From NCBI GenBank assembly GCA_001515265.1, contig LNDB01000002.1, forward strand, positions 1 to 64,000: DNA of 64,000 bases, given 5' to 3'. Both the position numbers and the translations under genes were made by a program. Shown in pieces: positions 1 through 64,000 of the stretch. Each line of letters starts with the position of its first letter. Within the stretch, counting starts at the first letter, position 1. The notes beneath the pieces are model-generated. The model ran no database searches and had not been told where the DNA came from. It saw only the letters and a list, made by a program, of their open reading frames with translations. Source of the stretch: Candidatus Dichloromethanomonas elyunquensis (GTDB lineage Bacteria > Bacillota > Desulfitobacteriia > Desulfitobacteriales > Syntrophobotulaceae).

Positions 1-108
1 ATAAGTAAAAAGACAGCTGACGGCCCCATAATGGAAAGGCTTACAGAGCTTGCACAAAAGAAAAGACGTTATGTAATAATAATTTTTTCTTCAAGTTTTC
101 TTGACTAA
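1..108 (+). pseudogene. Partial ORF at window edge; possible fragment of an IS3-family OrfB transposase
   Basis: Frame 1 reads ISKKTADGPIMERLTELAQKKRRYVIIIFSSSFLD*. The 'PIMERLTELAQKKRRY' part resembles the IS3 OrfB N-terminal region and then diverges; the 5' end lies outside the window. Confidence 0.35.
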
Positions 109-220
109 AATTATTTTTATTGAACTGCTGGTTAAGATCCATTCCGTTCAACCGATTATTATATTTATTTACTTAGGACACTTATCCATATATACTAAAT
201 AACAAAGGGAGTGGATAATC

Positions 221-463
221 TTGGATAAACTAGACCAAATTCTTTTAGAACTAAAAGACATTAAAGATAACCAAGAAAAAATGCAGTTTAATATAACCGC
301 ACTAAAAAATGATAACGGAGAAATACGAAAAGAATTGTCTAAATTAGATCAAATCGTATTAAAGCAGGAAATGACTTGGCAAGCTGTACAAGAAATACGA
401 GACGAACTAACAGAAAACAGCGTCAAGATTAAGAGCATTGATAACAAAGTAAAGGCTTTATAA
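221..463 (+). CDS. Hypothetical small coiled-coil protein (TTG start)
   Basis: 80-aa ORF with heptad-like Lys/Glu/Leu composition and an upstream 'aaagggagtgg' RBS-like sequence. Confidence 0.5.
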   Translation: MDKLDQILLELKDIKDNQEKMQFNITALKNDNGEIRKELSKLDQIVLKQEMTWQAVQEIRDELTENSVKIKSIDNKVKAL

Positions 464-689
464 TTAAAGTCTTTATTTTGGTTTGGCTTTTTTCTTTGTC
501 ATAAAATTATATTTATCTCATTCAATCAAGCAAATCATGAAACCTTAGCATCCCCATCATACAAGATAGAACTCAGAAAAATAATACGAACAAACGTTCG
601 CATTATGATTATAGCCCGGCAAAGCGCTAATGACAAGATTTTTTGGATGGAAATATTAGTTAATAGTATGGAACAAGTCACGATAAAAA

Positions 690-1490
690 TTACTTAAACA
701 GAATCCTGCCGTAAAAAAATAATATACAAATTACGGAGATAACAATAGCAATTATTTCGTTTTTAGAAATAGTCAATATATATTGGCAGCCCTTATTTTT
801 GGACAACTCAACTCTCTCATATATTTCATCCGTCCGCTGCAGGGAATTGGCAATAAAAGTGACAAGAATATTGGATAGTTCTTTACTCTTGCTTTTTATA
901 CCAAGGTGATTATCTGTAAAAATATGACGAGCCTGTTCCAGATTATCATTCTTGAACCGACTCATCAAGCCGGTTAATTCACTTAAAATAAACACGATCA
1001 TATTCAAGTATTTGGCCGCTGGGATACCTGCTGAATTCAGTGGTGAAAAGACTTTATTAAGCATATCTATGATAGATTCTATAGGAGTTGTAGAAAGGTA
1101 AAGGTTGCCGATATACCATATAAAGAAAATTTTTACCATTTTTAAAATTGCGGTATCCAAATTGACAGTATTAAAATATGCTGCTCCAGAAAAAAGACGG
1201 CTTACCAAAAGGGATAACAACAATCCGACAAAATAAGGAAATACAATGATTATTGTATAAGAAATCAGATTTTTATAAACAAAACGAAGATTACTTTTTA
1301 ATAAAATGGTAATAAGCAGCAGAAAAATAAAAAAATAAACCAAATCCAAATGACTAATACAAAAGGAAGAAGTAACTGCCAGCAACAGAGCCAAAACAGC
1401 TTTTATTCCCGCATCGATTTTAACACTTTTTTCTTTTAAGCCGGTTGAATATTCCAGCAAAAAGTCCATCTCCCATAACCATGATGCCAA
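690..1490 (-). CDS. EcfT/CbiQ-like energy-coupling transmembrane protein
   Basis: 266 aa, several hydrophobic helices and an EcfT-like C-terminal region (SLQRTDEIYERVELS); 1 bp from the Gx gene. Confidence 0.6.
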   Translation of the reverse strand: MASWLWEMDFLLEYSTGLKEKSVKIDAGIKAVLALLLAVTSSFCISHLDLVYFFIFLLLITILLKSNLRFVYKNLISYTIIIVFPYFVGLLLSLLVSRLFSGAAYFNTVNLDTAILKMVKIFFIWYIGNLYLSTTPIESIIDMLNKVFSPLNSAGIPAAKYLNMIVFILSELTGLMSRFKNDNLEQARHIFTDNHLGIKSKSKELSNILVTFIANSLQRTDEIYERVELSKNKGCQYILTISKNEIIAIVISVICILFFYGRILFK

Positions 1491-1491
1491 T

Positions 1492-2001
1492 TCAAGGAAA
1501 AATACCTCTTTTATTTATCTCTTGAACTGTCAGCTGGCTGATAGTTCCGGTAATTAAACCCGTTACTACGGCAAAGATCAGCAGCATGGGAAGATAGTAC
1601 AACATAACGGCTTCCCTTAAAATTAAAGAAGCCATTGTCACCTGAGCTGTATTGTGAGCAACGGCGCCAATAACGCTGATCCCCTTGATACTGAACAAAT
1701 GCGGCAATTTCGTGTAAACCAGCCACATGATAAGAGCGCTTAAAATCCCCCCTGCCAGGCTGAAGGGCAACACTGTAATTCCTTTGCTCAACAGAGCGAC
1801 AATTATGCACCGTAGAATTACAATAATCAATGTGTCTTTTAGGTCTAAAAAGGCAATCGCGAGGATGGTGATAATATTAGCCAGGCCTAGCTTGACTCCC
1901 GGCACCGGAATGGGTACGGGAACAACCATTTCTAAAAGGGAAATCAAGATTGCATTGCAAATTAAAATTATGATAACCGCATCGCGTTTATTCCGATTCA
2001 C
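1492..2001 (-). CDS. Gx transporter family / 'heptaprenyl diphosphate synthase component I'-annotated membrane protein
   Basis: 169 aa; VPVPIPVPGVKLGLANIITILAI motif typical of this family, next to apbE and a NusG-II gene. Confidence 0.75.
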   Translation of the reverse strand: MNRNKRDAVIIILICNAILISLLEMVVPVPIPVPGVKLGLANIITILAIAFLDLKDTLIIVILRCIIVALLSKGITVLPFSLAGGILSALIMWLVYTKLPHLFSIKGISVIGAVAHNTAQVTMASLILREAVMLYYLPMLLIFAVVTGLITGTISQLTVQEINKRGIFP

Positions 2002-2013
2002 GTTTTCTCCTTG

Positions 2014-2400
2014 CTAATAAGAAACAGTATCCATTTTTTGATTTTGTCCCACTACTGAAATCACAACTTTAGACGGAATACAAACCGCTCTGTCACCAGC
2101 TTTAGTCAGCCAACCTGTTTTTACACAAATTTTATTGGGACAATCTGATTCTGAAAATCTAATTCGCCCCTTTTCGGCCAGGATTACCTGGTGCAGAGGT
2201 TGGTTTATATCGATAGATTCTGCGGCTTGAAGATTATTAAGATTAATTTGTTTAAGCAGCTTCCCGTTCTGGGTAATGACAGCAGTAAGCTGCTGGTCAC
2301 GCCCAACTCCAAAAGATCTCCAGCCTATAAAAAAAACTGCAATTATTAAGATGCTAACAATGAGTATTTTATCCCCCGTTTTGAACATAGGTATATTCAT
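2014..2400 (-). CDS. NusG domain II-containing protein
   Basis: 128 aa; N-terminal TM segment then a domain ending IRFSESDCPNKICVKTGWLTKAGDRAVCIPSKVVISV. Confidence 0.78.
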   Translation of the reverse strand: MNIPMFKTGDKILIVSILIIAVFFIGWRSFGVGRDQQLTAVITQNGKLLKQINLNNLQAAESIDINQPLHQVILAEKGRIRFSESDCPNKICVKTGWLTKAGDRAVCIPSKVVISVVGQNQKMDTVSY

Positions 2401-3409
2401 GACTTGCGTCCTCCAAACGGAACTTATCTTCCAGTCCAGGTGTCACAAATATCTTCTTATCAGCGGTTATAAAAATAGCCTCGGCCTTGCCGTAATTCTT
2501 TACCAATTCCATTCCTTTGTCAAGGCCTAAAACAATAGCTTTAGCCAGTCCATCGGCGTCAGCTGAGGAGGAAGCGATAATGGTCACACTCATCAATCCG
2601 CTGTCGATAGGATAACCCGTCCGCGGATCAATAATATGGCAGTAGCGTTTGCCGTCTTCTATAAAATAGCGTTGATAGTCGCCGGAAGTAACCACAGCCT
2701 TATCGGTTACCTCAACCACTCCGACTATATCACTTGTCTCACTCCGGGGATTTTGGATGCCGATTTTCCACGGGCTGCCATCGGGCTTGCTACCCAGTAC
2801 GACAACATTCCCCCCCAGGTTGGCAACGGCGGAAGTAATTCCGTTCTTCTTATATATGTCGGTCACTATATCGCCGATATATCCTTTGGCAATTCCACCC
2901 AGGTCGACCATTTGGCCTTTCTTTTGCAAAGCAGCCGAATTGGTTGCTTGATCAATGATAATGTCCTTATAGTTTACCAGAGAAACCAGCTGTTTAACAA
3001 CATTGTCGGCTGGCAGCCGGGGATGATCGGTACCGATACCCCAGGCTTTTACCAGCGGGGCTACAGTAATATCAAAGGCAGCCCCGCTGCTTAAATCGGA
3101 AATCTTCCGGGCCTCGTTTAATATGGTTATGGTTTCCGGTTTTAATTCAACATATCCAAGACCTGCGTGATCATTAAGTTTATTGATATCTCCACCCGGA
3201 CTGTTAATAGTCCACAAAGCATCGAGTTCTTTTATTTTGGCGAATACTTCAACCGAGGCTTTTTGGGCATTTGCTCCATATACGTCCTGGTCAATAATAG
3301 TTCCCAATGCAAAATCCTCTGATTTTACTGGTTGCGGCAGCTTATTATTACAAGCTGCGGAAAGAACAGATAGACATAAAATCAACAGCATGCAAATATA
3401 CTTTTTCAT
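2369..3409 (-). CDS. apbE: FAD:protein FMN transferase (ApbE), predicted lipoprotein
   Basis: 346 aa; lipobox LSAAC, DLGGIAKGYIGD, HIIDPRTGYPI; overlaps the NusG-II gene by 32 bp. Confidence 0.93.
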   Translation of the reverse strand: MKKYICMLLILCLSVLSAACNNKLPQPVKSEDFALGTIIDQDVYGANAQKASVEVFAKIKELDALWTINSPGGDINKLNDHAGLGYVELKPETITILNEARKISDLSSGAAFDITVAPLVKAWGIGTDHPRLPADNVVKQLVSLVNYKDIIIDQATNSAALQKKGQMVDLGGIAKGYIGDIVTDIYKKNGITSAVANLGGNVVVLGSKPDGSPWKIGIQNPRSETSDIVGVVEVTDKAVVTSGDYQRYFIEDGKRYCHIIDPRTGYPIDSGLMSVTIIASSSADADGLAKAIVLGLDKGMELVKNYGKAEAIFITADKKIFVTPGLEDKFRLEDASHEYTYVQNGG

Positions 3410-3458
3410 ATCAGTTCCTCATGCTTCATGGTTATCAATAACCTCTGGAGTTTACCAT

Positions 3459-4292
3459 TTATACCGCATTTTTTATTTCCGGCAGTGAAATTTTGTAGGT
3501 TCTTATGACTTTACTGGGACATTTCTCCAGACAAACCGAATTATCACATTTATCCATACAGATACTTGAATCGATAACCGCCAGATTATCCTTCATTATG
3601 ATCGCACTATAAGGACACTGCTTAACACAAACACCACAGCCAATGCAGCCGACCTTACAGATCTTGCGTACCACTGCTCCCGTGTCCAGCGAATTGCAAT
3701 GAACAGACACATGGGACCCGGCTGGTATCATCGCAATGACTTTTTTGGGGCAGGCTGTTGCGCATTTACCGCAGCCGGTGCATTTTTCTTCATCAACTTC
3801 CGGCAATCCGTTCTCATTGATCTGAAGAGCATCAAACACACACTGCTTCACACATGTTCCCAGGCCAATGCAGCCATATTTACATTCTTTGGGCCCGCCC
3901 TGGCACAAGGTAGCTGCTAAACAGTCATTAATTCCGGAATAATCATACTTGTTGTTTCCCACGGCAGGCTGACAACATTTGATGAAGGCATACTGTGGCT
4001 CAATCTCGGCGGCAGCTTTACCGGTCAATTTGGCCACCTGTTCAGACACAGCTTTTTTACCGGGAATACATAAACTGGGGGAAACATCCTTATCCAATAC
4101 CACAGCCTCAGCATAGGCCTGGCAGCCTGCATAACCACAGGCTCCGCACTGCCCTTTGGGTAGTACATCTTCCACAACGTGAATCAAGGGGTTCATTTCT
4201 ACAGCCAGTTTTTTATTGGCAAATGCCAAAACCAGGCCGAAAAACAGCCCCACCAGAGCCATAACGCCAATTATTGCAATAACAATAACCAT
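3459..4292 (-). CDS. rnfB: Electron transport complex subunit RnfB
   Basis: 277 aa; N-terminal TM, CGACGYAGC cluster motif and several CxxCxxCxxxCP ferredoxin motifs; in rnf operon. Confidence 0.95.
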   Translation of the reverse strand: MVIVIAIIGVMALVGLFFGLVLAFANKKLAVEMNPLIHVVEDVLPKGQCGACGYAGCQAYAEAVVLDKDVSPSLCIPGKKAVSEQVAKLTGKAAAEIEPQYAFIKCCQPAVGNNKYDYSGINDCLAATLCQGGPKECKYGCIGLGTCVKQCVFDALQINENGLPEVDEEKCTGCGKCATACPKKVIAMIPAGSHVSVHCNSLDTGAVVRKICKVGCIGCGVCVKQCPYSAIIMKDNLAVIDSSICMDKCDNSVCLEKCPSKVIRTYKISLPEIKNAV

Positions 4293-4309
4293 GTTTTATC
4301 ATGCCTCCT

Positions 4310-4891
4310 TTATAGCTTGATCATTCCGGAAAAACCGAAGAATGATAAGGCAAGGCACCCAGCGAGAATAAAAGCTACTCCCAAACCTTCAAGTGATTTC
4401 GGTACATCCGCCAATCTTAACTTCTCTCGCAGGCTTGCCATCAGTATAATTGCCAGAGCAAATCCTACCCCGGAACCGATTGCGTTGACCAAACTTTTCA
4501 CAAAGGAGAAATTGGATTCCACATTGATCAGAGGAACACCCAATACCACACAGTTGGTAGCGATCAACAGGAGGTAAATTCCCCACATTTTGTGCAGAGC
4601 CGGGGTGAATTTTTTAACCACCATTTCTAAAAGCTGAACGAAGCTGGCGATTAGCAAAACAAATACGATCGTAGTCAAAAACATTAGATGTAAAGGTACC
4701 AGAATAAAATTGTAGACTGCCCAGGCAAACATAGAACTTACGGTAATAACAGCGGTTACCGCCATTCCCATTCCCACTGAAGCGTTGAGGTTTTTGGAAA
4801 CTCCAAAGAAAATACATAAACCAAGGAACCTTGTCAATACGAAGTTATTAACTACGACTGCACTCATAAAAAGGAGAAAATAATCGGTCAT
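4310..4891 (-). CDS. rnfA: Electron transport complex subunit RnfA
   Basis: 193 aa; NNFVLTRFLGLCIFFGVSK, typical RnfA. Confidence 0.95.
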   Translation of the reverse strand: MTDYFLLFMSAVVVNNFVLTRFLGLCIFFGVSKNLNASVGMGMAVTAVITVSSMFAWAVYNFILVPLHLMFLTTIVFVLLIASFVQLLEMVVKKFTPALHKMWGIYLLLIATNCVVLGVPLINVESNFSFVKSLVNAIGSGVGFALAIILMASLREKLRLADVPKSLEGLGVAFILAGCLALSFFGFSGMIKL

Positions 4892-5514
4892 ACTGTCTCA
4901 CCTCTTTTTGTTTTGACTCTTTCTATATAGTTATTTAAGATTTTGAAGCCTGCCACCAAATAGCCTATCAGGATAAAGGCACCTGGAGCCAGGATCATAA
5001 TCAGAGCCGGCTGGTAGGAACTCCACATGACGCGGTAGCCTAAAAGGGTTCCATTACCCAGCACTTCCCTTATAGCTCCAATAATTAGCATGGCTAGAGT
5101 AAAACCGCAGCCCATTCCGAACCCGTCTACAAATGAAGGCAGCGGTTTATTTTTAGATGCAAAGACCTCGGCCCGGGCCAGGATAATTGCAAATACTACA
5201 ATTAGAGATAAATATATTCCCAAAGATTTATAAAGCAATGGGGAAAATGCCTGTAGTAATAACTCGACTACCGTTACAATCGTAGCGATAGATGTTATAT
5301 ATATGGGCACGCGAACCTTGGGGTTTACAAAATTGCGAACGATCGATACCACTAGATTGTTCATGGATATAACAAAGGTTACAGAAAGACCCATGGCTAG
5401 AGCATTCACCACGGAAGTCGTTACCGCCAGTGCCGGGCAAAGGCTTAAAGCCAATACAAAGATAGGATTTTCAACAACCAGACCCTTGGAAAAGATTTTC
5501 CACAATCCTTTCAT
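4888..5514 (-). CDS. rnfE: Electron transport complex subunit RnfE
   Basis: 208 aa; VVENPIFVLALSLCPALAVTTS, typical RnfE. Confidence 0.95.
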   Translation of the reverse strand: MKGLWKIFSKGLVVENPIFVLALSLCPALAVTTSVVNALAMGLSVTFVISMNNLVVSIVRNFVNPKVRVPIYITSIATIVTVVELLLQAFSPLLYKSLGIYLSLIVVFAIILARAEVFASKNKPLPSFVDGFGMGCGFTLAMLIIGAIREVLGNGTLLGYRVMWSSYQPALIMILAPGAFILIGYLVAGFKILNNYIERVKTKRGETV

Positions 5515-5515
5515 A

Positions 5516-6079
5516 TCATTTACCTCCTTTCAAATGAGCACTTACTTCATCGATGGCATTTTTTACCGCTAGGGTAACCGCCCGGGAAGTTATGGTCGCG
5601 CCACTTATCGCCTGAATATCGTCTTTATTACTGGGGTCCTTGGTAACGATTAGATGATCGGAGGATTTCCCGGCGAATTGTTCGCCAAAAGGCGCTTTAC
5701 CGGCTTTATCCCCGAGGCCGGGCGTTTCTTTGGCGTCCAAAATGGTGTATTTAATCACTTTATTATCCGGGCCAACCGCTACTAAAAGCTTGATGGTACC
5801 CCCATAACCTTTGCTCTCGGAAGGAACAAGATAGGCAATCACTTTACCATCCTTGCTGGCTGTATACCAGCCGGTCTTACCCTCCACCGAAGCGTACTGG
5901 TCAGCTACGGTAACTAAGCTTTTAAGGGCTAAGTTATTTAATTCTGCCTCTTTTTGTTTAGCGATATCAGAAGTCAGAAAGTAAACGATAGCAATGATAA
6001 TTCCAGAAATAATACAGGCCCCCGCAAGGTTTAGTGAAATCTTGAATATGCTGTTATTTTCCTGACTATGTTCAGTCAT
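5516..6079 (-). CDS. rnfG: Electron transport complex subunit RnfG, flavinylated
   Basis: 187 aa; one TM and FMN-binding domain with SGATITS flavinylation motif. Confidence 0.93.
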   Translation of the reverse strand: MTEHSQENNSIFKISLNLAGACIISGIIIAIVYFLTSDIAKQKEAELNNLALKSLVTVADQYASVEGKTGWYTASKDGKVIAYLVPSESKGYGGTIKLLVAVGPDNKVIKYTILDAKETPGLGDKAGKAPFGEQFAGKSSDHLIVTKDPSNKDDIQAISGATITSRAVTLAVKNAIDEVSAHLKGGK

Positions 6080-6088
6080 TGCTAAATC

Positions 6089-7087
6089 TCACTTCCTTCC
6101 CCCATATATTTCAGGCTGTGTATAACGATCAATCAACGGGGTTATACAGTTCATTAATAGTATTGAGTAGCATACGCCTTCCGGATAACCTCCGGCCAGC
6201 CTGATGAGTACCGTTATTGCTCCGGCTCCGGCAGCAAATATCAGCCTGCCTTTCCGGGTGATAGGGGATGTAACCATATCCGTAGCCATAAAGAAGGCTC
6301 CTATAATAAGACCGCCGGCCATCATATGAAAAATCGGGTCTCCGGTCATAAACCCATGGGGTCCAAAGATCAAGGTTAGAATACCGACGGTGCCGATCAT
6401 CGTTAAAGGAAGCACCCAGTCGATAATGCCTTTACAGATAAGATAAAGCCCGCCCAGAGAGAGCAGTAGTACCGAGGTCTCACCGATGGATCCGTTTCTG
6501 AAACCAAAAAACAGCGCTTTATACATCTCGGACCGGCTTCCGAAAGTATGAATAAGTACATCATATCCCTGCAACTTTAATATATTCAAAGGTGTAGCGC
6601 TGGTAGTAGTATCAACAGCGGCAGTCATCTTTGTCCAGGTTGTCAATAACACCGGCCAGGAAACCATCAGCGCTGCCCTGCCGATATGTGCAGGGTTGAA
6701 TATGTTATAGCCCAGTCCTCCCATTGAGTGTTTGGCTACAACTATGGCGATAAACGATCCCACGATTGGGACAAATAAGGGTACCGCCGGAGGCAGGCAC
6801 ATCGCCAGGAGCAGCCCGCATAGAAATGCACTGCCATCGCTTACGGTAATCGGTTTTTTTAATATCTTTTGAGTAAGCGCTTCAAAAACAACCGCTGACA
6901 GGCTGCCTGCCAGCAAGGTTTGCAAAGCCGGCAGGCCGAAATGGTAAACGGCAAAGACCACGGCCGGCAAAAGGGTAAGGTTAACTGTCCACATTATTTT
7001 TTTTATGGAAGTATTCGCAAACATATGCGGTGAAGACGAAACGATCAATTTACTGACCTGCTCATGATATTCAATTTCTGCACTCAT
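6089..7087 (-). CDS. rnfD: Electron transport complex subunit RnfD
   Basis: 332 aa polytopic protein; TTTSATPL candidate flavinylation site and GHIGRAALMVSWP-like region. Confidence 0.93.
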   Translation of the reverse strand: MSAEIEYHEQVSKLIVSSSPHMFANTSIKKIMWTVNLTLLPAVVFAVYHFGLPALQTLLAGSLSAVVFEALTQKILKKPITVSDGSAFLCGLLLAMCLPPAVPLFVPIVGSFIAIVVAKHSMGGLGYNIFNPAHIGRAALMVSWPVLLTTWTKMTAAVDTTTSATPLNILKLQGYDVLIHTFGSRSEMYKALFFGFRNGSIGETSVLLLSLGGLYLICKGIIDWVLPLTMIGTVGILTLIFGPHGFMTGDPIFHMMAGGLIIGAFFMATDMVTSPITRKGRLIFAAGAGAITVLIRLAGGYPEGVCYSILLMNCITPLIDRYTQPEIYGGRK

Positions 7088-8404
7088 TTACTGACCTCCC
7101 TTTTGGGCTGACAATTTTTTCGAATACCGGATGTAATGTACGATTCTGCGTTTGGCTGGACATACATAAGCACAACAACCGCATTCCATGCAGTCCAGCA
7201 AGTGATATTCGTTTAATGCTTCCTCTGCAAAAGACCGTTCGCCAAGAATGCTTAGCATACTTGGATTAAGCCCCATGGGGCAGGCTTTCAGGCATTGACC
7301 GCAACGGATACACGGCGACTGAGGGCCGCATTGAATCTCTTCCTTTGTGAAAGCCAGTATTCCATTCGTCCCTTTTATTATTGGAACATCAGTCGTATAC
7401 TGTGTTACTCCCATAAAAGGACCGCCCATTATAATCTTCTCCGGGGTTACTTTAAAACCGCCGCACTGTTCGACAGCATGGGCAAAGCTGGTACCAATTC
7501 TTAATTTAAGGTTTTTCGGTTCAGCAATGGCGCTGCCGCTCACCGTTACTATTCTCTCGACAAGAGGGATGCCATTTCTAACAGCATCACATACAGCAAC
7601 TGCTGTCGCCACATTTTGAACCACTACCCCGATGCTCATAGGCAATTTTCCCGAAGGGACTTCCCGATTAAGAATAGTCCTAATCAATATTTTTTCTGCG
7701 CCGTGAGGATACCTGGTAGGAATCGCCATCACTTTGACATTTGTTCCAGCGAGCGCTTTATCCATGACTTTTATTGCATTCGTTTTATTGTCTTCAATAC
7801 CCAGTATAACGTTTTCCAATCCCAGGACTTTTTTTAGAATTAAAATCCCTACCGCTATACGTTCTGAGTGTTCCAGCATCATACGATGATCTGCCGTCAA
7901 AAACGGTTCGCACTCTGCTCCATTAATGATAAGAGTATCTATCTTATTATCTTTGGGCGGGCTCAGTTTCACATTCGACGGGAAAGTAGCTCCACCCATC
8001 CCAACGATACCGGCATCCTTAATAATTTGGATAATTTCAGCATTGTCCAGGTTCTGCCAATCCCGCTCAGTTAAAACATCTTCTGCCCATTCATCCAATC
8101 CGTCATTTTCAATGGTAATGGCCAGACATGTGCCCATTATGGGGTGCGGCCGTTCGGAAACCTCCGCCACTTTTCCAGAAAGAGTAGCGTGGATGTTACT
8201 GGATACAGGGCCGCTGCCTTCAGCAATTAGCTGACCTTTTTTAACCACATCGCCTTTTTTGATTATTGGTCTACTTGGAGTACCAATATGCTGACTGACC
8301 GGAAGAATCACTTTAAGCGGCAAGGCATTGCTTTCAATGGTTTTCTCTTCAGTAGGTGTTTTGTGAGTTTCCGGATGGATACCCCACTTGAGTTTACCAA
8401 GCAT
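7088..8404 (-). CDS. rnfC: Electron transport complex subunit RnfC
   Basis: 438 aa; GGATFPSNVKL, NGAECEPFLTADHR and two CxxCxxCxxxCP motifs. Confidence 0.95.
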   Translation of the reverse strand: MLGKLKWGIHPETHKTPTEEKTIESNALPLKVILPVSQHIGTPSRPIIKKGDVVKKGQLIAEGSGPVSSNIHATLSGKVAEVSERPHPIMGTCLAITIENDGLDEWAEDVLTERDWQNLDNAEIIQIIKDAGIVGMGGATFPSNVKLSPPKDNKIDTLIINGAECEPFLTADHRMMLEHSERIAVGILILKKVLGLENVILGIEDNKTNAIKVMDKALAGTNVKVMAIPTRYPHGAEKILIRTILNREVPSGKLPMSIGVVVQNVATAVAVCDAVRNGIPLVERIVTVSGSAIAEPKNLKLRIGTSFAHAVEQCGGFKVTPEKIIMGGPFMGVTQYTTDVPIIKGTNGILAFTKEEIQCGPQSPCIRCGQCLKACPMGLNPSMLSILGERSFAEEALNEYHLLDCMECGCCAYVCPAKRRIVHYIRYSKKLSAQKGGQ

Positions 8405-8828
8405 TCGGACCTCTCCTCCGTTCTAAATTTTTGCTTACGATTATCGGCTTCTCCGATTGCAATGATTTATCCTGACGCCTGACGGTATCAATTGCAGGCA
8501 GCCCAAAAATTAGTCCGCCCGATATCATCAGGATTTTTACTGAAATCATTAATCGCGAAGATAGATAATAACCCAGAAATATGCCTAACCCAATAGCTAG
8601 CATTGGTAAAAGGAAAATCGTGAATGCAGCCAAGAGCATATTGGTTTCCTTTGTTTCAATGAAAACCTGTTCCCCTATACTGGCTCCAACCTTGTCGGTG
8701 ACGTCAAGAATCATTGCATTACTGCCCGGACACATGCCACAATTTTCGCAATCACCGTGTATGCTGCACCTTACTTTGGCAGTTTCGCCGTTAGATTCAA
8801 TTACAACCCCTTCAAATAATTTTTTCAT
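8394..8828 (-). CDS. SoxR-reducing system RseC family protein
   Basis: 144 aa; Cys motif CSIHGDCENCGMC followed by two TM helices; overlaps rnfC by 11 bp. Confidence 0.8.
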   Translation of the reverse strand: MKKLFEGVVIESNGETAKVRCSIHGDCENCGMCPGSNAMILDVTDKVGASIGEQVFIETKETNMLLAAFTIFLLPMLAIGLGIFLGYYLSSRLMISVKILMISGGLIFGLPAIDTVRRQDKSLQSEKPIIVSKNLERRRGPNAW

Positions 8829-8941
8829 GACATCAACTCCGTTTCAAGATCATAGTACGAATCCATTTTAGTAAGCCGGCCACCATTATGTAAGCCGGCT
8901 TTGTGTCAACAGATGCTATGCTGAATAGAAGTTCTGATATA

Positions 8942-8974
8942 AAACAAACTATATAGAGACTATATAGTTTGTTT
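8942..8974 (-). terminator. Perfect 14-bp stem-loop at the metF 3' end, candidate terminator
   Basis: AAACAAACTATATA / GAGAC / TATATAGTTTGTTT; includes the metF stop codon; T-rich downstream on the minus strand. Confidence 0.6.
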
Positions 8975-9850
8975 ATTGATTGAATAGATCAGGGATCCTA
9001 AATTCCGAAGAATATCTTTGGTTATCTGAGGTTTATTCATAGTAAATATATGGACCCCATTGACGTCCTGAGATAACAAATCAATGATTTGTTCCGTTGC
9101 GTAAGCTATCCCGACATCTTTGATAGCCTCTTGATTATGTTCAAACTTATCGAGAATACGGGTGAGTTTTAAAGGCATTTCAGAATTAGTAAGCGATAGC
9201 ATTTTTTCAATAGATTTACGATTGGTAATCGGCATAATTCCTGCTTGAATCGGAACATTAATGTTCTGCTGAGCAGCCTTATTCCTAAACCGGTAAAACT
9301 GATCATTATTGAAAAAGAGCTGCGTAACTAAAAAACTAACCCCTGCATCGACCTTGCGTTTGAGATTTTCTATATCTTTATCGAGACTGGAACATTCAGG
9401 ATGAATTTCAGGATAACAAGCCCCTCCCAAACAAAAGTCGAATTTACTGGCAATATACTGAGCCAGATCGGAGGCCTGCTTAAAATCATTGGGCAGATCG
9501 GCAGGGTTTGCATCCCTGGGAAAATCCCCGCGTAAAACCAAAATATTGGATATGTCATTATCTTTTAATTCGTTGAGAATTTCATCCATCTGGGATTTGG
9601 AGGAACCAATACAAGTCAGGTGAGCCAAAGAGTTCAGTCCATATTTATTTTTGATTTTAGCTGCAATTTCCACAGTCGTTTTTGTTGAGCTTCCTCCTGC
9701 ACCATAAGTAACACTAATATAATCGGGTCTTAATGGGACAAGTCCATCAATCGTTTCAAAAATTACATCAATCGAAGATACTTGTTTCGGCGGAAAAATC
9801 TCGAAAGAGACCACTGCTTGCTTTTGTTTAAATAGTTCGGTTATTTTCAA
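8960..9850 (-). CDS. metF: Methylenetetrahydrofolate reductase
   Basis: 296 aa; VSFEIFPPK, SVTYGAGGS, NILVLRGD, LVTQLFFN motifs. Confidence 0.93.
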   Translation of the reverse strand: MKITELFKQKQAVVSFEIFPPKQVSSIDVIFETIDGLVPLRPDYISVTYGAGGSSTKTTVEIAAKIKNKYGLNSLAHLTCIGSSKSQMDEILNELKDNDISNILVLRGDFPRDANPADLPNDFKQASDLAQYIASKFDFCLGGACYPEIHPECSSLDKDIENLKRKVDAGVSFLVTQLFFNNDQFYRFRNKAAQQNINVPIQAGIMPITNRKSIEKMLSLTNSEMPLKLTRILDKFEHNQEAIKDVGIAYATEQIIDLLSQDVNGVHIFTMNKPQITKDILRNLGSLIYSINKQTI

Positions 9851-9942
9851 CTTCTTTGCCTTCTTTCTTATTAAATATAATTATTAACTCAACTTTCCCA
9901 TTTCTTTTTGAGGGAATAAACTAGAAGCCAGGAGGCGGCTAA

Positions 9943-9971
9943 TTTACAGTATAGAAAAAAAATACTATTAA
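9943..9971 (+). promoter_or_regulatory. Candidate sigma-A promoter for the acs operon
   Basis: TTTACA - 17 nt - TATTAA, upstream of the structured leader and acsA. Confidence 0.4.
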
Positions 9972-10001
9972 AAATACGATTTTACTGCAAAAGGTCTAAA
10001 A

Positions 10002-10155
10002 TTGCTTGTCAGTGGCAATACATCGCAGGAGAACGAATGTATTCCCCAAAAAAACGCCGTTTTGTTTTTGCTGAGTATGCGGCTCTTCAATGGTAAAAAC
10101 GTGGATTCTAGGCCAAAAAACTGGTTACCAGGATTAATTGGCCGCTGACAAGCGA
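10002..10155 (+). ncRNA. Candidate structured 5' leader RNA of the acs operon
   Basis: Long-range closing stem 10002-10016 / 10141-10155 (15 bp with two U.G wobbles on the plus strand) enclosing hairpins 10017-10023/10037-10043, 10051-10055/10059-10063 and 10111-10116/10138-10143, the last containing CTGG-TTA-CCAG. Confidence 0.45.
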
Positions 10156-10249
10156 ATAAAGGCTTTTGGAAGGAAAAGTATTTTAAAAATTTTGATTTTT
10201 GAGATAGAATAAGTAGCGAAGATTATTATTTCAATAGGAGTGGGATCAA

Positions 10250-12208
10250 ATGGCTCACAATGTATTATTCGGGAATATAGCACAAGATTTGGCAACAGAA
10301 GAACTTTATAAGAAAGCACAGACAGAAAACATCGAAACGCTTTGGGACAGGAAAGCTGCTCTTAAAAGTCAATGCGGTTTTGGAGAGCAGGGAGTTTGCT
10401 GCCGGATTTGTACCATGGGGCCGTGCAGGGTAAGTCCGATCCCAGGAAAAGGTGTACAAAGAGGTATTTGCGGGGCTACGGCCGATGTAATTGCTTCCAG
10501 GCATTATGCCAGGATGGTGGCAGGTGGAGTGGCTGCCCACAGTGATCACGGCAGAAACATCGCACATACCTTGCACATGGTAAGCAGCAACGGAAGGTAT
10601 CAAGTGCGTGATGACAAAAAGTTGTTGGAGGTCGCAGCCAGATGGGGAGTTTCTGTAGAAGGAAAAGACATTAATGCAATAGCTCAGCAAGTTGCAGAAA
10701 TGGCTTTAAATGATTTTGGCAAACCTTTTGGCAATTTGACGCTGCCGGGCAGTGTGCCGGATCAAAGAAAAAAAGTCTGGGAAGAAAATAAAATTCTTCC
10801 GAGAGCGATTGACAGGGAAGTTGTAACAATTATGCACGCCACTCATATGGGTTGTACGGCAGATGCTGAAAGCATGGTTAATTTGGCAATGCGGACATCC
10901 TTGACGGATGGTTGGGGAGGATCCTTTATCGGCACAGAATTTAGTGATATTTTATTCGGAACTCCGGTACCCCGCGAAATTGAAGCCAATCTAGGAGTAA
11001 TCCAAACGAATATGGTTAATATCGTTTTACATGGACATGAACCGGTTCTGTCAGAAATGATTGTTCTCGCTTCGGAAGAACCGGAAATGAAAGCTTTGGC
11101 TGTCAAAGCCGGAGCAGATGGGATTAACCTGGTTGGTATGTGCTGTACTGGGAATGAAGTTACGATGCGGCACGGAGTAAAGATAGCCGGAAATTTCCAC
11201 CAACAGGAATTTGCCGTTTTAACGGGAGCCGTAGAAGCTGTAATTGTGGATGTTCAGTGTATTTTCCCGGCATTGGCCACGCTTACCCAATGTTATCATA
11301 CGAAGTTTATCACAACTTCTCCTTTGGCCAAGATTACCGGGGCAATCCATGTTGAATTTAATGAGAAAGATGCGTTTGAAAGTGCCAAAAGAATTATCCG
11401 GGAAGCAGTTGAGAATTTTCACAACAGAAAACCGGAAAAAATACTAATTCCTCAAATCAAATCTCAGGGCATGGTTGGTTACAGTAATAGGGCAATTATC
11501 GGACAATTAGACAGGGTAGTCAATTCTTATACCCATAAATCTGGGAGTTTCGAGCCGCTGGCACAATGTCTGGTGTCCGGAGTCTTAAGGGGAGCGGTAG
11601 GAGTTGTTGGCTGCAATAACCCCAAAGTCAAGAGCGACTATGGGCACATAGAAATTATTAAGAAAATGATTGCCAATGATGTAATAGTGGCAGTCACCGG
11701 GTGCGCTGCGCAAGCTGCAGCAAAAGCCGGTCTCTTGAGTAAAGAAGCTGTTCAGTATTGCGGCGAAGGACTGAGGAAAGTTTGTGAACTGGCAGATATT
11801 CCCCCAGTTCTGCATATGGGTTCCTGTGTCGATATTAGCCGGATTTTGGAACTCGTCGGTGAAGTTGCCAAAATCCTGAATCTGGATATGAGTGAACTGC
11901 CTGTGGTCGCTTCGGCACCGGAGTGGATGTCGGAAAAGGCGGTAGCTATAGGTACGTATGCAGTCAGCTCCGGCTTGGATACTTTCCTGGGAGTAACGCC
12001 GCCGGTTACAGGTAGTCCGGAAGTAACAGATATTTTAACAAACAGAATGGAAAATTGGGTGGGCGGCAAGTTTTACTTTGAAACCGATCCTCTTCAGGCA
12101 GCGGAGAAAATGCTGGCCAGAATCGAAGAAAAGCGGGCTAATGTCGAAAAACTTAATATCCAAAGAATGTGTGTTACAGGATACGATGAATTAAGTCCCG
12201 GATTTTAG
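10250..12208 (+). CDS. acsA: Anaerobic carbon monoxide dehydrogenase catalytic subunit (AcsA/CooS)
   Basis: 652 aa; N-terminal CGFGEQGVCCRICTMGPCR and C-cluster motifs (HGHEPVLSEM, GMCCTGNE, VDVQCIFP, VTGCAAQ, HMGSCVD). Confidence 0.95.
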   Translation: MAHNVLFGNIAQDLATEELYKKAQTENIETLWDRKAALKSQCGFGEQGVCCRICTMGPCRVSPIPGKGVQRGICGATADVIASRHYARMVAGGVAAHSDHGRNIAHTLHMVSSNGRYQVRDDKKLLEVAARWGVSVEGKDINAIAQQVAEMALNDFGKPFGNLTLPGSVPDQRKKVWEENKILPRAIDREVVTIMHATHMGCTADAESMVNLAMRTSLTDGWGGSFIGTEFSDILFGTPVPREIEANLGVIQTNMVNIVLHGHEPVLSEMIVLASEEPEMKALAVKAGADGINLVGMCCTGNEVTMRHGVKIAGNFHQQEFAVLTGAVEAVIVDVQCIFPALATLTQCYHTKFITTSPLAKITGAIHVEFNEKDAFESAKRIIREAVENFHNRKPEKILIPQIKSQGMVGYSNRAIIGQLDRVVNSYTHKSGSFEPLAQCLVSGVLRGAVGVVGCNNPKVKSDYGHIEIIKKMIANDVIVAVTGCAAQAAAKAGLLSKEAVQYCGEGLRKVCELADIPPVLHMGSCVDISRILELVGEVAKILNLDMSELPVVASAPEWMSEKAVAIGTYAVSSGLDTFLGVTPPVTGSPEVTDILTNRMENWVGGKFYFETDPLQAAEKMLARIEEKRANVEKLNIQRMCVTGYDELSPGF

Positions 12209-12248
12209 GTTTGTTCCAAAGGTAGTGAATATGGAGAGGGGTGATAGG

Positions 12249-13025
12249 GTGAAAATAGCAATTACAGGAAAAGGCGGTGTCGGTAAAACAACGTTTGCAG
12301 CAATTATCAGCAGGTTATACGCAGCAGAAGGTTACCGGGTATTAGCGGTAGATGCCGATCCGGATGCCAATCTTGCTTTGGCTTTAGGATTTCCTGAGGA
12401 AGTAATTTCTAAAATCGTTCCGATTGCCGAAATGAAAGAGTTAATTGCTGAAAGAACCAATACTCCCTCCGATTCGTTCAGTAAAATGTTTAAACTCAAT
12501 CCAAAAGTTGATGATATCCCGGAAAAATACTGCGTCCGCTATAACGATGTAAATTTACTGACCATGGGTACGGTGGAAAGCGGCGGCAGCGGCTGTGTTT
12601 GTCCCGAACATGTTATCTTAAAAAGGTTAACATCCCATTTAGTACTGCAAAATAAAGACGTTGTTGTTATGGACATGGAAGCAGGCATTGAGCATCTTGG
12701 CAGGGGAACCGCCCAGGGAGTTAATGCTTTTATCGTTGTTGTAGAACCTGGAGCCCGAAGCCTGCAAACATATCACAAAATCAAACAGCTGGCTGCCGAT
12801 ATTGGTGTTTCAAAAACTTATGTTGTTAGCAATAAGATAAGAAATCAGGCCGATAAAGATTATATTTTAAAAAATATTAATGAAGAAAACGCCTTTCTTG
12901 GTTTTGTCTCCTACAGTGAAAATGTTGTCAATTCGGACCGAGCAGAGCATTCACCATATTCCGACAGTCAGATCGTGGAAGAAGTTCAAGCGATCAAAAG
13001 CAAGCTGGATAATTTGCTTGGATAG
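12249..13025 (+). CDS. cooC: CooC-type nickel-insertion ATPase, copy 1 (alternative start 12225)
   Basis: KIAITGKGGVGKTTFAA deviant Walker A; VDADPDANLALALG; CVCPEH. Confidence 0.9.
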   Translation: MKIAITGKGGVGKTTFAAIISRLYAAEGYRVLAVDADPDANLALALGFPEEVISKIVPIAEMKELIAERTNTPSDSFSKMFKLNPKVDDIPEKYCVRYNDVNLLTMGTVESGGSGCVCPEHVILKRLTSHLVLQNKDVVVMDMEAGIEHLGRGTAQGVNAFIVVVEPGARSLQTYHKIKQLAADIGVSKTYVVSNKIRNQADKDYILKNINEENAFLGFVSYSENVVNSDRAEHSPYSDSQIVEEVQAIKSKLDNLLG

Positions 13026-13058
13026 AAGAGACACTTTTTGAAAAGAGGTATTCTACTC

Positions 13059-13826
13059 ATGGGAAAAATAATTGCGGTTGCAGGAAAAGGCGGAACAGGA
13101 AAAACGACATTAACCGGTCTCTTGATTGATTACCTGACCAAGTCGGGAAAAACTCCAGTTCTTGCCGTTGATGCCGACGCTAACTCTAATCTTAATGAAG
13201 TTCTGGGCGTGAAAGTTGAATCTACAATTGGTGAGATCAGGGAAGAAGTGAACCAGCGGGAAATGGTGCCGGACGGTTTCCCCGGAGGGATGACCAAAGC
13301 ACAGTACCTTCAGTACAGACTGAACACCGGAATCTTAGAAGGCGATGGTTATGATCTTTTTGTGATGGGAAGATCGGAAGGCAAGGGCTGTTATTGTTTT
13401 GTCAACGGAATTTTGCGGGAACAGCTTGACAAAATATCCGATAAATATCACTACGTTGTCATAGACAATGAAGCAGGTATGGAGCATTTAAGCCGCGGTA
13501 CAACCCGTAATATCGATGTTTTGATCTTAATAAGCGACTGTTCGCGCCGGGGAATCCAGGCGGTAGGCCGTATTCATAAGCTTGTAGCCGAACTGGGCCT
13601 GAAAGTGAACGAGCAGCACTTGATTATTAATAGAGCACCTGAAGGAGATTTAAGTGAGGGAATTTCCGAAGAAATTTCCTTGCAGGGATTAGAGCTTCTC
13701 GGTATTATTCCATTGGACCCGCTTATCTACGAATATGATTCTCAAGGAAAAGCTTTGGTTAATTTGCCCGACAATAGTATTTCTAAGCGGACATTTAAAG
13801 ATATTTGCCAACAAATTTGTCTATAA
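13059..13826 (+). CDS. CooC/AcsF-type maturation ATPase, copy 2
   Basis: KIIAVAGKGGTGKTTLTGLL; VDADANSNLNEVLG; CYCFVNGILR; paralogous to the preceding gene. Confidence 0.88.
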   Translation: MGKIIAVAGKGGTGKTTLTGLLIDYLTKSGKTPVLAVDADANSNLNEVLGVKVESTIGEIREEVNQREMVPDGFPGGMTKAQYLQYRLNTGILEGDGYDLFVMGRSEGKGCYCFVNGILREQLDKISDKYHYVVIDNEAGMEHLSRGTTRNIDVLILISDCSRRGIQAVGRIHKLVAELGLKVNEQHLIINRAPEGDLSEGISEEISLQGLELLGIIPLDPLIYEYDSQGKALVNLPDNSISKRTFKDICQQICL

Positions 13827-13842
13827 GAAGGAGGAGTTTTTA

Positions 13843-14787
13843 GTGGCTTTTAAAACCTCAGTCCAAAAGTATAGCGGAAACGTCTGCAATTTGGAATTAG
13901 GAACAGGGGAAAAAAAGATATCGCTCGGGGGTCAAAACGTGATTCCTTTTTACAGCTTTGACGGTGACACTGGCAGCGGAGCGAAAATTGGTTTGGAAAT
14001 TCTCGATATTTACCCGGATAATTGGGTAGATGAGCTGAAAAATCTTTATGGTTCTGCCGCAAACAATGCTGCTGAATGGGCTAGGCTCGTTGAAGAGAAA
14101 TACTCTCCCGATTTCATCTGCTTGAGGTTGGTTGGGGCAGACCCCAATGGACTGAACAAATCTGTGGAAGAATGTGCCGCCTTAGCCATAGAAGTTGCCA
14201 AGGCAGTTAAACTTCCGCTAGTTATCGCTGGGACTCAAAACCATGAGAAAGACCTGAAATTATTTGAAAAAGTTGCAGAAGTTTTGGAAGGATATAATGT
14301 ACTTCTGTTAGCTGCCGTTGAAGAAAACTATAAAACAATTGCCGCCGCCGGAGTTACAGCTTACAAACATAAAGTTGCAGCTGAATCTTCTGTTGATATC
14401 AACCTCGCAAAGCAATTAAACATCTTAATCAATCAGTTGGAAGTTAAAAGTGAAAATATTGTAATGCACGTCGGTTCTGCCGCCGTAGGTTATGGATTCG
14501 AATACGTTGCTTCTACCATTGACAGAATTCGTTTAGCGGCTCTGGGCCAAAACGACAAAACCTTGCAGATGCCGATCATTACACCGGTTTCCTTTGATAC
14601 TTGGAATGTAAAAGAGGGGGCTTCGACAATAGAGGATACTCCTGAATGGGGGGACCAGACAGAACGCGGAATTGCCATGGAAATATCCACTGCCGTGGGT
14701 GTTATTGCCGCCGGTTCCGATGCAGTTATTCTGCGTCACCCGCGTTCAGCTCAAACGATCCGTGCTTTTCTCGGTAAACTGATATAA
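13843..14787 (+). CDS. acsD: Corrinoid/iron-sulfur protein small subunit (AcsD/CdhD)
   Basis: TIM-barrel protein; GTG start with 'aaggagga' RBS at 13843; ORF in the track is 5'-extended; directly before the large subunit. Confidence 0.92.
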   Translation: MAFKTSVQKYSGNVCNLELGTGEKKISLGGQNVIPFYSFDGDTGSGAKIGLEILDIYPDNWVDELKNLYGSAANNAAEWARLVEEKYSPDFICLRLVGADPNGLNKSVEECAALAIEVAKAVKLPLVIAGTQNHEKDLKLFEKVAEVLEGYNVLLLAAVEENYKTIAAAGVTAYKHKVAAESSVDINLAKQLNILINQLEVKSENIVMHVGSAAVGYGFEYVASTIDRIRLAALGQNDKTLQMPIITPVSFDTWNVKEGASTIEDTPEWGDQTERGIAMEISTAVGVIAAGSDAVILRHPRSAQTIRAFLGKLI

Positions 14788-14830
14788 TTCATTAATGATT
14801 TGATTTAGATTCAAGGAGGAGATTAATTTA

Positions 14831-16186
14831 ATGGCAATGACCGGATTAGATATCTATAAGCTGACTCCCAAAACAAACTGTAAAGAGTGTGGCTTCCCAA
14901 CGTGTATGGCTTTTTCAATGAAAGTTGCTGCCGGCGGGGTGGAAATCAGCAAATGTCCACACATGAGCGAAGAAGCGATGGCTAAGCTTTCGGAATCTAC
15001 AACTCCCTTAATGAAGGCCGTATCGTTTGGCCAAGGGGAAACAGAATACAAACTTGGCGGTGAAACCGTACTTTTCCGTCATGAGAAAACGTTTGTCAAC
15101 AGAAACAGATATGCGGTTTTGTTTTCTGATGAAATGCCCCAGGAACAAATTGATGCCAAACTCGCCAATATGAAAAATGTTCATTATGTCCGAATCGGCG
15201 AAGAGATGAAAGTTGAAATTGCTGCGTTGCAATACACCGGCAATAAAGCTTCGTATCTTGCGCTGATTAACAAAGTGAAAGCTTCAGGTTTGAAAGTTGC
15301 TTATATGCTGGTTTGTGAAGACCTTTCCGTTTTAAAGGAAGCTTTGTCACTTGTCGGAGACGAAAAACCGATTGTCTTCGGTGCTACCAAGGATAACTAT
15401 CAGGAAATGGTGGGTCTGGCCAAAGACAGTAAGCTGCTTCTCGGAGTTAAGGCAGCGGGCCTGGAAGAACTATATGAATTAGTAGAGAACATCCAAAAAC
15501 TTGACTACAAAGAATTATTACTGGATACCGGAATTGCTTCAGTCCGCGATGCATTCACTAACGCCGTCCAAATCCGCAGAACTGCTTTAAAAGAACAAGA
15601 CAGAACATTTGGCTATCCTTCCGTTGTCTTTATTAACGAACTGGCCAAAGGCGATAAATTTATGGAAATTGCCCTGGCATCCTTGTTCACGATGAAATAT
15701 GGTTCCATTCTTGTCCTTGAGGATATGGATTATGCCCGTGCTCTGCCGCTTTATGGCTTAAGACAAAATATTTTTACCGATCCTCAAAAACCGATGCGGG
15801 TTGAGCCTAAATTCTATCCGATTAATAATCCTGGCGATAATTCGCCCGTTCTCATTACCGTTGATTTTGCGCTGACCTACTTTATCGTCTCGGGTGAAGT
15901 TGAACGGTCGAAAGTACCGACTTGGTTAGGAAATCCGGATGCAGGCGGTTATTCGGTACTGACAGCCTGGGCGGCAGGAAAATTGAGCGGCTCTGTGATT
16001 GCTAAATTCATCAAAGAATCCGATATTGAAAGCAAAACCAAATGCCGTAAACTCATTATTCCCGGTAGAGTTGCCGTACTCAAAGCCGATATTGAAGACG
16101 GCCTGCCCGGCTGGGAAGTCATCATCGGACCTGATGAAGCCATGCATCTTCCGAAGTTCCTGAGAACTATGGAAGGAATCAACTAA
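14831..16186 (+). CDS. acsC: Corrinoid/iron-sulfur protein large subunit (AcsC/CdhE)
   Basis: 451 aa; N-terminal [4Fe-4S] motif CKECGFPTCMAFSMKVAAGGVEISKCP. Confidence 0.95.
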   Translation: MAMTGLDIYKLTPKTNCKECGFPTCMAFSMKVAAGGVEISKCPHMSEEAMAKLSESTTPLMKAVSFGQGETEYKLGGETVLFRHEKTFVNRNRYAVLFSDEMPQEQIDAKLANMKNVHYVRIGEEMKVEIAALQYTGNKASYLALINKVKASGLKVAYMLVCEDLSVLKEALSLVGDEKPIVFGATKDNYQEMVGLAKDSKLLLGVKAAGLEELYELVENIQKLDYKELLLDTGIASVRDAFTNAVQIRRTALKEQDRTFGYPSVVFINELAKGDKFMEIALASLFTMKYGSILVLEDMDYARALPLYGLRQNIFTDPQKPMRVEPKFYPINNPGDNSPVLITVDFALTYFIVSGEVERSKVPTWLGNPDAGGYSVLTAWAAGKLSGSVIAKFIKESDIESKTKCRKLIIPGRVAVLKADIEDGLPGWEVIIGPDEAMHLPKFLRTMEGIN

Positions 16187-16258
16187 GCAAATCGCAATCA
16201 TTTTAAGACTTGAATTCTTAATTCTGTCCCTCAAAGAAAGTAATGGAGGTATTTCCAA

Positions 16259-17044
16259 ATGGAAAGATTTTTAGTAATTGGTGAAAGAATTCACTGCATT
16301 TCTCCTGTCATTCGTCAAGCAATTGCTGACCGCAATTCCGCTCCGATTCTCCAGAGAGCAAAAGAACAGCTGGATGCAGGTGCTGTCTATCTCGATCTGA
16401 ATATCGGGCCTGCCGAAAGAGACGGTGAAGAAGTTATGGCATGGGCGGTTCGACTTTTACAGGAAAATTTCGACAATGTCCCGCTTTGCTTGGATACTGC
16501 TAATAAAAAAGCAATTGAAAGCGGTATCAAAGTATACAACCGTTCTAAAGGCAAACCAATTATCAATTCGGCCGATGCCGGTCCGAGATTGGGTCTGCTC
16601 GAAGTTGCAGCGGCTAATGATGCCATGGCGATTGCGCTGTGTGCCAAGGAAGGGATTCCTACCGGCGTAGAAGAACGCATCATGTACTGTACCGAAATGC
16701 TTGAAAAAGCCATGACGCTAGGTATCGACCCCATGGACTTGCTATTTGACCCCTTGTTCCTGGTTATTAAAGGCATGCAGGATAAAGCGCAAGAAGTTTT
16801 GGAAACCATTCGCCAGATTACTGAAATGGGCCTTAGGAGCAATGCCGGCTTGAGTAACGTCTCCAACGGAGCTCCAAAACACGTCCGTCCGATTATCGAT
16901 GCCACTTATTGCGCGATGGCTATGCAGTGCGGTTTGACAGCTGCAATTGTAAACCCTTGCGACCCAAGATTAATGGAAACTATTAAAACCTGCGACATGA
17001 TTAAAGGCAATATGTTATATGCCGATTCCTATCTTGAGCTTTAA
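16259..17044 (+). CDS. acsE: Methyltetrahydrofolate:corrinoid/iron-sulfur protein methyltransferase
   Basis: 261 aa pterin-binding TIM barrel; GAVYLDLNIGPAERDGEE, LSNVSNGAP. Confidence 0.95.
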   Translation: MERFLVIGERIHCISPVIRQAIADRNSAPILQRAKEQLDAGAVYLDLNIGPAERDGEEVMAWAVRLLQENFDNVPLCLDTANKKAIESGIKVYNRSKGKPIINSADAGPRLGLLEVAAANDAMAIALCAKEGIPTGVEERIMYCTEMLEKAMTLGIDPMDLLFDPLFLVIKGMQDKAQEVLETIRQITEMGLRSNAGLSNVSNGAPKHVRPIIDATYCAMAMQCGLTAAIVNPCDPRLMETIKTCDMIKGNMLYADSYLEL

Positions 17045-17100
17045 GATAGTCCCGTATTGCACAGCCGTTAAGGGATTCTTCAGAAAGGGGAACTTTACAC

Positions 17101-19227
17101 ATGAATTTATATAACACCGTATTTGCTGGCGCAAAGCAAGCATTGGATACTGCAGCTGAATATGTTGAAAAGGCAATCTCCATAAAAGGTATGGAGCATA
17201 AAGTTGCTTTTCCTGATACTGCTTACTCTATGCCACTGATTTATGCCATCACCGGCAAAAAAATCAGTACTTTGGAGGAACTTCAAGCTGCGGTAGATAT
17301 TGTCCGAAATCTCATTGTGAGAAAAGAGCAGCTGAGGGAAGCTGAAAATGCTGGAATGGGAGCTGCTGTAGCCGCTGAGATCATTGAAGTACTGAAATAT
17401 GTTACTCTGGAAAAACCCTATGAGGATCCCTGTATGGGATTTCTTCCGGACGCGGTTATTCGCGGCTGGGGTGTAGGTTTGGTAACAGATGACATTCCAG
17501 GGCAAGCTGTCATCATTGGAGAATTCCCTGATAATGAATCCGCTGCCAAAGTTATCAAGGAATATCAAACAAAAGGACTTCTGACTTTCCTTGTGGGTAA
17601 AGTTATTGACCAGGCGATAGAGGGCGGTGTTAAAGTAGGACTTGAGTTCAGGGTTATGCCTTTAGGTTATACCATGACCTCGGTGATTCATGTTGTGACC
17701 GTAGCCATTCGTGCAGCCTTGATCTTCGGTGCTTTAACACCGGGCAATTGGGAAGAGTTTAAGAAATATACTTATAAGAGAATTAGAGCGTTTGTTAATG
17801 CTGTCGGACCTTTAAGCAACTTTAAAGTTGCTTGCGGTGCCGGTGCTATTAACCTAGGATTTCCGATTGTAACTGACCAAAATGTTGCTGAAGTTCCGAT
17901 GAAGCTTATTACCCAAAAAGATTATGATAAGATGGCTGCAACATCACTGGAAATACGCAATATCAAGGTTAAAATTACAGATATCCCTATTCCGGTTGCC
18001 TTTGCTGCTGCATTTGAAGGGGAAAGAATCAGAAAAGAGGCTATGTTTGTTGAATTCGGCGGCGGAAAAACCGATTCCTGGGAACTTGTAACTCAAAGGG
18101 ATATTGGTGAAATCGAAGATCATAAAATTACCGTTATTGGTGATGATATTGATAGTGTTACCCAAGCGGAGGGAAGAATGCCTCTGGCTGTGCTAGTCGA
18201 AGTAGCTGGGAAAAACATGCAGCCTGACTTTGAGCCGGTTCTGGAAAGACGTATCCACTATTTCATGAACTATATCGAAGGTATTATGCACGTTGGGCAA
18301 AGAGATACTACCTGGGTCCGTATCGGTAAGGATGCTTACGAAAAAGGTTTTAGGCTCCGCCATTTTGGCGAGGTGCTTTATGCCAAGATTCTGGATGAGT
18401 TCGGAGCGGTGGTGGACAAATGTCAGGTGACAATAATTACCCAGGAAGCTAAGGTAAAAGAATACAAAGAAAAATATGCTTTCCCTAAATATAATCACCG
18501 AGACGAAAGAATTGCCAACATGACGGACGAGAGTGTCGATACTTTTTACTCCTGTACGCTTTGCCAATCATTTGCTCCTGCCCATGTCTGCATTGTTACA
18601 CCGGAAAGACTGGGACTATGCGGAGCCGTAAGCTGGTTAGATTCCAAAACTACCAAGGAATTAGATTCGACAGGACCGTGTCAGCCTATTTCTAAGGATG
18701 GTGTGGAAGATAGCATCAAGGGTTGTTGGACATCCATCAATGAAGCGGTAAATACCTTATCCCAGGGGAAAGTAAACCGTATCACCCTATACAGTTTATT
18801 GGAGGATCCTATGACCTCCTGCGGTTGTTTTGAATGTATTGCGGGGATTATGCCTGAAGCCAACGGTATCGTTATTGTTAACAGGGAATATTCCGGCCAG
18901 TCTCCTGTCGGAATGACCTTCGGAGAATTGGCATCTATGACAGGCGGAGGGGTTCAATCCCCGGGCTTTATGGGTCATGGACGGCATTTTATCTCATCCA
19001 AAAAATTTATTTCCGCCGAAGGTGGCCCAGGAAGAATTGTCTGGATGCCCAAAGAATTAAAAGACTATGTAGCCGACAGACTCAATGCCACAGCTAAGGA
19101 ATTATACGCTATTGACAATTTCACAGATATGATCTGCGATGACACAATAGCAATTGAGTCCGAGGCAGTATTAGAATATTTGACGGAAAAAGGACATCCC
19201 GCCCTCACGATGGACTCACTCCTTTAA
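17101..19227 (+). CDS. acsB: CO-methylating acetyl-CoA synthase (AcsB)
   Basis: 708 aa; A-cluster motifs CTLCQSFAPAHVC, LCGAVSWLD, SCGCFECI. Confidence 0.96.
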   Translation: MNLYNTVFAGAKQALDTAAEYVEKAISIKGMEHKVAFPDTAYSMPLIYAITGKKISTLEELQAAVDIVRNLIVRKEQLREAENAGMGAAVAAEIIEVLKYVTLEKPYEDPCMGFLPDAVIRGWGVGLVTDDIPGQAVIIGEFPDNESAAKVIKEYQTKGLLTFLVGKVIDQAIEGGVKVGLEFRVMPLGYTMTSVIHVVTVAIRAALIFGALTPGNWEEFKKYTYKRIRAFVNAVGPLSNFKVACGAGAINLGFPIVTDQNVAEVPMKLITQKDYDKMAATSLEIRNIKVKITDIPIPVAFAAAFEGERIRKEAMFVEFGGGKTDSWELVTQRDIGEIEDHKITVIGDDIDSVTQAEGRMPLAVLVEVAGKNMQPDFEPVLERRIHYFMNYIEGIMHVGQRDTTWVRIGKDAYEKGFRLRHFGEVLYAKILDEFGAVVDKCQVTIITQEAKVKEYKEKYAFPKYNHRDERIANMTDESVDTFYSCTLCQSFAPAHVCIVTPERLGLCGAVSWLDSKTTKELDSTGPCQPISKDGVEDSIKGCWTSINEAVNTLSQGKVNRITLYSLLEDPMTSCGCFECIAGIMPEANGIVIVNREYSGQSPVGMTFGELASMTGGGVQSPGFMGHGRHFISSKKFISAEGGPGRIVWMPKELKDYVADRLNATAKELYAIDNFTDMICDDTIAIESEAVLEYLTEKGHPALTMDSLL

Positions 19228-19240
19228 GGAGGTTGCGAGA

Positions 19241-21193
19241 ATGTATCAGGTAAACTTTCTGCCTAACAATATCATAATTAAAGCAGAAGCCGGAGAGAAC
19301 TTGCTTGATGTAGCCAGAAGAGGCAATATTTTAACGGATTTTCCGTGCAATGGCAACGGTGTCTGCGGGAAGTGCCGGCTTAAAATTATTCAAGGCAGTA
19401 TAGATACCGTCAAAACCCATCATCTCTCCGGTGAGGAAGCGGAACAGGGTTATATTCTGGCTTGCAGCTCGAGAGTCAGAGGAGATCTTACAATTGGGCT
19501 GCTCAGATCAGAAAATGAAGAATCACAAGTTATGAAGATAGAATCCCTTGCTGAAGAAAAAAGCCGGGAGTTATTGAGGAGAGCGGTTGGGGTAGTTACC
19601 CAGAATAAAATGTGCTTTGGGGCGGGAATAAAGAAAGAATATCTGGAATTAGCCTTACCGACTCATGATGATAATGTTGCCGACTGGGAAAGACTTCGGA
19701 CTCATCTTGAAAAAAAGATAGGTTATCAAGAAATTATCGGCGGGTTATCCATAATTAGAACAATACCCCAGATTTTAAGAGAAAGCGATTTTAAAGTTAC
19801 TGTTACTCATAAACCTAAAAATGCCGAGAGTACCGTCATCATTAATGTGGAAAAAGGAAATACCTGTGACCGGCTTTACGGGGCTGCAATTGATATTGGA
19901 ACAACATCGGTAGCCGCTATTCTGGTAAACCTTCTGGACGGCCATATTATAGCTGAATCTTCGGCAGGCAATGTCCAGATCAAATACGGAGCCGATGTTA
20001 TTCACCGAATTGTTCACGCTGTCAGGGAGAACGGGATGGCTGAGTTAAATCAAGCCATAGTTCAAGAGACCCTAAACCCGTTACTTAACGACATCTGCCT
20101 TAAAGCCAATATTGAAAAAGATGAATTAAGCTCGGTGGTAATTGCCGGGAATACGACCATGATGCATCTTCTTTTGGGTGTTTACCCGGATTTTCTCAGA
20201 AAGGAACCCTATATTCCTGGCTTTACCGGCCACTTTTTGCTTAAATCAGCTGAATTGGCTCTTGATGTAAATCCCGAGACTCCGGTGTATATTGTTCCAG
20301 CGGTTGCCAGCTTTGTGGGAGGAGATATTACAGGAGGAGTTTTAGCTTCCGGCTTATGGACGGTCCAGGAAAACACTTTGTTCCTCGATTTAGGCACTAA
20401 CGGCGAAATCGTATTAGGAAATCAAGATTATCTGCTGACCTGTGCCTGTTCAGCCGGACCCGCCTTTGAAGGAGGAGGCATTAGTTGCGGCATGAGAGCC
20501 ACAACCGGGGCCATCGAAAAAGTAACCATCGAGAGAGAATCTTTTGAACCAAATATAACAACTATACATGAAGTCAAGCCGTTGGGACTTTGCGGTTCGG
20601 GTATTATTGATACCGTGGCAGAAATGTTTTTAACCGGCATTATCGATAGGAGAGGGAAGATCAATAAAAATATTCATTCCAGCCGCATCCGTTTCGATGA
20701 ATATGAAGTAGGCGAGTATGTCCTGGTATTTAAAGAAGACAGCCAAATAGCAAAAGACATTACCATTACAGAAATTGATTTAGAAAACTTTATCAGAGCA
20801 AAAGGTGCAGTGTATTCCGCTGTTGCTGTTCTGTTATCCAGTCTGGGAAAAGACTTTTCCGAAATAGATAAAATTGTTATCGCAGGTGGAATCGGTAATA
20901 ATATCAATATTGTGAACGCTATTACCATTGGTCTTTTCCCGGATATACCGCTTGACAAGTATGAGTATATCGGAAATAGTTCTCTAATGGGCTGTTATCT
21001 GATTTTGACAAGTGAAGATTGTCAAACTAAAGTTCAGGAAATCTCTGCCCAAATGACTTATATTGAACTGAGTTCCAATCCTGATTACATGGATGAATTT
21101 CTGTCAGCTTGTTTTTTCCCGCATACGGATATTGAAAAATTTCCGTCAGTCAGGGACTGGCAGCAAAAAAATAGCAATAGTACTTTATTTTAA
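19241..21193 (+). CDS. 2Fe-2S and ASKHA-domain corrinoid activation protein (AcsV-like)
   Basis: 650 aa; N-terminal ferredoxin motif CNGNGVCGKCRLKI and ASKHA ATPase motifs (AAIDIGTTSVAAIL, FLDLGTNGEIVLG). Confidence 0.9.
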   Translation: MYQVNFLPNNIIIKAEAGENLLDVARRGNILTDFPCNGNGVCGKCRLKIIQGSIDTVKTHHLSGEEAEQGYILACSSRVRGDLTIGLLRSENEESQVMKIESLAEEKSRELLRRAVGVVTQNKMCFGAGIKKEYLELALPTHDDNVADWERLRTHLEKKIGYQEIIGGLSIIRTIPQILRESDFKVTVTHKPKNAESTVIINVEKGNTCDRLYGAAIDIGTTSVAAILVNLLDGHIIAESSAGNVQIKYGADVIHRIVHAVRENGMAELNQAIVQETLNPLLNDICLKANIEKDELSSVVIAGNTTMMHLLLGVYPDFLRKEPYIPGFTGHFLLKSAELALDVNPETPVYIVPAVASFVGGDITGGVLASGLWTVQENTLFLDLGTNGEIVLGNQDYLLTCACSAGPAFEGGGISCGMRATTGAIEKVTIERESFEPNITTIHEVKPLGLCGSGIIDTVAEMFLTGIIDRRGKINKNIHSSRIRFDEYEVGEYVLVFKEDSQIAKDITITEIDLENFIRAKGAVYSAVAVLLSSLGKDFSEIDKIVIAGGIGNNINIVNAITIGLFPDIPLDKYEYIGNSSLMGCYLILTSEDCQTKVQEISAQMTYIELSSNPDYMDEFLSACFFPHTDIEKFPSVRDWQQKNSNSTLF

Positions 21194-21394
21194 GATGGTT
21201 ATATCCTGTGCCAGTTCTGCCAAGGATAAAGATGCTTTTGAGGTAGTCGGAATTGATTACCTCTATTTTGTTATGCAAATTTACTTAAGATTAGAAAATT
21301 AAAATATTGTTTATTGTATAATTATTGTATAAAAAACGTATGATTGTAAAATGCAAAGCCCTTTCGTTCAAATAGTTTGAAGGATATAAAATAA

Positions 21395-21745
21395 ATGAAA
21401 AAAGCGATTATTGTAGAAGGAAAAACTGACCGCCAGAAATTGTTACAGGTTCTGGATGAGCAGGTGCACATCATTTGCACGTATGGAACCATGAACGACA
21501 GCAATGTAGAAAAAATCTTAGATGAAGAGCTCTATGATGAGGTATATGTGATGGTGGATGCGGATGAAGCAGGGAATAGATTAAGACATAGCCTCAAACG
21601 GCTGTTCCCTAATTTTAAGCATCTCTATACCAAAAGAATGTATCGGGAAGTAGCGAGTACTCCGATGGAAGAAATTTGCAGAATTTTAGAAGGTGCTCAT
21701 TTTTTAGTCAAGGAGCAAGATGAATATCGCCTGGATGAAAAGTAA
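21395..21745 (+). CDS. Stand-alone Toprim-domain protein
   Basis: 116 aa; KAIIVEGKTDRQKL and VYVMVDADEAGNRLR. Confidence 0.75.
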   Translation: MKKAIIVEGKTDRQKLLQVLDEQVHIICTYGTMNDSNVEKILDEELYDEVYVMVDADEAGNRLRHSLKRLFPNFKHLYTKRMYREVASTPMEEICRILEGAHFLVKEQDEYRLDEK

Positions 21746-21790
21746 ATCTCTTTAATCCAATTAAATAATTTGATTTGGGTTAAAGAGATT
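21745..21790. other. 16-bp hairpin immediately after the Toprim gene
   Basis: AATCTCTTTAATCCAA ... TTGGGTTAAAGAGATT, one T.G pair; no T-tract on the plus strand. Confidence 0.45.
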
Positions 21791-21967
21791 ACGGTTAATG
21801 CGGCCTGGAAGAATAGAAATGTGCCGTTTTTTGTATAATAAACAAGAACGCAAGGGCAGGATTTTTATATCTTATCACGAATAAAGTTATGTTAGTCAGC
21901 AAATACATAAAATAAGAAAGCTTAAGAAGGAAGAAAGCTAAGGGAATAGGGTCTAGGGGGACAAATT

Positions 21968-22726
21968 ATGGTGGCTGTAAACGGTAGTTTTCAATCAGAA
22001 CTATATGGAATGGAAGTACTGATGAATGAGGAAATACGATTTAGATCCTTCCGGTTGGAAGACCTGTTGGATTTACGGATGAATTCGCTTGATAAGTACC
22101 TTTGTCCGTCAGTAGTGTTAGCTGTCGGCAGTATGATGGGAAAGAACAGCCAAAAAATGATAAATTTGGCATCTATTCTTCAGTACGTTTTTTTAGCCCA
22201 TTATATTCAGGCTCAAGTTACAGAAAATAATCCAACCGAACATATTCGTCAATACCCAGTGTTGGTCGGCGATTTTATGTTTGGTCAAATTTATTTAAAG
22301 TTATGTAAACCGGACCTGTTTCCTTATTCAGGGCAGTTCGTTAAGTTGATAAAAACAATTAATGAAGGTATTATCCTTCGGTGGAAGTTAAAGAATAAAA
22401 ATATTCCATTAAAGGACTATCGTATGGTAATAGGAAAAGAGAAAGCTTCACTTACGGCAGTTGCAGCAAAAACTGCTGCGGAGTTTTCCGGATTCCAAGA
22501 ACAGCATCTGAAAAAATTGGAAGAATTCGGGTATAACCTTGGTATGGCCTGGGCAGCCTGGGAGGAATCCGTATATACCGCATTGGTTCAGGAATACCTG
22601 ATCAAAGCTAAAATAATCATAGCAGAGTTAAAAGATCAATTATATACGAAACCCCTGCAGGAACTTTATGAATTTTTTTATCAGGAAATTAATATTAATA
22701 CGTCAGCCATAACGATCGGAATATAA
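21968..22726 (+). CDS. Protein resembling a non-catalytic prenyl diphosphate synthase subunit (HEPPP_synt_1-like)
   Basis: 252 aa; helical layout similar to isoprenyl synthases (LVGDFMFGQIYLKL, IKTINEGIILRWKLKN) but no DDxxD motif; upstream of tatC, tatB and a catalytic polyprenyl synthase. Confidence 0.5.
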   Translation: MVAVNGSFQSELYGMEVLMNEEIRFRSFRLEDLLDLRMNSLDKYLCPSVVLAVGSMMGKNSQKMINLASILQYVFLAHYIQAQVTENNPTEHIRQYPVLVGDFMFGQIYLKLCKPDLFPYSGQFVKLIKTINEGIILRWKLKNKNIPLKDYRMVIGKEKASLTAVAAKTAAEFSGFQEQHLKKLEEFGYNLGMAWAAWEESVYTALVQEYLIKAKIIIAELKDQLYTKPLQELYEFFYQEININTSAITIGI

Positions 22727-22827
22727 TGATCTTTTATGTGCTTCTTTTTTAGGTTGCTATTCATCTTGTTTTTTGAATATTACATGGTAAAATAATAGAA
22801 ATCAGCTTGTTTGGGGAGGAACATACG

Positions 22828-23607
22828 GTGCATGGTAAAATAAAGCAGAGTGCAGAGATGCCATTATTCGAACATTTGAAAGAATTACGTAAAGTACTAC
22901 TCTTTTCCGCCTATGCCATCGCTTTAGGAACCATTACAGGATGGGTTTTAAGTGATGAAGTGTATCATTTTTTGGCACAACCTCTCTCGGGACTCCGAGA
23001 TGTTCATTTTATTACAATCACCCCGATGGAACCTGTTTTTGTCAAGTTGCAAGTATCGGTAGTATTTGGCGTATTGGTTGCGTTGCCTATTGTCATGTGG
23101 CAGATATGGAGCTTTATTTTACCGGCCCTCAACAAAAATGAGAAAAAATATCTTTATTTAACTGTTCCTTGGTCAATTATTTTATTTATTGGCGGTGCTG
23201 CCTTTTGTTATTATTTTGTTTTGCCTGTCGGGCTGAAATTTTTATTATTTGCAGGTGGAGGGGCTGTTGAATCCACTCCTTTTGTAACAAAATCTTCTTA
23301 TCTTAGTTTCATTATCACTTTTTTGCTGTGTTTTGGTGTCGTATTTCAACTTCCCATTGTCTTGTTGCTTCTAATCAGGCTGGGCTATCTCTCTCCCAAA
23401 ACGCTGGCAAAACACCGGAAATGGGCATTTTTTATCATCGTAATTTTAGCCGTTATCATTTCGCCGACTCCGGATCTTTTGACACAATTGTTAATGGCAG
23501 GCCCTATGTACTTGCTTTATGAAATAAGTATTTGGCTGGGTTATTTGGTTGTTAGAAATAAAAGAAAAAAACAAGCAAAGTTGAACCAAAACAGAGAGGT
23601 GGGGTAA
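22828..23607 (+). CDS. tatC: Twin-arginine translocase subunit TatC
   Basis: MPLFEHLKELRKVL, six hydrophobic segments, VLAVIISPTPDLLTQLLMAGPMYLLYE; GTG start with 'ggggagga' RBS. Confidence 0.95.
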   Translation: MHGKIKQSAEMPLFEHLKELRKVLLFSAYAIALGTITGWVLSDEVYHFLAQPLSGLRDVHFITITPMEPVFVKLQVSVVFGVLVALPIVMWQIWSFILPALNKNEKKYLYLTVPWSIILFIGGAAFCYYFVLPVGLKFLLFAGGGAVESTPFVTKSSYLSFIITFLLCFGVVFQLPIVLLLLIRLGYLSPKTLAKHRKWAFFIIVILAVIISPTPDLLTQLLMAGPMYLLYEISIWLGYLVVRNKRKKQAKLNQNREVG

Positions 23608-23608
23608 T

Positions 23609-23959
23609 ATGGGGTTAACTGAACTGGTTTTGATCTTGGTTGTAGCCCTCATTCTTTTTGGCCCGGAGGATTTGCCTGTTATTGCCAGAACTCTGGGGAA
23701 AATTTTTTTTCAGGTGCGCAAGTATACCGAAGAGCTTACAAGAGAGTTTCAGGATGCTATAAATATTCCTGAAAAGGTTATTAATGATGCCCTGACAGAA
23801 AGTCCTGCTCAAACCAAGGCGCTGGCTGAAAAGAACGATGATGCCGAAGAACTTCTCACGTATGAGGACTATCCTGGGGATACCCCTGCCAAGCCTATGC
23901 AGGAAGCAAACCCTTCAGCAGATTTACCCTCAGATAGTGTGATGAAAAAAGATCCGTAA
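23609..23959 (+). CDS. TatA/TatB-family translocase protein
   Basis: MGLTELVLILVVALILFGPEDLPVIARTLGK plus amphipathic helix. Confidence 0.88.
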   Translation: MGLTELVLILVVALILFGPEDLPVIARTLGKIFFQVRKYTEELTREFQDAINIPEKVINDALTESPAQTKALAEKNDDAEELLTYEDYPGDTPAKPMQEANPSADLPSDSVMKKDP

Positions 23960-23974
23960 GCAGGTGAATAGAAT

Positions 23975-24943
23975 TTGAAACAGCAAAAATTTTTTAAGGA
24001 AATAGCCTCTGATTTAAAAAAAGTTGAAAAAGAATTAGATCGCTTCCTTAAAGTAAACGACCCTATTTTATCCCAGACATGTATTTATCTGCTGCAAGCA
24101 GGCGGCAAGAGAATGCGTCCGGGATTTGCCCTTTTATCCGCAAAATTTTTTAATTATCAATTTGAAAAGATACTTCCGGTGGCTATGGCATTGGAGTTAA
24201 TTCATATGGCTACCTTGGTGCATGACGATGTTGTCGATGCTTCGCTGACCCGCCGAGGAAGACCGACACTGGCAGCAGGCTGGGGAAATACCGTATCTAT
24301 TTCAACGGGAAATTATCTTTTCGCCAAAGCTTTGGAACTGATCGTTAAAATTGATAATACCGAAATTTCCAGTATTCTTGCCAAAGTGTGTATTGAAATG
24401 TGTCAGGGGGAAATCCAGCAAATCAAATTTTCATTTGATGTAGAGCAAAACTATAAACAATATTTTTACCGAATACAAAGAAAAACAGCACTCTTAATTG
24501 GATTATGCTGTAAATTGGGCGCGATGGTTTCCAATGCCAATAAAAGGCAAATTTGGACCATGTACCGGTACGGCCATTGTTTGGGTATTGCTTTTCAGAT
24601 CGTAGATGATATTTTAGACATCAGCGCTAACCCCAAAGTCCTCGGAAAACCGGTTGGGGGAGATATTCGTCAGGGAATTATCACACTGCCTATCATTTAT
24701 TCCCTGAAAGATTCACCGGGTTCTGAACGTCTGAAAGAATTGATCGGAAAAGAATCAAAATCGGAAAAAGAGATTGAAGAAGCAATTGAGTTGGTCAAAC
24801 AATCAGGCGGAATAGAGAAATCCAGGAGAATCGTTGATCTTTATATTGATAAAGCTGTCAGATGTTTGTTCGAACTTCCGGATATTCTTTCGCGTGAAGC
24901 ACTGGTAGAACTTGCTCAGTTTGTAGGGAAAAGAAGCTATTAA
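23975..24943 (+). CDS. Polyprenyl diphosphate synthase, copy 1
   Basis: 322 aa; AGGKRMRPGFALLSAKFF, LVHDDVVDASLTRRGRPT, IVDDILD motifs. Confidence 0.92.
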   Translation: MKQQKFFKEIASDLKKVEKELDRFLKVNDPILSQTCIYLLQAGGKRMRPGFALLSAKFFNYQFEKILPVAMALELIHMATLVHDDVVDASLTRRGRPTLAAGWGNTVSISTGNYLFAKALELIVKIDNTEISSILAKVCIEMCQGEIQQIKFSFDVEQNYKQYFYRIQRKTALLIGLCCKLGAMVSNANKRQIWTMYRYGHCLGIAFQIVDDILDISANPKVLGKPVGGDIRQGIITLPIIYSLKDSPGSERLKELIGKESKSEKEIEEAIELVKQSGGIEKSRRIVDLYIDKAVRCLFELPDILSREALVELAQFVGKRSY

Positions 24944-24981
24944 CAAACCATATTGAGATATCCGGCTCTATGTCAAGTGAT

Positions 24982-25010
24982 GGGGGTGTCTAAAAAGCAC
25001 CTCCTTTTTT
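24982..25010 (+). terminator. Rho-independent terminator
   Basis: GGGGGTG-TCTAAAAAG-CACCTCC followed by TTTTTT. Confidence 0.8.
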
Positions 25011-25137
25011 GCATGTAATGCAGACTTACATAGATACAACGTTACACTTTTTTCTATTTAAGGTCAAAAGAATAACACCAAACAAACTGGAAAAAAATAG
25101 AATAATATACAAAATTTCTTAATAAGGAGTGCTAATT

Positions 25138-25929
25138 TTGGATGAGACAAAGAGGAAAGAGCTCTTAGAAAGATTGGAAAAAATTCGTGGGTCAAAAGTA
25201 ATCGTCTATTTTTCTTATACGCCCCTTGATGACAGAATCCTGGTTCCTCTTTATCGTGAACTTGCCAATATCGGCAAAACTGACAAAATAGATCTTTTTC
25301 TTCACAGTTATGGCGGCGCGGTAGATACTCCCTATAAAGTTGTAATGCTCATCAGAGAATTCTGCAAAAATTTTTCGGTCATTGTACCATTTTCTGCAAA
25401 ATCGGCTGCATCCATGATTGTATTAGGCGCAGATGAAGTCGTAATGGGGCCAATATCCGAGCTAGGGCCGATTGACCCTTTAGTGAAGCATCCGAGTTAT
25501 AAAGACTTTTGGATCCCCGTTCAAGCTCTCCGGTGTTGCTTTGAATACATTGAAGAGATGTTCTATAATAGCTCAAACCCTGAGGTATCTGAAATTATTA
25601 TTAATTCCGTTTTAAGCAAACTTGATCCCTGGCTAATCGGCGACTATGAAAAGGCTTTAAAAGCCTCTAAACAATATGCTGAATCCTTATTGTCAAAATA
25701 TATGCTGAAAGATAATCAAGATAAAATTCAATCAGTTACCCATAACCTGACTACAGGTTATTTCTCGCACGGTTATCCGATAGGAAGGCAGGAAGCCAAA
25801 GAAATGGGTTTATCAGTTATCGAGGCTTCCGGCGAGTTATGGGATGTCATTTGGGAATTATATCTTGTCTATCAATCAATGTTTATTAGTGAAAATTGTT
25901 GCATTTTTTCACTTTCTACTATAGGATAA
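25138..25929 (+). CDS. SDH-family Clp-fold serine proteinase
   Basis: LFLHSYGGAVDTPYKVVMLIREF, VPFSAKSAASMIVLGADEVVMGPISELGPIDP; TTG start with 'aaggag' RBS. Confidence 0.85.
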   Translation: MDETKRKELLERLEKIRGSKVIVYFSYTPLDDRILVPLYRELANIGKTDKIDLFLHSYGGAVDTPYKVVMLIREFCKNFSVIVPFSAKSAASMIVLGADEVVMGPISELGPIDPLVKHPSYKDFWIPVQALRCCFEYIEEMFYNSSNPEVSEIIINSVLSKLDPWLIGDYEKALKASKQYAESLLSKYMLKDNQDKIQSVTHNLTTGYFSHGYPIGRQEAKEMGLSVIEASGELWDVIWELYLVYQSMFISENCCIFSLSTIG

Positions 25930-26001
25930 ATTTGTACGAATCATAATAGTTTTTAAAGTTTAAGATATGGTATAATAAGAGTTATAATGGAGGTGACTGT
26001 G

Positions 26002-26202
26002 ATGCAGCCAATAATTGGTTTTATTACTCCTACTACTGCTGGAATTGTATTGGTTATTGCTCTGATTATCTTCGGTCCGGGAAAACTTCCTGAATTGGGA
26101 AAAGCTTTAGGTAAGGGTATCAATGAGTTTAAACAAGAAACTAATGAAGAAGAAAAAAAGTCTTCAGGCGATTCCAAATCAGACACACCAAAGTCTGAAT
26201 AA
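26002..26202 (+). CDS. tatA: Twin-arginine translocase TatA/E-family subunit
   Basis: [31 protein letters not shown]. Confidence 0.9.
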
Positions 26203-26209
26203 ACAAACC

Positions 26210-26240
26210 AAGTAAGGACGTTTATTAACGTCCTTACTTT
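26210..26240 (+). terminator. Stem-loop terminator after tatA
   Basis: Perfect 13-bp stem AAGTAAGGACGTT-TATT-AACGTCCTTACTT. Confidence 0.7.
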
Positions 26241-26377
26241 CGTGTACAATCCTATATTCTTGGATATTAAGCGTGATTTTTAGAACTGATTTTCTCTCTT
26301 ATATCAATCTTGCATATGTGAGAATTATATATTATTTATGTGGAACAAAGAAATTAAATTATAGGGAGAGTCTTCTT

Positions 26378-27118
26378 ATGTTACTTACCGATAAGACTGC
26401 ACTGATCACCGGTGGAGGTACGGGGATTGGAAAAGCTGTAGCGCTGAGATTAGCCCAGGAAAAGGTGAATATTGCAATCAATTATTCCCGTTCAGAAAAG
26501 GATGCCCAGGAAACCCAAAGAGAAGTGGAAGCTTTGGGAGTTCAATGTCGAATATACCGCGCTAGTGTTTCCTCAGACCAGGAAGTCAGGAAGATGATCG
26601 AACAGGCCGCAAAGGATTTTGGAGGATTAGATATTTTAGTCAATAATGCGGGGACTACGCGTTTTGTACCTCATTCTGATTTAGAAGGAATGAAAGAGGA
26701 ATACTGGGATGAAATTTTTGCAGTAAACGTGAAGGGGCTTTTTTTCTGCTGCAGGGCGGCTGCAGAAGAACTGAAAAAAACGAAAGGTGTCATTGTAAAT
26801 ATCACATCCATTGCAGGTTTAACTGGACTTGGCAGCTCGATAGCCTATTCCGCATCCAAAGCGGCATCTATCAGTATCACCAAATCTCTGGCCAGAGTAC
26901 TTGCTCCGGAAGTAAGGGTCTTAAGTATTGCCCCTGGGATCGTCCTCACCAGATGGGTTGACGGCCAGGAAGATCATATTGGACGGTTGGCGGGGACAAC
27001 CCCGATGAAACGAATTGCCAAGCCGGAAGATGTCTCAGAACTCGTGTACGGCGTGATTGCTCATGCCGGGTTTGTAACGGGGCAGACCATCGTTGTCGAC
27101 GGCGGGGCATTTATCTAA
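26378..27118 (+). CDS. Short-chain dehydrogenase/reductase, FabG-like
   Basis: TALITGGGTGIGKAVAL, NNAG, YSASKAASISITKSLA. Confidence 0.9.
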   Translation: MLLTDKTALITGGGTGIGKAVALRLAQEKVNIAINYSRSEKDAQETQREVEALGVQCRIYRASVSSDQEVRKMIEQAAKDFGGLDILVNNAGTTRFVPHSDLEGMKEEYWDEIFAVNVKGLFFCCRAAAEELKKTKGVIVNITSIAGLTGLGSSIAYSASKAASISITKSLARVLAPEVRVLSIAPGIVLTRWVDGQEDHIGRLAGTTPMKRIAKPEDVSELVYGVIAHAGFVTGQTIVVDGGAFI

Positions 27119-27161
27119 AATAAATCGTATGACAGGAATATAACAATCATTGAGCAGGCAG

Positions 27162-27572
27162 TTAATTGGCCTGCTCCAATATTTTAGCACAATACCCAAT
27201 AATTTCTCTTCGTCGGACAATCCCAATAAATATTCCTTGATCGTCAATAACTGGAATAAAATTTTGATGTATGGCTCTGGATATCAGATCATTGATTTGC
27301 GCGTTGATCGAAACAGGTGTATTTTGGGTACGCTGATCAATTTCGTCCAGACGGATTTTCTCCGTATTGCCGAAAGTCAGATCCGGGGTATTTTTTAATT
27401 TCCACAGAAGATCCCCTTCCGTTAAGGTGCCTGCGTAACGTCCCTGCGAGTCAACCAGAGGGACAGCGGCATAACCGTGGTATTCCATTCGTTCTAAGGC
27501 TTGACGCATGGTAGAATTTACTTTCAAATAGACAACATCCTTCTTGGGAATGAGAAAAAAAGCTATGTTCAT
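27162..27572 (-). CDS. CBS-domain pair protein
   Basis: Two CBS-like repeats (MRQALERMEYHGYAAVPLVDSQGRYAGTLTEGDLL ... INDLISRAIHQNFIPVIDDQGIFIGIVRRREII). Confidence 0.88.
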   Translation of the reverse strand: MNIAFFLIPKKDVVYLKVNSTMRQALERMEYHGYAAVPLVDSQGRYAGTLTEGDLLWKLKNTPDLTFGNTEKIRLDEIDQRTQNTPVSINAQINDLISRAIHQNFIPVIDDQGIFIGIVRRREIIGYCAKILEQAN

Positions 27573-27765
27573 GACAAAACCTCGATGTAAAGATATTTGC
27601 AGGATTTTCAAAGTCAGTACGGGACTAAGCTACTGTTTAATAGTTCACGTCTAATATTCCATAAGAAGATAAAAATTCCTTCTAAGTTTAGACGAGAGCC
27701 GGCGCAAAAGCAACATGGCTAAAACACGACCTCCGCGCTAATAACTAAAAGGATGCTTGAATTAT

Positions 27766-27800
27766 CAGTGCCGTCTCACTTTACAGGTGATACGGCACTG
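27766..27800 (+). terminator. Stem-loop, candidate terminator
   Basis: CAGTGCCGT ... ACGGCACTG followed by GTTTTT; plus-strand assignment uncertain. Confidence 0.5.
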
Positions 27801-27871
27801 GTTTTTGAGATTACAAACCGCAAGTTACTTTTTTAAAGATTTTTGAGACAGGCCGTCTATTATAGAGACAA

Positions 27872-28009
27872 TTAGAAGATCACTGCGAGAGCAATAAGGA
27901 TTAGAATTGCAATTGCGATAATAGCTGCTCCCACAGTATTATATGCGGGACCAGGGGTAACTACAGGGGTAACCATCGGTCTGCAGCAGCATCCGCTATA
28001 ACCGTACAT
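27872..28009 (-). CDS. YjcZ-like tiny membrane protein (45 aa), type A
   Basis: MYGYSGCCCRPMVTPVVTPGPAYNTVGAAIIAIAILILIALAVIF; below the ORF-track length cutoff. Confidence 0.8.
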   Translation of the reverse strand: MYGYSGCCCRPMVTPVVTPGPAYNTVGAAIIAIAILILIALAVIF

Positions 28010-28080
28010 TTCATTCACTCCTTTTTCATCGTTCTTATATCTTTGGTTAACGAAAGATTGAAAATTGTCGGATTAGAACC

Positions 28081-28212
28081 TTAGAATAAGATACCCATAG
28101 CAATGAGGAGTAAAATAATAACAGTGACGATAGCAATTCCGCAGAAACTCGGTGTGCAGCAGCAACCGCCGCCAACACCTACACCAGCACCAACTGCACC
28201 TTCGTAAGCCAT
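28081..28212 (-). CDS. YjcZ-like tiny membrane protein (43 aa), type B
   Basis: MAYEGAVGAGVGVGGGCCCTPSFCGIAIVTVIILLLIAMGILF; GGAGGTG RBS upstream. Confidence 0.8.
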   Translation of the reverse strand: MAYEGAVGAGVGVGGGCCCTPSFCGIAIVTVIILLLIAMGILF

Positions 28213-28297
28213 ATCTTGAGACACCTCCTACTGGAATTATCTGGAATACAATGTAATATATGTATATACCGAATAAAGTGTGATTTAAAAAAATAAG

Positions 28298-28323
28298 AGA
28301 AGTCCCCGCGTCCGGGGACTTCT
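28298..28323 (-). terminator. Rho-independent terminator downstream of queH
   Basis: Perfect 11-bp stem AGAAGTCCCCG-CGTC-CGGGGACTTCT with T-rich tail on the minus strand. Confidence 0.75.
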
Positions 28324-28533
28324 TTGCGCAAAGCCAAAAGACAACTGCGACTAGATTTTATACCTAGACATCAATTATCTAGAGACTCTTCAATAAAAAA
28401 TTAACATGGAAAAGCTTTAAAGTCAACGTTTATCACCTAAAATCTACAGTTAAGTTTTGGGTAATTTTCTTCAATTATCAATAGTGCAGAGAAGTAATCA
28501 TATTATTCTGTAAAATTTTACAGCTATTTAAGG

Positions 28534-29088
28534 TCATTTTGAGGTGAATTTTCGTCTTCGAGAATACATACAACCACAAAAATCTTGACGATAAAAATTT
28601 TCTTTTTTGGCGATTATCATCGTTTTTTGAAAGCCAGCCTGTTTTTTGAAATCTTCTGCAAGAAAAATGACGTTATGCAAAACAGCAGTCTGCTTTCCGA
28701 TTTCCAGGATAGTCTTGCTGTCTTTATGCGGACTGATAGTTAAAGTAGTTGTAAACTGTTTAAACTTATTCGCGTGGGCAAAAGAAGCAGTTTTTTGCAA
28801 TCTCATTCGGAAACATTCGGAACAACGTCTGCCTTTTTCCGGTTCATCTTCCAACCCCTTCGTCCTGGTCTGCCACTCTTCGGGGTCATATTTTTCTTCA
28901 ATAAAATCAACATTTTTATAAGCTGCATAATGCTGAAGTTCATTTCTGCGAAGACGGTATTCGTCTTGAGGATAGATATTGGGATTATAATAGTAAATCA
29001 CTGGGTTATAGGCTGATTCCAGTTTTTCCAAAACGTATGCGCAGCAAGTAGCACAGCAGGCATGCACCAAGACTTTTTCTTTAGACAT
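28534..29088 (-). CDS. queH: Epoxyqueuosine reductase QueH-like protein
   Basis: VLVHACCATCCAYVLEKL, RCSECFRMRL, KKENFYRQDFCGCMYS motifs. Confidence 0.9.
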   Translation of the reverse strand: MSKEKVLVHACCATCCAYVLEKLESAYNPVIYYYNPNIYPQDEYRLRRNELQHYAAYKNVDFIEEKYDPEEWQTRTKGLEDEPEKGRRCSECFRMRLQKTASFAHANKFKQFTTTLTISPHKDSKTILEIGKQTAVLHNVIFLAEDFKKQAGFQKTMIIAKKENFYRQDFCGCMYSRRRKFTSK

Positions 29089-29366
29089 TGACTCTAAATC
29101 CCCCCAAAATATTTTCAGTGAAATTATAGTATGCAGATTGATGGAATGCAACGGTGATGGATTTATAATTCAATCCGGAGTTTGGACTGAAAGAAATTCC
29201 TCAAGGCCGTACATTCCTTCTGTAATGCTAAATCTACCAGCACAATACTTTTGATAAATACCATTCTCTGATGAAGGAAATTCTATGTAAATGTAGAATA
29301 TTATAAAGACTATTCAAAATAATCTGCTTAATCAAATAGGCTATAAACAATATTGGAGGGCTTATC

Positions 29367-29696
29367 ATGGCAATAGGAACTGTCCACAGTGGGGTCTGCG
29401 GTTTTTGTATAAACATAAAAGCAGTGAGTGACCCGTCAAGTTCTCGAAGAAGCAGGACAATAAAATTAGAGATAACAAGCGATTGTCCGAATTACCAGAA
29501 GATAGCAAAAGAGTTAACCGAAGTAGATGCCCTTAAAGAAATATCAAGTAAACTTCATATGAGTAAGGTGTATGAAATATTTTTGAAATATAGCCCACAT
29601 CCCAGTTGCCCCGGGGTTTCAGGAATTCTTAAAACAATTGAAGTAGAAGCCGGTTTGGCATTACCCCGAACAGCAGATATCACTGTCCAAAGGTAA
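29367..29696 (+). CDS. Conserved hypothetical protein with several Cys residues
   Basis: 109-aa ORF (VHSGVCGFCINIKA, ITSDCPNYQKI, HPSCPGVSGILKTIEVEAGLALP), RBS ggaggg upstream. Confidence 0.65.
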   Translation: MAIGTVHSGVCGFCINIKAVSDPSSSRRSRTIKLEITSDCPNYQKIAKELTEVDALKEISSKLHMSKVYEIFLKYSPHPSCPGVSGILKTIEVEAGLALPRTADITVQR

Positions 29697-29816
29697 ATCG
29701 GAGAAGAAATCCAAGCATATTTCATACCGTTAAACCGAAGAGAAAGTTTTTATTACCCTTGCAGTCAACCGGACTGCATTTTTTATTTTAGTAATACTCA
29801 ACATTGTTTCATCAGG

Positions 29817-30065
29817 TTGGAAAGGCAAACGAAGAAAAAAGTTATTTTACATATTCGCGATGATATTCCGACCCAGAAGTTACGGTTATGCTTATCGGAA
29901 CATCCATTTGGCACGGTTAAGTGGTATCACGGAGCTCATTATCTTTTATGCAAAGGTATAGAAAAAGCTACAGCCGAGCTTGGCTTAAGTTTTCTGGTCT
30001 ATAATATGAAACGGGCCATCAATATGGTAGGGACAAAGAGATTAGCGGAGGCAATAAGAGGGTAA
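29817..30065 (+). pseudogene. C-terminal remnant of an IS1182-like transposase
   Basis: EHPFGTVKWYHGAHYLLCKGIEKATAELGLSFLVYNMKRAINMVG matches the C-terminal end typical of these transposases; catalytic part absent. Confidence 0.7.
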
Positions 30066-30182
30066 GTCCCCTCTTTTTTTGTTTTCTCTCCAAAATCCCT
30101 TCTGAATATGCAAAAAAGCAGGTGCTTTTCCTGCTTAAGAAAACCGCAAACCCGCATGAAATGCGGGTTTTCATACAAATTT

Positions 30183-30269
30183 TGGTGCGGTCGAGAGGAC
30201 TTGAACCTCCACGAGCGTAAGCCCACTAGTACCTGAAACTAGCGCGTCTGCCAGTTCCGCCACGACCGC
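30183..30269 (-). tRNA. tRNA-Leu (CAG), CCA encoded
   Basis: Acceptor GCGGTCG/CGACCGC, anticodon loop TTCAGGT, long variable arm, TTCAAGT T-loop. Confidence 0.95.
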
Positions 30270-30369
30270 ATTTACAGATAACATTATATTGGACGGTATT
30301 CTAGTTGTCAACACAAACTGCTACATCAAAAAAATCTTGTTACCGGGATGATAGAGTGATAAAATGAGT

Positions 30370-30401
30370 AAAACATTATAAATTATAAATTATAATGTTT
30401 T
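30370..30401. promoter_or_regulatory. 12-bp perfect inverted repeat upstream of the GntR gene
   Basis: AAAACATTATAA-ATTATAAA-TTATAATGTTTT, ~20 bp before the start codon. Confidence 0.5.
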
Positions 30402-30421
30402 CTTTTAAAGGTGAGGTTGAG

Positions 30422-31060
30422 ATGGAGCATTTAAGCCTTAAAGAAAGTGCCTATAAAATCATTAAAGAGAAACTGCTCAATTTGGAATTTGAGCCTGGAA
30501 GCAGGGTAAGGGAAGATCTTCTGGCCCAGGAAATATCAATGAGCCGTACTCCGGTAAGAGAAGCGGTTAACCAGCTGTCTGCAGAAGGCTTTTTGAACAA
30601 TATTCCCCGCAAAGGAATTTTTGTGATGCAGCTTACGACAAAAGAAATCAGCGATTTCTTGGATATCCGGGAGGCTTTGGAGACGCTGGCAATAGAAAAT
30701 TGTATCCGCAAGATTAATGAAGAACAATTAGCGCTTCTCGGAAGTATTTTAGCTGATTTTGAGGAAGCTTTGTCTAAGGACAACTTTAAAAAGTGTAATC
30801 AGTTGGACAGCAAGTTCCATCTGGAGATAGCCAAAGTCTCAAACAATAAAAAATTGATTGAATTCCTCGGGGAGATAGAAGATTTTATGCATATTGCCAG
30901 AGCGATCGAGAAGAAATTACAGCCTAAAGCGAAAAATGAATTAACCCTAAAGGAACATAAAGCAATCCTTAAGGCAGTCCGAAATATGGATGTTGAAAAA
31001 GCCAGAAAGGCTATCCGGGCTAATATTAAGACAATGAAGGAAAACCTGGGAATCTATTAA
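30422..31060 (+). CDS. GntR-family regulator, FadR/FCD subfamily
   Basis: N-terminal wHTH (EPGSRVREDLLAQEISMSRTPVREAVNQLSAEGFL) and helical effector domain. Confidence 0.92.
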   Translation: MEHLSLKESAYKIIKEKLLNLEFEPGSRVREDLLAQEISMSRTPVREAVNQLSAEGFLNNIPRKGIFVMQLTTKEISDFLDIREALETLAIENCIRKINEEQLALLGSILADFEEALSKDNFKKCNQLDSKFHLEIAKVSNNKKLIEFLGEIEDFMHIARAIEKKLQPKAKNELTLKEHKAILKAVRNMDVEKARKAIRANIKTMKENLGIY

Positions 31061-31092
31061 CATATACGAAAACCTATTTTAATTTTAAGAAA

Positions 31093-31120
31093 AAATTAAT
31101 TTAATAAAATTAATTTAATA
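31093..31120. repeat. Two tandem copies of a 14-bp AT-rich unit upstream of hyi
   Basis: AAATTAATTTAATA AAATTAATTTAATA. Confidence 0.7.
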
Positions 31121-31146
31121 AAGGGTTAATTAAAGGAGGAATATTT

Positions 31147-31932
31147 ATGCCGGTTTTTAGTGCAAATCTGAACTTTTTATTTAATGAGGTCTCCTTTATG
31201 GAGAAGTTCTCAGCTGCGGCCCAAGCGGGATTCAAGAACGTTGAATTCATGTTCCCTTATGATTATGATCAAAACGAAATTAAGAAACAATTGGAGCAAA
31301 ATGGGCTGAAACTAGTATTATTTAACCTTCCCGCAGGGAACTGGGCTGAAGGAGACAGGGGAATTGCTGCCGATCCTGCCAGAAAAGACGAATTCAGATC
31401 AGGAGTGGAAAAAGCTATCGAAGCTGCCAAACTTTTCGGTGTGAGCAGAGTGAACTGCTTGGTAGGAAAGGTAAGCGGAGAATGGGACAAAGATTTAATT
31501 ATGGAAAATCTCTTGGATAATATCGGTTATGCTGCAGATGAATTTCAGAAGGTCGGACTTGACCTGATGGTCGAACCGATCAACCGTTTTGATATTCCGG
31601 GTTTTTATCTTAATACCACAGATCAAGTGGTGGAAATTATCCGGAAGCTTAATAAGCAGAACATCTACCTTCAGTATGATATTTATCATGCCGAACGCGA
31701 AGGTGAAGACCATGAGATGATTTTAAAACAATATTTTGATTATATCGGGCATATTCAGGTTGCCGATAATCCCGGAAGAAATGAACCGGGTACCGGTGTG
31801 ATTAAAATAAAATTACTTTTTGATACCATTGACGAAATGGGCTTCAAAGGATATATCGGGATGGAATATAAACCTTCGGCTGCTACCCTCGATTCTTTGG
31901 GATGGGTTGAAGATATGGGGTATTCGTTATAA
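31147..31932 (+). CDS. hyi: Hydroxypyruvate isomerase-like TIM barrel protein
   Basis: FSANLNFLFNEVSFMEKFSAAAQAGFKNVEFMFPY; VEPINRFDIPGFYLNTT; HIQVADNPGRNEPGTG. Confidence 0.88.
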   Translation: MPVFSANLNFLFNEVSFMEKFSAAAQAGFKNVEFMFPYDYDQNEIKKQLEQNGLKLVLFNLPAGNWAEGDRGIAADPARKDEFRSGVEKAIEAAKLFGVSRVNCLVGKVSGEWDKDLIMENLLDNIGYAADEFQKVGLDLMVEPINRFDIPGFYLNTTDQVVEIIRKLNKQNIYLQYDIYHAEREGEDHEMILKQYFDYIGHIQVADNPGRNEPGTGVIKIKLLFDTIDEMGFKGYIGMEYKPSAATLDSLGWVEDMGYSL

Positions 31933-32000
31933 CAACATTAACTGGAATGAATACGCTTTAGCGTTCATTAAAAATCAAAGGATTCTAAGGAGGAAACGTT

Positions 32001-32891
32001 ATGAAAAAGATTGGATTTATCGGGCTGGGCATTATGGGAAAACCCATGAGCAAAAACCTGCTGAAGGCAGGATATTCGCTGGTTGTCTATGATCATAACA
32101 AATCTGCAGTTGAAGAGGTGGTTGCGGCGGGGGCTGAAGCAGGGTCCTCTTCGAAGGATGTTGCTTCTAAGTCAGATGTGATTATCACCATGCTTCCAAA
32201 TTCACCTCATGTCAAAGAAGTTGTGCTGGGTGCCGATGGGGTTATAGACGGTGCCAAAACAGGTTCCCTCGTTATCGATATGAGTTCGATCGCGCCCCTC
32301 GTCAGCAGGGAAATCAGTGAAAAACTTGCAGCCAAAAACGTTCGGTTCATGGATGCCCCGGTTAGCGGAGGTGAACCCAAGGCTATTGACGGAACCCTTT
32401 CGATTATGGTAGGGGGAAAAGAAAGCGATTTTGAGGAGTGCGTTTCTATTCTTAAGTGCATGGGTGCGTCTGCTGTTCTTTGCGGTGATGTCGGAGCAGG
32501 TAATGTAACCAAACTTGCCAACCAGATTATTGTCGCTGTTAACATTGCCGCTATGTCTGAAGCTTTGGTCCTGGCTACCAAAGCAGGTGTTGACCCGGAA
32601 AGTGTTTATAAAGCAATCCGTGGAGGGTTAGCGGGAAGTACCGTACTTGATGCGAAAGCCCCACTGGTCATGGCCAGAAAATTTGATCCCGGTTTCCGAA
32701 TGAATTTGCATATCAAAGACTTGAATAACATCCTGGAAACAGGGCATGAAGTGGGTGCTCCTCTTCCACTGAGCGCTTCGGTCATGGAAATGATGCAATC
32801 CCTTAAAGGGGACGGCCATGGAGATAAAGACCATGGCGGTTTGGTCCTGTTCTACGAAAAATTAGCCAACACCCAGGTGAAAAAAGGCTAA
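32001..32891 (+). CDS. glxR: 2-hydroxy-3-oxopropionate (tartronate semialdehyde) reductase
   Basis: KIGFIGLGIMGKPMSKNLLKAGY; FMDAPVSGGEPKAIDGTLSIMVGG. Confidence 0.88.
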   Translation: MKKIGFIGLGIMGKPMSKNLLKAGYSLVVYDHNKSAVEEVVAAGAEAGSSSKDVASKSDVIITMLPNSPHVKEVVLGADGVIDGAKTGSLVIDMSSIAPLVSREISEKLAAKNVRFMDAPVSGGEPKAIDGTLSIMVGGKESDFEECVSILKCMGASAVLCGDVGAGNVTKLANQIIVAVNIAAMSEALVLATKAGVDPESVYKAIRGGLAGSTVLDAKAPLVMARKFDPGFRMNLHIKDLNNILETGHEVGAPLPLSASVMEMMQSLKGDGHGDKDHGGLVLFYEKLANTQVKKG

Positions 32892-32913
32892 GTTCCGGAT
32901 GTGGAGGGATATG

Positions 32914-34059
32914 ATGAAGGTTCTCGTAGCTTCTGATTCATTTAAGGGAAGTTTGAGCAGTATCCAGGTGGGTGAAGCCGTAACCGAAGGGGTTAAGCGT
33001 ATCTTTCCTGAAGCGGCCGTTCGGGTAATTCCGATAGCCGATGGGGGTGAAGGAACCGTTGAAGCGCTTGTTACTGCTGGCGGTGGAAAATATCTCAGAA
33101 AAATGGCAACCTCTCCTTTGGGGGAACCTGTCGAAGCTGTCATGGGAATGCTGCCGGACGGAACTGCGGTGATTGAGATGGCTGCGGCTTCCGGACTTCC
33201 TCTGGTACCTTTGGAAAAAAGGAATCCCTTCATAACGACCACAAGAGGAACTGGGGATTTGATAAAGGCGGCATTGGATGAAGGCGCAAGACGGATCCTC
33301 ATCGGAATCGGGGGCAGTGCCACAAACGACGGCGGGGCCGGTATGGTGCAGGCTTTAGGGGGAAAGCTCCTGAATCAGGATGGAAAAGAACTTCCTCCCG
33401 GGGGTGCTGCCTTGGCCGATCTTTCCAAGATCGATATTTCGGGGATGGATATTCGTTTGAAGAATGTTCGCATCACAATTATTTGTGATGTGGATAACCC
33501 TCTTTGCGGTCCCAGGGGAGCGTCTGCTGTTTACGGCCCTCAGAAAGGTGCGAATCCCGAAATGGTTCTGTTTTTGGACAGGTGTTTAAGCCACTATGCA
33601 AAGGTCATCTCCAACCAGTTAGGAATCGACATTTACGATATTCCCGGTGCCGGGGCTGCAGGCGGCTTGGGCGCAGGATTACTGGCTTTTACCCAGGCAG
33701 AGCTGAAATCCGGCACAGAAGCTATTCTCGATACCATCAAATTTAACGAGATGATTAACGATTATGATTTGGTAATCACCGGTGAAGGGAGAATTGATGG
33801 GCAGTCCGCTTTTGGCAAGGTTCCGAAAGGTGTGGGGACCAGAGCGCAAAAGAATGAGAAACCGGTTATTGCCATTGTGGGTTCCATTGGTGAAGGGGCC
33901 GAAGTGATGTATGATTACGGTCTCAACGCTATTGTGCCGATCGTCAACAGGGCCATGACCCTGGATGAGGCTGTTTCAGATGCCTACAGTCTGGTGGTTC
34001 AAACGGCTGAAAGAATCTTCAGGCTTCTTCAAACGGGGAAATCACTGCATATTGGATAA
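32914..34059 (+). CDS. glxK: Glycerate kinase (GlxK/GarK type)
   Basis: KVLVASDSFKGSLSS, PIADGGEGTVEALV, GIGGSATNDGGAGM, TGEGRIDGQSAFGK. Confidence 0.93.
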   Translation: MKVLVASDSFKGSLSSIQVGEAVTEGVKRIFPEAAVRVIPIADGGEGTVEALVTAGGGKYLRKMATSPLGEPVEAVMGMLPDGTAVIEMAAASGLPLVPLEKRNPFITTTRGTGDLIKAALDEGARRILIGIGGSATNDGGAGMVQALGGKLLNQDGKELPPGGAALADLSKIDISGMDIRLKNVRITIICDVDNPLCGPRGASAVYGPQKGANPEMVLFLDRCLSHYAKVISNQLGIDIYDIPGAGAAGGLGAGLLAFTQAELKSGTEAILDTIKFNEMINDYDLVITGEGRIDGQSAFGKVPKGVGTRAQKNEKPVIAIVGSIGEGAEVMYDYGLNAIVPIVNRAMTLDEAVSDAYSLVVQTAERIFRLLQTGKSLHIG

Positions 34060-34075
34060 TCGCTATTTAATGATG

Positions 34076-34120
34076 AAAAAGCAGAAACCTCTTTTGCCTA
34101 AAGGATGGTTCTGCTTTTTT
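34076..34120 (+). terminator. Rho-independent terminator after glycerate kinase
   Basis: AAAAAGCAGAAACC ... GGTTCTGCTTTTTT, one bulge. Confidence 0.75.
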
Positions 34121-34240
34121 CTTAATTATTTTTCCTAATATATGGATAGAAAATATCTTTGCAGGAATATATAACTTTATAGAGAAAATACATTAAGTTT
34201 GCCTGTTGAAAAAAGGACTCGGCAGAAGAATCTGTAGAAA

Positions 34241-34819
34241 ATGTGGAAGGTGATAATATTGAAAGGGATTATGAAATCTGTATTGGAATGGGTCGTTATA
34301 ATTGCGGTAGCTTTTGTTCTTTCGGTTATAATCCGAAATTTTATCGTTGATACCAGAATTGTCCCAACGGGTTCGATGCTTCCTACCATCCAACTGCAGG
34401 ATAGGCTTATTGTAGACCGATTGTTTTATAAGTACAGCACTATCAAACGTGGAGATATTCTCGTTTTTACAGCTCCCGAACAGGCCCAGGAAGACTTGGA
34501 CCTTGTTAAAAGAGTTATCGGACTCCCCGGAGAGAAGGTCGAGATCAAAAACGGCAAGGTATATATAGAAGACAAGGCGCTTAATGAACCTTATATCATG
34601 GCTCCTCCCGACTATAATTACGGACCGGTCACTGTACCGCCAAATTCCTATTTTATGCTTGGTGACAACCGCAGGGCAAGCAAGGACAGTCATATCTGGG
34701 GGTTCCTTCCTGCTGATAAGATACTGGGAAGAGTATGGATCAGGTATTGGCCTTTGGAGAGATTCGGATCACTTGGCAAAGTGCCGGAACCGTATTTTAC
34801 CCAGGCAGTACAGAAATAA
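34241..34819 (+). CDS. lepB: Signal peptidase I
   Basis: VPTGSMLPTIQLQDRLIVDRLFY, KRVIGLPGEKVEIKNGKVYI, MLGDNRRASKDSHIWGFLP. Confidence 0.94.
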   Translation: MWKVIILKGIMKSVLEWVVIIAVAFVLSVIIRNFIVDTRIVPTGSMLPTIQLQDRLIVDRLFYKYSTIKRGDILVFTAPEQAQEDLDLVKRVIGLPGEKVEIKNGKVYIEDKALNEPYIMAPPDYNYGPVTVPPNSYFMLGDNRRASKDSHIWGFLPADKILGRVWIRYWPLERFGSLGKVPEPYFTQAVQK

Positions 34820-34850
34820 ATTACAGAAGTATACATAAGGATGAACAAAA

Positions 34851-36233
34851 GTGAAGAAGATATTGGATTTAAAAAAGGTTAGATTATCTCTGAACGCGAT
34901 TATTATTTTCGATGAGATTCTGCAAGATGACAGAATTCGTTGCTTTTGCGGGCTTTTAGATGACCTCCTTGATAAAGAACCAAACTGTGAGAGAATCTTG
35001 ATCTCTTACCACATATTTTATAAGTCGATGGCCGGAATAAACTGGGTCGAGTATTTGATTAAGAAGCTTTTTGAATCGGAATATGCATTTACAGCCTTAT
35101 CCTCTAATTCAGGTAATGTAGAGGTCAACGATTGTATCAAGCGGGATGCCGCAAGGGACTTACGGATTATCCAAGCCTTGGCAGAGATTACCCCCGGCGA
35201 CATTATCTCTCTCACTGCGGCACTTTTCCGGGACCGGATTCCCCAAGGGGAAGAGGAGATATTTACCGGGCCGCTCTGGGCGGAGAATTGGCCGGTCTGG
35301 AGATGGGAATTCCCGGATTACATCATCAATGAGACAGACTTGAAAGACTTACCTGCCCCCAGATGGCTGGAAGCGATGAAGTCTTTTTTTCTGAAACAGT
35401 TCATCCATCAGGAAAACTGGGAGTCAAACGCACCGCTTCTTATGGATTATTACCAAAAGGCAGGCTGCGGCATCTTCGGAACATTTGCGGCCTTTAAACT
35501 AAAGGAGAACAATCGGAAGCTCGAAGGAATAGACAATCCTGACACTGTCAGGATCAGGAACCTTATTTGCCAGGAAAGGGAGCAAACCCTTGTTCTTCGC
35601 AATACGGAAAGTTTTCTGCAAGGATTTCCGGCCAATAATGTCATTTTGTACGGAAACAGGGGAACAGGAAAATCTTCTCTCGTCAAAGCTCTGCTCAATG
35701 AGTATGTGGCAAAGGGTCTAAGGCTTGTTCAATTAAAAAAAAATCAGATTGGAATGTTTCCGGAACTGGTGAAAGAACTTGCCAAGATTCCTCTCAAATT
35801 TATTATCTTTATCGATGATCTCTCTTTTAATGATGTGGAAGAGGATTATAAAAATTTGAAATCTTTGCTCGAAGGCGGGGTAGAGTCCCGGCCGGGAAAC
35901 GTGCTTATCTATGCCACTTCCAACAGGAAGCATTTGGTCAAAGAATCTTTTTCAGACCGTAGGTCTGATGATGTGCAGGCCCAGGATAACATGGAAGAAA
36001 AGCTTTCTTTGGCTGACAGGTTTGGGATAACGGTTACTTTCCTCTCCCCGGATCAGGAAACATATCTGAGGATTGTGGAAGGGCTCGCTTCACAGCATCA
36101 CATTAATATGGAGAGGGATGAACTCCGGCAGAAAGCCCTCAAATGGGTTATGATGCATAATGGCCGTTCAGGACGAACGGCCAGGCAGTTTATCGATCAT
36201 TTAATCGGGGATTTGGCTGTTTCCAGAAAATGA
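34851..36233 (+). CDS. DUF815-type AAA+ ATPase
   Basis: LYGNRGTGKSSLVKALLNEY; KFIIFIDDLSF; IYATSNRKHLVKESF. Confidence 0.85.
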   Translation: MKKILDLKKVRLSLNAIIIFDEILQDDRIRCFCGLLDDLLDKEPNCERILISYHIFYKSMAGINWVEYLIKKLFESEYAFTALSSNSGNVEVNDCIKRDAARDLRIIQALAEITPGDIISLTAALFRDRIPQGEEEIFTGPLWAENWPVWRWEFPDYIINETDLKDLPAPRWLEAMKSFFLKQFIHQENWESNAPLLMDYYQKAGCGIFGTFAAFKLKENNRKLEGIDNPDTVRIRNLICQEREQTLVLRNTESFLQGFPANNVILYGNRGTGKSSLVKALLNEYVAKGLRLVQLKKNQIGMFPELVKELAKIPLKFIIFIDDLSFNDVEEDYKNLKSLLEGGVESRPGNVLIYATSNRKHLVKESFSDRRSDDVQAQDNMEEKLSLADRFGITVTFLSPDQETYLRIVEGLASQHHINMERDELRQKALKWVMMHNGRSGRTARQFIDHLIGDLAVSRK

Positions 36234-37318
36234 ACCATATCCAGAGCGCTGGGGGGGCATCCTTTCAGATAATGGGTACAACCGGAAGTACAATTGCCTA
36301 TACCCAGACCGCTCAAGACCTGATTCTTATACCCTTGACCGATGTAAATCGGTTCTTCCAGCTGGCGGAGCTGACCGTTTTCTTCAAGCCGGTTCAAAGC
36401 ATGGATCAATCCTCCGAAGCAAGCGGAGCAAGCATCGGAAGCGTGGACTCTTTCCGCTAATCTGGCGGCCTTTTTTGAAGGTTGGAAGGCAGTGCCGTTT
36501 TGCAGATCTCGGTTATACTCCACAACATGAGCGCGGGCTAATTCTCCCATTCCTACTCCCAATTGTTCAGCAAGGGAGATATAAGCAATTTCTTCTTTGG
36601 TATAACCAATCAATGAAGCGCAATAAGTATCGATTAAAACGGGATCCTGACCGGCAATGATTCTATCCATCTGTATGGGGTTGCCTCCTTCTTCAAAGGT
36701 CAGGTCCCCGTTCAGGGCGTCAACAACATTTAAACTGGTTTTGAGGGCTTTGGATAAATAGGCAATGGGTTTATGCAGTCCCAGGGAATGATATCTTCGT
36801 TTTTCACTGTTTGGGATGCATCCTTTGAGGTTTTTCAAAGCACATGTAAACAGGGTCTGACAGTGGGCCTTTAAAACGGGAAGATTAATTAAATAGTCTG
36901 TTTCCAGGACTTTTTTACAGATCTTAAGAGACTGTCCCTGGACGGAAATATTTTGGGCATCATCCTTCTGCAAATCGACCAAAGGAATTTGATATTTGCG
37001 GGAGATTTCGTCGTAACCGCAGATTTTAAAGGCCCTTGCAGTCTGATCGCCTACCCAGGAACCTTCGATAATCGATATATTTCTTAGATTATGTTCCAAG
37101 AGGTATTGAATGATTCCCTCGGCAATAGCAGGAGTGGTAGTGGCCCCTTCCCTGGAAGGTTTAGCAACGACCAGGTTAGGTTTCAGGGCGATTTTCATCC
37201 CCTGATCGATATGGTCTGCTGCTTTCATCTGATCCAAAAGGTCTTTTACCATTGTCAAAGGCTGTGTTCCGTAGATAACATGTATTTCGTCCGGTCTCAT
37301 AACATGGATCCTCCTCAT
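36197..37318 (-). CDS. DUF362-domain protein
   Basis: ALKPNLVVAKPSREGATTTPAIAEGIIQYL; LPVLKAHCQTLFTCALKNLKGCIP. Confidence 0.85.
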   Translation of the reverse strand: MRRIHVMRPDEIHVIYGTQPLTMVKDLLDQMKAADHIDQGMKIALKPNLVVAKPSREGATTTPAIAEGIIQYLLEHNLRNISIIEGSWVGDQTARAFKICGYDEISRKYQIPLVDLQKDDAQNISVQGQSLKICKKVLETDYLINLPVLKAHCQTLFTCALKNLKGCIPNSEKRRYHSLGLHKPIAYLSKALKTSLNVVDALNGDLTFEEGGNPIQMDRIIAGQDPVLIDTYCASLIGYTKEEIAYISLAEQLGVGMGELARAHVVEYNRDLQNGTAFQPSKKAARLAERVHASDACSACFGGLIHALNRLEENGQLRQLEEPIYIGQGYKNQVLSGLGIGNCTSGCTHYLKGCPPSALDMVHFLETAKSPIK

Positions 37319-37413
37319 TTGTGGTTTGTCAAGCTTATTATACAGGATTATCCGGCGGAAATTAACCCGATGGAAGTTGAATCATTACTGAAAATAATGG
37401 AGGGAATAGATAG

Positions 37414-38751
37414 ATGAATTCTGTTTTTGTCTGGATAGCTGGGATAATCGGAATCTTCGCAGGGGGCCTGATCGGATTTATAGCTGAGAATGTTAAGAAT
37501 AAGGGCCTTGCAGAAAAAACACTTTTGCTGGAAAAGGATAATGTTCGTCTCTATGCGGAGTTAAGCCGGGAAATTGAAAGAAGAACATTCCATGCGGCTC
37601 AGATATCAGAACTGAGAACCAGGCTGGAAATGGAGCAGACTCTGCATGAGGAAAAGATATCCCTCCTGAATAAAGCTAAAGAAGAGTTATCCGCTGGGTT
37701 TAAAGCCCTTTCTTTGGAAGCCTTAAAGAGCAACAACCAGTCCTTCCTGGAACTGGCCAAGACCACGTTGGAAAGATTTCAGGTACAGGCTGTCAATGAT
37801 CTGGATAAGCGTCAGACTTCTATTCATGAACTGGTTAAACCGTTAAAAGAGTCCCTTGAAAAAGTGGACGGAAAGATTAACGAACTGGAACAAAAAAGGG
37901 CAGGGGCCTACGAAGGTTTAGTCAAACAAATTGAATATATGGCTATTGGACAGGAGAAGTTGCAGCGTGAAACCAATAAATTGATTTCTGCTTTAAAAGC
38001 TCCCACAGTAAGAGGACGCTGGGGAGAAATTCAGCTGAAGAGAGTTGTCGAAGTTGCAGGGATGATAGAATATTGTGATTTTGCTCAGCAGGAGGAAGTT
38101 ATCAGCGAGAACGGCAGACAAAGGCCGGATATGATTATCCGGCTGCCGGGTAATAAAATTATCGTAGTTGACTCCAAAGCTCCCCTTGCCGACTATCTTG
38201 AAGCCATCGATACAGCCGATGACGAAGTAAAAAACTTCAAAATGCTAGGTCATGCCAGACAAGTTAAGAGTCATATTACCAAACTTGCCAGCAAGTCTTA
38301 CTGGAGCCAGTTCAATTTTACCCCGGAGTTTGTAGTCATGTTTCTGCCGGGGGAAACATTTTTCAGCGCGGCCTTGCAATTTGATCCTGAACTGATTGAA
38401 TATGGTGCGCAACAAAGGGTTATCATGGCTACGCCGACTACGCTGATTGCGCTGCTCAAGGCAATTGCATACGGGTGGAAGCAAGAACAAATGAATGAAA
38501 ATGCCAGACAGATCAGCGAGTTGGGCAAAGTGCTGTATGAAAGGATCAGCGTGCTGACTGAACATTTCCTGGATATCCGGAAGGGTCTCCAAAATTCTAT
38601 CCAAGCCTATAACAAGGCGGTTGGTTCCTATGAGAGCCGTGTCCTGGTGACTGCCAGAAAATTCGGAGAGTTAGGGCTGGCCGGTGATAACGATATCAAA
38701 GAGCTGGAAATTATTGAAGCGGGGGTGAGGGAAATGGCGGGGGGAAATTAA
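37414..38751 (+). CDS. rmuC: DNA recombination protein RmuC homolog
   Basis: N-terminal TM and coiled coil; TVRGRWGEIQLKRVVEVAGM; RPDMIIRLPGNKIIVVDSKAPL. Confidence 0.9.
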   Translation: MNSVFVWIAGIIGIFAGGLIGFIAENVKNKGLAEKTLLLEKDNVRLYAELSREIERRTFHAAQISELRTRLEMEQTLHEEKISLLNKAKEELSAGFKALSLEALKSNNQSFLELAKTTLERFQVQAVNDLDKRQTSIHELVKPLKESLEKVDGKINELEQKRAGAYEGLVKQIEYMAIGQEKLQRETNKLISALKAPTVRGRWGEIQLKRVVEVAGMIEYCDFAQQEEVISENGRQRPDMIIRLPGNKIIVVDSKAPLADYLEAIDTADDEVKNFKMLGHARQVKSHITKLASKSYWSQFNFTPEFVVMFLPGETFFSAALQFDPELIEYGAQQRVIMATPTTLIALLKAIAYGWKQEQMNENARQISELGKVLYERISVLTEHFLDIRKGLQNSIQAYNKAVGSYESRVLVTARKFGELGLAGDNDIKELEIIEAGVREMAGGN

Positions 38752-38856
38752 CAAAAAAATAATTTAAAAAAGTTATAAGCAGCTATTGCAAATATCTTAA
38801 TAAATATTTATAATAATTATAAATTTAAAATTATTATTTAATGGAGGGAATTTAAA

Positions 38857-39402
38857 ATGTCTACATGGGTCTGTAAAGTATGCGGTTATCATTTTGAAGG
38901 AGCAGAAGCGCCCGAGCTATGCCCGCAGTGTAAAGCTCCTAAAGAAAATTTTGAATTAGTGAAAAGTGAAAAGGAATGGGCTGACCAGCATTTCGTTGGG
39001 ATTGCTTCAGGTGTCGACCCTGAAGTGATAGAAGGTCTGAAAAATAATTTCATGGGTGAATGTACTGAGGTTGGGATGTATTTGGCTATGAGCCGTGTCG
39101 CGGACCGCGAAGGATACCCTGAAATTGCTGAGGCTTATAAACGGATTGCTTATGAGGAAGCAGAGCATGCCGCAAAATTTGCGGAGCTTTTAGGTGAAGT
39201 TGTAACCGATTCGACCCAGAAGAACTTGGAGATGAGAGTGGCAGCCGAAAACGGAGCCTGCAGAGGAAAGAAAGAACTGGCTACCCTCGCTAAAAAACTG
39301 AATCTCGATGCAATTCATGATACCGTTCATGAAATGGCTAAGGATGAAGCAAGACATGGCTGCGCTTTTGAAGGTATGCTCAAACGATATTTTACAAGGT
39401 AA
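38857..39402 (+). CDS. Rubrerythrin with N-terminal rubredoxin domain (reverse-rubrerythrin layout)
   Basis: [23 protein letters not shown] followed by a ferritin-like ExxH domain. Confidence 0.92.
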
Positions 39403-39551
39403 ATAACCTTTTTGATCGAAAAGGGAACTTCGCATTTTAGGTAAGGCGAAGTTCTCTTCTGAATTTCCTGAAATAGCCAAAAATTTGACTTGTTTAGCAG
39501 GGACCTGCTTGCAGCGAATGATTTAACACAATGATAAAGGAGTGAAGAATT

Positions 39552-39947
39552 GTGTTGGGATGGAAGGATGATTACGCTATTGGCGTTGCGTTAATTGATG
39601 AACAGCATAAACATCTTTTTCAAATAGGGAATTCAATATATACCCTTTTGGAGGATAAAGTATTAATAGACAAGTATGATAAGATTATCCCCATTCTTCA
39701 GGATTTAAAGGAATATACCAAATACCATTTTCAGACCGAAGAGGAGTACATGATCCAAAGCAGATATCCCAAATTCTTGACCCATAAGGTTGACCATGAC
39801 GACTTTATCAATAAGATCGAAGAAGTGGAATTAACAGATATCGATGCTGATCAGGAAAAATATATCCGGGAAATCCTCGTATTTGTTTTCGATTGGATTC
39901 TGGAGCATATTCTCAAAAATGATAAACTGATTACTGCAAACGAATAG
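39552..39947 (+). CDS. Bacteriohemerythrin
   Basis: DDYAIGVALIDEQHKHLF; YHFQTEEEYM; HKVDHDDF. Confidence 0.92.
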   Translation: MLGWKDDYAIGVALIDEQHKHLFQIGNSIYTLLEDKVLIDKYDKIIPILQDLKEYTKYHFQTEEEYMIQSRYPKFLTHKVDHDDFINKIEEVELTDIDADQEKYIREILVFVFDWILEHILKNDKLITANE

Positions 39948-39954
39948 CTTTTAG

Positions 39955-40851
39955 TCAATCAAGGAGCAGGCGCATATCTTCCGGTAAAGATACCCCGATA
40001 TTGATTCTTTCCTGTTTTAAGGGATGCATGAAGGAATAGGAAGAACAATGAAGCGCTTGACGCTGAATATAGGACATGTCGCCTCCATAGAGATCATCAC
40101 CTAAAAGGGGGTAACCGGACCCTTGACAGTGAACGCGAATCTGATGCGTTCTTCCGGTAACAAGAGTGAATTCCATCAGGGAATAATTTTTATGCCGCAG
40201 TAATACCCGAAAAAGGGTCAGAGCGGTTTGTCCTTTTTCATTGATTTCCCTTTTGATTTTACTGCCTTGTTGTAAGGCAATGGGTGAAGAGAATTCCCCG
40301 CAATCCTTTGGGAATTGTCCCTGGACGATTCCCAAATATTTTTTTTCAACTTGATTTTTCCCAGCCTGCCAGGCAAGCTGCTGGTGGGCAAAACGGGTTT
40401 TGGCAACAAGGACAATTCCCGAAGTGTTGCGGTCTATCCTGGAAATAGGCCGGAACGGACGGAATTCGTTTTTCCTTTCCCAATATCCTACTACGGCATT
40501 GGCGAGAGTTCCGGAAGGATAGCGCAAGGTAGGGTGAACCGTCTGTCCAGGCAGCTTATTTACCGCTAAAAAAAGGTCGTCTTCGAATAAAATATCAATC
40601 GGACCGTTTTCACCCTCAATGGTTGACAACTCTCCTGTCAGGATGTTTACGGTCAAAGTTTGTCCCGCTGAGCCTCTGGTGTTGAGAAATACGAATTTTC
40701 CGTCAAGCCAGGCATTCTCTCCTATCTTAATTTTCTGGATGAGTTTTCGCGAAAAATGAAAGCGCCGATACAGAATTTTTTCTATTTTTTTATCTTCATC
40801 TTCGTTTTGCAGGATATAGGTTAAGTATGAGCCTGAGATAGATTCCAACAT
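39955..40851 (-). CDS. RluA/RluD-family pseudouridine synthase
   Basis: PISRIDRNTSGIVLVAKT; VTGRTHQIRVHCQGSGYPLLGDDLYGG. Confidence 0.92.
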   Translation of the reverse strand: MLESISGSYLTYILQNEDEDKKIEKILYRRFHFSRKLIQKIKIGENAWLDGKFVFLNTRGSAGQTLTVNILTGELSTIEGENGPIDILFEDDLFLAVNKLPGQTVHPTLRYPSGTLANAVVGYWERKNEFRPFRPISRIDRNTSGIVLVAKTRFAHQQLAWQAGKNQVEKKYLGIVQGQFPKDCGEFSSPIALQQGSKIKREINEKGQTALTLFRVLLRHKNYSLMEFTLVTGRTHQIRVHCQGSGYPLLGDDLYGGDMSYIQRQALHCSSYSFMHPLKQERINIGVSLPEDMRLLLD

Positions 40852-40982
40852 AAAAGTCTCCTATTTTTTATAACTATAAATTTTTTAGGCGAAAAAAGGA
40901 AAAAATATTGTTTGGGAAGAATTAAAAATAAATAAAGAATTTACCTGCAAGAAAAATGTTTTCTGAAAAGAGGTTTAATTGA

Positions 40983-42098
40983 ATGAACGATGAGCGAGTT
41001 AGCCGTCTTGCCCGCAATATTATCACGTATTCCGTGGAGTTAAAGCCGGGCGAGAAAATGTTAATCGAAGCGGCAGGTCTGGAAATCCCCCTGGCCCGCG
41101 CCTTGGTCAAAGAGACTTATCAAGCGGGGGCTCAGCCTTTTGTTGCTATTACAAATCATACCCTACAAAGGGAAATATTAAAAGGCTTGTCCGCAGAACA
41201 AGCTCAGGCCATGGCTGTTTGGGATGTGGCACGGATGAGAGATATGCAGGCCTATATAGGTATCAGGGCAGGAGAAAATATCAACGAACTGGCGGATGTC
41301 CCAAGTGAAAACATGCGGATTTATATGACTTATTATTCCAAACCTGTCCACTCGGAACAACGGGTGAAGCATACTAAATGGTGTGTTTTGCGTTATCCCA
41401 ATGCCTCTATGGCTCAATTGGCTGAGATGAGTCTCGAAGGTTTTGAGGATTTTTATTTTCAGGTATGTAATCTTGACTACTCCAAAATGTCTAAAGCGAT
41501 GAACCCCTTAAAGGAAATGATGGAAAATACGGACAGGGTCCGCATCATAGGTCCGGGAACCGATTTAAAATTTTCTATAAAAGGAATGCCGGCAATTAAA
41601 TGTGACGGCAAAATGAATATTCCGGACGGGGAACTCTTTACGGCTCCTCTGAAAGAATCCGTGAATGGAAAGATTACTTATAATACCCCGGCTGTGTACC
41701 AAGGTTACACGTACGAAAATATTTCTTTGGAATTTGAAAACGGGAAAATTATTAAAGCTTCTGCTAATAACACAGCAAAAATCAATCACATTTTAGATAC
41801 AGATGAAGGGGCCAGGTTTATCGGCGAGTTTTCTTTTGGCTTTAATCCATACATCCAAAAACCGATGAAGGATACCCTATTTGATGAAAAGATCGATGGG
41901 AGCTTTCATTTCACACCCGGTTCCGCTTACGATGAATGCGATAACGGAAACCGTTCGGCGGTTCACTGGGATTTGGTATGCATTCAAAGACCGGAATACG
42001 GCGGGGGGGAAATCTATCTGGACGATAAGTTAATTCGAAAAGACGGCAGATTTGTTCCCGAGGAATTGGCTGTGCTTAATCCTGAGAATCTGAAGTAA
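40983..42098 (+). CDS. M29-family aminopeptidase (AmpS/PepS-like)
   Basis: GPGTDLKFSIKGMPA, NIPDGELFTAPLKESVNGKITYNTPAVYQG, SAYDECDNGNRSAVHWD. Confidence 0.88.
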   Translation: MNDERVSRLARNIITYSVELKPGEKMLIEAAGLEIPLARALVKETYQAGAQPFVAITNHTLQREILKGLSAEQAQAMAVWDVARMRDMQAYIGIRAGENINELADVPSENMRIYMTYYSKPVHSEQRVKHTKWCVLRYPNASMAQLAEMSLEGFEDFYFQVCNLDYSKMSKAMNPLKEMMENTDRVRIIGPGTDLKFSIKGMPAIKCDGKMNIPDGELFTAPLKESVNGKITYNTPAVYQGYTYENISLEFENGKIIKASANNTAKINHILDTDEGARFIGEFSFGFNPYIQKPMKDTLFDEKIDGSFHFTPGSAYDECDNGNRSAVHWDLVCIQRPEYGGGEIYLDDKLIRKDGRFVPEELAVLNPENLK

Positions 42099-42122
42099 TA
42101 TTTGAGTTAAGGGGACAAAAGA

Positions 42123-43061
42123 ATGAAAGTTATCAGCAGTATCAAGATGGGAGAAGACCGTGTACAAAAATTGCTTGCGGCTCAACCCCAAGCAAAAATT
42201 GATCAAGTCAAAGATTTTTCCGAAAAAGATGAAGAAGCAGAAATTCTTCTTACCTACGGCTGGGACCTGAAAAAAGAAACCCTGGACCTTTACCCGAATT
42301 TGAAATGGGTACAGACCTTGAGTGCAGGGGTAGATACCCTGCCTTTAGCAGGATTGGACGAGAAAAAGATCCTATTAACGAATGTGAAAGGCGCTCATAA
42401 GATTCAAATGGCTGAACACGTTGTCTGGAGCATATTGATGCTTCTAAGACAAGGAGTAACATTCGTAAAGCAGCAAGAGAAAAGGATTTTCAGTGCCAAA
42501 CCTCCGGTTGATGAGATGTACGGAAAAACGGTTTGTATCATTGGAGCTGGAATGATTGGGAAGGAAATCGCCCAAAGATGTTCAGCTTTTGGGATGAAAG
42601 TTCTTGGAGTTTCCCGTAAAGGCATTCATGATGAAGCTTTCGCCAAAGTGGTAACAACAGATGAGATGTCCGAAGTGGTAGGCGTAAGTGATATTGTGGT
42701 TGTGGTCCTGCCCCTGACCCCCAAAACGAGAAATTTTATTAATGAAGATTTTATTAAACTCATGAAAGATGGGGCACTTCTTGTGAACGCGGCCAGGGGA
42801 CCTGTTGCCGATGAAGCGGCCCTTCTGAAAGCCCTTCAAGACCGCAAGATTACGGCTGCGGCTCTTGATGTATTTGTCCGGGAACCTCTTCCGGAAGACA
42901 GTCCCTTTTGGAGTTTGGAGAATATCTTCATTACTCCTCACATTGGAGGAAGAACCATTCAGGCTTCCGAGAGAATGTGGGAGGTCTTTACCCGGAATCT
43001 TTCCACCTATCCTGACCTGCAAGAGATGATCAACAGGATTGATTTGTCCGTTGGATATTAA
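42123..43061 (+). CDS. D-2-hydroxyacid dehydrogenase
   Basis: GKTVCIIGAGMIGKEIAQRC; LLVNAARGPVADEAALLKAL; ITPHIGG. Confidence 0.9.
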   Translation: MKVISSIKMGEDRVQKLLAAQPQAKIDQVKDFSEKDEEAEILLTYGWDLKKETLDLYPNLKWVQTLSAGVDTLPLAGLDEKKILLTNVKGAHKIQMAEHVVWSILMLLRQGVTFVKQQEKRIFSAKPPVDEMYGKTVCIIGAGMIGKEIAQRCSAFGMKVLGVSRKGIHDEAFAKVVTTDEMSEVVGVSDIVVVVLPLTPKTRNFINEDFIKLMKDGALLVNAARGPVADEAALLKALQDRKITAAALDVFVREPLPEDSPFWSLENIFITPHIGGRTIQASERMWEVFTRNLSTYPDLQEMINRIDLSVGY

Positions 43062-43085
43062 CTCCCATAATAATAAGGAGAAAGA

Positions 43086-44675
43086 ATGAACGACTTTCAG
43101 CAAAAAATAATCGATATTATAGCAAAATATTCACCTGTTTGGCTGGTAGGAGGAGCGGTACGGGACAAGCTCCTTGGGCTGGAATCCAAGGATATTGATC
43201 TTGTTACCTATATGAAACCTGAAAATATTGATTATATTCTGCGGGAAAACGGTTTTCATCCACAGCAAATCGGAATGCGCTTTAAAACCTTAAGCCTTTT
43301 TGAAGATGGAAAGAGAATTGATATTGTTTCCACGGAAGACTTGGGGAAAGATGCTTCACAGAGAGATTTTACGATTAATGCTATTTATGTCGACCCTCTT
43401 ACAGAGAAATTTTATGACCCTTGGGAAGGAAGCAAGCACTTAAAGGAGAGACGTTTGCAGACCTGCGGGAATGCACAGGACAGATTTAGGGAAGATCCGG
43501 TCCGTATTCTTCGGATGATTAAATTCGCAGTAAAATTGAACATGGAAATTGAGGAAAAAACCTGGGAAGAAGCGAAAAACCAGGTGACATTATTGGAGAA
43601 TATTTCAAAGGAAAGAGTTTCTTCCGAACTGGCTCAGATTTTGGTACTGGAAAACGCGGAAAAGGCGGTCCGGCTGCTTGGGGAAGTTGCCTATTGGGAT
43701 GTTTTTGTTCCGGAATTGGCCAGACTCAAAGGAATCGTCCAGAACCAGTACCACTCGCTGGATGTCTGGGAGCACACCCTGGCTGTCTTTCGGGGTACTC
43801 CCCAGGACCTATTTTTAAGACTTGCAGGTCTGTTTCATGATGTCGGGAAATGGGAAGTTGCCAGTAGGGAGTGCTATTTAGCCGGGAGATTAGTTTTTAA
43901 AAATATGCAGTACAGGATTGAGGATTATCAGATTATTGGGACCCGGGGGAAGAGGGAATTAGAAAGTAAACTTAAGCCCCTGGCTGGCAAGCATATTAAA
44001 ATTCTTGGCGCTAATTTGGATCAATTCCCTGAGACTGTCCAGTTTAAGAGGATATTGATTGGAGAAAACGCCGACAGGGGACTAACTTTTGTGGAAAATG
44101 GAAAAAGACATTTTCTGAATCACGAAAAGGCCAGTGCCAGGATATTAGAAGATATCCTGAAGAGATATACATTCTCGATGTTTTTTAAAGGCGCCGGCCA
44201 GAAAAGGGAAAGAAGCCTGCTTAAACTTGTGGAAAATCACATGCAGGCAACATTGACCTTTATGCCAGAATTTAGAGATGAACCATCCAAAAGATCTTTT
44301 AGGCATAGGGCTGCGGAATTGGTTTGGAATATTTCCTGGGATGGCAGGGACTTTGAATTGCAAAATATTTATGACTTCTTAGTGCTTTGGAAGGCTGACT
44401 TTGATGCAGGCAAAGTGCATAGTGAGGAGCAAAACAGCCTTTTGGAAAAGATATTTAAAGAAGTGATTACGATCGCATTGTGGCAAAATGAAAACCTTCC
44501 GAAGATTGAATGGGGGTTATGCCTTTCTTTCGCTTCTGCAGAAGGATTATCAGGTCAGAGCTTCGGAAAATTTAAGGATTTTATTCGGACAAAACTCATG
44601 AAGGAGATGACTGTTGGGTTATCTGAAGTTTTTCTGAAAAAAGCGTTTGCAGAATTTAATAATTTAGATAAATAG
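43086..44675 (+). CDS. cca: CCA tRNA nucleotidyltransferase / polyA polymerase with HD domain
   Basis: WLVGGAVRDKLLGLESKDIDLVT; RDFTINAIYVDP; LAGLFHDVGK. Confidence 0.92.
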   Translation: MNDFQQKIIDIIAKYSPVWLVGGAVRDKLLGLESKDIDLVTYMKPENIDYILRENGFHPQQIGMRFKTLSLFEDGKRIDIVSTEDLGKDASQRDFTINAIYVDPLTEKFYDPWEGSKHLKERRLQTCGNAQDRFREDPVRILRMIKFAVKLNMEIEEKTWEEAKNQVTLLENISKERVSSELAQILVLENAEKAVRLLGEVAYWDVFVPELARLKGIVQNQYHSLDVWEHTLAVFRGTPQDLFLRLAGLFHDVGKWEVASRECYLAGRLVFKNMQYRIEDYQIIGTRGKRELESKLKPLAGKHIKILGANLDQFPETVQFKRILIGENADRGLTFVENGKRHFLNHEKASARILEDILKRYTFSMFFKGAGQKRERSLLKLVENHMQATLTFMPEFRDEPSKRSFRHRAAELVWNISWDGRDFELQNIYDFLVLWKADFDAGKVHSEEQNSLLEKIFKEVITIALWQNENLPKIEWGLCLSFASAEGLSGQSFGKFKDFIRTKLMKEMTVGLSEVFLKKAFAEFNNLDK

Positions 44676-44691
44676 AGAGGAGAAGGCAGGT

Positions 44692-45336
44692 ATGAAATGG
44701 CGTTGTGCGGTATGTGGCTACATTCATCATGGGGAAAATCCGCCCGAGATTTGTCCGGTCTGTGGAGTTGATTCCAGCTATTTCGAAAAAATTGATACTC
44801 AGCCTCAGGAAACATCCGAAAAGGTTCCAATGGAGATTCTCACCCCTGAGGAAGCAGTGAAAAAGGCTGTTCGTTCCCTCTCCTATGGGCTGTTTATTAT
44901 CACAGCAAACCATGAAGAAAAAGATAACGGCCAAACAGCAAACACCTGCTTTCAAATTACATCTGACCCTGTTCAGGTCGCTATCGGCATCAATAAGAAT
45001 AATTATACTCATGAACTGATTTCCAAGAGCGGCAAGTTCGGGGTCTCCATCCTTGATCAAAACGGCGGTGATCTTGCCAGGAATTTCGGGTACCGTTCGG
45101 GGAGAGAAGTAAATAAATTTGAAGGAATCAAAGCACACCGGGGAATATTGGGTGTGCTGGTGTTAGATGAAGCGTTGGCAAATCTGGAAGCGAAGGTGGT
45201 TAATTCCATGGATACAGGGACACACACCCTTTTCTTAGGTACAGTTGCTTCCGGGGAAGTGTTGGGGAATGGAAAACCTATGACTTATGATTATTTCAGA
45301 TCGAAAAATGACCTTAAAAAAAGAAAGACTCCGTAG
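44692..45336 (+). CDS. Rubredoxin-flavin reductase fusion (high-molecular-weight rubredoxin-like)
   Basis: CAVCGYIHHGENPPEICPVCGVDSSYF followed by a flavin reductase-like domain. Confidence 0.88.
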   Translation: MKWRCAVCGYIHHGENPPEICPVCGVDSSYFEKIDTQPQETSEKVPMEILTPEEAVKKAVRSLSYGLFIITANHEEKDNGQTANTCFQITSDPVQVAIGINKNNYTHELISKSGKFGVSILDQNGGDLARNFGYRSGREVNKFEGIKAHRGILGVLVLDEALANLEAKVVNSMDTGTHTLFLGTVASGEVLGNGKPMTYDYFRSKNDLKKRKTP

Positions 45337-45416
45337 AATTACGGAGATATGAGGGGATTTTATATGAATAGGGAGGGGACATGTTCAGTATAACAAAGGT
45401 TTAAAATGAAAGTATT

Positions 45417-45464
45417 AAGCTGCTGTTAAATACTCGTAAAAAGTTTTGACAGCAGCTTTTTTGT
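45417..45464 (+). terminator. Rho-independent terminator
   Basis: AAGCTGCTGT ... ACAGCAGCTT followed by TTTTTT. Confidence 0.8.
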
Positions 45465-45496
45465 TCTTTCGAAAATGAATTGATGCGGTTTTCTTT

Positions 45497-46657
45497 TTAT
45501 ATTCTTTTCTTTACAAAGCGTGATATTCTGGAAAGCGCTTCAAGCAATTGCTGGGTGGAATAGGCGTAAGAACAGCGGATATGCCCTTCTCCGGCAGGAC
45601 CGAAGGCTGTACCGGGGACCACAGCCACTTTTTCTTCCTTGATCAGCTGCTCTGCGAATTCATCTGAACGAAGACCTGTTGCAGTGATATCCGGGAAGAC
45701 ATAAAAAGCCCCCAGGGGTTCAAAACAAGTCAGGCCCATTTCCCGAAAACCGTTTACCAGAATCCTGCGGCGTCGGTCATATTCTAAGAGCATTTCTTTT
45801 TTTGCTGAATCTCCAGCTTTCAATCCTTCCAGCGCAGCGATTTGTGCCATAATGGGAGCGCACATGATGGTATACTGGTGGATTCTGGTCATAGCCAGGA
45901 TAAGATCAGGGTGCCCGGCGACATAACCGATACGCCATCCAGTCATGGCATAAGCTTTAGAGAAACCGCTTACATGCAAAGTCCTGTTTTTCATGTAAGG
46001 CAGGGTTGCAAAGGGAGTATGTGTTCCTTCATACGTTAGATCGGAATAAATTTCATCGGTAATGACAATCAGGTCATTTTCGGAAGCAAAACGGGCGATG
46101 GGAAGCAATTCATCACGGGTCATAATGGCTCCCGTGGGATTATTGGGATAAGAGAGGACTAATACTTTGCAATTCGGTGTATAAGCCAATTGCAAATCAT
46201 CAACTTGAAGACGGAAATCATGTTCAGCCCTCAATGGGACATAGTGGATATCGGCTCCGGCTATGGCGGCACAGCCGGCGTAAGCCACATAAGATGGGTC
46301 CGGAATCAGGACACCGTTACCCGGAACGATCAATGCGCGCATAGCCAGGTCTACAGCTTCACTGGCGCCTACGGTAATGAGCAGCTCAGTATCCGGATTG
46401 TACTGCAAGCCCTGATTTTTGGCCATATATTTGGACAATTCACGGCGTAATTCTAAAAGCCCGGCATTGCTGGTATACATGGTTTGACCCTGCTCCAGGG
46501 AAAAAATCGCGGATTCCCTCATGACCCATGGTGTTGCAAAATCGGGTTCCCCTACCCCGAGAGATATGATATCCTCCATTGTAGCTGCCAGGTCAAAAAA
46601 TTTGCGTATTCCAGATGGTTTCAGGTTTGCTGCCAAAGGTGATAAATACTCTTTCAT
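45497..46657 (-). CDS. Class I/II pyridoxal-phosphate aminotransferase
   Basis: YPNNPTGAIMTRDEL; VSGFSKAYAMTGWRIGY. Confidence 0.92.
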   Translation of the reverse strand: MKEYLSPLAANLKPSGIRKFFDLAATMEDIISLGVGEPDFATPWVMRESAIFSLEQGQTMYTSNAGLLELRRELSKYMAKNQGLQYNPDTELLITVGASEAVDLAMRALIVPGNGVLIPDPSYVAYAGCAAIAGADIHYVPLRAEHDFRLQVDDLQLAYTPNCKVLVLSYPNNPTGAIMTRDELLPIARFASENDLIVITDEIYSDLTYEGTHTPFATLPYMKNRTLHVSGFSKAYAMTGWRIGYVAGHPDLILAMTRIHQYTIMCAPIMAQIAALEGLKAGDSAKKEMLLEYDRRRRILVNGFREMGLTCFEPLGAFYVFPDITATGLRSDEFAEQLIKEEKVAVVPGTAFGPAGEGHIRCSYAYSTQQLLEALSRISRFVKKRI

Positions 46658-47175
46658 GGCGTAATCATAAGGCGTTTAGGCCCTTCTTCCTCTCCGTGGA
46701 ATTCCATTCCATCTTGTTTATATCTTCGAAGAATAAAACGGGTAGAAGTGGTTTCGATCAGTTCCGAAGGGGATAGTTTATCCGATACAAACTGGGCAAT
46801 TTCATGCATGTTGTGGCCTTCAACCACCAAACAAAGATCAAAATCTCCGGACATTAAATAAACGGATTTGATTTCCGGAAATTTTTGAAAACGCTGGGCG
46901 ATTTTATCATAACCGTGGCCTCTCTGCGGAAGGACTTTAACATCAATTAAAGCGGTTACTCTGTCTTCTTCCAGCTGTTCGTAATTAATCAACAGCCCAT
47001 ACTTGACGATAACCTTATCTTTTTCCCATTGTTTTATTTTCTTATTTACATATTCCGGGGTTAAACCGGTTTGAATGGACAATTCCTCGGGTGTCAGGCG
47101 GCAATCCTGTGATAAAATATAAAGGAGGCTGCGATCTTCCTGGGATAGCATAAATACAGTACCCCTTTCCAACAA
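46654..47175 (-). CDS. Lrp/AsnC-family transcriptional regulator
   Basis: N-terminal HTH and RAM-like domain; 4-bp overlap with the downstream aminotransferase. Confidence 0.9.
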   Translation of the reverse strand: MLERGTVFMLSQEDRSLLYILSQDCRLTPEELSIQTGLTPEYVNKKIKQWEKDKVIVKYGLLINYEQLEEDRVTALIDVKVLPQRGHGYDKIAQRFQKFPEIKSVYLMSGDFDLCLVVEGHNMHEIAQFVSDKLSPSELIETTSTRFILRRYKQDGMEFHGEEEGPKRLMITP

Positions 47176-47339
47176 TTTAGACTATAATATCATAATTTTG
47201 GATGTTATAACAACTTAAAAAAGAAAACTTTTTAATGTTGATCTTCTCATAAATATACATTTGCATCTATTCAGGTTATAATATATGGGAAATTGGGTAA
47301 TCTCACCTTGTTGAAAGAAATGACTGGCAAAGGTTCAAT

Positions 47340-47807
47340 ATGTGTAATTTAAATATTGTAATGATCGAACCTGAAATTCCTCCAAACACCGGGAATGTAG
47401 CAAGGTTATGTGCTGCGGTAGGAGCAGATTTGCATTTGGTTAAACCTTTGGGGTTTAGTATTGATGATAGGCATTTAAAAAGAGCGGGACTGGATTATTG
47501 GCACCTTTTAAATGTTTTTGTCTATGAAAATTTTATGGAATTTGAACGGAAGAATCCCGAAGGTGAGCGTTTCCTGGCAACGACCAAAGCAAAACAGTAT
47601 CACAGCGATGTGCAATACCCTGCACAATGTTACTTGCTTTTCGGAAAAGAAACAAAAGGGTTAGCGCCGGAAATTCTAAACCGTTATCCTCAAAATCTTA
47701 TTCGTCTGCCGATGAGAAAAGATGCCCGTTCCCTGAACTTGTCCAATTCCGTGGCAGTAGTAACGTATGAGGTCTTGCGGCAGTGGAAATATCCTCAGCT
47801 CACTTAG
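47340..47807 (+). CDS. trmL: tRNA (cytidine(34)-2'-O)-methyltransferase
   Basis: NIVMIEPEIPPNTGNVARLCAAVGADLHLVKPLGF; LFGKETKGL; LSNSVAVVTYE. Confidence 0.94.
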   Translation: MCNLNIVMIEPEIPPNTGNVARLCAAVGADLHLVKPLGFSIDDRHLKRAGLDYWHLLNVFVYENFMEFERKNPEGERFLATTKAKQYHSDVQYPAQCYLLFGKETKGLAPEILNRYPQNLIRLPMRKDARSLNLSNSVAVVTYEVLRQWKYPQLT

Positions 47808-47816
47808 CTGAGTGTC

Positions 47817-48863
47817 ATGGAGGCAAAAATGATAACATATGTAATTAGTTTTACTGCAGCAGTCCTTTTCGCCTTGATTTTAACCCCCGGGGCAATTATC
47901 CTTGCGAGAAGATGGGGGATATTGGATCATCCCGGAGAACGCAGAATTCATTCCATACCTATACCGAGGCTTGGAGGGGCGGCCATCTACCTATCATTCT
48001 GGTTGGCTGTATTTATTAATGGTCATTTCAATAGAACGATCTTAGGATTTTTCCTGGGGAGCACTATTATTTTTATTGTTGGTCTAGCGGATGATATCAA
48101 AGACATAAGGCCCTTATATAAGCTCATTTGGCAGATCATAGCAGCAGTTATCCCTTTTTTCTTCGGGCTTCCGGTGGTAGAGAAAATCACCTTGCCTTTT
48201 CTTAATCAGGTGAATCTTGGGTATTTTGGATATGCTTTTATTCTTTTCTGGATCGTCGGCTTGGTCAATACGGTGAATATTTCTGACGGGCTTGATGGAT
48301 TGGCCGGAGGGATTTGTACCATCGCCGCTCTGATTCTGTTCTGGTCTGCAAACCGGATTGGGAATGAGCAAGCGTCTTACCTCATGCTGGCTTTAGCCGG
48401 AGCTGCCTTTGGCTTTCTTTTTTATAATTTTCACCCTGCGAAAATCTTTATGGGAGATTCAGGAAGTATGTTCCTTGGCTATATCATTGGAGCAGTATCC
48501 GTTTGGGGACTGTTGAAAACCGCTACACTTTTTGGCTTGGTTGTCCCTATTTTGGTTCTCGGGATGCCTTTAACCGACTTGGTTTTTGCCGTTATTAGAA
48601 GGAGTTGGAAGAGGTTATCTATTGCCAGGGCGGACAGGGGACACTTGCATCATCGCCTTTTGGATTCAGGACTCACCCAGAGACAGGCTGTTCTCATTTT
48701 GTACGCTATCAGTTTTTGTTTTGGACTGGCGGCAGTTTTTTGTGATTATGACAATTGGTTTATGGCCATACTTCTTGTAATTATCAATTTTGTGTTAATC
48801 CTTCAGATCATGTTTCGGAGATTCCGCTGGCATAAAGCCTTGGCCAGGGGGGACTCTAAATGA
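47817..48863 (+). CDS. MraY/WecA/TagO-family undecaprenyl-phosphate sugar-1-phosphate transferase
   Basis: IPRLGGAAIYLSFW; GLADDIKDI; NTVNISDGLDGLAGG; FMGDSGSMFLG. Confidence 0.92.
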   Translation: MEAKMITYVISFTAAVLFALILTPGAIILARRWGILDHPGERRIHSIPIPRLGGAAIYLSFWLAVFINGHFNRTILGFFLGSTIIFIVGLADDIKDIRPLYKLIWQIIAAVIPFFFGLPVVEKITLPFLNQVNLGYFGYAFILFWIVGLVNTVNISDGLDGLAGGICTIAALILFWSANRIGNEQASYLMLALAGAAFGFLFYNFHPAKIFMGDSGSMFLGYIIGAVSVWGLLKTATLFGLVVPILVLGMPLTDLVFAVIRRSWKRLSIARADRGHLHHRLLDSGLTQRQAVLILYAISFCFGLAAVFCDYDNWFMAILLVIINFVLILQIMFRRFRWHKALARGDSK

Positions 48864-48882
48864 CGGATAGGAGGAAATAGCT

Positions 48883-49578
48883 ATGCAGGTGATATTTCAT
48901 AGTCATGCCTGTTTTGAGATTAATTCAGCTCAAGGGAAAATTTTGATCGATCCTTTTTTAAGAGATAATCCCAAAGCGATAGTGAGCCCTGATGATTTTC
49001 AAGAGCTTGATGCTGTCCTGGTTTCCCATGGACACGGAGACCACCTTGGAGATGCCATTGAAATAGCCCTGAAAACGGGGGCAATTCTCATTGCAAATTC
49101 AGAGTTGGCCGATTTCGCTGCTAGGTCCGGTGTGAAAGTGCATCGGCTGCATATCGGCGGAAAATATCAATTTCCTTTTGGAACGGTCAAACTCACCCAA
49201 GCCATTCACGGTTCCGGCATAGCCAATGGAGATGGGACCTATCTCTATGGCGGTCTAGCCTGCGGTTTTCTGATTCAGGCAGAAGGAAAATGGCTTTACC
49301 ATGCAGGGGATACCGGTCTTTTTGGAGATATGCAGATCATAGGGAGGTATCACGATTTGGAACTCGCCATGCTTCCGATTGGCGATAATTATGTTATGGG
49401 GCCTGAGGACGCGGTTATTGCAGCCCAAATGCTCCGTGCCAAGCATGTCGTTCCCATGCATTTTGATACCTTTCCGCTAATCCGGCAGGATGCCGGGAAT
49501 TTTCTTGATCTTCTCCAGCGTAAGGCCCCTGAGTGTGTGGGAATTTTACTGGATGTCGGGCAAATGATGGAGCTGTAG
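48883..49578 (+). CDS. UPF0173 metal-dependent hydrolase (YtkL-like)
   Basis: FHSHACFEI; VSHGHGDHLGDAIEIA; YHAGDTGLFGDM; VVPMHFDTFP. Confidence 0.92.
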   Translation: MQVIFHSHACFEINSAQGKILIDPFLRDNPKAIVSPDDFQELDAVLVSHGHGDHLGDAIEIALKTGAILIANSELADFAARSGVKVHRLHIGGKYQFPFGTVKLTQAIHGSGIANGDGTYLYGGLACGFLIQAEGKWLYHAGDTGLFGDMQIIGRYHDLELAMLPIGDNYVMGPEDAVIAAQMLRAKHVVPMHFDTFPLIRQDAGNFLDLLQRKAPECVGILLDVGQMMEL

Positions 49579-49632
49579 AAGTTCGCTCTGTAATACTAAA
49601 ATGAAAATATAAGTTCATAACCTTAAAAAGAT

Positions 49633-49665
49633 AAATATCCTGCAAGTTTTGCAGGATATTTTTTT
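49633..49665 (+). terminator. Rho-independent terminator
   Basis: Perfect 13-bp stem AAATATCCTGCAA-GTT-TTGCAGGATATTT plus TTTT. Confidence 0.85.
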
Positions 49666-49703
49666 GGGAAAAGGGAAAAAATACAGGCGAGGAGATGATT
49701 TCC

Positions 49704-49844
49704 GTGAATGAAAAGCAATGTATCCGAAATTGTATTTTTTCTGTTAGTGGTGCTTGCCGTTTGAAGCACACCCAAGGGCTGGAATTAAAAGGACAAGACT
49801 GTCCATATCGGGAAGGCTCACAAGCGGCAATTTCTGTACTTTAG
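49704..49844 (+). CDS. Small four-cysteine protein (46 aa)
   Basis: MNEKQCIRNCIFSVSGACRLKHTQGLELKGQDCPYREGSQAAISVL; GTG start, 'gaggagatg' upstream; not in ORF track. Confidence 0.55.
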   Translation: MNEKQCIRNCIFSVSGACRLKHTQGLELKGQDCPYREGSQAAISVL

Positions 49845-49861
49845 AAGGAGTGGTAACGGCA

Positions 49862-50062
49862 ATGGAAAGCTTGGAAAAAGGTAATACTAAACGGGGGAGC
49901 AAAAAACAGAATAGTTTTATTGATGATCTGAAGATGGAGATTGCTTCTGAACTCGGAATTATCGACCAAATTGAAGATAGTGGATGGCAGTCTCTGAGTC
50001 CCAGGGTTTCAGGCAAAATTGGCGGAAAGTTATCTCAAAGATTAAGGAAAATGGGTAAATAA
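49862..50062 (+). CDS. Alpha/beta-type small acid-soluble spore protein
   Basis: 66 aa; DDLKMEIASELGI and SPRVSGKIGGKLSQRLRKMGK; track ORF is 5'-extended. Confidence 0.82.
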   Translation: MESLEKGNTKRGSKKQNSFIDDLKMEIASELGIIDQIEDSGWQSLSPRVSGKIGGKLSQRLRKMGK

Positions 50063-50130
50063 GCTTATATATATATCAAATAGTGTATAGCCCCGCCTTG
50101 TGGTATAATAATAAATAAACAGGTGGGGCG

Positions 50131-51447
50131 TTGCTATTGAGTAAAACAAAACATCAACAGATTCTAAGTTTTATTGAGGGTCTGGAAATCGGAAGCAAAG
50201 TCTCAGTACGGTTTATTGCTAAAGAACTGGATGTCAGTGAAGGTACAGCATACCGGGCAATAAAAGAGGCAGAGAATAAAGGATGGGTAAGATCTATTCC
50301 CAAAGTGGGCACCCTCCGAATCGAAGGTGTCAAGGAAAGACAAATTGAGGATCTTACCCTTCAGGAAGTAGCTCAAATCGTAGAAGGAATCATTGTGTGC
50401 GGTGAGAACAGGCTCACGGAATGCCCAATTAAATTTATTATTGCTGCGATGGAGCTAAAAGATATGCAGCGCTATCTGGAAGAAGATTCTCTTTGCATCG
50501 TAGGCAACAGAACGGATGCCCAGCTGTTGGCCCTTGAGAATAACGTCCCGCTTTTAATTACCGGTGGTTTGGAGCCCTCCCCGGAAGTAGTTGATCTTGC
50601 AAAAACTTCGAATTCTGTAATTATTATTTCACCTTATGATACTTTTGTTGTTACAACGATGATTAACCGCGCCCTTTTTGACCGCTTGATCGAAAGGGAA
50701 CTCCTGTTGGTTGAAGATATCATGGTGAGGGATGTCAAATATCTCCAAGATAATGCCACTGTCGGGGATTGGTACACGCTTTCCCATGCCACTGGCCACA
50801 GCCGCTTCCCGGTAATTAATCAAGAGGAAAATGTGGTCGGGATTGTCTCGGCTGTCGATGTTGCAGGGGCAGGCCAAGATGTTCTGATTAATCAGGTGAT
50901 GACAAAAAATCCGTTCACAGCAGGAAGAGACGATTCAGTCACCCACATCTCCCGAAAAATGGTCTGGGAAGGACTGGAGATTACGGCCGTTGTAGAAAAC
51001 GGCAGATTAATTGGTATAATCAGCCTACAGGATGTCCTGGAGGCTTTGCAGCAAATCCAGAAACAGCCGCAGTTTGGGGAAACAGTAGATAACCTTGTTT
51101 TAAGCGGCTTTCGCTATGTCCAGGATTCGGAGAACCTAACCATTAAGGGCGAGATCAGCCAGTTTATGTCCAATGAATTTGGAACGGCCAGCTGCGGGAT
51201 TCTTGTCACTTTGATGAATGCTACAGGATATATTGCTCTGCGCAAAAAATACAGGGTGGATGCTATCACCGAGAATTTCAGTTTCTATCAATTTTATCCG
51301 GTACCGGTTGGGACGGAGATTAGCATTTCCGCAAAACTTCTTCTTGTGACTAAAAAACACTGCACTATTGAAATTGCAGTAAGCAATGACCAAGGGTTAC
51401 TCTTGGTCAAAGGTCTTATGATGGCCCGGATGGGGGATAATAAGTAG
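50131..51447 (+). CDS. HTH-DRTGG-CBS-thioesterase-like protein (YtoI-like)
   Basis: N-terminal HTH, DRTGG-type middle, two CBS repeats, hotdog-like C-terminus; between ytkL-like and dnaE genes. Confidence 0.88.
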   Translation: MLLSKTKHQQILSFIEGLEIGSKVSVRFIAKELDVSEGTAYRAIKEAENKGWVRSIPKVGTLRIEGVKERQIEDLTLQEVAQIVEGIIVCGENRLTECPIKFIIAAMELKDMQRYLEEDSLCIVGNRTDAQLLALENNVPLLITGGLEPSPEVVDLAKTSNSVIIISPYDTFVVTTMINRALFDRLIERELLLVEDIMVRDVKYLQDNATVGDWYTLSHATGHSRFPVINQEENVVGIVSAVDVAGAGQDVLINQVMTKNPFTAGRDDSVTHISRKMVWEGLEITAVVENGRLIGIISLQDVLEALQQIQKQPQFGETVDNLVLSGFRYVQDSENLTIKGEISQFMSNEFGTASCGILVTLMNATGYIALRKKYRVDAITENFSFYQFYPVPVGTEISISAKLLLVTKKHCTIEIAVSNDQGLLLVKGLMMARMGDNK

Positions 51448-51449
51448 AA

Positions 51450-54400
51450 ATGTTCACTCATCTCCATGTGCATACGGAATATAGCCTGTTGGACGGTGCC
51501 GCCCGTATCAGTGAACTCGCCCGTCAGGCTGCAGAACTGGATATGCCTGCGTTGGCGATTACCGACCATGGGGTAATGTTTGGGGCCATCGATTTTTATA
51601 AAGCATGTCATAAGCAGGGGATAAGGCCTATTATTGGATGTGAAATTTACGTAGCCCCGGGGAAAAGAACGGACAAGGTTCAAGGGAAAGACGATAAAAA
51701 TTATCATCTGGTGCTTCTAGCGGAAAATAACGAAGGTTACCGGAATCTTGTAAAAATTGTATCACAAGCCTATATGGACGGGTTTTACTATAAGCCAAGG
51801 GCAGATAAAGAACTTTTGCGACAGTACAGCAAAGGCTTAATTGCTTTGAGCGGGTGTTTGGCAGGCGAGATATCAGAGTATCTTCTCCAGGATAACTATT
51901 CCCGTGCAAGAGATACAGCACAGGAACTGAATGAACTTTTTGGAAAAGAAAACTTTTACCTTGAAATGCAGGATCACGGCTTAACCGATCAAAGAAAGGT
52001 CAATCTCGGTCTTCGCAAGCTTCATCAGGAAACAGGAATCCCTCTGGCAGCAACCAATGATGTGCATTATGTTCGAAAAGATGACGCTTTCATTCAGGAT
52101 GTCCTCTTGTGTATCCAAACCGGAAAAACATTGGCCGACACAAACCGTATGAGCTTTGAAGGCAAAGAATTTTATCTCAAAAGCAAGAAAGAGATGGAGA
52201 TGCTTTTTGGAGAAATGCCTCAAGTTTTGGATATTACCTACGAGATCGCGCAGCGATGCAAAGTGGATTTTACTTTTGGCAAACATTATCTGCCGGTCTA
52301 TGAGGTCCCCGAGGGGACCTCATTGGACGATTACCTTCGTGAATTATGCCTAAAAGCCTTTCCGGTCTTTTACCCATACGCTTCAGATAAAGAACGGGAA
52401 CGTCTTTTCTATGAACTGGGTGTCATTACCAAAACAGGCTTTTCCGGGTACTTTTTAATTGTTTCCGACTTCTGCAGATATGCGCGTGAACACGGAGTGG
52501 CCGTAGGTCCCGGTCGAGGTTCGGCCGCAGCCAGTATGGTGGCCTATTTATTGGGAATCACTTCTGTTGAACCGCTCCGGCATGATCTGCTTTTTGAAAG
52601 ATTTTTAAATCCTGAACGTATTTCCATGCCGGATATCGATATCGATTTTGATCCGGACGGACGGGAAAAAGTCATTAATTACGTGACTGAAAAATATGGT
52701 GAAGATAAAGTCTGCCAAATTATTACTTTCGGGACCATGGGTGCTAAAGCGGCCATCCGGGATGTAGGCCGCGTCCTGGATATTCCCCTGGGAAAAGTAG
52801 ACCGGGTAGCCAAAGCTGTACCTTTTGAATTGGGTATGACGTTGGAAAGAGCTTTAACGGTCTCCCCTGAACTGAAAAAAATGGTGGCGGAAGAAGAGGA
52901 AGTCAAGAGGCTTTATGAAATTTCCAAATCTTTAGAAGGAATGCCCAGGCATGCTTCCACCCATGCGGCAGGGGTCGTGATTGCCAAAGAACCTTTAACC
53001 AGTTACCTTCCGTTACAGAAGACTGCAGATGGATTCCTTATGACCCAATTTCCGATGAAAACCGTTGAAGAAATCGGTTTACTCAAGATGGACTTTTTAG
53101 GGTTGCGCAACCTGACCATTATCACCAAAGCCTTGGAAAATATCCGGCAAACCAAGGAGATTCATTTGGATATTAATCATTTGCCCCTGACTGATAAGAA
53201 AACGTACGATCTTCTTTCCGAAGGAAACAGTACGGGGGTCTTTCAGTTGGAAAGCGGCGGTATGCGGGCTATTTTGAAAGACCTAAAACCTTATTGCTTT
53301 GAAGATATTATCGCAGTCATTGCCTTGTACCGTCCCGGCCCTATGGAACAAATCCCCGAATTTGTCCGCAGGAAACAGGGAGGCAAAATTACCTATCTTC
53401 ATCCCAAAATGGAAGAAATCCTAAGAACTACATATGGGATCATTGTCTATCAGGAACAGGTTATGCAGATTGCCCAGCAGCTCGCAGGTTATTCTCTGGG
53501 ACGCGCCGACCTCTTGCGGCGGGCCATGGGGAAAAAAGACAAAAAGATTATGGCGGAAGAAAGACAAAACTTTATTCATGGTTTGCAGAAAGATGGGAAA
53601 TGGATCGTTCCCGGAGCAGTGTTTCTAGGAGTTAAAGAACAAGAAGCTGAAGAAATTTTCGATCTTATGGCCAAGTTTGCCGAATATGGCTTTAATAAAG
53701 GCCATGCAACAGCCTATGCCATGATTTCTTATCAGACAGCCTATCTTAAGGCCAATTATCCGCTGGAGTTTACCGCTTCTTTATTAAGTTCGGTAATCGG
53801 TTCTTCCGACAAAGTGTCCTACTACATTCAGGAAGCCCGCGGAAGCGGAATCGAAATCCTTCCCCCAGACGTTCAGTTTAGCTATAACGATTTTACGATT
53901 GAAAACGGTGCTATACGCTTCGGGCTGGAAGCTATCCGAAACGTTGGGAGCCAAGTCGCAGATAAGATTATTGAGGAAAGGAAAAAAGGACTATTTACAT
54001 CTTTTTATGATTTTATTCTTAGAATTGACTCCAGGGTCATGAACAAAAGGATACTGGAAAGTCTGATTAAAGCGGGGGCTTTTGGGTCCCTGTGCAACCG
54101 TGCTCAGGCAATGAAAATCTTGGACCAGGCTTTGGAGCTTGCCCAAAACCGTCAAAGGGATATGGAATCAGGACAAATCTCTTTGTTCGATCTGGATAAG
54201 GAATTGGATGAAGATTTTCCAATGCCTGGTGTAGATGATTTTGAAGAAAGTGAAATCCTGAAGATGGAGAAAGAGTATATTGGAATCTATTTAACGGCTC
54301 ATCCCCTTCTATCAGTTCAGGATTTGTTGAAGAGGGCCACAAGTTCTGAAATTGCCTCCTGTTTGGAGAGTGAAGAGGAAAAAATAGTTATCTTAGGCGG

Positions 54401-54908
54401 GATAATTAATTCCTTCAGGCAAACAATAACCAAGAAAGGCGAAATGATGGCAAGTTTTGTGCTGGAAGACTTATCCGGTATGATCGAAGTATTGGTTTTT
54501 CCTAAGCTTTTTACGGAAGTTGCTGGGCTGGACAATGACCATATTGTTATTGTTCGTGGCCGTTATTACATTAATGAGGAAGAGAAAAAGGTCTTTGCTG
54601 AAAAAATCATTCCCGTTGAAGAATGTCAGGGATCAAGTCAGACTTCTTCAGCTGTGAACCAAAAAGGGAATACAGAAAACAAACAACCCAAACTATATCT
54701 AAAAATTAGCAATGATGAAGAAAAAGACTTGATAAGCCGGATACGGCTGCTATTAGGTACGTATCACGGGAACCTTCCGGTTTATTTCTTTTTTCAAGAT
54801 ACGCAGAAAATATTTGAAGTGAACAAAAATCTTTTTGTGAGGTACAGTGAGGAGCTTGAAAGCAAGCTCATTCGTTTGATCGGCAAAGAAAATGTAAAAT
54901 GGCAGTAA
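51450..54908 (+). CDS. dnaE: DNA polymerase III subunit alpha (DnaE)
   Basis: 1152 aa; PHP domain FTHLHVHTEYSLLDGAARI, GPGRGSAAASMVAYLLGIT, PDIDIDFDPDGREKVI. Confidence 0.97.
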   Translation: MFTHLHVHTEYSLLDGAARISELARQAAELDMPALAITDHGVMFGAIDFYKACHKQGIRPIIGCEIYVAPGKRTDKVQGKDDKNYHLVLLAENNEGYRNLVKIVSQAYMDGFYYKPRADKELLRQYSKGLIALSGCLAGEISEYLLQDNYSRARDTAQELNELFGKENFYLEMQDHGLTDQRKVNLGLRKLHQETGIPLAATNDVHYVRKDDAFIQDVLLCIQTGKTLADTNRMSFEGKEFYLKSKKEMEMLFGEMPQVLDITYEIAQRCKVDFTFGKHYLPVYEVPEGTSLDDYLRELCLKAFPVFYPYASDKERERLFYELGVITKTGFSGYFLIVSDFCRYAREHGVAVGPGRGSAAASMVAYLLGITSVEPLRHDLLFERFLNPERISMPDIDIDFDPDGREKVINYVTEKYGEDKVCQIITFGTMGAKAAIRDVGRVLDIPLGKVDRVAKAVPFELGMTLERALTVSPELKKMVAEEEEVKRLYEISKSLEGMPRHASTHAAGVVIAKEPLTSYLPLQKTADGFLMTQFPMKTVEEIGLLKMDFLGLRNLTIITKALENIRQTKEIHLDINHLPLTDKKTYDLLSEGNSTGVFQLESGGMRAILKDLKPYCFEDIIAVIALYRPGPMEQIPEFVRRKQGGKITYLHPKMEEILRTTYGIIVYQEQVMQIAQQLAGYSLGRADLLRRAMGKKDKKIMAEERQNFIHGLQKDGKWIVPGAVFLGVKEQEAEEIFDLMAKFAEYGFNKGHATAYAMISYQTAYLKANYPLEFTASLLSSVIGSSDKVSYYIQEARGSGIEILPPDVQFSYNDFTIENGAIRFGLEAIRNVGSQVADKIIEERKKGLFTSFYDFILRIDSRVMNKRILESLIKAGAFGSLCNRAQAMKILDQALELAQNRQRDMESGQISLFDLDKELDEDFPMPGVDDFEESEILKMEKEYIGIYLTAHPLLSVQDLLKRATSSEIASCLESEEEKIVILGGIINSFRQTITKKGEMMASFVLEDLSGMIEVLVFPKLFTEVAGLDNDHIVIVRGRYYINEEEKKVFAEKIIPVEECQGSSQTSSAVNQKGNTENKQPKLYLKISNDEEKDLISRIRLLLGTYHGNLPVYFFFQDTQKIFEVNKNLFVRYSEELESKLIRLIGKENVKWQ

Positions 54909-55027
54909 GTTAAGCAAATTTGTCTGATCTTGCAGGATAATGACCTTTTAAAGCGAAATCAACTTAGATTAAAACTTGAGAAGGAAAGAATAATCATCAT
55001 AATTGAAAACTAGAGGAGAATAATGTA

Positions 55028-55513
55028 GTGCGTATTGCAGTGTATCCAGGAACTTTTGATCCCGTAACCTACGGTCATTTGGATATTTTACAGAGAGCGG
55101 TTGTATTATTTGACCGCGTTATTATTGCGGTAGCTTCCGAAAGTAATAAAGAAACTTTGTTTTCCCTGAGTGAAAGGCAGGAACTTTTACAAGAGGAGAT
55201 TAAAGATATTAATAATGCAGAAGTAAGTTCGTTCAGCGGCCTGACCGTTAATTTTGCCAGGAAATGCGGTGCCGTGGCTTTGATTAGAGGGTTAAGGGCT
55301 ATGACAGATTTTGAATATGAATTTCAACTTGCTTTGATGAATAAAAAACTGGATCCTAACATTGATACTGTTTTTCTGATGACCAAAAGCGATTACTCTT
55401 TCATTAGTTCAAGCGCAATTAAGTGGGCGGCAAGTTTAAAAGGAAGTATTTCAGAATTTGTTCCCCCACAAGTGGAAAAAGCTTTATTGCAGAAGTATAA
55501 TAAAAATGTCTAA
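55028..55513 (+). CDS. coaD: Pantetheine-phosphate adenylyltransferase
   Basis: AVYPGTFDPVTYGHLDILQRA; LIRGLRAMTDFEYEFQLALMN; YSFISSSAIK. Confidence 0.96.
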   Translation: MRIAVYPGTFDPVTYGHLDILQRAVVLFDRVIIAVASESNKETLFSLSERQELLQEEIKDINNAEVSSFSGLTVNFARKCGAVALIRGLRAMTDFEYEFQLALMNKKLDPNIDTVFLMTKSDYSFISSSAIKWAASLKGSISEFVPPQVEKALLQKYNKNV

Positions 55514-55545
55514 TGGATTTTACAGAATTGGCCGGAGGGAATCTT

Positions 55546-55746
55546 ATGTGGACAGTCATTTATATTGCACCGACTAAAAATATTGCCGAAAAGTACCAGC
55601 AGGCACTTGCTGAAGAAGGGATTCTGGTTCAGCTCAGAGCCGTGGGTTCTACGCAACAGGTAAATACACATTCAATGGAAATCCTTGTTCCGGAATCGGA
55701 AGCAGAAGAGGCTCATGAAATTTTAACCTATATTATCGGCTGTTAG
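55546..55746 (+). CDS. Small DUF2007-like protein
   Basis: MWTVIYIAPTKNIAEKYQQALAEEGILVQLRAVG...ESEAEEAHEIL; RBS ggaggg. Confidence 0.6.
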   Translation: MWTVIYIAPTKNIAEKYQQALAEEGILVQLRAVGSTQQVNTHSMEILVPESEAEEAHEILTYIIGC

Positions 55747-55913
55747 AGGCTTAGTTTATTGTTTTTAAGCCAGTGATTGATATGCAACTTTAGATAAATA
55801 ATTTATCATTAATATTTTGTATTTCAAAATAATTTACTTCCTAATGGTTGATGAAATCCATGAATTCTCTACTTGACTGGGTTGCTTATAAATGATAGTA
55901 TATTAAAGCAGTT

Positions 55914-56000
55914 GCCGAAGTGGCGGAATTGGCAGACGCGTCGGTCTCAAAAACCGATATCTGTGAGGATGTGCCGGTTCGACCCCGGCCTTCGGCACCA
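55914..56000 (+). tRNA. tRNA-Leu (CAA), CCA encoded
   Basis: GCCGAAG/CTTCGGC acceptor, anticodon loop CTCAAAA, long variable arm, GGTTCGACCCC T-arm. Confidence 0.96.
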
Positions 56001-56003
56001 TTG

Positions 56004-56034
56004 AAAATAAAGGCTTTAGGGCCTTTTATTTTTT
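56004..56034 (+). terminator. Terminator after tRNA-Leu
   Basis: AAAATAAAGGC-TTTAGG-GCCTTTTATTTTTT. Confidence 0.75.
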
Positions 56035-56309
56035 GTGTTGAACAGATTTTTAGACAAAAAAGAACATGACATTAATCCCGTTATCTGATCTCAATTTCAA
56101 ATTGAAATAGTAACATTCATTTACATATACGTAACACTTTGCTGAAGAACATTGCAGGGCGTATGAATCGGCTGCCGCCAAGGCACCGAAGCTCGTTATA
56201 ACTTATTAATAAACATAAATTTGACTAAGCATTATTTTGTAAAGATTTAGATCCAATTGGCATTAGCTTACACAGGTTTTGGAATAAAGGAAATTGTAAA
56301 TTTATCTGT

Positions 56310-56348
56310 AAAAAGCATTGTACTGTATATTGCAGTACAATGCTTTTT
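56310..56348 (+). other. Perfect 16-bp stem-loop in the long intergenic region
   Basis: AAAAAGCATTGTACTG-TATATTG-CAGTACAATGCTTTTT. Confidence 0.7.
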
Positions 56349-56471
56349 GCAGTATATTTAGGATAATACTAATTTACGTATCGTATTTAAATGAGTAAAG
56401 GAGGTTCAAATAACCCAAAAGTTAAAATGTCGGTTTTTTAAGGATGTTTAACACGAAAGAGAGGTATTCTC

Positions 56472-57389
56472 ATGAAAGATTCAATCTATGAGTATATGAA
56501 AGTCGGGGTAGTGCATTTTAAAGCATTTCCGGAATGTGTGAATGGCACAGGGCCAATCGTTGAGACATTGAGAAAAATATGTGAAGACGATTTCTTCACT
56601 GCTGTTGAAATGGGGACAATTAAAGACATAAAACAAAGAACAGAAGCTGCAAAACTTCTGGAAATTTCAGGACTGGAAGTAGCTTATGGCTGTCAGCCAA
56701 CTATCTTTCCGAATAAGTTAAATTTGAATCATTTCGATAAAAATGAGAGACAAAAAGCTCTCAATGCCGTTTTTAATTGTTTGAAAGAAGCCCATGATCT
56801 TGGTGCAACTTCAGTCAGAATCCCGGCAGGGAAAGATCCCGGCACTGAAAAAAGAGAAGAAGCTAAAAGGTTATTGATAGATTCTCTTTCACAGATCTTG
56901 GATAAGGCAAAAGAGACGGGAAATCCACTCATTACTTTAAAAATTTTTGATAGGTCAATAGACAAAAAATCCCTTATTGGCCCTGCGGAAGATGCATCGG
57001 ATATTGCTCAAGCGCTCTGTCCAAGTTATGAAAAGTTTGGATTACTAACAGATCTCTCTCACTTTCCATTATTAGGAGAAGATCCTGCAGTAACTTTGCC
57101 TAAATTGGGTAAATATGTTAAGGCGTTTCACATTGGGAACTGTGTTTACAGAGATCCACTGCATGTCCTCTATGGAGATTTGCAGCCGCGTTTTGGTGTA
57201 CCGGATGGTGAAGTCGATATGCCTATGGTAAGCAAATATTTTAAGGTCTTAAACGATCTTAACCTTATTGGTCCCAATAAGAGGCCGGTTTTAAGTGCGG
57301 AAGTTCGTCCATTGCTGCCAATGGAGACTTCTGAATTAATTTTGGCCAACTGCAAAAGGACAATTAAAGAAGCATGGGCGTTAGCTTAA
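56472..57389 (+). CDS. Sugar phosphate isomerase/epimerase (xylose isomerase-like TIM barrel)
   Basis: 305 aa; LKEAHDLGATSVRIPAGKDPG; LLTDLSHFPLLGE; VKAFHIGNC. Confidence 0.75.
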   Translation: MKDSIYEYMKVGVVHFKAFPECVNGTGPIVETLRKICEDDFFTAVEMGTIKDIKQRTEAAKLLEISGLEVAYGCQPTIFPNKLNLNHFDKNERQKALNAVFNCLKEAHDLGATSVRIPAGKDPGTEKREEAKRLLIDSLSQILDKAKETGNPLITLKIFDRSIDKKSLIGPAEDASDIAQALCPSYEKFGLLTDLSHFPLLGEDPAVTLPKLGKYVKAFHIGNCVYRDPLHVLYGDLQPRFGVPDGEVDMPMVSKYFKVLNDLNLIGPNKRPVLSAEVRPLLPMETSELILANCKRTIKEAWALA

Positions 57390-57449
57390 AGCAAGCTTAT
57401 TTACGGATAACCCATGAATATAGATCGGTTGAAATTGGAGGGAAAGCAT

Positions 57450-58523
57450 ATGAATCAAGTAATTCCAAAAAAAATGAAAGCATTAATATTGTATGGTCCA
57501 AACAATTTTGGTATCGTCAACGACAAGCCGGTTCCCAAACCGGGGCCCGGGGAAGTGCTAGTCAAAGTAGAAGCGTGCGGTATTTGCGGAACGGATGTTA
57601 AGATTATTACAAAGGGTATGCCCAAAATGCCTCCGTATGGAGAGTTTACCCAAGGCCATGAATGGACGGGAACAATCGTTGCCTTGGGTGAAACCGTAGA
57701 TGAGTTTCAGGTAGGAGACAGAGTGGCCATCGAAGCACATAAAGGTTGCGGCCGCTGCCAGAACTGTATTGAAGGAATGTATACAAGCTGCTTAAACTAT
57801 GCTCAAAAGGGCCAGATGGCTTCTGGTATGACCAGGGATGGCGGATTTGCCGAATATGCTGTACACCATATTAACTCGGTTTACAAAATTCCGGATAATG
57901 TTTCTTTTGTGGAAGCTACTTATGTTACAACCCTTGGCTGCGCATTATGGGCCCTAGATATGAGCGGAGGATTCATCGCGGGGGATACTGTACTGATTAC
58001 GGGACCAGGGCCTATTGGACTGTCAATGGTCCAGGCTTGTAAATCCGTGGGGGCAGAAAAAATTATACTAGTAGGAACTAAAAACGATCGGTTAGCTATT
58101 GGTAAGAGCGTTGGGGCAACTCACACCATGAATATCAATGAAGTCGAAGATCCTCTGACGGAAGTTATGAAAATAACCGGAGGAAGAGGATGCGAAAGAA
58201 CCTACGAATGTGCAGGAAATGATTCTTCTTTCGAACTTTGCCTGAAGTCTGCCATGCGCGGACATACTATGACTTTAGTTTCCTTCTATAAGCATCCGGT
58301 TACAGCTCCGCTTGATTATGCGGTCTTAAACGGAATCAATATTATGACGGTACGCGGCGAGGGAAGAAATAACTGTAAACGTGCCTTATCTTTAATGTCC
58401 CAAGGTAAAATTGAGACTAAGCAAATTCTCACGCACACATTCCCTCTGGATGAATTTGCAACCGCGTACGACTATTTTGTCAATAGAAAAGACGGGGCTA
58501 TGAAAGTCGTTGTCCTGCCTTAA
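57450..58523 (+). CDS. Zinc-dependent medium-chain alcohol/polyol dehydrogenase
   Basis: EACGICGTDVKII, GHEWTGTIVALG, CGRCQNCIEGMYTSC, GPGPIGLSMVQACKSVGA. Confidence 0.92.
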   Translation: MNQVIPKKMKALILYGPNNFGIVNDKPVPKPGPGEVLVKVEACGICGTDVKIITKGMPKMPPYGEFTQGHEWTGTIVALGETVDEFQVGDRVAIEAHKGCGRCQNCIEGMYTSCLNYAQKGQMASGMTRDGGFAEYAVHHINSVYKIPDNVSFVEATYVTTLGCALWALDMSGGFIAGDTVLITGPGPIGLSMVQACKSVGAEKIILVGTKNDRLAIGKSVGATHTMNINEVEDPLTEVMKITGGRGCERTYECAGNDSSFELCLKSAMRGHTMTLVSFYKHPVTAPLDYAVLNGINIMTVRGEGRNNCKRALSLMSQGKIETKQILTHTFPLDEFATAYDYFVNRKDGAMKVVVLP

Positions 58524-58597
58524 GGATAGCAATAAATAGCTCAGCGGCTTCTTCTAGATGTGAGTATCCTAAATTACTTATAAATGAATAAATCTGT

Positions 58598-58629
58598 CGC
58601 CAGTGTGTCAAAAGCATGCTGGCGTTTTT
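58598..58629 (+). terminator. Rho-independent terminator
   Basis: CGCCAGTGTG-TCAAAAG-CATGCTGGCG + TTTTT. Confidence 0.85.
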
Positions 58630-58781
58630 GTCTTTGTTTGGATATATGTAGGAATAAAATTATTTTTTTCCAATTATGCCCTTTCCAGAAGATAAAATAA
58701 GTACCAAATAATGGAAAGATGAATAGTATATTGTGACAGCAGTTAGAAGAAAAAACTCATTTCAAAGAGGAGGGAAAAAAC

Positions 58782-58913
58782 ATGTATGGAGCTTGCGGCG
58801 CTGCAGCCTATCCGGGTACTTTTGGCGGATATGCTGGGGGAGGCTTTGGTGCGGGGGTAGGAATTATTGCCATAGCTGTTCTGATTCTGATCGCACTTGG
58901 TGTAATTTTTTAG
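58782..58913 (+). CDS. YjcZ-like tiny membrane protein (43 aa)
   Basis: MYGACGAAAYPGTFGGYAGGGFGAGVGIIAIAVLILIALGVIF; GAGGAGGG RBS. Confidence 0.82.
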   Translation: MYGACGAAAYPGTFGGYAGGGFGAGVGIIAIAVLILIALGVIF

Positions 58914-58973
58914 TTCCTGCTGATATTAAAAATAATTAACCCTGTGCAATAATCAACTGGAGGTGAAAGAAAA

Positions 58974-59093
58974 GTGGCATTTGGAGCCGGCGGAGTCAGT
59001 GGAGCTTTTACCGGAGGTGGCGGGTGCTTCTGCGGCATAGCCATCGTAGTTGTAATTATTCTTCTGTTAATTGCCATGGGTATAGTATTTTAG
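58974..59093 (+). CDS. YjcZ-like tiny membrane protein (39 aa), type B, GTG start
   Basis: MAFGAGGVSGAFTGGGGCFCGIAIVVVIILLLIAMGIVF; GGAGGTG RBS. Confidence 0.8.
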   Translation: MAFGAGGVSGAFTGGGGCFCGIAIVVVIILLLIAMGIVF

Positions 59094-59133
59094 GAAAATG
59101 AGTTCAAAAGGTTTACTAAGGAGGTGTAAGGCA

Positions 59134-59241
59134 ATGGCTGTAGAAAGAGGCGCAGTCGGTTTCGGCGGCGGCTGCGGTTGCGGGATCGGAATCGTAGTAG
59201 TCATTATTCTTCTTTTAATTGCTCTGGGTATCGTTTTCTAG
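59134..59241 (+). CDS. YjcZ-like tiny membrane protein (35 aa), type B
   Basis: MAVERGAVGFGGGCGCGIGIVVVIILLLIALGIVF; AGGAGGTG RBS. Confidence 0.8.
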   Translation: MAVERGAVGFGGGCGCGIGIVVVIILLLIALGIVF

Positions 59242-59280
59242 GTAACAATGTGACTTTAATTTTAGAAAGGAGGTTATAAT

Positions 59281-59412
59281 ATGTTCGGATACGGTGGTGG
59301 TTGCTGTTGCAGACCTGTTGTCAGAACTGTTCCGGTCCCAGTCCCCAACTATGGAGTAGGCATTATCGCAATTGCGATTTTAATCTTAATTGCTCTTGGC
59401 GTAATATTCTAA
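59281..59412 (+). CDS. YjcZ-like tiny membrane protein (43 aa), type A
   Basis: MFGYGGGCCCRPVVRTVPVPVPNYGVGIIAIAILILIALGVIF; AAAGGAGG RBS. Confidence 0.82.
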   Translation: MFGYGGGCCCRPVVRTVPVPVPNYGVGIIAIAILILIALGVIF

Positions 59413-59458
59413 GCAAAGCCATTTTCTGATATTATTAAAAATTAACCCTGTCTAAAAG

Positions 59459-59618
59459 AAAGGGGCTATCGCAAAACTTCCCAGAAGTTTCCATAACGTA
59501 TAGACGCTCTCGGCAGATTGCGCCCTCCTTGGCGTAAACAACCGCGCTTCGCTTCCTGCTTTGCTTGACGCTGTCTATACGTTATTGGAAACGTTGTTTC
59601 GCGGCAGCCCTTTTAACG
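59459..59618. repeat. ~160-bp imperfect palindromic element (MITE/REP-like or structured RNA)
   Basis: Left arm AAAGGGGCTATCGCAAAAC...GTTTCCATAACGTATAGAC pairs with right arm GTCTATACGTTATTGGAAAC...GTTTCGCGGCAGCCCTTTT. Confidence 0.65.
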
Positions 59619-59744
59619 TCTGTTTTTATACTCAAAACGCCGTGATAAATGGGAACTATAAAATAATGAAGTCATATACTGATTAAAACTAGATAATGTG
59701 TTAGCCTCATATACATAGTTAATTAATTATTTACTCGGAGGATT

Positions 59745-60740
59745 ATGAAAAGGATGGGATTAATGGCAGATTTAAAACAACTCGGCATTTATACGCATAT
59801 TCATGCTGAACTTCAAGCGTTAGAGACAGAACTGCTGGAATTTGTCGCTACCGATTTCTCTGTTCTTCATGAACCCTCCATTCATCTGCTAAAGGCGGGA
59901 GGGAAACGTTTAAGGCCGGCCATGGCTTTTTTATCCGCAAAATTTTACAAGCCGGACCCGGAAAAACTTATGTTTGCGGCTATGGCCCTGGAACTCCTTC
60001 ATATGGCATCCTTGGTCCATGACGATGTTGTCGATGAATCCGTGACGCGGCGGGGATGTCCCACGGTTAAAGCCCAGTGGGGAAATATCGTAGCAATCCA
60101 AACGGGCGATTATTTGTTTGCTAAAGTGCTTGAACTCCTTGCCAAAATCGGCGATCCTGCAATATCAAAGATTCTGGCCCAAGCAACCGTAGAAATGTGC
60201 AAGGGGGAAATTAAGCAAATTAAAACTGTGCATGATACCCAGCTCAGTTTTCAACAGTATTATTACCGGATTAAGCAAAAAACAGCCATACTGCTTAAAG
60301 CAAGCTGCTATTTAGGAGGAATTGCCGGCGGGGCGCCGAAGAAAGAGACTTGGGCCTTGGGAGCCTATGGGCATGCCCTGGGAATTGCTTTTCAAATAAG
60401 TGACGATATTTTAGATATTACCGGTGAGGCCTCCGAACTAGGAAAGCAAACAGGCGGGGATATTAGGCAGGGAGTGATGACTTTACCTATGATTTTGGCC
60501 TTGAAGCTTTCGCCCAGAAGCCAAGAACTCTATCAAATCTTAAATAAGCAAGCCAAAAGTGAATGGGATGTGGACTTAGCACGAAGTCTGATTAGGGAAT
60601 CCGGGGCCATTCAGGCCTCCGGCAGGTGGGTCAATCTTTTTGTAGACAAAGCAATGAAATATCTTGAGTACCTATCGATAATTAAAACCAAGCAAGCCTT
60701 GGGTGAGCTTGCCGGGTTTATCCGGATTCGAAAATGGTAA
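59745..60740 (+). CDS. Polyprenyl diphosphate synthase, copy 2
   Basis: 331 aa; AGGKRLRPAMAFLSAKFY, LVHDDVVDESVTRRGCPT, ISDDILDITG. Confidence 0.92.
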   Translation: MKRMGLMADLKQLGIYTHIHAELQALETELLEFVATDFSVLHEPSIHLLKAGGKRLRPAMAFLSAKFYKPDPEKLMFAAMALELLHMASLVHDDVVDESVTRRGCPTVKAQWGNIVAIQTGDYLFAKVLELLAKIGDPAISKILAQATVEMCKGEIKQIKTVHDTQLSFQQYYYRIKQKTAILLKASCYLGGIAGGAPKKETWALGAYGHALGIAFQISDDILDITGEASELGKQTGGDIRQGVMTLPMILALKLSPRSQELYQILNKQAKSEWDVDLARSLIRESGAIQASGRWVNLFVDKAMKYLEYLSIIKTKQALGELAGFIRIRKW

Positions 60741-60746
60741 GCATTT

Positions 60747-61214
60747 CTAAAGAGGCAAATCATTTTTTTCAAGAACAAAGACGGCGATTGCAAGGAGAAT
60801 AGCGGAAACCAAGGATAATCCGATTACTTTTCCCGTAGAAGGAACCGTACCTTCTAAAACCTCCTGCGGTTTCAGAAAACGGAAAAGAGATAAATTTCCG
60901 GCCCAGGCCAATTTGTCGGTTAGCCCGGACGCAACATCAAGCCCATAAAATAGAAAGGTTAAGGCATAGGCATAAGCCAGAGATTTTTCTTTATCCGCCA
61001 ACATGGAAAATAAGAAAGTATAGCTTTCAACTACCGAAAAAAAGGAAAAAGATAATACTGATAATTTTACATACTGAAAAATATCTATTTTAATTCCAAA
61101 AAAGCGGGTGCCTAAAATGATACCGATAAATGTGAATAATATTAACAAAATAGTGTTTGTAAAAAGCACGGTTACCTGGGTTGCAAGAATCTTGCTTCTG
61201 GATACCGGCCAGTT
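60747..61214 (-). pseudogene. N-terminally truncated ABC-2 type permease
   Basis: Permease frame opens after a TAG at 61217-61215 as NWPVSRSKILATQVTVLFTNTILLILFTF...; the expected N-terminal TM region is absent. Confidence 0.65.
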
Positions 61215-62055
61215 CTAACGTACGTTGATGAAATCCGCTAATCCGAGTTTGTGAAAGGGTTTTCCACAATATATTTAAATCTCCGCTTAGCGCAATCGTA
61301 AAATGGAGATCGTCTTCTTCGATAACCGGCAAACCGCTTTGACGCAAATATTCGGCCGCTTCTTCATTTTCGGGTGTGATATCGAACGTCTGGCATTTTA
61401 TCTCCTTTAAATGAGACATCTGTTCTACGCCCAGAAGCTTTCCTTCCCGAATAATCCCCACGCGTTCGCAAGTTTTTTCAATTTCCGGAAACTGGTGGGA
61501 AGACATCAGGATCGTGGTTCCTTTCTTTTTTTCTTCGAGAAGCAAATCAATAAAGATTTTTTGCATCAAAGGGTCCAGGCCTGAAGTCGGTTCGTCTAAC
61601 AGAAGTATTTCGGCATTGAGCATAAACGCTGAGATAATTCCTAATTTTTGTTTCATTCCTTTGGACATTTTTCGAACCGGCTGGCTGATATCCAACGCAA
61701 AACGGTCAATTAACTTTTGGCAATTTTGAAGTACATGGTCGCTGTCGCCATGCATTCTAATTAAAAGCAATAAAAATTCCTTGGCGGAAAGTTTATCAAA
61801 GAAATGAAGCTCTCCCGGAAGATAGGCAATCCTCCGTTTAAGCGCCGTTCTCTCTTGCCAGGTATCCATCCCTTTCATCTTGGCTGTCCCGGCATCGGGA
61901 TGCAAAAAACCCATTAAAATACGCATCGTTGTCGTTTTTCCGGCTCCGTTCGGACCTAAAAAACCGAAAACCTCACCTTGTTTTATCTGCATATTGAGAT
62001 TTCTAATCCCTTTTCCGCCGGTATATATTTTTGAGAGTTGATTTATCTCAATCAT
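61090..62055 (-). CDS. ABC transporter ATP-binding protein with aberrant out-of-frame C-terminal tail
   Basis: GFLGPNGAGKTTTMRILMG, MSKGMKQKLGIISAFM, LLLDEPTSGLDPLMQ; after ...HQRTLEL the reading frame runs into the permease gene in a different frame. Confidence 0.85.
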   Translation of the reverse strand: MIEINQLSKIYTGGKGIRNLNMQIKQGEVFGFLGPNGAGKTTTMRILMGFLHPDAGTAKMKGMDTWQERTALKRRIAYLPGELHFFDKLSAKEFLLLLIRMHGDSDHVLQNCQKLIDRFALDISQPVRKMSKGMKQKLGIISAFMLNAEILLLDEPTSGLDPLMQKIFIDLLLEEKKKGTTILMSSHQFPEIEKTCERVGIIREGKLLGVEQMSHLKEIKCQTFDITPENEEAAEYLRQSGLPVIEEDDLHFTIALSGDLNILWKTLSQTRISGFHQRTLELAGIQKQDSCNPGNRAFYKHYFVNIIHIYRYHFRHPLFWN

Positions 62056-62095
62056 AAATTCTTCCCTAATCCTAAATTATTTGCGGGTTTATAAG

Positions 62096-63694
62096 CTATT
62101 GTCCTTTGTCTGTCAGAAGGTTATATCTTTCCATAGCTTTGATAGCTGTCAAAGCCGTAGTTAAGGGTTCTTCATAGTTCCATCCTTTGGCATAAACGCC
62201 CTGATAGGAGGGTTGAAACGAACCGTTTGCAGCTTGCCGGGAGAGGATATAGGAAACTCCTTTGGCAAGAGTTGCGGGGGGAAGCCGGTGATAATGCAAG
62301 CTAAGCGCGGATAAAGCGAGGGAAGTTTCAATAACGGAAGCGCCCCAGCTTCCATCGGTATTCTGGCTGGACACCAAATATTGAAATAACTTGTTTTGGA
62401 CGTTGTAGAAATATTGGGAAATTCCGCGGGGGTTCACTTGATTTACCCACTTGTTCAGCAGCTCCAGTGCTTGGGCTGTGGCATAGACTGGGCTTTCATA
62501 CCAAACAGCAGGTATCTCTCCTGATGGAAGCTGTTGAGACAGTAACCAGCGAAGTCCAAGAGATACTGCCAAGCTTCCGTTATTTCCGGGCATTCCGATT
62601 AGAGCATCCAACGCGTGAATCGTTACATCGGTACTGCGGATATAGACAGGAAACATACAGTTTAATGCGGGAGGGACACCATCGTAATTGGGAAATGTAC
62701 TCCAACTGCCGTCTTTATTTTGCAACCGGCGCAGGGTTTCCGCTGCCTGATCGGAGCTTACACGGTTGAAAAGCTGCAAACCCAAGAGGGCAACGGCAGT
62801 ATCGTCTAAATCCGGCTGGGTGAACGGTGGGGTTGAACCGTAGCTTCCATCGGAATATTGGGCATCTGCCAACCATTTGGCTGCACGATTAAGAAAGTCA
62901 CGTTCTTCCGGACTTTGAGAAAACTCGACAAAGGTGTAAATCGTTAAGCCGGTTGACCAAATCTGCAGCTGATCGAAAGCAGGCCAGCCACCGCGGGGGT
63001 ATTGTTTTGATTGCAGCCATTTGCCTGCTTTTATTATTTGTTCACCGGATACACGGGCGCGGACCAGGGCGAGGGCTGACAAACTCGTAGCGACAACATC
63101 CTCACACCACGAACCATCCTCTAATTGGTGGTCACAAAGATACGCAGCAGCCTGACTCGCGCCAAATTGATCAAGATTTTTGACCGCGAGCAGGGAAGCT
63201 GCTATGACTACCGGACGTCCGTACGGTGGAAGTTTGTTTAATACGTGATCCGAAAGAATATAGGGCAGTTTAGTTTCCTGGGGCTGCGGGCCTTCCATTC
63301 CTGCAACAACCTGCTGCCCAAGAGCCAAGACAATATTGGCTAATTCGTTGGCTTGACCGGGAAGAAAATATTTTGCCATCTTTCCACTATAGCTTCCTAA
63401 CAAAACCTTTTGGACGAGGCGTGTTATTTCCGGGTCACTTTCCCCGTTCGGCACTTTGCTCCAGCCTTGAGGACAGCGATTTTGCCGCAGCCAGGCCAGA
63501 CCTGCCTGATGACTTTTTTTGAACTGGTTGCCGAGTAACAACTGGGTTAACGCTGCCAAAGCGGTCGCGCCCGGACTAATAGATAGGCGGTGGGCTTCGT
63601 CTAATCCCCCCCGAAGTATTTGTTCCCCTCCTTCGAGAACATAGCTGCGGGCCTTAACTAAAGAATCCTTAATTTCTCCGTTTACACTCTCCAC
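62096..63694 (-). CDS. Squalene-hopene/class II terpene cyclase-like protein with prenyltransferase repeats
   Basis: 532 aa; several QW-type repeats (QLEDGSWCED, DGSWSTFPNYDG, NTDGSWGAS) and a DLDDTAV class II motif. Confidence 0.82.
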   Translation of the reverse strand: MESVNGEIKDSLVKARSYVLEGGEQILRGGLDEAHRLSISPGATALAALTQLLLGNQFKKSHQAGLAWLRQNRCPQGWSKVPNGESDPEITRLVQKVLLGSYSGKMAKYFLPGQANELANIVLALGQQVVAGMEGPQPQETKLPYILSDHVLNKLPPYGRPVVIAASLLAVKNLDQFGASQAAAYLCDHQLEDGSWCEDVVATSLSALALVRARVSGEQIIKAGKWLQSKQYPRGGWPAFDQLQIWSTGLTIYTFVEFSQSPEERDFLNRAAKWLADAQYSDGSYGSTPPFTQPDLDDTAVALLGLQLFNRVSSDQAAETLRRLQNKDGSWSTFPNYDGVPPALNCMFPVYIRSTDVTIHALDALIGMPGNNGSLAVSLGLRWLLSQQLPSGEIPAVWYESPVYATAQALELLNKWVNQVNPRGISQYFYNVQNKLFQYLVSSQNTDGSWGASVIETSLALSALSLHYHRLPPATLAKGVSYILSRQAANGSFQPSYQGVYAKGWNYEEPLTTALTAIKAMERYNLLTDKGQ

Positions 63695-63799
63695 TAAAAC
63701 ACCTCACCCTAATTAAAAACTATAGTATGATTTATGATTGGTTTTGGCAGAGAGTTCCAAGAACAAGCCTATTTTACCGTATATTTAAAGCAAACGAGT

Positions 63800-64000
63800 C
63801 TAAGGTTTTATCGCAAAAAAATAATGAGATACTTTAAAAAGCAGCGGCCGTACTTCAATTTTTTTAAACCCGGCTTCCTGGAGCAGCTTCATAATTTCCT
63901 GTTCAGCAGGGAGACCGTCAAAACCCTGATGACAGGCTAAAAAGAAGCTCATTAGATTTTGAGGGATATGCGCAGGCAAAATTGGAACAGAAGAAGTTAT
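63800..64000 (-). CDS. C-terminal part of a possible SAM-dependent methyltransferase (runs off window)
   Basis: ITSSVPILPAHIPQNLMSFFLACHQGFDGLPAEQEIMKLLQEAGFKKIEVRPLLFKVSHYFFAIKP*; C-terminal strand pattern typical of class I methyltransferases. Confidence 0.45.
   Translation of the reverse strand: MTSSVPILPAHIPQNLMSFFLACHQGFDGLPAEQEIMKLLQEAGFKKIEVRPLLFKVSHYFFAIKP

Follow-up and report, generated by a model that had tools for sequence, protein, structure and literature searches.

What occupies the 399 bp that separate the divergent genes metF and acsA in Candidatus Dichloromethanomonas elyunquensis, and would a transcript of this gap control the acs operon, whose first gene is acsA? A long stem sits in the gap, and the original prediction, made from the window (the whole stretch of 64,000 nucleotides analyzed here, from a genome of 2.08 Mb that is 82% complete), took it to close a structured regulatory leader of the CODH/ACS transcript. 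If real, such a leader would mean RNA-level control of the central enzyme of the Wood-Ljungdahl pathway. In the literature searched on this pathway, structured 5′ UTRs and UTR-dependent translation have been reported (including PMC8407422), and neither a riboswitch nor a leader peptide was found for acsA. MTHFR, Prismane/CODH, CdhD, ACS_CODH, and RACo proteins were all confirmed at the locus with Pfam. The fold, its placement before acsA, and an ORF on the plus strand agree with a regulatory leader, while neither conservation in the genomes searched nor a switch output was found. We tentatively read the region as the 5′ leader of the acs transcript, structured, specific to this species, and possibly encoding a leader peptide.

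Results

The predicted fold and its hairpins

The 13-bp core stem, described as extendable to 15 bp, was present base for base as 15 contiguous pairs on plus-strand RNA (P1, Table 1), and so were the two U.G pairs claimed at 10013/10144 and 10003/10154. The distance to acsA, given earlier as about 95 nt, is 94 nt from the end of the element to the ATG at 10250. Folding of a longer transcript brought out an additional outer helix, P0, which the original prediction had missed and which is joined to P1 by a symmetric 4x4 internal loop.

Table 1. Features of the metF/acsA region; helices, hairpins, and promoter-like sites are predictions.
Feature	Position	Strand	Basis
metF (methylenetetrahydrofolate reductase), divergent neighbor	8960..9850	-	Pfam PF02219, E 5.1e-83
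Weak sigma-70-like promoter of the original prediction, TTTACA-17-TATTAA	9943..9971	+	9/12 matches
P0 outer helix, 5′ strand	9990..9997	+	8 bp with 10160-10167, two G.U; MFE folds of 9986-10171 and 9978-10290
P1 closing helix, 5′ strand	10002..10016	+	15 contiguous pairs with 10141-10155; pair probability 0.81-1.0
Hairpin P2, AATACAT/ATGTATT plus 2 inner pairs	10017..10043	+	MFE -4.8 kcal/mol alone
Shine-Dalgarno AGGAG of the small ORF, 5 nt before ATG	10027..10031	+	Sequence, scan
Small ORF, 19 codons, MYSPKKRRFVFAEYAALQW, stop TAA; candidate leader peptide	10037..10096	+	Sequence, ORF scan
3′ hairpin, predicted dominant	10104-10109/10130-10135 and 10111-10115/10122-10126	+	Pair probability 0.59
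Alternative 3′ hairpin GGCCAA/TTGGCC around CTGG-TTA-CCAG	10111..10143	+	Pair probability 0.16
P1 closing helix, 3′ strand	10141..10155	+	Partner of 10002-10016
P0 outer helix, 3′ strand	10160..10167	+	Same two MFE folds (9986-10171, 9978-10290)
Promoter-like site TTTAAA-17-TAGAAT, downstream of the fold	10182..10210	+	9/12 matches
acsA (CO dehydrogenase, Prismane/CODH family)	10250..12208	+	Pfam PF03063, E 1.4e-175

In the modeled ensemble P1 appears near-certain and P2 likely, with most pairs of AATACAT/ATGTATT at probabilities of 0.7-0.9 in the 9978-10290 transcript, and the predicted pairing of the interior is less certain. Among the inner hairpins proposed earlier, P2 is therefore the likely one, while the hairpin at 10051-10063 (pair probability 0.18) and GGCCAA/TTGGCC are minority states; the best predicted fold has the 10104-10135 hairpin and lies 1.4 kcal/mol ahead of the fold with GGCCAA/TTGGCC. 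The competition that had been suggested between the last hairpin and the closing stem does exist, but P1 is not toggled by it and survives the loss of three inner pairs. Since GGCCAA/TTGGCC takes just those three pairs, its main competitor would be the other 3′ hairpin and not P1 as a whole.

The overall fold is just moderately unusual. Compared with shuffled sequences, its energy gave z values of -3.65 on the plus strand and -4.64 on the minus strand, or -3.78 (9986-10171) and -4.08, respectively, with flanks, and it ranked in the best 4% (plus) and 2.6% (minus) of 900 intergenic windows from the same genome. P1 was fourth of 1044 long-range helices overall and second of the 118 intergenic ones. 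The null sets were drawn from 449 kb of this genome, taken as stretches; the helices comparable to P1 that occur there in coding DNA presumably arise by chance. Fold strength is unusual for a region of 400 bp, yet a few such folds are expected per genome.

A small ORF within the fold and the direction of transcription

A leader peptide calls for a short ORF with a Shine-Dalgarno sequence inside the candidate leader, and the region holds one (AGGAG-5 nt-ATG, 19 codons), which the original prediction overlooked. Its Shine-Dalgarno sequence lies in the loop of P2 with a predicted unpaired probability of 0.94, and its AUG lies in the stem of P2 (0.21). ATG-initiated ORFs of 10-60 codons with a properly spaced AGGAG or GGAGG number only 13 in 50.7 kb of intergenic DNA on both strands, several of which are evidently real small genes; estimated by proportion and after the fact, chance alone would place such an ORF in a 250-nt leader in at most 1-2% of cases. 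This rarity favors transcription of the plus strand, for which the small ORF, though noticed after the fact, is the best single argument. The four G.U pairs in P0 and P1 lean the same way, being intact on plus-strand RNA only, while A.C mismatches break both helices on the minus strand. Cotranscription with acsA, as proposed originally, is in agreement with the G.U pairs and the plus-strand ORF, which is well placed and lends a transcribed leader support of an independent kind, while fold energy picks neither strand. No credible homolog of the 19-aa peptide was found in the genomes searched; a match in one genome (G009) was rejected because it lies within a long acetolactate-synthase-like ORF.

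Promoters and possible regulatory output

Only the site at 9943-9971, put forward earlier as a plausible promoter, would place the fold in the mRNA. The site is present but weak: it failed a stricter scan and ties with other sites, being equaled by that at 10182-10210, which would yield a 5′ UTR of about 33 nt without the fold, and by one promoter-like site on the minus strand, where such sites lie at 10249-10222 and 10234-10206. In Acetobacterium woodii, acsD is transcribed with a 5′ UTR of either 31 or 121 nt, of which the longer one has a complex secondary structure and occurs under one condition, and the genes of the Wood-Ljungdahl pathway have a median 5′ UTR of 38 nt; the same study found translation efficiency to be lowered by highly structured 5′ UTRs (PMC8407422). 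The short and long forms provide a precedent for a start of acsA transcription on either side of the fold.

No intrinsic terminator was found on the plus strand after the fold, and there was no fold-linked control of the acsA ribosome-binding site, whose Shine-Dalgarno accessibility stayed at 0.25-0.30 in all modeled states, whether or not the fold was present or a ribosome occupied the small ORF; the region thus shows no output of the classical riboswitch or attenuator kind. The small ORF, on the other hand, is predicted to influence the 3′ part of the fold. The probability of GGCCAA/TTGGCC was 0.16 with no modeled ribosome, 0.02 with an initiating one, which is predicted to favor the alternative pairing, and 0.60 with a terminating one covering 10080-10108. 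Such a ribosome-set shift of the 3′ hairpins would be compatible with a leader that acts on mRNA stability or through a binding protein.

Search for relatives of the element

BLAST of the region against 60 relatives, 84 class-level genomes, and 398 phylum-level genomes returned only the region itself and short matches at chance level, the two best of which (in G379 and G176) were rejected as coding genes. With a covariance model made from this one sequence, a search of 41 genomes recovered only the element, the reverse strand of the element, and three weak matches (in G001, G019, and G021), which look coding, are without P1, and were likewise rejected. These genome sets (41, 60, 84, and 398) overlap partly. 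When the 400-bp region was aligned locally with the sequences upstream of acsA in six relatives, the scores were not clearly above those of dinucleotide shuffles; the best, with p = 0.01, came from 23 nt of AT-rich sequence that the fold does not include. The original prediction had made its case depend on conservation in relatives, and none was seen in the genomes searched; these include none of the same species, which is why the result is not decisive.

The surroundings of the two genes differ among the relatives as well. In the sister species, the only one that a scan of genome contigs returned, with an AcsA identity of 84%, about 93 bp lie between the stop codon of the upstream gene and acsA, which leaves no room for the element, and in the relatives of genus g2, acsA has a different leader of 200-400 nt. 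Most relatives have metF a short distance behind purD (a gene recognized visually by its GSGGREHALAWK start), with no leader in between, and acsA behind a different gene pair. Because metF follows purD in most relatives, the metF/acsA junction, and with it the whole intergenic region, looks lineage-specific.

Two features of these other leaders were noted in passing. The sequence of the approximately 210-nt acsA leader that follows TACTATAATAATC (L004:1225-1455 and its equivalents in L005-L007) is conserved in four g2 species, among which neither a covarying pair nor a small ORF with a ribosome site was detected. Repeats resembling TATATACA/GTATATACAGGTATAT precede acsA in the sister species and in g2 relatives (L003:1410-1440; L004:1080-1150; L005-L008) and may form an operator; they are not clearly present in the window.

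Comparison with known RNA classes and mobile elements

The element had not been recognized earlier as a known riboswitch class, and this agrees with a check against Rfam 15, which gave no match at the gathering threshold, and the best matches of permissive searches over the region were far below the cut-offs. Like metabolite riboswitches (for cobalamin, THF, and others), the element is a multihelix domain before an operon of corrinoid- and folate-using enzymes, but it differs from them in having no Rfam match, no relatives found, and no output platform. As neither homologs in the genomes searched nor an expression platform was found, we do not propose a new riboswitch class. The sequence AGAAGCCAGGAGGCGGC at 9922-9938 resembles the 3′ signature of cobalamin riboswitches; it has no Rfam match, and the space upstream of it is too small for such a riboswitch. 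The size near 180 nt and the long closing stem recall 6S RNA, from which the element differs in its multibranched interior, 6S RNA having one central bubble. That assignment was rejected, as RF00013 has no match here and the 6S RNA of this genome lies at C2:163002-163183.

A retron-like reading of the closing stem and hairpins was also considered, and no reverse transcriptase was seen among the neighbors, which are metF and the acs genes. A MITE or other mobile inverted-repeat element was rejected because the element is single-copy and its arms, flanked by ...CTAAAA and ATAAAG..., have no target-site duplication. The only other exact copy of the P1 arm, at C10:33601, is inside a coding gene, and the element had no match in plasmid, phage, and viral contig collections.

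Discussion

The findings suggest, without compelling it, a species-specific structured leader of the acs transcript. The 8-bp P0, the 4x4 internal loop, and the 15-bp P1 would together form a rod that encloses the hairpins and the small ORF in a domain of about 125 nt. Most likely, such a leader would act at the RNA level: its rod would shield the mRNA toward the 5′ end, and a ribosome translating the small ORF might open P2 and shift the balance between the two mutually exclusive 3′ hairpins. That shift might in turn adjust the stability or the expression of acs mRNA. The long 5′ UTR of A. woodii acsD is comparable as a structured leader of a Wood-Ljungdahl gene, but transcription starts have been mapped there, and it belongs to another gene and organism with no homology implied (PMC8407422).

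That the fold has no function is the main competing possibility, though one to which we give somewhat less credence. The inverted repeat might have arisen by chance in a metF/acsA gap made by rearrangement, with the promoter of acsA near the gene. A junction that looks lineage-specific, comparable helices in coding DNA of the same genome, a fold no further out than the best 4% of intergenic windows, and the lack of conservation in the genomes searched all point this way, as do the TAGAAT promoter-like site at 10182-10210 and the short median 5′ UTR of the A. woodii pathway genes (PMC8407422). Against chance stands the coincidence of several unusual features, namely, a 15-bp helix, a coaxial 8-bp helix, a low energy, and, within the fold, a small ORF that has a good ribosome site.

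It is unlikely that the region is instead a free-standing unit between metF and acsA, such as a small RNA, a gene for a 19-aa small protein, or what remains of a small mobile element. Terminal inverted repeats that are imperfect (13/15 identical), the self-contained character of the domain, an ORF that brings its own ribosome site, and the absence of the element upstream of acsA in the sister species would suit such a unit, but the single copy, the location of the second exact arm within a coding gene, the missing target-site duplication, the lack of plasmid, phage, or viral-contig matches, and the lack of a terminator directly after it on the plus strand speak against it. A 5′ leader of metF, read from the minus strand, is very improbable: the z values of minus-strand RNA (-4.64, and -4.08 with flanks) and the promoter-like sites on that strand would allow it, but A.C mismatches would interrupt both P1 and P0, the small ORF is on the plus strand, and metF shortly after purD has no leader in most relatives.

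If the region is a leader of acs as we prefer, it resembles the leader-peptide (translation-coupled) leaders of other bacterial operons, with which it shares a short ORF with its own ribosome site and a ribosome position predicted to choose between hairpins. It differs from them in that no terminator or antiterminator, no masking of the acsA ribosome site that depends on the fold, and no conservation were found here, and in that the 19-aa peptide has no regulatory amino-acid run or recognized arrest motif. A narrowly distributed CODH/ACS leader, closed as a whole by the long rod, in which translation of this peptide from a start codon paired in a hairpin controls acs in response to a C1-pathway signal is a doubtful prospect. 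We regard the region as a candidate leader from a single genome, with a plausible leader peptide, rather than as a demonstrated RNA class, and its main use is that it offers specific bases to test, in the small ORF, P2, and P1.

Other elements came to notice during the analysis. At 59475-59600 of the window, a near-palindromic sequence, GTTTCCATAACGTATAGACG...GTCTATACGTTATTGGAAAC, forms a strong predicted fold (z -5.5) that has no match in Rfam. The window also encodes short Gly/Cys-rich proteins of 35-45 aa with a hydrophobic IIAIAILILIALGVIF-like tail, at 28009 and 28212 on the minus strand and at 58782, 59134, and 59281 on the plus strand, all of which have a good ribosome site and resemble small spore-type (YjcZ-like) proteins. 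Of all intergenic folds in the 449 kb sampled, the strongest, with z values down to -10 and no Rfam match at the gathering threshold, is that of L075:17943-18380 (approximately 181.9-182.4 kb of C2), which lies directly 5′ of a Shine-Dalgarno-bearing small ORF at 18528.
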